24,056 bases of DNA, taken from positions 1 to 24,056 of the IMG/VR virus record IMGVR_UViG_3300018421_000204; one strand, written 5' to 3'. Every line of letters begins with the position of its first letter. Position 1 is the stretch's first letter. Under the pieces are notes generated by a model. It ran no database searches, was not told where the DNA came from, and saw only the letters and a program-made list of their open reading frames with translations. This DNA comes from a virus. This document shows, one piece after another, positions 1 through 24,056 of the stretch. The position numbers were made by a program, and so were the translations under genes.

Positions 1-63
1 ATTATGAAAAGAAGAATGCAGGGCGGGGTTAGCTCCCTCCCCGGCTCTGGAAGAATTGCTTAG
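1..63 (+). CDS. C-terminal end of an upstream phage gene (partial)
   Basis: This open frame enters from the left edge and stops with TAG, 12 bases before the next start. Only about 20 residues are visible; they are basic and then Gly/Ser-rich and contain MQGGVSSLPG. A similar QGG-(I/V)-(A/S)-S-(L/M) string occurs in the 487-residue protein further downstream, so this is probably the tail of another virion protein of the same block. An internal ATG at position 4 could start a 19-residue peptide, but a truncated longer gene is more likely. No function can be assigned. Confidence 0.5.
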   Translation: MMKRRMQGGVSSLPGSGRIA

Positions 64-75
64 CAGGAGCATTTG

Positions 76-2628
76 ATGGCTATTGAAGATCCTAATCAGA
101 CCGGAATACAGACGATCAACCCGGACAGCCTAGATACTGGAGCTGCGCTTGGTCAAGCAAATGCTCAAAGCATGTTTGAAACCCCGTTAAACACGGACAG
201 TTTAGATACTGGCGCTGCTCTAGGACAAGCGAATGCCTCAGAGATGGTGTCTAATTTTCAGTCTTTTGATCCTAGTCGGGCTTTTGGGTACTTATCGGAC
301 GCTTATAGCTACGCTGCGCCAACTGCACCTCAAGAACCTCAAGCATATCAAGGCCCTATTGAGTATCAAAGACCAGAGGGTTCTCAATTCTACAGTTATG
401 ATGGAAGGGTTCTTCCTGTACCTGTAGAGCTTTCTTCTGATTTTGACCCCTATAGCTTTGACTACTTAGGTGAGACAGATCTTTCTTATAGATTTATGCA
501 GCCAGAGGTTCCATCCGGGATAGAAGCCATATACGCACCGACCGAAAGGGATCCGTTCAGAGCAGACTGGATGGACGCTGAGTTTAGGGACATTATTGGG
601 TATGAAGGAGAATTGCTTGAGCCTGAGTTGATGAATGTGATTCAGGATGCAGAGCTATTCTTAATATCTTTAAATCAAGAGGCTGCGAGTCAGGGTTTTT
701 CATCCACTGAAGATTTCCTAAGATCGCTGGAAATAAACGATCCTAACTATTTTGCTGCGCTTAGTAATAAAGTGAATGAAAGCGCATCTCTCATGGGTGA
801 GTTTGGAGACAGGTATAGATTTCAAACCTCACTCTATCAAGCCCAGCAGATCCCGACAGAGTTTAGATCTGAATCTGAAAGAATACAAATGGGTATGGAT
901 ACATTGAGAGATCTAGTCTCTCTCGGTGTCTACACCCCTGAAGAAGCTGCTTTCCTTGCATCCAACCCTGCTGGACTCCTCAGCCTTTTGAACCAACAGG
1001 AGGCTGTAGATAACCAAGAGATTGTAGATAATCAAGAGGTTGTAGACAATCAAGAGGATGTAGACAATCAAGAGGATGTAGGCTCTGGAAACGATCAGGG
1101 TATATCTAATGTCGGAGAAGTAGATTCTCAAGGAAGGCAGATACAGTACGCTTCGTGGGACGAAAATAAAGAATATCCCTTTGTATTCGACGAATCAATC
1201 AATCAATTTGCTCCTGCCTTGAATGAAAATCAAATAATTACTTTAGACAACAATGGCATGGATGTAATTGTCACCACCGATCCGAATACTCAAAGAGTTT
1301 CTGAAATTAAACCGCTAAATGAATATCCTGATTTTTTCTCAGGAGATATGTCTGGCGTTAATTTGGGAGCGCAACAAGGTGCTGAGTTCGGAAGGACTAT
1401 TGATGAATCTCTTATCCCTCCGGTAAACAGTCAAGGGGTTTACGATCTTGGGGAAGATTACAGTAGAAGTCCAGAGAATGTACTTAGTATGTATTTCTCG
1501 GATGGCGACTACGGATTATCCACAAGTGATTTAATGGATGAACTTACGACTGGATTTTCCAGAACGCCTGTTTTTGATATGAACAAATTTAAGCCTGTAT
1601 CTGAGTCGGAGTTTAATTTGGCACCGGCAGATGAGAGGGTTGCCGTGACAAGGAGAGGCGAGCCTAGAACAGTAAGAGGTGCCACAGGATATAGGACCGT
1701 GTACGACCAAATTACTGATTACTATGTCTCGGTTGTTCCTAAGTCTGATTTGGAATATGAAAGTGCAGGATTGTTTGACGCATCTGGAGAAAACTTCTTA
1801 AATGAACATGTCAATAATATATTCTTTGACTTGACTGGATACGAAGAAAATAACAATCAGCAAAGCGAAAGAGTTTTTACTAGAGCCCCCGGATTCAGGC
1901 AGTTTTACGATGACGTAGATGTTCAGTCTTTCATGCTTCAAGAAATAAATGATTATCTTTCACAGACTGGAAAAAGTCTTAGATCTGTCGCATTCCAAGA
2001 GAAAGAAGATATTGGATCTGGAAGTGATTCACCCGACATATTCGATGTCCAGAGTTTCGTATTCGGAAACGAAGACGAGGGTTGGGATGGAATATTTGAG
2101 AAGATGAAGACTGAGTTCGATACAGAACTTAGCAATTACACATCGGAAGAGTTTGACACAATGTATAACCTTTCGAGGTTTGCATTAATGACTGCCGGAT
2201 TAGCTCATCCGATATTCTCAAGAATCGACGATGAGTACAATTCAAGGCTTGAAGGTAATGACTTTGGCGGATTGTCGATAGCCAGTTCTTACATTGATGA
2301 ATTTGGTAATCCGCCGCTACCCGACTACTTAGACACTGCCCTGAACCTTGCCCAAGGCGGGTACATTGGTGGTATTGCTGGTGGTATGGACGACACTATT
2401 CCCGCCACCGTGGACGGATCAAATCCGGCGGCGCTTTCCAGCGGCGAGTTTGTCATACCCGCAGATGTTGTATCTCATCTGGGAGATGGAAACAATCAGA
2501 ATGGAGCGCAAAAGCTGTACGGATTTTTAGATGAGGTAAGAATGTCGAAGACTGGTTCTACTGAGCAGCCCGCGCCGATAAACGACGGAATCTTTGCGAG
2601 CGCGATGGGAGAAGATTATGGGTTCTAG
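76..2628 (+). CDS. Large repeat-containing virion-associated protein, unknown function
   Basis: This 850-residue acidic protein starts at the ATG at 76, which has AGGAG six bases upstream; the TTG at 73 is too close to that site. Near the N-terminus a 24-residue unit beginning DSLDTGAALGQAN occurs twice (about residues 17-60). Around residues 310-335 there is a run of (x)VDNQE hexapeptides. The C-terminal 100 residues hold a glycine-rich AQGGYIGGIAGGMDDTIPA stretch followed by SSGEFVIPADVV. From knowledge of phage proteins, this SxGEFVI-type ending is common in structural proteins encoded near internal virion genes of marine podoviruses. The gene opens a tight plus-strand block and overlaps the next gene by 11 bases. 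Role as a tail, fibre-associated or ejected protein is inferred from position only. Confidence 0.75.
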   Translation: MAIEDPNQTGIQTINPDSLDTGAALGQANAQSMFETPLNTDSLDTGAALGQANASEMVSNFQSFDPSRAFGYLSDAYSYAAPTAPQEPQAYQGPIEYQRPEGSQFYSYDGRVLPVPVELSSDFDPYSFDYLGETDLSYRFMQPEVPSGIEAIYAPTERDPFRADWMDAEFRDIIGYEGELLEPELMNVIQDAELFLISLNQEAASQGFSSTEDFLRSLEINDPNYFAALSNKVNESASLMGEFGDRYRFQTSLYQAQQIPTEFRSESERIQMGMDTLRDLVSLGVYTPEEAAFLASNPAGLLSLLNQQEAVDNQEIVDNQEVVDNQEDVDNQEDVGSGNDQGISNVGEVDSQGRQIQYASWDENKEYPFVFDESINQFAPALNENQIITLDNNGMDVIVTTDPNTQRVSEIKPLNEYPDFFSGDMSGVNLGAQQGAEFGRTIDESLIPPVNSQGVYDLGEDYSRSPENVLSMYFSDGDYGLSTSDLMDELTTGFSRTPVFDMNKFKPVSESEFNLAPADERVAVTRRGEPRTVRGATGYRTVYDQITDYYVSVVPKSDLEYESAGLFDASGENFLNEHVNNIFFDLTGYEENNNQQSERVFTRAPGFRQFYDDVDVQSFMLQEINDYLSQTGKSLRSVAFQEKEDIGSGSDSPDIFDVQSFVFGNEDEGWDGIFEKMKTEFDTELSNYTSEEFDTMYNLSRFALMTAGLAHPIFSRIDDEYNSRLEGNDFGGLSIASSYIDEFGNPPLPDYLDTALNLAQGGYIGGIAGGMDDTIPATVDGSNPAALSSGEFVIPADVVSHLGDGNNQNGAQKLYGFLDEVRMSKTGSTEQPAPINDGIFASAMGEDYGF
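122..265 (+). repeat. Two-copy 72-bp tandem repeat in the 850-residue protein
   Basis: The bases starting at 122 and at 194 are near copies spaced 72 bp apart (24 codons). Both encode DSLDTGAALGQAN. Most differences are in third codon positions, so the protein repeat has been kept under selection while the DNA diverged. Confidence 0.75.
1003..1080 (+). repeat. 18-bp tandem repeat encoding (x)VDNQE
   Basis: Four consecutive 18-bp units (1003-1020, 1021-1038, 1039-1056, 1057-1074) encode A/I/V/D-VDNQE, followed by a partial fifth unit. The near identity of the last units suggests expansion by slippage. The encoded stretch is acidic and hydrophilic and is probably a flexible linker. Confidence 0.85.
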
Positions 2629-3547
2629 CGGAGGCGGAAGCTCCACTCAAAGAGTTATTCAAGATCTACCCGATTGGTCTAAGCCTTATTGGGAAGGAAT
2701 TGCAAGGTCTGGAAAGGCTTTAGCCAGAGAACCCTATAAGGAGTTCCCCGGAAGGCGGATCGCTCTATTTAACCCGATGGAGCGAGAGGCTTTTAGTGGT
2801 GTTCAGTCTATTTACGATCAGGGCGCTAGGCCGGAACTTGCCCAAGCGAGAGGCATAGCCACTCAAGCATCCAATATAGGTTTTAACACACCCACATTTC
2901 CGGGCATGGCAGATCAGTACATGAACCCGTATCTGGAGAATGTATTAGATCTCGGAAGAAGTCGCATGATGAGGGACTACCAGCAGGCCCTCGGGGATGG
3001 GAGAAGAAGAACGTCGGACGCCGCCATCAAGTCTGGAGTGGTAGGTGGAAGGGGTTCCCTAGCTGGAGCAAGAGAATCCGCCGCAATCTCGGATGAAGCC
3101 TTCAGAGCTATGAGAGAGTTTGAAGCTGATACAAGATTCAAGGCTTTCGACCAAGCGCAACAAGCCTTTCAGTCCGACGTTGCTGCGAGGCAGGCTGGCG
3201 CAAGGCTCGGGCTAGATGCTGGAACTCAGCTTGAAAACCTAGCCAGAACTCAGCAAACCCAAGCGTTTGAAAGAATCAACGCATTACAACAGGCTGGGGT
3301 CAGAGGGCGAGAGATGGAGCAAGCTATTAGGGATCAAGCGTATCAGGATTTTCTTGATCGAAGAGACTATAAAAGAAATCAGCTAAATTACTTTGCTGCC
3401 TTATTGGCTGGCACTCCCTACGCAAGCGCAATGAATCAGACTACAAAGTCTGGTGGTGGCGGACCCGGCCTCGGCCAGACTGTCGCCGGGCTTGGGATAG
3501 CCGGTTTAGGCGCAGCAGGTTCTTATTTCGGATCGAAAGAAGGTTAA
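2618..3547 (+). CDS. Putative internal/ejected virion protein, Ala/Gln-rich
   Basis: A 309-residue protein starting at the ATG at 2618, which has GGAGA five bases upstream. An in-frame earlier start at 2594 lacks such a site. The start lies inside the previous gene, 11 bases before that gene ends, so translation is probably coupled. The N-terminus is Gly/Ser-rich. The middle (about 85-235) is rich in Ala, Arg and Gln and looks helical, with a GGRGSLAGARESAA motif of a kind often seen in structural proteins of environmental podoviruses. The last 30 residues are a glycine-rich hydrophobic stretch ending SYFGSKEG. Position ahead of a giant ejection-type protein suggests a head-tail or DNA-transfer role; no enzymatic motif is visible. 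Confidence 0.7.
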   Translation: MGSSGGGSSTQRVIQDLPDWSKPYWEGIARSGKALAREPYKEFPGRRIALFNPMEREAFSGVQSIYDQGARPELAQARGIATQASNIGFNTPTFPGMADQYMNPYLENVLDLGRSRMMRDYQQALGDGRRRTSDAAIKSGVVGGRGSLAGARESAAISDEAFRAMREFEADTRFKAFDQAQQAFQSDVAARQAGARLGLDAGTQLENLARTQQTQAFERINALQQAGVRGREMEQAIRDQAYQDFLDRRDYKRNQLNYFAALLAGTPYASAMNQTTKSGGGGPGLGQTVAGLGIAGLGAAGSYFGSKEG

Positions 3548-3550
3548 AAA

Positions 3551-5014
3551 ATGGCACTCCCCAAGCAAACGAAGTCAAGCACAATAGATTACCTGAAGCT
3601 TCAGGACATGCTTAAAAATATGTCTATGGATGAAGTTTCTCAGGTGGCACAGGGAGCTTCTGGCCCTGTTGCTCAGGTATTTGCTATGGATGAAATCGGC
3701 AGAAGGAATCAGCAGCTTGCTGAATTTGCTGGCGAGAAAGCCGAGGGGGAGTCAGGCCAGCCTCCGATGATAGATCAGTATCTTGCTATGGCTCAACAGA
3801 TGATGCCACAGCAACAGGCGATGCCGCAGCAAGGGATGATGCCAACCGCTGGACAGGGTGTTCCTTACCCTCAGGGTGGAATTGCCTCGATGGCTCCAGA
3901 TATGCAGCAAGATCCTATGCAATATCCGATGTTTGCATCGGGGGGTTCCGTTCGCGGATTCGCCCCCGGCGGATCGACCAATGAAGATATATCAGAAGAA
4001 GACTTAGGTATACTAGAGACTGCTGCAAACTGGGTCAAGGAGAACCCCGGAGAAGCTGCATTATTGGGCCTTGAGGGGTTGGCGCTCGTTGCAACGGGAG
4101 GCTTAGCGGCTGGACCCTTAGTAGCAAGGCGTGGCCTTATTGCCGCAGCTAAGAGGCTTGGGTCAAGAGGGATGAGCAAAATCAGATCTATGTTCCCAAC
4201 GAGCAGGGCAACTAGGAATATTGATAAAGCAATCGACCTGCCGGATACCTATTTTCCTCCGAGATGGCAGGCAGAGAGGGCTGGTCTGATTGGGAGAGAA
4301 GCAAACCGTATCAGGGGGATATATGGGGCTACTGCACTAGGCGGCGGAATTCAGGCGTTAAGAAGTTCTATCTATGGAGATAATGAACCGATTAAACCGC
4401 GTGAATATTTCGCCCTGACCGACAGTGAAATGGGATACGTCCCTGAAGAAGAGACAGCAATAAGCACAGACGAGACGTTCAGTGGCGAGGCTACGGACAA
4501 GGCTGACCCGACGATCGCAGATAGGTTTAAGTCGGGCGAGTTCAATCCCCTGTTTCAGTTCATGACTAGGGCTGGACTTGAGCTTGCTGCCGGGAAGGGG
4601 AATCTCGGTCAAGACTTAGGAAAAGCTGGAATTGCTGGTATGGATTATGTCACAGCAATGCAGGACCGCGATAGAGAAATAGCGAGACAGAGGCAGAGTG
4701 ATGCGTTGGAGCTTGAAGGAATGGACATAAGGCAAGCCCAACTGGCTATGCAGCAAGAGAGACAGCCTTATGCAATAGATTTGCTTAAGGCTCAGGCAGA
4801 TTACCAAAAATCTCGTGGCTACAACAGGGCAAATGCCCAGATTATTAAACTGATAGACGACTATCTTTTTAATTCAGGAATAGGCTTAGACCTTCAAGTT
4901 CAAGAAAGACTCAGGCTTATGTCTGTGTACGAAAAGTATGGACTAGAAGGTTTAATGGCAGAGATTGGCGCGAGTTCGGATAGTCTTAACGATTTGCTAG
5001 AGGCGATCAGATAG
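3551..5014 (+). CDS. Putative internal virion protein with hydrophobic segment
   Basis: A 487-residue protein whose ATG follows the previous stop by three bases and has AGAAGG upstream. Residues 70-130 are very rich in Gln, Met and Pro. They are followed by glycine-rich motifs PQGGIASMA and FASGGSVRGFAPGGS (about 107-142). Residues 165-200 form a hydrophobic Ala/Gly/Leu stretch that could insert in a membrane. The C-terminal third is charged and probably helical. From knowledge of marine T7-like phages, proteins with this make-up commonly sit directly before the large internal virion protein, as here. The role as a core or ejection partner of the giant protein is inferred. Confidence 0.65.
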   Translation: MALPKQTKSSTIDYLKLQDMLKNMSMDEVSQVAQGASGPVAQVFAMDEIGRRNQQLAEFAGEKAEGESGQPPMIDQYLAMAQQMMPQQQAMPQQGMMPTAGQGVPYPQGGIASMAPDMQQDPMQYPMFASGGSVRGFAPGGSTNEDISEEDLGILETAANWVKENPGEAALLGLEGLALVATGGLAAGPLVARRGLIAAAKRLGSRGMSKIRSMFPTSRATRNIDKAIDLPDTYFPPRWQAERAGLIGREANRIRGIYGATALGGGIQALRSSIYGDNEPIKPREYFALTDSEMGYVPEEETAISTDETFSGEATDKADPTIADRFKSGEFNPLFQFMTRAGLELAAGKGNLGQDLGKAGIAGMDYVTAMQDRDREIARQRQSDALELEGMDIRQAQLAMQQERQPYAIDLLKAQADYQKSRGYNRANAQIIKLIDDYLFNSGIGLDLQVQERLRLMSVYEKYGLEGLMAEIGASSDSLNDLLEAIR

Positions 5015-5015
5015 A

Positions 5016-8000
5016 ATGGCTAAAGAAGGTTTTCTCGACAGAGATTTTAAAGTCCCCATCAACGGTGAGATCGTTGAATTTAAAAAGGGTACTTCCTTTT
5101 ATGATGTAGAGAAAGAACTTAGAAGGCGAAGCACCGGGCTGACTGGCGGGCTGGATAATGCCTTCCTTTCTGGCGTTGAATCCCTGAAGGGATCTATATC
5201 TGCTCTTCCGAGTATGATCTTCGGGGACGTGTTCGGATCTCAAGAAAGTCTAGATGAAGCCGGGGAAATATATAGAGCCACTCAGGAAGAGCAGAGAAAG
5301 CTTCAGCCGTTACCGACAACCAGAGAAGATGTTGTAGAAGCCTATGAGAAAGAAGGGATATCTGGAGCGTTACCAGAGGCTTATAGGTTTGGCGCTCAGG
5401 CCATAGGCCAGACAATACCGTACACGCTTCCCTCATTAGCTGCTTCATCTGCGGCACAAACTTCACTCGGCGTAAGAGCAGCATCTATGATTGGCAGGGC
5501 TGTTCCCATGCTCGCTAGGGCTGGTGCAGCAATACCCAACCCATATGCGAAGGTTGCTTTAGGAACCTTGGCGGGTGTTGGCACGCTCGCCCTACAGTTC
5601 CTTGGCGACAATTTGCAAAGACAATATGAGGTTGCCGAGAGCAAGGACCCTGAAGGCAGGGTAACGCCTGATGACATAACCCTATACTCTGCCGCTTTGG
5701 CTGCTGGACCGCAAGCAGCAATGGACTTCATAACGATAGCCTTAACTTCAGGACTTGGCAGGGGAGTTCAGATCGCCGCCGCCAAGTCTGTGAAAGATTC
5801 CCTCAGGTTAGCCGGTGGGACAGCCAGAGCAGCCACGTTCCCTAGCTTGAAGGAATCTGCAAAAGAAGCTTTCACAGAGTCTCTGCTTGAGTTTCCGACA
5901 GAGCTTGCACAGACCGTGCTTGAAAGGGCTCAAGCTGGAGAGTCCATTTCGTTCGAGGACGCAAATTTCGTCAGCGAGATGATGGATGTTGTAGCTGGAA
6001 CCGCTCCTGTTGTCGGCGCGTTTGGATCATTCGGAACTGCTAGAGCGTACAGATCCAACAAAAAGGCATTTGATAATTGGGAAAAGCTATCCGAAAAAGA
6101 AAAGGAAATAAGAAATGGATACGAAAAAAGAAGAGAAGATACTCTACAGAGAAGATACGAAGAATCTGTAGCGAGATACAAAGATAATCTCAACCAGTAC
6201 GAAAGCAGAGTAGCGGCAGAAGAAGCAGCTCTATCTGGACAGAGAGAGAATATCGAAAGGGAAGCACAGAGAGCCAAAGACGAGTTCCCTGTGGATGCTT
6301 CTCATGTCATAGACGCTGCCAGATCTAGAAATATAAAGACAAACGATAATGCTTTCAAATCCTTTGTGTACCGAAGTACCGGAGGAAGAACTTCAAACTT
6401 AAATGAGACTACGCAAGATGAGCGTAGTGCAATGCGTACAATTCTTTCTGGACTGACAGTTCAATCATACTTCGATGAAGAGGGGGATGGCGTAAGCCTT
6501 CCCTCGTTTACTTCAGAGGAGTTTGATTCTGCGGTAAAGGGTTTCAAGAGTGGGCAGAAGATTACTTCAGATGCAGTAAGAAAGAGATTGAACGATAGGT
6601 TCTTCAAGAAGAATCAAGAATCTCCTGTTCAGTTCGCAGACTCCGAAGGCTCTAGGATTATAGCCAACTCCATCATCGAAGAGATGAAGAGGAAGGGATA
6701 TGCGGTAGAAGAAAAGGGGTCATTGAAAGCGCGAAAGCCTAAGTATACAGAAGCTCAGTACGAAGCTTTAATCGAAGAAGCTCAGGATTCTGGTTCTATA
6801 AATCGTGGTGATTACGAAAGAGTAACCGGAAGATTCAACGAAGAGGATTTCAATTCTTTTGTTTCAGATGCGACTGTCAGAGGTGATCTATCCAAGACAA
6901 GAACTGAAGAAATGAAATCCGCAGGCGAATACGCGCCCGTATCGTTTAGATCTAAAATGGATGAATCTTCTGAAGACGCGGATATAAGACCTTTACTCAA
7001 TAAGAACGGCTCTCCGGTAATCAAAGCCGGTGCTGTGGATAAGAAAAGAATACTCAGCAGATCAACCGCTGGCAATGTTGTGACTGAAGTTATGGATTCT
7101 CAGAATGGTTTCTTCGTTGTGGACGAAGATGGAACCGTTGTGGGTGGATCTGTAAACAAAAAGGATGCAGAGAAAGAAGCAAAGTTCCTAAACCAGAACA
7201 GGGCTTTGTATAGAGTTTTCGATAAGACAACTGGTAACCCGCTGGTCGGCAAGTATTCAGACGTAAAGGCCGCAGTCGAACGATCCAAGACTGGATCTGC
7301 CGGACTCCCCGGATACATGAGAGGTACGGCCAGACTCGCGGACTATCGCGGTCAGAAGATAGAGCCTTACAAGGGTAAGTTCTCTGTCATAGACGGCGAA
7401 GGGTTCGCAGTTCGACAGTTTGTTTCACCCTATGATTATTTCAAGAACAGAGCTACGGGCGAAGTATCTAGATCTGAGAATCCGTCCAGTAACAAGAGGG
7501 TGAATGTTACCGAGATAACCTTCGCTCCGACTAGAGATATTGCTGAAGCATTAAAGGATGAATACTCGAAGTCCTTTGAGCCCGGAGAATCTAACTGGGA
7601 AGCCAACAGCGAGCGAGCAAAGGAAAGAAAGAAGCAATCACTTCAAAGAAGATTCTTAAGAGATATTGATTCGGCTGTCTCCACGGCTGTGTTACCGGCA
7701 GAACCCGAGAGACTCACTCCCGTATCTAAGAGAGCTAAGGTTCTCAAGAGCATTCCCGAAGGGAGCGTTAAGAAGGGTGAAGAGATTCTATCTATTATAG
7801 ATAGCAAGCTGAAAGAAGCGAATCTCAGCAAGGAAGTCATTGCATCTGTAAGGGAAAAGATAGGCTCTAGCGGAATCAACGAAGGAGCTTACAGCCCTAA
7901 TGACGATGGGTTCAGGCGTATAGCTATAAGCTTAGAAGCAGTCAGCAAGGCCAAGACCAACGAAGAGATGCGAGTTCTCATTGCCAGCATCATGGACCAT

Positions 8001-11000
8001 GAGATAGTCCATGCAATGAGAGACTTAGACTTATTTACCATTCAAGAATGGAATGTCTTATCCAATTCAACTTATCGGGTAAGGAACAGAGACGGTCAGA
8101 CATTCTTCGACTGGGCATCTCAGACCTATCAAGGAATGGGCGACGCTGAATATATACTAGAAGAAGCTGTGGCAGAGATGTACCGGCAGTATTACAGCGT
8201 TCCCGAGGTGAGAAGGCAGATCGCTGGTAAGCCCAGAACTCTTATCGAAAGAATAGCGATGTTCTTAGAGAAGATGTTCAACGCTTTAAGCGGAGCTGGA
8301 TTCGTCAATGCGGCTGATGTTATCAGCGGCATGAAGAAGATACAGGCAAGGGATCGGGGCGAAGTCAGAACGATACAGGGGCAGAGAAATAAACTCATGC
8401 CTGCTTTGCCTATAGAGATCCCAGAAGAAGACACGACGCAAGAAGATGTTGACGCAAGATTTTCTGTAGATGTAGATGAAAGACTTGCAAGGTTTATGGG
8501 TCGGGTTGATCCGTATGAGTATGAGGTGTCTGACTCAAATCCAAATGAGTTTATTGCAAACTTCGTTTCTGAGTCAGGAAGCAGATTTGAATTCTTTGCG
8601 TCCAACGACGGGGGCAGCATACGTTGGACCGCAGAATTTAGGGATCTAGACGATAGAGACAAGAAATCTCTACTTGGCTACGGGGACACTGGAAAGGAAG
8701 GCATCGGCGCTCTCAGGGTCTTTAAGACTGTACACAACCTACTCAGGGAATTTGTGGAGTCTAAGAACCCTGAACAGTTAAGCATCTCCGCCAGCAGACT
8801 GAACAGGAAAGGGGAGAAATCTACATCCAGAGCGAGTATCTACCGTCGCATGATGAAGGATGTGGGCAAGGACTTCGGGTACGCCGTAGAGGAAACTGTA
8901 AGAGATAAGGAATCTTTCTTTTTAGCGAAGAAGGGCGAGTACAGTTACACGGTGCAGGATGAAAGCGGCGTTGGTTCTGGCGAGAGAATGTCCGTCGCTC
9001 CGTCGCCATTTTCTGTATCGCCAGATCAAGTCAACCTTTCAGAAGAAGTAGAAATAGATGATATCAGCGATGAAAGATTATCTTCTATTCTAGATAAATC
9101 TAAAAGATTTGAATATTCTATAACGGAAAGAGAAATTGGTGGAAAAGACGGAAGCTCGTTAAGAGCAACGATACTTATTCCCGTCGGCGAAAGTTTTGAA
9201 TATGATGAAGACAAGAATATAAAAAGAAATTCTGTATTAGCAAGAATTAACTATGATGCTTTCGGGTATGACGGAGAATACTATGTAGCGTTTGAGGATG
9301 CATTAGCTTCTCCGGGGCTTCAATTTGATAGAACAGGCAAGTTAGGCAGTCGAAAAGCTAGAAGATTATTCGCTACAGTTTTTGATTTAACAGAAGAAGT
9401 TATAAAGAATAAAGACTTTAAATCTCTTTACTTCGATGCTGCGTCAGATCTTAGAGAGGAACCAGACGGAACATTCAGGCTGGTAAAGACTAGGCAAAGG
9501 CTGTACGGGGCTGGAATAAATAATCTAGCGAAGAAGTATGGATACAGGTTAATTGAAGAAAGGACCGAGGGCGGATCAGAGTTCATATTAGAAAAGACAG
9601 AAGACGGCGAGTACGAGTTTATACTAAGGGAAAATGAAGAAGAGTTTGAGGAAAGGTACGCATCGCTTGTCGATCGAGCGGTTCCATATCCTTATGAAAT
9701 GAGGCCTTCATGGGATGGCGGCCTACTCGCTACGTTCGCCACGGAAAATAATGTCACTATAACTTTAAATGCAAGTACTTACGGTGACAGCGGAGATTAC
9801 GACGTAGTTTTTAAAGATGATGAAATGGGTTACGGAGTAACTGGCTTACATGGATTAGGGTCTATCAGAATATTCAAAACTATTTTCGATATCATGGAAG
9901 AGATTATTCTTTTAAAAAACCCTAGAAGAATTTTCTTCTCCGCTGCTACTACCACACGAGAAGAAAATTCAAAACAAAAAAGATCAAGAATTAAAATATA
10001 CAGAAGAGGATCTAAGCAGCTTGGTGAGAAGTTTGGATACGAGGTAACGGAAGAGGCAGAGCGGCTTGACTCTCTTTTCACAATGCAGAAAGGTAATTAT
10101 AAATACACTTTGATTGACAGGTCTATGCCAGAATACACTTTGATTGAAAGGTCTATGCCAGAATACGAAATAAGGCAGTCCGATGACGTAGAAAACAATC
10201 GTTCTTCTGGAGACTACTATGTTTGGGAAAGATTTGAGATACCGGGTGAGTTGTCTGTAGAGATAGGGTCTTTAGGTCAGAAGCTAGAAGAGAAAATTGA
10301 TAAAGTTCTTGAAATGATTGGCTCTGACCTTTCGATACTTCCCTCTTATTTAAAACCTTTCTCTAGATCCTCCTTAGATCTATCAGCGAATAGAAGATAT
10401 GGAGATTCGTATAGACAGCTTAGGGAAGGAGAAAACGAACTTAGATTTGAAAGGAGACTTGTTGAAGCTAAGACCGGCTTGGCAATGGATAGTGAAGCCT
10501 TTGTAACAGCACGGCGAGCGGCTGTAGATATGGGAGCTGATTATCTCAGTCAAGAACAGCAGATGGAATACGTTTTCGATGAGCTTGATGCTCTTAGAGA
10601 TCGTGCGTTAAATTACAAAATAGCACTCGATAAAGCTGTAGACTATCTGATGGATGCGGATACTGCCACTACTGAAATGTGGGAGAACGAAATAAGGCAG
10701 TCAGATGAGTCAGAAAGGTTTTCAGTATCCCCTTACACTCAGCTAAATCAGCCGAGCCCGAATGCACAACGGTCTATCCCTAGAGTAAATGAATATTCTA
10801 GGATGGATTTCACAAACAGAGCTGTTAGAGACTTCAATGACGAGCGGCTAGCGAAAGCTTATCACGGGTCTAGTGAAGACTTTGACGAGTTTAGTTTGGA
10901 TTTCATAGGTACTGGTGAGGGCGCACAAGCCTTTGGGTGGGGACTTTACTTCACTGACTTGTTATCTATTGGGAGATTCTATGCGAATTCTCTAAGTAAA

Positions 11001-14000
11001 ATTACTTACAAGGGAGAAGAGTTTGGGTTTCACCCACTGGACGAGCAATTTACAACATTTAACATAGCTAATAAAGCGGTTGAGATATCGAAAATAAAAA
11101 TTTATGACAACATAGATTTCACAGATGCCCAGAGAAGCGAAGTAAGAAAAAGTATAGAAAATGAAATTGCAAGAGCATCTTTATCAGACCTTAGAAAACA
11201 AGTCAACACAGATCTTAATATTTTAAATACTGATGATTGGTATTCAAATAGATTTTTTGAAATAGCTACATCAATTAGCGACGCAGTATTTAGAGGGATT
11301 AAAAATATAGGAATCTTTTATGAATCTGAAAAAGTAAAAGATAATGCTGCTAGGCTTGTTAGCGAAGAGTTTGTTAATGCTATGAATTCTATATCAAAAG
11401 ATGATTTTAATATAGAATCTCAACTTTACGAAGTTGAAATACCTGAAAAAGAAGACCTATTTGATTACAACGGCTCTATGAGAGACCAGAGCCCGAAGGT
11501 TGTGGAAGCTTTCAGGAAGGCTTTTGAATCTGAAAATATGTCCGAGGAGTTTAATGAACTCTACGGAGAGGACGGAGACGCATTAGCCGTTGAATTTTAC
11601 GACGAGCTTTCATTCCTTGGGCAGAGAGAGCAGTACGCTTCAGAGCTTTTGAATAAGTACGGAATCAAGGGGCATTACTATGATGCCGCCTCACTAACGC
11701 CGGGTTACGATCCGAAAGCAAAGAACTACGTCATCTACGAAGACAAAGCCATATCAATAGTTAAGAAACTCTACGCTAAAAAGCGTCCTGCTTTCGAGTC
11801 TGACGAAAGACTTAGCATCAGATCTGCGTCGATAGCAGACGGAAATACAAAGCCTGAAAGATTATCTGCTTCAAATAAAAATAGAATCGTCAGGACGGAG
11901 CCGAGAGTAGATAGAAGTATTGAACAAATACTCAACACTCTTTACGCAAAGCCGAATGTTCAAGAGTCTTTCTTTGACAAGATAAAGTCCATCATATTTG
12001 ATGATGAAAAAAGAAAAGAATACATATCTAGATTCAGGTCTGCATTCCTAGATAAATATGATTACATAGCTAAAGTAAATAAGAAAGCATCTTTACGCAA
12101 GAAAGATGAGAGAGAGCTACTCGCAAGCACGAATGCTCATTCCCTATGGCTCTTAGCTGACAGATCCAACAGTCTCACTTCAGCAATGATAAACAATGGA
12201 GCCGTAGTTTTAAGAGGCGGGATCGCAAGAATAGATCCGACAAAAAAGAGTTTAACGCAGGCTCTTCAGCCACTGTTTGAATCTAATGAATATTTGTATA
12301 GAGAGTGGGCGACTTGGATGGTCGCAAACAGATCTACAAATATCATGAGATCAGGAAGGCTTACTCCTCTGTCACAAGAAGAAGTGAACAGAGTTAATGA
12401 CTATGTAAATAGCAGCGGGAATCTACAGCTCTTCGAGAGCGTGAGAAGAGATTACGAAGAATGGAATGGAAGCCTAGTCGAGTTCTTGAAAGACACAGGC
12501 GTAATCAACGAAGAACTCGCGAGAGTATTTGTTAAGTACGCTGACTACATTCCCTTCTACAGAAACTTAGATCTGGATGGTACCGGGGAAGAAGGCGTAA
12601 GGCCGGAGATATTCAAGCAGATTCTTCAGGATGAAGGAATTGATCTCACACTGGGAAGAGTGAGAAGGCTAAAGAGTTTATTCCCTAGCCTTATAGACAA
12701 TAAAGTACCCAGAAGGATGAAGGGTGGAGAGCAGCAGCTAGATGATCCCCTCACGGGCATCATGAAAAACCTAAGCGCATCAATAACTGCTGGCATGAAG
12801 AATCTTGCAGCTCAGCAGACCATGAAAGATGCTGTCGATGCAGGGATCGCAACAGAAGTATTTGCGGATGAGAATGGATATGTTGATCCCGCATACTACA
12901 CAGTGAGGGTCAACGGAGAAGAGAGATACTTTGATGTTACTGATGATAAGTTGGTTGCTGCGATAGAGGGATTTACAAGGCCGAACGTATCCATATCCCC
13001 GTTCTTCGCTAAGCCAGCTTCTTGGTTGCGAGAGTCCGTAGCAAGAAGTCCTATGTTTATATTCAGGAACTTGTTCAGGGATTCAGTATCTTCTTATGTT
13101 ACATCCGGTGTGGAAATGAAACCAGTAATAGACACTATGAATAAATTCATTGGTGATCTATCTGGCGACAGAACACAGACCTACTCAGTACTTGAAAATG
13201 CTGGGATCGTAGGCGGGTACGATTATGTGTTCGAGCCTAAGAAGTTTGAAGAAAACTTCAGAAAGAAGATGCGTAAGCAGGGAATGACCATGAAGAAGGG
13301 GAGTGTTGATTCTGTCACTCCCATCTTCTCAAGAATATGGGATTCGCTGGGTGAAGCATCTCAAGTTTCCGATGCTGCGACAAGGCAAGTAGTCTATGAG
13401 GACACTCTACAGAGACTGCTCAACAAGGGCGTTGGAAGAGCCGAGGCCGAAGCCGAAGCAATATTTCAGGCTATGGAAGTTCTGAACTTCACCAGAAAGG
13501 GAAACAATGCTTTCCTAAATACCATACTGCCAACCCTTCCGTTCTTCAACGCGAGAATGCAAGGCTTGGACGTGATATACAGGTCTTTAACTGGAGAGTA
13601 TTCAGCTAACAGGTTGGGTAAGGAAGAAGCTCAAGCATCGTTCTTGAGAAGGGGACTGTTTCTGGCAGCTATGACTGTCCTGTATACATCCCTATCCATA
13701 GACGATGAAGAATACAAGGGCGCGACAGACGCGGAAAGAGATGACAACTGGCTCATTACGCTACCCGGTCAAACAACTTTAAAGATACCCATCCCCTTTG
13801 AAGTTGGTCTTATATTCAAGGTAATTCCAGAGCATATAACTAGAGCCATACTACAAGATGAGTCGCTTAGGGAAGCTGGGAATTCCGTAACTAGAGGAAT
13901 CGTCAACTCGCTTGAGCTTCCGCTGACTGGACCGCAAGCGGTGGCTCCGATATTTGAAGTCTTGGTTAATAAGAGTTGGTTTACCGGCAAGCCTATCGTT

Positions 14001-14612
14001 CCTGAGTATATGCAAGATAGGCCGAAAGAACTTCAAGCTAAATATTATACCAGCGAGTTCGCAAAGCAGCTTTCATACCTGAGCCCAGTACCGCTTAGCC
14101 CCCTTTCTGTCGAGCATGTTCTAGAAGGATATGCTGGGACTATGGGTAGCTACATGCTTGGCTTACTCGATTCAGTAACGTCTTTGGTTAGCGGAAAGCC
14201 GATCATGATGAATTGGAGGCAGGATGAAATCCCGATCGTCGGTGCGATATTCCAAAGTGCCAACGCATCAGAAGGGCAGACGCAAAGATGGAATGATTTC
14301 TTCTTCTCTGTCAGGGGAATTGTTTCAGGGCTCAGAGATCTAGAAAAAGAAGATCCCGAAAGAGCTATGGAAATGAGAGAGAAATACGCTGATGTTCTGT
14401 CCATAAAGAGTTCTCTTGAAAGCATTCAAACAGATCTTAATGAACTAAGGTCTATGAAGACTAGGGTTTTCCTAGATAAGAATATGGATGATTCCCGAAA
14501 AAGAGATATAATTGATGGTATAGATAATAGAATAAAGCAGATTCTTAGTAACACGCAGGAGTTTACTAAAATGATGCCCGGACCTATACCGTTCTTTAGG
14601 GGAATAAACTGA
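5016..14612 (+). CDS. Giant polyvalent virion protein: metallopeptidase, triplicated module, ART domain
   Basis: A 3198-residue protein. The ATG follows the previous stop by one base, with only a weak ribosome site, so coupling is likely. Seen in order: a hydrophobic Ala/Gly-rich region (about 125-200) fit for membrane insertion; a charged coiled coil (about 348-430); a HEIVHAM zinc-peptidase motif (H995, E996, H999) with a later EEAVAE that can supply the third ligand (about 1049-1054); three copies of a diverged module (about 1159-1318, 1354-1541, 1542-1715); an ADP-ribosyltransferase-like domain (about 1945-2260) with YHGS around H1950, GTGEGAQAFGWGLYF, LYEVEIP and a closing NYVIYED; and a long C-terminus with SPMFIFRNLFRDS (about 2678), resembling the LPD38 type. 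Family knowledge: phage polyvalent proteins carry such enzymes into the cell with the DNA. No T7-like RNA polymerase motifs were found, so this is not an N4-type virion polymerase. Substrates of the peptidase and ART domains are unknown. Confidence 0.85.
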   Translation: MAKEGFLDRDFKVPINGEIVEFKKGTSFYDVEKELRRRSTGLTGGLDNAFLSGVESLKGSISALPSMIFGDVFGSQESLDEAGEIYRATQEEQRKLQPLPTTREDVVEAYEKEGISGALPEAYRFGAQAIGQTIPYTLPSLAASSAAQTSLGVRAASMIGRAVPMLARAGAAIPNPYAKVALGTLAGVGTLALQFLGDNLQRQYEVAESKDPEGRVTPDDITLYSAALAAGPQAAMDFITIALTSGLGRGVQIAAAKSVKDSLRLAGGTARAATFPSLKESAKEAFTESLLEFPTELAQTVLERAQAGESISFEDANFVSEMMDVVAGTAPVVGAFGSFGTARAYRSNKKAFDNWEKLSEKEKEIRNGYEKRREDTLQRRYEESVARYKDNLNQYESRVAAEEAALSGQRENIEREAQRAKDEFPVDASHVIDAARSRNIKTNDNAFKSFVYRSTGGRTSNLNETTQDERSAMRTILSGLTVQSYFDEEGDGVSLPSFTSEEFDSAVKGFKSGQKITSDAVRKRLNDRFFKKNQESPVQFADSEGSRIIANSIIEEMKRKGYAVEEKGSLKARKPKYTEAQYEALIEEAQDSGSINRGDYERVTGRFNEEDFNSFVSDATVRGDLSKTRTEEMKSAGEYAPVSFRSKMDESSEDADIRPLLNKNGSPVIKAGAVDKKRILSRSTAGNVVTEVMDSQNGFFVVDEDGTVVGGSVNKKDAEKEAKFLNQNRALYRVFDKTTGNPLVGKYSDVKAAVERSKTGSAGLPGYMRGTARLADYRGQKIEPYKGKFSVIDGEGFAVRQFVSPYDYFKNRATGEVSRSENPSSNKRVNVTEITFAPTRDIAEALKDEYSKSFEPGESNWEANSERAKERKKQSLQRRFLRDIDSAVSTAVLPAEPERLTPVSKRAKVLKSIPEGSVKKGEEILSIIDSKLKEANLSKEVIASVREKIGSSGINEGAYSPNDDGFRRIAISLEAVSKAKTNEEMRVLIASIMDHEIVHAMRDLDLFTIQEWNVLSNSTYRVRNRDGQTFFDWASQTYQGMGDAEYILEEAVAEMYRQYYSVPEVRRQIAGKPRTLIERIAMFLEKMFNALSGAGFVNAADVISGMKKIQARDRGEVRTIQGQRNKLMPALPIEIPEEDTTQEDVDARFSVDVDERLARFMGRVDPYEYEVSDSNPNEFIANFVSESGSRFEFFASNDGGSIRWTAEFRDLDDRDKKSLLGYGDTGKEGIGALRVFKTVHNLLREFVESKNPEQLSISASRLNRKGEKSTSRASIYRRMMKDVGKDFGYAVEETVRDKESFFLAKKGEYSYTVQDESGVGSGERMSVAPSPFSVSPDQVNLSEEVEIDDISDERLSSILDKSKRFEYSITEREIGGKDGSSLRATILIPVGESFEYDEDKNIKRNSVLARINYDAFGYDGEYYVAFEDALASPGLQFDRTGKLGSRKARRLFATVFDLTEEVIKNKDFKSLYFDAASDLREEPDGTFRLVKTRQRLYGAGINNLAKKYGYRLIEERTEGGSEFILEKTEDGEYEFILRENEEEFEERYASLVDRAVPYPYEMRPSWDGGLLATFATENNVTITLNASTYGDSGDYDVVFKDDEMGYGVTGLHGLGSIRIFKTIFDIMEEIILLKNPRRIFFSAATTTREENSKQKRSRIKIYRRGSKQLGEKFGYEVTEEAERLDSLFTMQKGNYKYTLIDRSMPEYTLIERSMPEYEIRQSDDVENNRSSGDYYVWERFEIPGELSVEIGSLGQKLEEKIDKVLEMIGSDLSILPSYLKPFSRSSLDLSANRRYGDSYRQLREGENELRFERRLVEAKTGLAMDSEAFVTARRAAVDMGADYLSQEQQMEYVFDELDALRDRALNYKIALDKAVDYLMDADTATTEMWENEIRQSDESERFSVSPYTQLNQPSPNAQRSIPRVNEYSRMDFTNRAVRDFNDERLAKAYHGSSEDFDEFSLDFIGTGEGAQAFGWGLYFTDLLSIGRFYANSLSKITYKGEEFGFHPLDEQFTTFNIANKAVEISKIKIYDNIDFTDAQRSEVRKSIENEIARASLSDLRKQVNTDLNILNTDDWYSNRFFEIATSISDAVFRGIKNIGIFYESEKVKDNAARLVSEEFVNAMNSISKDDFNIESQLYEVEIPEKEDLFDYNGSMRDQSPKVVEAFRKAFESENMSEEFNELYGEDGDALAVEFYDELSFLGQREQYASELLNKYGIKGHYYDAASLTPGYDPKAKNYVIYEDKAISIVKKLYAKKRPAFESDERLSIRSASIADGNTKPERLSASNKNRIVRTEPRVDRSIEQILNTLYAKPNVQESFFDKIKSIIFDDEKRKEYISRFRSAFLDKYDYIAKVNKKASLRKKDERELLASTNAHSLWLLADRSNSLTSAMINNGAVVLRGGIARIDPTKKSLTQALQPLFESNEYLYREWATWMVANRSTNIMRSGRLTPLSQEEVNRVNDYVNSSGNLQLFESVRRDYEEWNGSLVEFLKDTGVINEELARVFVKYADYIPFYRNLDLDGTGEEGVRPEIFKQILQDEGIDLTLGRVRRLKSLFPSLIDNKVPRRMKGGEQQLDDPLTGIMKNLSASITAGMKNLAAQQTMKDAVDAGIATEVFADENGYVDPAYYTVRVNGEERYFDVTDDKLVAAIEGFTRPNVSISPFFAKPASWLRESVARSPMFIFRNLFRDSVSSYVTSGVEMKPVIDTMNKFIGDLSGDRTQTYSVLENAGIVGGYDYVFEPKKFEENFRKKMRKQGMTMKKGSVDSVTPIFSRIWDSLGEASQVSDAATRQVVYEDTLQRLLNKGVGRAEAEAEAIFQAMEVLNFTRKGNNAFLNTILPTLPFFNARMQGLDVIYRSLTGEYSANRLGKEEAQASFLRRGLFLAAMTVLYTSLSIDDEEYKGATDAERDDNWLITLPGQTTLKIPIPFEVGLIFKVIPEHITRAILQDESLREAGNSVTRGIVNSLELPLTGPQAVAPIFEVLVNKSWFTGKPIVPEYMQDRPKELQAKYYTSEFAKQLSYLSPVPLSPLSVEHVLEGYAGTMGSYMLGLLDSVTSLVSGKPIMMNWRQDEIPIVGAIFQSANASEGQTQRWNDFFFSVRGIVSGLRDLEKEDPERAMEMREKYADVLSIKSSLESIQTDLNELRSMKTRVFLDKNMDDSRKRDIIDGIDNRIKQILSNTQEFTKMMPGPIPFFRGIN
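10104..10163 (+). repeat. Perfect-length 30-bp tandem duplication
   Basis: Two adjacent 30-bp units (10104-10133 and 10134-10163) differ at one base. They encode YTLIDRSMPE and YTLIERSMPE at the end of the third copy of the giant protein's repeated module. The near identity points to a recent duplication. Confidence 0.9.
10165..10702 (+). repeat. 16-bp exact direct repeats flanking a helical segment
   Basis: The same 16 bases occur at 10165-10180 and 10687-10702, 522 bp (174 codons) apart in the same frame; both encode the peptide EIRQSD. They bracket a helix-rich segment between the third repeated module and the ART-like domain, as expected if this segment was duplicated from, or inserted through, a short homology. 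Confidence 0.8.
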
Positions 14613-14935
14613 TGGCGATTAGGACTAAGCACGGAGTTTCTATCAACGGCATAAAGCCTGAGCTTGTGCTAGGTATAGATATAGCTCATGGATACTTTAA
14701 CAGTATGGGAATAAACGAGATGGTTCTAACGTCCATTGTTGACGGGAAGCATTCTCACGGTTCCCTTCATTATATTGGGTATGCTGCTGATATAAGGATA
14801 TGGGCAATAGAATCTAAAGGTTTAGCTGAGTTCACAGAGGGCTTAGCTGAAGAACTTGGCAGCGAGTTCGATGTTGTACTTGAGAAAGATCATATACACA
14901 TAGAGTTCCAGCCAAAGAATAGAGGTGTGAGATAA
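14612..14935 (+). CDS. Endolysin, M15-family peptidase
   Basis: A 107-residue protein predicted to cut peptide cross-links of the cell wall at lysis. The zinc-site pattern of M15 peptidases is visible: HYIGYAAD gives H53 and D60 (HxxGxAxD), and EKDHIHIEF near the C-terminus gives the second histidine (H94 or H96). The length is that of a single catalytic domain, without a separate wall-binding domain or signal peptide, so release through a holin is expected. The ATG overlaps the stop of the giant gene by one base and has a GGGGA-type ribosome site. It is followed directly by a small membrane protein and a spanin pair, which supports the lysis role. Confidence 0.85.
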   Translation: MAIRTKHGVSINGIKPELVLGIDIAHGYFNSMGINEMVLTSIVDGKHSHGSLHYIGYAADIRIWAIESKGLAEFTEGLAEELGSEFDVVLEKDHIHIEFQPKNRGVR

Positions 14936-15111
14936 TGGAATGGTTGACTGAGAATTTCTCGAACGTGGTTGAGGTTGTTCTTAATTTAGTTGGAGCGTTT
15001 GCTGTGATTGCAACGATGACTCCGAATGAAAGCGATAACAAGATTGTCGCCTTTGTCCTCAATGTCATCAACACGCTCGGCGCTAACTTCGGCAAGGCCA
15101 GCAATGGCTGA
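14935..15111 (+). CDS. Small holin-like membrane protein
   Basis: A 58-residue protein whose ATG overlaps the endolysin stop (TAATG) and whose stop overlaps the next start (TGATG). It has a hydrophobic stretch VVLNLVGAFAVIA (about 14-28) and a second moderately hydrophobic stretch IVAFVLNVINTLGA (about 37-51), with polar ends. Size, two potential membrane segments and position between endolysin and spanins fit a holin; there is no sequence motif that proves it. Too short to appear in length-filtered gene searches. Confidence 0.7.
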   Translation: MEWLTENFSNVVEVVLNLVGAFAVIATMTPNESDNKIVAFVLNVINTLGANFGKASNG

Positions 15112-15401
15112 TGCTTGAGCCTGTTATTTTAATATTGATTTTATCTATAATGCTTTTCATTGTCTTTATCCTATGGGGTATGGGCAAGGAATATGTAGGT
15201 AGGATCAGCTCTGAGAAAGAATCAGCAGAGAAGAAAGTTGAGAGGTCTATCCGTGCAATGGAAAAGCTCGTTGGCCCACGCCCTTCTCGCAGTCTTCTTA
15301 TTAAGCGTTGGGAGCGGAGGATGCGTGAAGCGTCCGGTGGAGGCGATAGTACCTCCCTGTCCAGCTCCGAACGAAGAAGCGATAGCATCCCTAAGGAATG
15401 A
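15111..15401 (+). CDS. i-spanin (Rz-like)
   Basis: A 96-residue protein with an N-terminal membrane anchor (about residues 4-25, ILILILSIMLFIVFILW) followed by a highly charged, probably coiled-coil periplasmic part containing SSEKESAEKKVERSIRAMEK. This is the layout of inner-membrane spanin subunits, which join with an outer-membrane lipoprotein to fuse the membranes at the end of lysis. The partner is encoded out of frame inside this gene. The start is coupled to the holin-like gene by a TGATG overlap. Confidence 0.75.
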   Translation: MLEPVILILILSIMLFIVFILWGMGKEYVGRISSEKESAEKKVERSIRAMEKLVGPRPSRSLLIKRWERRMREASGGGDSTSLSSSERRSDSIPKE

Positions 15402-15480
15402 TGACATACCAGAACCTATACTAGAATATCTAATAGATATAGATATGTTCTGCAATGCTATAGATTCTATCAGAGATTGA
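15253..15480 (+). CDS. o-spanin (Rz1-like lipoprotein), embedded
   Basis: A 75-residue frame that begins inside the i-spanin gene and ends 79 bases after it. The GTG at 15253 is chosen because AGAGG lies eight bases upstream; a TTG at 15238 is the alternative. The N-terminus is a short signal sequence (K then LAHALLAVFLLSV) ending at GSGGC, where the cysteine would be lipidated. The lipobox is imperfect because serine occupies the position usually held by leucine. The mature part is short and proline-containing (KRPVEAIVPPCPAP). The nested architecture with an i-spanin is the strongest argument for the call. Confidence 0.7.
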   Translation: MQWKSSLAHALLAVFLLSVGSGGCVKRPVEAIVPPCPAPNEEAIASLRNDDIPEPILEYLIDIDMFCNAIDSIRD

Positions 15481-15490
15481 CAAGGAGATT

Positions 15491-15520
15491 AGCCCTCGCT
15501 TAGTGCGGGGGCTTTTTCTT
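15491..15520 (+). terminator. Rho-independent terminator after the lysis cassette
   Basis: A 9-bp stem (AGCCCTCGC with GCGGGGGCT, one G-T pair) with a 5-base loop, followed directly by a T-rich run. It lies 11 bases after the o-spanin stop and closes the structural/lysis transcription unit. Confidence 0.9.
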
Positions 15521-15582
15521 TTATGGACAACAAACAAAAGATCGACGCAGAGGAAGAGAAGATCAGGAGGGGGATACACCAG

Positions 15583-16401
15583 ATGAAGCCACCCCCTCCG
15601 TACAAAAGAAACGACAGAAAGCCTAAGCTCGGCAAGAAAATACTGGTCATACCAGACAGTCACGCAAAGCCGGGTATACCAAATCATAGATACGAATGGT
15701 TAGGCAGGATGGTCGTTGATATAAAGCCTGACTACGTAGTCAACCTCGGCGATTTGTGGGACATGCACTCGCTGAACTCCTTTGAGAAACCCGGAAGCAA
15801 GTCTTTCAATGGAGCGTCTTACTGGAAAGATATAGATGTTGGACTTGATGGGATGCTCAGGTTCCACAACCAGATAGATGAATACAACAAAGGAACTAAA
15901 GAAGAAAATAAATACAATCCAGAGCTTGTGTTCTGCATGGGTAACCATGAAAACAGAATATCGAAGTTCATTGATTCAGAGCCTAGATTTGAGGAGATTA
16001 TATCCACAAAAGATCTAAGGTTATCTGATCTGGGATGGGAAGAGGTTCCATTTCTTGTACCTAAAAAGATACATGGATGCTCATTCGCGCATTACTTCAC
16101 GTCTGGCGTTATGGGCAGGCCGATATCTGGACTTCATCAGGCAGCTAGTCTGCTGACTAAGCAATTTGGGACTTGCATACAGGGCCATACCCATACATAT
16201 GACCACTCCGTAAGGACGGACAGCATGGGTAAAAGCCTACATGGCCTAGTGGCTGGGTGTTACTTTGAACACTCAGAGGCTTGGGCTGGTCCGGCTAATC
16301 AGATGTGGAGAAGAGGATTGTCTGTACTGCATAACGTAAAGTCAGGTGACTTCGATGTCGAATGGATCGGAATGGAAAGGATCAAGGCGAAGTATTCGTA
16401 A
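15583..16401 (+). CDS. Calcineurin-like metallophosphoesterase
   Basis: A 272-residue phosphoesterase. All the family's metal-binding motifs are visible: IPDSH (D25, H27), NLGDLWD (D57), MGNHEN (N121, H122), a histidine in FAHYF (H170) and QGHTHTYD (H202, H204). The family hydrolyses phosphomono- or diesters with a two-metal centre; the substrate here is unknown, with nucleic acid or nucleotides possible. The start at 15583 is preferred because AGGAGGGGG lies nine bases upstream. An in-frame ATG at 15523 would add 20 residues but follows directly on the terminator's T-run without a ribosome site. No promoter is obvious between the terminator and this gene. Confidence 0.85.
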   Translation: MKPPPPYKRNDRKPKLGKKILVIPDSHAKPGIPNHRYEWLGRMVVDIKPDYVVNLGDLWDMHSLNSFEKPGSKSFNGASYWKDIDVGLDGMLRFHNQIDEYNKGTKEENKYNPELVFCMGNHENRISKFIDSEPRFEEIISTKDLRLSDLGWEEVPFLVPKKIHGCSFAHYFTSGVMGRPISGLHQAASLLTKQFGTCIQGHTHTYDHSVRTDSMGKSLHGLVAGCYFEHSEAWAGPANQMWRRGLSVLHNVKSGDFDVEWIGMERIKAKYS

Positions 16402-16753
16402 ACAGATACCCAAGAGAGATAGGTTGCACCAGATACATAAATGGCTAATAAATGAGTACGGTCGAAAAACTCGTTTGAGGGTCGAAAAACTACCCAAATC
16501 CGAAAAGGATTGCTTGGGTTATGTCGAGCTTGGAAGTGGTACTCCGCTCATTAGAGTCAGCAAGTTCTTATCTAGAAGTGAATCTATATCCGTATTGATA
16601 CATGAATACTGCCATGTGATTTCGCACTACAAACACGGACCACACTGGAAAAGAAAATATGGTGGTCATGATAAAAACTTCTATTCAATATTGTACGAAG
16701 TAGAGAACAGGTATTTTTATGAAGGTGGAAATGTTGAGAGCGGAGATTTCTAA
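16355..16753 (+). CDS. SprT-like zinc metalloprotein
   Basis: A 132-residue protein with IHEYCHVISH, an HExxH zinc motif (H83, E84, H87). This is followed by HGPHWKRKYGGHDKNF, where a further histidine (H105 is the best candidate) can be the third ligand, as in SprT/WSS1-type small metallopeptidases. The N-terminus is basic. The ATG at 16355 lies inside the phosphoesterase gene in another frame and has AGGTGA five bases upstream; a GTG at 16346 lies within that ribosome site and is unlikely. Cellular SprT-like enzymes act on DNA-protein crosslinks; that role is not shown for this phage protein. Confidence 0.7.
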   Translation: MSNGSEWKGSRRSIRKQIPKRDRLHQIHKWLINEYGRKTRLRVEKLPKSEKDCLGYVELGSGTPLIRVSKFLSRSESISVLIHEYCHVISHYKHGPHWKRKYGGHDKNFYSILYEVENRYFYEGGNVESGDF

Positions 16754-16934
16754 TCAGAAGAAATCTCTGGCTAGTTTATATCAAGCAAAGGTATGTCTTA
16801 TGAACGCAGAGGGATTTCTGATTACCGATGAAGTAGAACAAGTTCTAGATGAGAACCTTATCTACGAGCTTAGGAAAAGCATAAGGAATGTTATAGACGG
16901 TATCAGTATCAGCATGAGGATTGCTGACAGGTAG
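16719..16934 (+). CDS. Small conserved-looking protein, unknown function
   Basis: A 71-residue charged, mostly helical protein that overlaps the end of the SprT-like gene by 35 bases. The ATG at 16719 has AGG seven bases upstream; an ATG at 16731 is an alternative. It ends two bases before the 3' end of the oppositely oriented tRNA-Ile gene, so plus-strand transcripts running on would be antisense to that tRNA. No motif is recognised. Confidence 0.55.
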   Translation: MKVEMLRAEISNQKKSLASLYQAKVCLMNAEGFLITDEVEQVLDENLIYELRKSIRNVIDGISISMRIADR

Positions 16935-16935
16935 G

Positions 16936-17012
16936 TGGTAGGCTCGGCGGGACTCGAACCCGCGACCACCGCTTTATAAGAACGGCACTCTAACCGACTG
17001 AGTTACGAGCCC
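16936..17012 (-). tRNA. tRNA-Ile, anticodon UAU (reads AUA)
   Basis: A full cloverleaf can be drawn. The acceptor arm is GGGCTCG with CGAGCCT. The D arm is ACTC/GAGT, the anticodon arm CCGTT/AGCGG with loop CTTATAA, and the T arm GCGGG/CCCGC with TTCGAGT. A73 and an encoded CCA are present. The loop gives anticodon UAU. The 1-72 pair is G-U rather than a Watson-Crick pair. The gene lies at the downstream end of the minus-strand recombination operon. AUA codons are frequent in the phage genes here, which fits a codon-supply role. Confidence 0.93.
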
Positions 17013-17014
17013 AC

Positions 17015-17125
17015 GGTCGGGAGAGGGATGGATTATCTCTGTCATCATATGCTGGCAACGAGATATTCATCCATCCCCGTTGTAAAGGATCGCTCCCGAT
17101 CAACCCTTCTTTCAGGTTGCCAGCA
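17015..17125. other. Interleaved inverted repeats, pseudoknot-like noncoding segment
   Basis: A gene-free stretch between tRNA-Ile and the stop of the 56-residue gene. It holds three arm pairs. TGCTGGCAAC (17050-17059) pairs with 17116-17125, 10 bp perfect. GGGATGGAT (17025-17033) pairs with 17069-17077, 9 bp perfect, and extends inward with ATCTC/GAGAT. GGTCGGGAG (17015-17023) pairs with 17093-17101 with one non-Watson-Crick position. Because one arm of the first pair lies inside the second stem and the other outside, an RNA would form an H-type pseudoknot or switch between two folds. No T-run follows, so it is not an ordinary terminator. Function unknown. Confidence 0.6.
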
Positions 17126-17127
17126 AA

Positions 17128-17298
17128 CTACCTGAGAACAGCCTTGGACTTGTCTACAAAGCGGTATGAATCACCGCTCTTTATACCCCAGACCATTCTC
17201 TTCTTCCCCCCGTACACAACCATAACTCTGGTTAACTTATTATCGGTGTGAGCTTCGTACCATTCGCGATTGATGGAGTCGCCTTTTCTATTTTTCAC
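17128..17298 (-). CDS. 56-residue protein, unknown function
   Basis: The GTG start overlaps the stop of the upstream DUF3310 gene by four bases (GTGA), with GGGAGGG immediately before it, so translation is coupled. The protein is basic with several aromatic residues (EWYEAHTDNK, MVVYGGKKRMVWG, SYRFVDKS) and reads like a small compact beta-rich domain. No family is recognised. It is the last protein gene of the minus-strand operon. Confidence 0.65.
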   Translation of the reverse strand: MKNRKGDSINREWYEAHTDNKLTRVMVVYGGKKRMVWGIKSGDSYRFVDKSKAVLR

Positions 17299-17561
17299 CC
17301 CTCCCATTCGCGCTTAGCCCTTTCTTCTTCTCGCTCGTACTCGATATCGAGTCTTCTGTGGAGAAAGAAATCTGCCTTCTTGAGATCCTCTAGCAAGGAT
17401 CCCTTTCTACCAGCTCTAGAAATATACTTAACTACGTTGCCTAGATGGTAATCAAGATTCCAATCTTCTATCACGTCAATCGTTTCATGCTCCCTGTCTT
17501 CCGTGTAATGGGCAGGCTTGGTTACAGGGTCAAAGTTTTGACTAGCTCGATCGGTACTCAC
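17295..17561 (-). CDS. DUF3310 family protein
   Basis: An 88-residue protein with the pattern of the DUF3310 family common in phages: KPAHYTEDREHETIDVIEDW, then LGNVVKYISRAGRKG, then EDLKKADFFLHRRLD. The family is often labelled as nucleotide-kinase-like or linked to nucleotide metabolism, but its biochemical role is not settled. The GTG at 17561 is preferred because AAGGA lies six bases upstream; a TTG at 17567 is too close to it. The start lies 20 bases inside the preceding gene. Confidence 0.85.
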   Translation of the reverse strand: MSTDRASQNFDPVTKPAHYTEDREHETIDVIEDWNLDYHLGNVVKYISRAGRKGSLLEDLKKADFFLHRRLDIEYEREEERAKREWEG

Positions 17562-18015
17562 GGACAATCCTTTCTAGAGACTCAACAGCTTCCGGGTTGG
17601 ACTTTAACTCGGACCTAGATTTAAATCCAGCTACTTCCTTCAGGGCGGAAAGGGAATCTTTATCCTCTTCTAGCCATATAAATCTATGGCTCAACCATTC
17701 AAGAAGCTCTTCATTCTCAGTTCGGCAAAGCATGGAGATAACATTCGATATCTTCCTAGCCCTCACTATAGACTCAGGCTCGACTGGCTGGTCGCTGTCA
17801 GATTCTAGCTGAACAAGAGCGCATATGAATCTTGTGTTCGGTTGTTGAAGCATTAGGGATCTCACCTTTGAAGCCTCCATAGACTTCTCTGGCGAGTTGT
17901 ATGGGTTATCCAATATGTCTTCTGGGTTTATTCTCAAGACGATCTTGTGTCCGCCATTTGCTGTCATGCTTGCAGAAACAAGTTGGGCTTCAAATTTAAT
18001 GGCTAAGTCTTCCAC
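17542..18015 (-). CDS. Hypothetical protein in recombination operon
   Basis: A 157-residue acidic protein starting with GTG, 13 bases before the end of the HNH-like gene. The N-terminal half (FEAQLVSASMTANGGHKIVL) looks like beta strands; the C-terminal half is helical and charged and ends EAVESLERIVREYRSS. No catalytic motif is visible. N-terminal segments of this kind are seen in small phage proteins encoded beside annealing proteins and nucleases, so a DNA-handling accessory role is possible but unproven. Confidence 0.65.
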   Translation of the reverse strand: MEDLAIKFEAQLVSASMTANGGHKIVLRINPEDILDNPYNSPEKSMEASKVRSLMLQQPNTRFICALVQLESDSDQPVEPESIVRARKISNVISMLCRTENEELLEWLSHRFIWLEEDKDSLSALKEVAGFKSRSELKSNPEAVESLERIVREYRSS

Positions 18016-18278
18016 TTTTTAAAGTTTTCCTCTGCCCAATGGATAGGATCGACGCCGTATTTGATCCAGAATTTTATCTCTCTGCCAAACTCATGGCAAA
18101 GCATGTGATCTGTCCGGCATAGCGGCACGGCGAGATCATCGCCGCACCGCTTCATGCCAATTCCGGTATGTATACCAGTAACAGAGGATCTTAGATGATG
18201 TGCATCAACCCCATCCTTGCCACAGATCAGACAAGCATGGCTGCGAACATCCTTGAGATAGTCCTCCGATTTAAACAT
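18003..18278 (-). CDS. HNH-like zinc protein (DUF968/Ref-like)
   Basis: A 91-residue protein with a treble-clef pattern: CLIC (C16, C19), DAHHLR (H27, H28), LCRTDHMLCHEFG (C54, H58, H62). The AHH and downstream C..H..H layout matches HNH-type or DUF968/Ref-like small nucleases found in phage recombination modules. The ATG at 18278 lies five bases after the previous stop. The frame stays open upstream to 18398 but that part overlaps the preceding gene and has no supporting motif. DNA nicking or cutting activity is inferred from the fold pattern only. Confidence 0.7.
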   Translation of the reverse strand: MFKSEDYLKDVRSHACLICGKDGVDAHHLRSSVTGIHTGIGMKRCGDDLAVPLCRTDHMLCHEFGREIKFWIKYGVDPIHWAEENFKKWKT

Positions 18279-18283
18279 GAGAA

Positions 18284-18658
18284 CTAAAAGTCTACGTCCT
18301 CTAATTCCGAATGGTCTGCGCTCTTCGGAGAGGCCGAGTTCGGAACACTTCGCTGTGATTGACCGCCTCCCCCTTGACCAGAATTGGATGAACGCCATGC
18401 GCTGTCCTCCATGCAGATCGAGAAATAAGGCTCGCCAGATTCTCTGTCTTCAGCCTTCCAGACAGCGAGGTTAATATAGGTCTGCTTGTTCTCAGCGAAA
18501 TCCTTAGCGAGATTCCTTAGCCAAGAAGCACACTCCCTGTTCTTCTCCTCTGCTCTCTGGCCCTTGTAACCACCAAGCCTGACATAACCAGTAAGCTCGG
18601 GGGCTCTGTCGCTATTTCGATTCTCATTCTTTCTGATGCTTCCATATACTTTAGGCAT
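18284..18658 (-). CDS. Putative single-stranded DNA-binding protein
   Basis: A 124-residue protein. The first 85 residues look like a compact beta-rich domain with aromatic residues (ELTGYVRLGGYKG, TYINLAVWKAED, PYFSICMEDSAW). They are followed by a Gly/Ser/Gln-rich linker (about 90-108) and an acidic end DHSELEDVDF. A folded domain, flexible linker and acidic tip is the layout of bacterial and phage SSBs, and the gene directly follows the annealing protein. The OB-fold itself cannot be shown by eye. The ATG is preceded by GGAAG and overlaps the annealase stop by eight bases. Confidence 0.6.
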   Translation of the reverse strand: MPKVYGSIRKNENRNSDRAPELTGYVRLGGYKGQRAEEKNRECASWLRNLAKDFAENKQTYINLAVWKAEDRESGEPYFSICMEDSAWRSSNSGQGGGGQSQRSVPNSASPKSADHSELEDVDF

Positions 18659-19343
18659 TTTTTTCTTCCATATCCTTCAGGACTTTGGCCCATTTCTTGA
18701 ATGACGCTCCAACAATCTCAGCCGCAACGGAGTCTTCCTCCTTCAGCTTAGTTACCAGATCTTTATTCTTTTGGTAGCAATCCATAAGGGCGCTATGCGT
18801 CATTGCTGATTTGAATAGTGTATCAAGATGAACAGCAGTCTGGTTTGTGTGCATCCTGTAATGATTTGTAACTAGCTTTGTGATCTCCTCGTTTGCTTCC
18901 TTGGTGAAATACTTGTCCGCTGTTGGAAAAGATTTATTACCAAGGATGTTGTCATCGTATAAATATCTGCCGATCCCATACTGAACAGCAGCCCTCTTGA
19001 GAGCGTCAGAATACATACCCTTTTCACCTTCAAAAGTAGACTGTGTTCCAACGTCAGACTTCGTGATCCAATCGAAATCATTCACATATCTAACAGATAG
19101 CTTGCATACGCATCTGTTATCTAGGTCTTTATATTCCGTGTTCCAGTTATTGATACCGACCACATCGTCGAGACGCTCCATCACATCTCTAGCGTCGATG
19201 TAAAGAAGGGCTTTCGATTTACTCCCCCTGAAATCACTAGCTCTCCACTTGATTCTATGAGGAGGGAAGGGAGCCTTCAATGCCATCTCTTTCTGGGCAA
19301 GCTCCACTGATACGTCCCTCTTTTTTCCCTTTGCTTCAGTCAT
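18651..19343 (-). CDS. Rad52-family single-strand annealing protein
   Basis: A 230-residue recombinase that would anneal complementary single strands. The Rad52/22 signature is seen in order: a PFPPHRIKWR start to the domain, ALLYIDARDVMERLDDVVG followed by NWNTEY, a beta stretch with CVCKLSVRY, and the hallmark YSDALKRAAVQYGIGRYLYD. The C-terminal 80 residues are helical. It follows the nuclease gene with an 8-bp overlap and precedes the putative SSB gene, the classic phage order of exonuclease, annealase and SSB. AAAGGA lies ahead of the ATG. Confidence 0.88.
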   Translation of the reverse strand: MTEAKGKKRDVSVELAQKEMALKAPFPPHRIKWRASDFRGSKSKALLYIDARDVMERLDDVVGINNWNTEYKDLDNRCVCKLSVRYVNDFDWITKSDVGTQSTFEGEKGMYSDALKRAAVQYGIGRYLYDDNILGNKSFPTADKYFTKEANEEITKLVTNHYRMHTNQTAVHLDTLFKSAMTHSALMDCYQKNKDLVTKLKEEDSVAAEIVGASFKKWAKVLKDMEEKNA

Positions 19344-20226
19344 ATTGTCTAGATCCTTTCCATTCGTTCCACACGGAACACACGTCAGAAAACTCGCAGT
19401 AAGACTTGCACCTTCTGAATGTCTCGTAAGTCTTACTCAAGCTAGTGAACAACTGATCTTCAAAGCTGAGACTATCTATAAACTTATTAGCATCTCGCTT
19501 TGTTCTGAAGAATTTCTTAGATGGCTCATTGGAATCTAAAAGGTACTCAACTGACCAGAGAGTTCCAGAGGGCCACCTAGATTCCTCGCTGCAAGCAGGT
19601 AGCTCCGCCTCGCTCATGCTCGCACACCTGCTGTGCAGATCAACCCTTGCTTCTATGAAAGCCTGACGCTCAGAGAAATCCCAAAGGGGAATGTCTATTG
19701 TCAAGCCCGGCGTGGACGGGTAGTCGGCTATCTTCTCAGACATGGATATCTTCCAGTCTCTAATGAATGCGTAGACTAGAAGCTCTCTAACACTGTAGCC
19801 AGACTCTCTCTCGACAAGCCAAGCGTATATGTTTAACTGTTGCTCCCACTTTTTCGTGTCTTTAATCGCATACGATGTGGTCATTTTATAATCTCCAATA
19901 GTCACATTCCCATTAGAGATTACCTGAACGTCCATAGCTCCAGATATTTTTACACCATCTATCTCGGAGAATAGTCGCTGCTCAGCAACCTCACCGTCCG
20001 GGGAATGAGACTCCATCAGAGAGTGAAAGATCGTGCTTATGTACTTCCAAGGGTTTTCATACGGATCTTCAGTTCCCATGTCTGGATACATCCTTTTTAA
20101 TGCGACGATTCTAGGCTCTTCAATCAGATCCGTTGCGGAGAAGTCACTCTCTCCACGCGAGTAACTGTCACTAGCACAGAATCTCATGAAGGATTCAGGA
20201 GCCCTGTGCTTGTTCTCTAACTTCAA
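19336..20226 (-). CDS. Cas4/RecB-like PD-(D/E)XK exonuclease with Fe-S-type cysteines
   Basis: A nuclease of 296 residues with the PD-(D/E)XK core. It has a histidine in IFHSLME, ISGAMDVQV supplying the first Asp, IGDYKMTT supplying the D-x-K motif, and QQLNIYAWL as the following Q/Y helix. One cysteine near the N-terminus (MRFC) and three at the C-terminus (C-KSY-C-EFSDV-C) match the split four-cysteine Fe-S clamp of Cas4/AddB-type nucleases. The TTG at 20226 is chosen because AAAGGGA lies about six bases upstream; a TTG at 20241 would add five residues. It heads the minus-strand operon and probably makes single-stranded ends for the adjacent annealase. Confidence 0.83.
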   Translation of the reverse strand: MKLENKHRAPESFMRFCASDSYSRGESDFSATDLIEEPRIVALKRMYPDMGTEDPYENPWKYISTIFHSLMESHSPDGEVAEQRLFSEIDGVKISGAMDVQVISNGNVTIGDYKMTTSYAIKDTKKWEQQLNIYAWLVERESGYSVRELLVYAFIRDWKISMSEKIADYPSTPGLTIDIPLWDFSERQAFIEARVDLHSRCASMSEAELPACSEESRWPSGTLWSVEYLLDSNEPSKKFFRTKRDANKFIDSLSFEDQLFTSLSKTYETFRRCKSYCEFSDVCSVWNEWKGSRQYD

Positions 20227-20259
20227 AGTTATCCCTTTCAATCACTGGCGAGGTTATGT

Positions 20260-20658
20260 ATGGCGTCTGAGGATGAGTGCGATATATTGATTAGCTCTGA
20301 CTGGGACTGGAGCAAGGAGGTGTTAGGCGAGCCAGCAAGCAAGTCAAACTCCCGACGCTTGGTCAGAGTACGGGGCATTCCAAGGGTAATCAAGAGCGAA
20401 AAAGCAATTAAGTATAAAAAACTTTTCTTGTCGCAAGTATCGGAAGATCATCCGATCGAAGGCGACGTTGAGCTGGGGGTAGTAGTATGGTACGCAACAA
20501 GAAGACCAGACCTAGACGTAAGCCTGATAATGGATCTGCTTCAGGAGACTGGAGTGATAGTGAACGACAGGCAGATCAAGATTATCAAAGCATATCACCA
20601 GATAGACAAGGAGAATCCGAGATCATTTATAGGAGTGAGGAGGCTCTTAGAAGATTGA
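20260..20658 (+). CDS. rusA: RusA-like Holliday junction resolvase
   Basis: A 132-residue endonuclease that would cut four-way and branched DNA during replication or packaging. Family features: GEPASKSNSRRLVRV near the N-terminus, and RRPDLDVSLIMDLLQETGVI with VNDRQIK, giving the closely spaced acidic catalytic residues (D84, D86 and D92 by position). The ATG has GCGAGG six bases upstream. It starts a plus-strand unit divergent from the nuclease gene, with about 33 bases between the preferred starts, so the promoters of both units probably lie within the coding ends. Confidence 0.85.
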   Translation: MASEDECDILISSDWDWSKEVLGEPASKSNSRRLVRVRGIPRVIKSEKAIKYKKLFLSQVSEDHPIEGDVELGVVVWYATRRPDLDVSLIMDLLQETGVIVNDRQIKIIKAYHQIDKENPRSFIGVRRLLED

Positions 20659-20876
20659 ATGCAGCCGTTATTGTGCAGGCATTCAAGGATCTATGCAAGG
20701 GAAATCCGCTTGACTGGGAAGATGTCATCCAGTGGTTTAACACGCCGTTCTTTGAAGAGGTGTGCTACTGCGCTGACGTGGATATGTACGAGGCTCGCCG
20801 TCGAGCGAGCGATCTCTTGGACATGCCAGTCAGAATACGGAAAGATCTGTATAGGAAATGGAGGGGATTGATTTGA
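20655..20876 (+). CDS. Small conserved phage protein after rusA
   Basis: A 73-residue helical protein (AFKDLCKGNPLDWEDVIQWF, FEEVCYCADVD, YEARRRASDLLD). The TTG at 20655 overlaps the rusA stop as TTGA and has GAGGAGG 11 bases upstream. The same frame is open back to an ATG at 20487, which would add 56 hydrophilic, low-complexity residues and overlap rusA by 172 bases. I prefer the short form because the compositionally ordinary part begins at the TTG. Short proteins with this kind of AVIxQAxxDL start occur beside rusA in phages and may be regulators; that is a recollection, not shown here. Confidence 0.6.
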   Translation: MNAAVIVQAFKDLCKGNPLDWEDVIQWFNTPFFEEVCYCADVDMYEARRRASDLLDMPVRIRKDLYRKWRGLI

Positions 20877-21043
20877 GGAGGGGCAGGGAAAAAGGGATAA
20901 AACCCTACCCCTCCTCGTCGGCTCAGGAGGATCGAGCCAACTCTATAGTCTATGCTCTAATAGATAGTAGGAATATGAGAGCATATGAATCTATGAGAAC
21001 ATATCCCAGACCCCCTTGGTGGGGTCTGGTTATTATTGAATAG
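20873..21043 (+). CDS. Possible 56-residue protein running over a terminator
   Basis: A short frame whose TTG overlaps the preceding stop (TTGA) and has GGAGGGG about six bases upstream, a good ribosome site. It ends with TAG just after the T-rich tail of the terminator, so the hairpin encodes its last residues (PRPPWWGLVIIE). The start is Arg/Lys-rich, encoded by the GGAGGGG-type hairpin arm. The same frame reaches back to an ATG at 20858 with a poor site. No family is recognised; it could be an untranslated leader instead. Confidence 0.35.
   Translation: MRRGREKGIKPYPSSSAQEDRANSIVYALIDSRNMRAYESMRTYPRPPWWGLVIIE
20874..20917 (+). other. Long purine/pyrimidine hairpin
   Basis: GGAGGGGCAGGG (20877-20888) faces CCCTACCCCTCC (20903-20914), 11 of 12 paired, extended outward by two to three more pairs, around a 14-base A-rich loop. 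No T-run follows, so it is not an intrinsic terminator. It begins at the stop codon of the preceding gene and could stabilise the upstream mRNA or tune translation of the small downstream frame. Confidence 0.6.
21006..21036 (+). terminator. Rho-independent terminator before the primase-helicase gene
   Basis: A perfect 9-bp stem CCAGACCCC/GGGGTCTGG (21006-21014 and 21021-21029) with loop CTTGGT is followed by TTATTATT. It would end the rusA transcript and separate it from the primase-helicase unit. The tail is T-rich but interrupted by A, so read-through is likely. Confidence 0.7.
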
Positions 21044-21063
21044 CTACTAGGAACATATATAAG
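21036..21063 (+). promoter_or_regulatory. Possible sigma-70-type promoter for the primase-helicase unit
   Basis: TTGAAT (21036-21041) and TATAAG (21058-21063) are spaced by 16 bases, 30 bases ahead of the preferred start at 21094. The stretch is AT-rich compared with the flanks and lies directly after a terminator, where a new promoter is expected. The match is moderate and untested. Confidence 0.35.
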
Positions 21064-21093
21064 GCATATTCGTATGTCTTGTCAAGGGCAGAA

Positions 21094-22878
21094 ATGAGTT
21101 TGATACGAGATCTAGCCATCAGCGAGTTTACATCTGGCCCTCCGGGTAAGCGTAATTACCGATGTCCAGAGTGTTCAGATGACAGAAAAGATCATAATAA
21201 AAAAGTTAAGTGTTTAACTATTACGTTTGAAGAAAACCAAGCTGTGTGGTATTGCCACCACTGCGAAGCGAAAGGACAGACTTTCATGACCGAAGCCTTA
21301 GAACATACACCGTCCAAGCCTGCACTCAGGAGGGCTCCTAATTTCTCACCAGCGAGCGAGGAATTTCTCGGTAAGGTTTTATCATCTAGATCAATAGATA
21401 TAAATAAGATAGGTGAGATTAGGAATAGTTTGCTTGAGTCTGACGATGTGTATTTCAATCGACTTGGATGCAAGAGCAAGGCTATAGGCTTCCAGTATAA
21501 GGATGGCTCTATCAAGTGGAGGTCGGCTGGTAGCAAAGACTTCTCTCAGACTGGCGTATGCAACCAGCTATTCCCTTCCTTGCCCGACGATGCCTCAGGT
21601 ACGGTTGTAATTGTCGAGGGAGAGTTCGACTCTATCGCTATGAGATCGTGCGGCATAGAGGCTCACAGCGTTCCTAAGGGCGCGAACATGTCAGGCGATG
21701 CCCCTCCCGAGTTCCTGCGTCCAGTTCTTATAGCTTTGGAGGAAGGGAGGATAGACGTTGTTGTCGCTGTCGATGCAGACGAGAAGGGCAAGGCGTTTGC
21801 TTCATCCCTTACTGACTACCTCGGAAGAAGGAGAGTGGGGACAATCGACTGGTCGAAGTACGGGGTGAAGGATGCCAACGAAGCACTCTCAGTTCACGGC
21901 CCACAGATTATGGAGACAGCACTATCAGAAGTTAAGAACATTCTTTACGAAGGAATTATTAGAGCTTCGTCCGTCACGAAATACATTGACGACCTGAGGA
22001 CTGGCGGGTTCAAGGGCGGATCCAAGATAGGTTTAACTTCCATTGATAGTTTGTATACCGTATGCTCGGATCAAGTAACTGTTGTGACTGGTGTACCCGG
22101 ATCAGGTAAGAGCGAGCTTATTGATTACTTTATGGTTTCTTTAGCCATGAAGGAGGAGTGGAAGTTCGCCATATTCTCCGCTGAGAATCCCATAGAGATC
22201 CATGCTGGCAAACTCATAGAGAAGTATTCTGGCAGACCTATATTTGAGGGCGCTTCAAAGATCGGAGAGGATGATCTGGTCAAGGCTTCGGAGTGGCTAG
22301 ATGGACACTTCTTCTTCTTGGACTCGTCATCCTCGAACACGATAGACTCTATCCTCAGGAGGACCGAGGTACTCGTGGAGCATGAGAAGGTTAATGGTCT
22401 TTTGATAGATCCATTTAACTATACCGACGTTAGCCTTGAGACCGATGCGATCAGCACAATGCTAACCAAGCTCCATGCTTTTGCTAAGAAGCATCACATC
22501 CACATATGGATTGTTGCTCACCCGCAGAAGATGTATCGGGGAGAGGGAGGAAAAGTTCCGATCCCTAACGGAGGGGATATCTCTGGCTCGGCTGCTTGGT
22601 GGGCCAAGGCAGACTTCGGACTCACAGTTTCTCGCGATGTATCCGAAGGCTCAACCACTATGAACGTATGGAAGTGTAGGTTCAAGTGGCTAGGGGAAGT
22701 GGGTAGCTGCAATCTAAGGTATGACCCGACATGCGGTCGGTATAGCGATGGGGAAAGCTCGTCAGATATCGCCGAATCTCTCATGGACATAAACTTCGAT
22801 GACCTGAACATAGATTACGGGGAGATCTCAGGTGAAGAACAAGAAGAAATACAGCAAGATAGTTGGCTCGAAGACTAA
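21094..22878 (+). CDS. Primase-helicase, T7 gp4-like
   Basis: A 594-residue replication protein joining three parts. An N-terminal zinc ribbon has CPEC (C24, C27) and CHHC (C54, C57). A TOPRIM primase core has VIVEGEFDSIA (glutamate 175) and VAVDADEKGKA (D227, D229). A C-terminal RecA-fold helicase has GVPGSGKSE (Walker A, about 333-341), GLLIDPFNY (Walker B), WIVAHPQKM and SGSAAWWAKAD. It would unwind the fork and make primers for the phage polymerase, which is not in this window. The ATG at 21094 has AAGGG five bases upstream; a TTG at 21079 would add five residues but has no such site. The length fits the gp4/Twinkle family. Confidence 0.93.
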   Translation: MSLIRDLAISEFTSGPPGKRNYRCPECSDDRKDHNKKVKCLTITFEENQAVWYCHHCEAKGQTFMTEALEHTPSKPALRRAPNFSPASEEFLGKVLSSRSIDINKIGEIRNSLLESDDVYFNRLGCKSKAIGFQYKDGSIKWRSAGSKDFSQTGVCNQLFPSLPDDASGTVVIVEGEFDSIAMRSCGIEAHSVPKGANMSGDAPPEFLRPVLIALEEGRIDVVVAVDADEKGKAFASSLTDYLGRRRVGTIDWSKYGVKDANEALSVHGPQIMETALSEVKNILYEGIIRASSVTKYIDDLRTGGFKGGSKIGLTSIDSLYTVCSDQVTVVTGVPGSGKSELIDYFMVSLAMKEEWKFAIFSAENPIEIHAGKLIEKYSGRPIFEGASKIGEDDLVKASEWLDGHFFFLDSSSSNTIDSILRRTEVLVEHEKVNGLLIDPFNYTDVSLETDAISTMLTKLHAFAKKHHIHIWIVAHPQKMYRGEGGKVPIPNGGDISGSAAWWAKADFGLTVSRDVSEGSTTMNVWKCRFKWLGEVGSCNLRYDPTCGRYSDGESSSDIAESLMDINFDDLNIDYGEISGEEQEEIQQDSWLED

Positions 22879-23320
22879 GTATCCTGTCCTGATTGAGTCC
22901 GGCACAGAGGAGTACAGATCAAAAAAGAATATACAAATAGAAAGTATAGATCATAGGGGGATCTTCAGAAGATCTAGAGTTCTGGATCAGACGAAGTTCG
23001 ATGAGCTATTTCTGAATGACAAGATAAATAAATCCCAATACTCCGCTGCTGAGATGTACCTAGATCTTATGCAGATATCTGGATGCTTCATCAAATCACC
23101 TTCGATGAAGGGCGGGATTAAAAATACATTCAAAGAATCAGCTAACGCTATGGCGTCAAAGATACTGGCGATATCGTCTGCCAGATCTAGGCTTAGGGAT
23201 GCAGGCAATGATTGTTTAATTGCTGTGGAGACTTGCTTATCTATGAACGTAGACGTTGATCTCGATTCACTCAGGACTGGTCTTGATGCTCTGGCTCGAT
23301 ACTTCCATATAGATAATTAG
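22832..23320 (+). CDS. Hypothetical protein, possibly regulatory
   Basis: A 162-residue basic protein starting with GTG inside the end of the primase-helicase gene (47-bp overlap), with GGGGAG upstream. The middle (LFLNDKINKSQYSAAEMYLDLMQ) and the C-terminal LRTGLDALARYFHI are helical. The order of a short 'interval-to-be-skipped' helix and a final LxxALDxLARHY-like helix resembles C-terminal parts of DUF6456-type proteins in alphaproteobacteria. The resemblance is weak and judged by eye. Co-transcription with the primase-helicase suggests a replication or gene-control role. Confidence 0.65.
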   Translation: MKNKKKYSKIVGSKTKYPVLIESGTEEYRSKKNIQIESIDHRGIFRRSRVLDQTKFDELFLNDKINKSQYSAAEMYLDLMQISGCFIKSPSMKGGIKNTFKESANAMASKILAISSARSRLRDAGNDCLIAVETCLSMNVDVDLDSLRTGLDALARYFHIDN

Positions 23321-23444
23321 CAGCGTTATCCTCTAGGGTTTTACCCTTTGAATCCTCTATGAGCTTTGCTGCTTTCTTGTAGAAAGCATCCCATTCTTCA
23401 TCGGATGCGTCTGTGTGTATGCAAATTATTTGCGTGTTCGACAT
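23271..23444 (-). CDS. 57-residue acidic protein, unknown function
   Basis: A short helical protein (ASDEEWDAFYKKAAKLIEDS). The ATG at 23444 has AGGTGA about six bases upstream. The same frame is open to 23609, but that extension crosses a strong terminator and includes codons from its stem, so the short form is preferred. The gene converges on the 162-residue protein gene and overlaps its last 50 bases, making a tail-to-tail overlap. Confidence 0.6.
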   Translation of the reverse strand: MSNTQIICIHTDASDEEWDAFYKKAAKLIEDSKGKTLEDNAANYLYGSIEPEHQDQS

Positions 23445-23511
23445 GGATATCACCTGTTGTTTAAGCTGCTGATCTCCCAGCGAAGATGCTCTGCAAAGAG
23501 AGAGAGTAAAT

Positions 23512-23540
23512 AGTATAACAACAAAGTATATAGAAATAAA
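23512..23540 (-). promoter_or_regulatory. Possible promoter for the 57-residue gene
   Basis: On the minus strand TTTATT and TATACT are spaced by 17 bases, about 70 bases upstream of the ATG at 23444 and downstream of the terminator at 23568-23602. The -10 match is good and the -35 weak. The stretch is distinctly AT-rich. Confidence 0.35.
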
Positions 23541-23550
23541 CAGAAACAAT

Positions 23551-23602
23551 CTATTGTTCTCCAATAGAAAAAGGGGAGAGGCTTTTGGCCCCTCCCCTTT
23601 TT
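23551..23602. terminator. Bidirectional terminator with adjacent small hairpin
   Basis: The main stem (23568-23582 with 23588-23602) is AAAAAGGGGAG-type against CTCCCCTTTTT with one mismatch and a 5-base loop, giving a T-run on either strand. Directly beside it CTATTG/CAATAG (23551-23556, 23562-23567) forms a second 6-bp hairpin. It separates the two minus-strand 57-residue genes and could also stop plus-strand transcripts from the primase-helicase unit. Confidence 0.85.
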
Positions 23603-23650
23603 CTTGCATGGGATTCCTATTTGATATCTATCAGGCGATCTATACTGTAT

Positions 23651-23824
23651 TCATGATTCAAGATCCTGCCAGATGGAATCAATCTCTTCCATCAAGTAGT
23701 CTCGGACTTCTGCCTTACTAGGAAAGAACCAGTAGCCATTCGTTAATCCAAAGCTAACGAGGTAGCCGTTTCTTATCTGCTGAATCTTGAAGTATCTCTG
23801 ATTCTTTCCCTCTACATCAGACAT
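23651..23824 (-). CDS. 57-residue protein, unknown function
   Basis: The ATG at 23824 has a strong ribosome site (AAGGAG, five bases upstream). The protein starts with polar residues, then has RYFKIQQIRNGYLVSFG and YWFFPSKAEVRDYL, an alternating beta pattern followed by a helix ending SIWQDLES. It is rich in aromatic residues, like many small phage proteins. It lies 43 bases downstream of tRNA-Leu on the same strand and before the bidirectional terminator. No family is recognised. Confidence 0.7.
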   Translation of the reverse strand: MSDVEGKNQRYFKIQQIRNGYLVSFGLTNGYWFFPSKAEVRDYLMEEIDSIWQDLES

Positions 23825-23867
23825 CACAGCTCCTTATTATCCCTTTCACTATTCACTATCAAGATAA

Positions 23868-23954
23868 TGGTGCCGGGTGCGGGACTCGAACCCGCAAGAC
23901 CTCTCGGTCGGCAGATTTTAAGTCTGCTGTGTATACCAATTCCACCAACCCGGC
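23868..23954 (-). tRNA. tRNA-Leu, anticodon UAA (reads UUA)
   Basis: A class II cloverleaf can be drawn. The acceptor arm is GCCGGGT/ACCCGGC, fully paired. The anticodon arm is GCAGA/TCTGC with loop CTTAAAA, giving anticodon UAA. A long variable arm (CGACCGAGAGGTCTT) and a T arm GCGGG/CCCGC with TTCGAGT follow. A73 and an encoded CCA are present. All pairs are normal, so it looks functional. Its first base is the last base of the preceding stop codon. Confidence 0.95.
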
Positions 23955-24056
23955 TAACCGATACTTCTCAAGTGCCAGTTCCTAGCAGCGCACTCAGAGC
24001 ATACCCTGAATAGGTTTGCATTACCGTCCTTTATCTTATCCATTGCTGGCCTGTAG
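23954..24056 (-). CDS. C-terminal part of a small CxxC protein (partial)
   Basis: A frame entering from the right edge and ending with TAG on the first base of tRNA-Leu. The visible end reads NANLFRVCSECAARNWHLRSIG; the CxxC could be half of a zinc site. An internal ATG would give a 29-residue peptide, but a longer gene cut by the window edge is equally possible. Confidence 0.4.
   Translation of the reverse strand, partial: YRPAMDKIKDGNANLFRVCSECAARNWHLRSIG

Follow-up and report, generated by a model that had tools for sequence, protein, structure and literature searches.

Whether polyvalent proteins are processed, and where, has been a question standing since their first description. In that description (Iyer et al. 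2017, PMC5512222), autoprocessing of these proteins by their metallopeptidase, before or after injection, was already proposed, and the virion RNA polymerase of N4 is reported to have such a metallopeptidase domain, yet to be packaged uncut. The polyvalent proteins presented there resemble the one studied here in being giant and in having metallopeptidase, GNAT-like, ART-like and LPD38 parts. For a far relative, JC1 gp69, presence in the virion is supported by mass spectrometry, with 51 unique peptides (PMC9144972).

The DNA that we analysed, referred to as the window, is 24,056 nucleotides long (positions 1 to 24,056 of IMG/VR record IMGVR_UViG_3300018421_000204), and no phage record was close to it at the DNA level. 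An open frame on the plus strand (5016..14612), which also carries all the features described below unless noted, encodes a giant protein of 3198 residues. With an LPD38 domain at residues 2897-3075 (13704..14240) scoring 117.8 bits against a Pfam cut-off of 27, it is an LPD38 polyvalent protein. A profile of relatives and conserved residues identified a zincin-like metallopeptidase domain at residues 954-1124 (7875..8387), with HEIVH at 995-999 and a conserved Glu downstream; H56, E57, H60, E110 and E111 (alignment A4 numbering) are conserved in the 40-row alignment A4. Self-alignment revealed three GNAT-like modules, at residues ~1155-1318 (8478..8969; also phrog_16075), ~1353-1540 (9072..9635) and ~1546-1700 (9651..10115; also phrog_27801), for which there was no Pfam match. 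A model of the metalloprotease and module gave no significant PDB match with Foldseek, which did not confirm the metallopeptidase fold; the best matches, which are weak (E 0.007-0.1), include GNAT acetyltransferases. The ART-like domain (residues ~1944-2255; 10845..11780) scored 20.2 bits for ART-PolyVal, below the Pfam cut-off of 31.2. It has relatives in 80 loci, some of which score above that cut-off, and its model gave no significant PDB match with Foldseek. The giant proteins of two IMG/VR contigs with different identifiers (L001 and L002) match that of the window at 100% identity. Elsewhere in the window, we noticed small open frames at 14612-14935 and 16346-16753 which on visual inspection look like an M15-type peptidase and a SprT-like metallopeptidase, and minus-strand tRNA genes for Ile (tat; 16936-17012) and Leu (taa; 23868-23954).

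The first-pass annotation of the window had pointed out five R-(F/M/L)-S-(V/I/A) peptides at domain borders of the giant protein, and had proposed that they are interdomain linkers that may be cut, possibly by its HEIVH peptidase, so that separate effectors come free once the protein has been ejected. All five are present, namely RFSV1148 (8457..8468), RMSV1324 (8985..8996), RFSV1901 (10716..10727), RLSI2265 (11808..11819) and RLSA2282 (11859..11870), each but the first preceded by Glu as had been claimed, and the protein contains R[FML]S[VIA] at no other position. Their placement at domain borders also held: the metallopeptidase ends 24 residues ahead of RFSV1148, RMSV1324 comes after the first of the three repeated modules, RFSV1901 precedes the ART-like domain, and RLSI2265 and RLSA2282 come after it. 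Shuffling of the protein gave an expectation of 0.57 for R[FML]S[VIA] (5 observed, p ~2e-4) and of 0.05 for ER[FML]S[VIA] (4 observed), values that are optimistic because the motif was picked after being seen. As it had been picked by eye, independent tests were needed. For the window protein taken by itself, the five sites were not significantly close to alignment breakpoints, and the strength of the case rests on the relatives. Modules 2 and 3 have no canonical site at their borders (~1540 and 1700-1730). We also observed, at residues ~1700-1724 and 1893-1898, a tandem IDRSMPEYTLIERSMPEY together with EIRQSD, the latter occurring twice; these are possibly degenerate or alternative border peptides.

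In AlphaFold2 models covering residues 940-1345 and 1881-2300, each of the five sites falls in a stretch where pLDDT is below 50, with the ART-like and metalloprotease cores beside them above 90. About 35% of the modelled residues are equally low, so that five out of five would be expected by chance in ~0.5% of cases, if the sites are independent. The low values suggest that the sites lie in flexible linkers, and in these predictions none of them falls inside a folded core.

Close relatives provided a direct view of the borders. Outside two differing stretches, the proteins of L003 and L004 (IMG/VR) are ~95-97% identical to that of the window. Protein and DNA comparison showed that window residues 1151-1900, running from RFSV1148 to RFSV1901 (8466..10727, right end approximate), are replaced in both by unrelated domains. 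At the left breakpoint, DNA identity between the window and L003/L004 ends directly past the R-F-S codons. At the right breakpoint, both versions have ERFS, encoded by differing codons, and homology returns a few residues downstream. In the replacement cassette there is an HSP90-like ATPase domain (Pfam HATPase), along with another HExxH site, which is HEASH in the L003 cassette (residues ~1150-1840); the window and L003 are two versions of one chassis, with quite different cargo. The ART-like domain partly differs among these relatives too, with the RLSI2265 and RLSA2282 sites retained, the latter as RLSS in L004. L105 has a module that shares 34% identity with GNAT-like module 1, and here again ERFS and ERLSA flank it.

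We then turned to more distant proteins. A profile search with the LPD38 region led to 79 loci and, after dereplication and with the window and its close relatives left out, to a family set of 26 proteins. In this set, [RK][FYLM]S[LVIA][RK] occurred 44 times against 3.7 expected, with preferences for Tyr/Phe at position 2, Ser at 3, Leu at 4 and Arg at 5, and the reversed pattern occurred near its expected count. Enrichment at domain borders in homologues was the check that the first-pass annotation had called for, and the frequency is far from chance level. The sites lie a median of 2 residues from alignment breakpoints, compared with 15 for random positions and control peptides, where breakpoints are BLAST alignment ends that a shared motif can extend by a few residues and the proteins are partly dependent on one another. 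Where the SLR form is missing, most proteins carry [FY]SR at their borders (17 sites, median 3 residues to breakpoints versus 25). The recurring theme is [KR]-x-S-L-[RK], [FY]-S-R or R-F-S-V, each phage having its own version. A de novo search for peptides recurring at breakpoints likewise returned one motif per phage: KLSLR in L167, RYSLR in L155, KASLR in L138, KPSLR in L126, RASRR in L134, KFSRK in L166 and FSIG in L090. These de novo and breakpoint-based searches resolved the low signal of a pooled RFS/RYS search among ART-bearing and named-phage giant proteins, in which enrichment was little because each lineage has its own motif. In named-phage LPD38 proteins without a metalloprotease-profile match, the union motif was found 14 times against 8.0 expected, mostly in BcepIL02.

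In still more distant giant proteins, FSIG, LFAK, KFSK and SKQS take the same border role, and some of them flank the same ART domain. The giant proteins of L090, L091, L081, L030, L026 and L063 belong to other lineages, with repeated border peptides of their own (FSIG, LFAK, KFSK, SKQS, KSK). The Pfam ART domain lies between RYSLR2110 and RYSLR2279 in L131 (2134-2270), and between KFSK1266 and RFSK1463 in L030 (1317-1455). Self-similarity of the 9 residues directly ahead of the ART domain was not generally significant. Taken with the cassette breakpoints and the low-confidence linkers, the border enrichment strongly supports the claim of interdomain linkers, and the role is well supported as a general one.

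Codons differ among motif copies of one gene, and it is therefore the peptide, not the DNA, that is kept. Copies in one protein agree at position 2, whereas different proteins differ there, with 67 identical pairs against 25.5 expected and a maximum of 52 in 2000 shuffles. The motif is also confined to the giant protein: on 14 contigs, which are incomplete, a phage's motif had 81 occurrences in giant proteins, and the other ORFs together had 3, close to chance (about 2.7 expected), one of the three being in a cut piece of the giant protein. Within the giant proteins, an HExxH metalloprotease is present in 24 of the 26 relatives, and the other two are short open frames, which contig ends have probably cut. 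Motif density per 1000 residues is 2.8 between the metalloprotease and LPD38, 0.49 before this region and 0.39 after it, and the first motif is often within ~40 residues of the metalloprotease. Ruegeria phage 45A6 has HESIH followed by LPD38; no cargo domain was recognised between them, and no border motif of the SLR, FSR or RFSV type was seen.

The RxS sites mark module borders and are best read as the form that a lineage-specific border motif between exchangeable cargo domains of metalloprotease/LPD38 polyvalent proteins takes in the window phage. We infer that they are also where the protein is cut by its own zincin metallopeptidase, located just ahead of the first site; in our estimation this explanation is as probable as it is not. 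Cleavage by this enzyme would be the best mechanism. The injected giant protein would act as a polyprotein from which the GNAT-like module, a middle fragment of larger size and the ART-like effector are released; the metalloprotease piece at the N-terminus and the LPD38 piece at the C-terminus would be left over. A new cassette would work only when flanked by the resident motif, a requirement that would explain both the breakpoints at the motif and the single version in each phage. A lineage-specific peptide found in one protein only, at cargo borders and starting beside a protease, is the expected look of a self-cleaving polyprotein, and the motif does recur at borders between putative products. 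In favour of this explanation, the metalloprotease retains HExxH and sits directly ahead of the motif-bordered region. Against it, not every module border carries a site, the theme is more variable than most single-protease sites, the L030 open frame has a border motif with no HExxH found, and the N4 virion RNA polymerase is packaged uncut despite such a domain. In addition, motif class follows metalloprotease similarity and LPD38 similarity to the same degree and does not single out the cutting agent; a partial correlation to tie it to the metalloprotease failed through collinearity.

The motif may instead be a docking or packing peptide that stays uncut, each copy binding a common partner so that every module is loaded into the virion and threaded out of it. 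That partner may be the LPD38 region, a metalloprotease domain that serves as a binder, or a protein of the capsid or tail. A repeated, linker-borne, lineage-specific peptide fits a binding motif equally well, and PMC5512222 gives the N4 protein as packaged uncut though its packaging needs the metalloprotease region. Docking alone, however, leaves unexplained the strict two-sided placement at cassette borders and the adjacency to a conserved protease domain, and we regard it as rather unlikely. Cutting in trans, by a prohead protease at assembly or a host protease after entry, is to be considered as well, since ejection proteins of SPN3US are described as cut by prohead proteases (PMC10052503) and processing is also believed to occur in DarA of P1 (PMC9024508). 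A general phage protease should have further substrates among other virion proteins, but the same motif was not enriched in the other ORFs of the 14 incomplete contigs, and one motif per phage is not an obvious outcome of a host protease. Cutting in trans also appears rather unlikely.

Breakpoints that coincide with the motif could in principle reflect domain shuffling, the motif being a short DNA homology used in recombination, with no function in the protein. The differing codons of copies in one gene speak against this, as does the ART domain, whose bordering motifs change from protein to protein, showing that the motif goes with the chassis rather than the cassette; a by-product of shuffling is highly improbable. 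Chance tetrapeptides in a long protein containing Arg and Ser would agree with a motif picked after reading and with the non-significant breakpoint test in the window, but are refuted by the independent relatives, where the motif is strongly enriched and placed at borders, and we give this reading almost no credence.

If cleavage by the protein's own metallopeptidase is correct, effectors would be swapped as cassettes and freed after entry. That tailed phages have a true polyprotein strategy, with a protease, swappable effectors, a private cleavage motif and release after entry, is a conclusion that we advance tentatively, considering it slightly short of an even prospect. A defined motif provides exact, testable candidate cut sites and a rule by which these very long proteins can be parsed into effectors with no need of domain databases, and the stretches between motifs are a route to unknown effectors. 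In the literature searched, with few subscription journals and no bioRxiv preprints, we found no paper describing the border motif, and as far as that literature shows it appears to be new, the idea of autoprocessing itself being prior art.

Compared with known systems, the window lineage has a border motif that is not mentioned in the available part of Iyer et al. 2017 (PMC5512222); the word 'linker' is absent from the text. The DarB-like/LPD38 giant virion proteins of Bcep22-like phages (BcepIL02 gp70 and JC1 gp69; PMC9144972) share a C-terminal LPD38 with the window protein, but are far relatives only, having a methylase-helicase core and no metalloprotease-profile match. In gp70 of the isolated phage BcepIL02 (L218), FSV occurs at three borders (KFSV3307, AFSV3519 and RFSV3750), around LPD3 and an HEAFH site; these copies lie at residues 3307-3754, in the stretch that separates the helicase part from the LPD38 part. 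Proteins matured by prohead proteases in T4 and SPN3US are likewise injected virion proteins cut at short motifs. In those phages one phage protease acts on many substrates, whereas in the window lineage the motif is confined to one protein, which bears a protease domain of its own.
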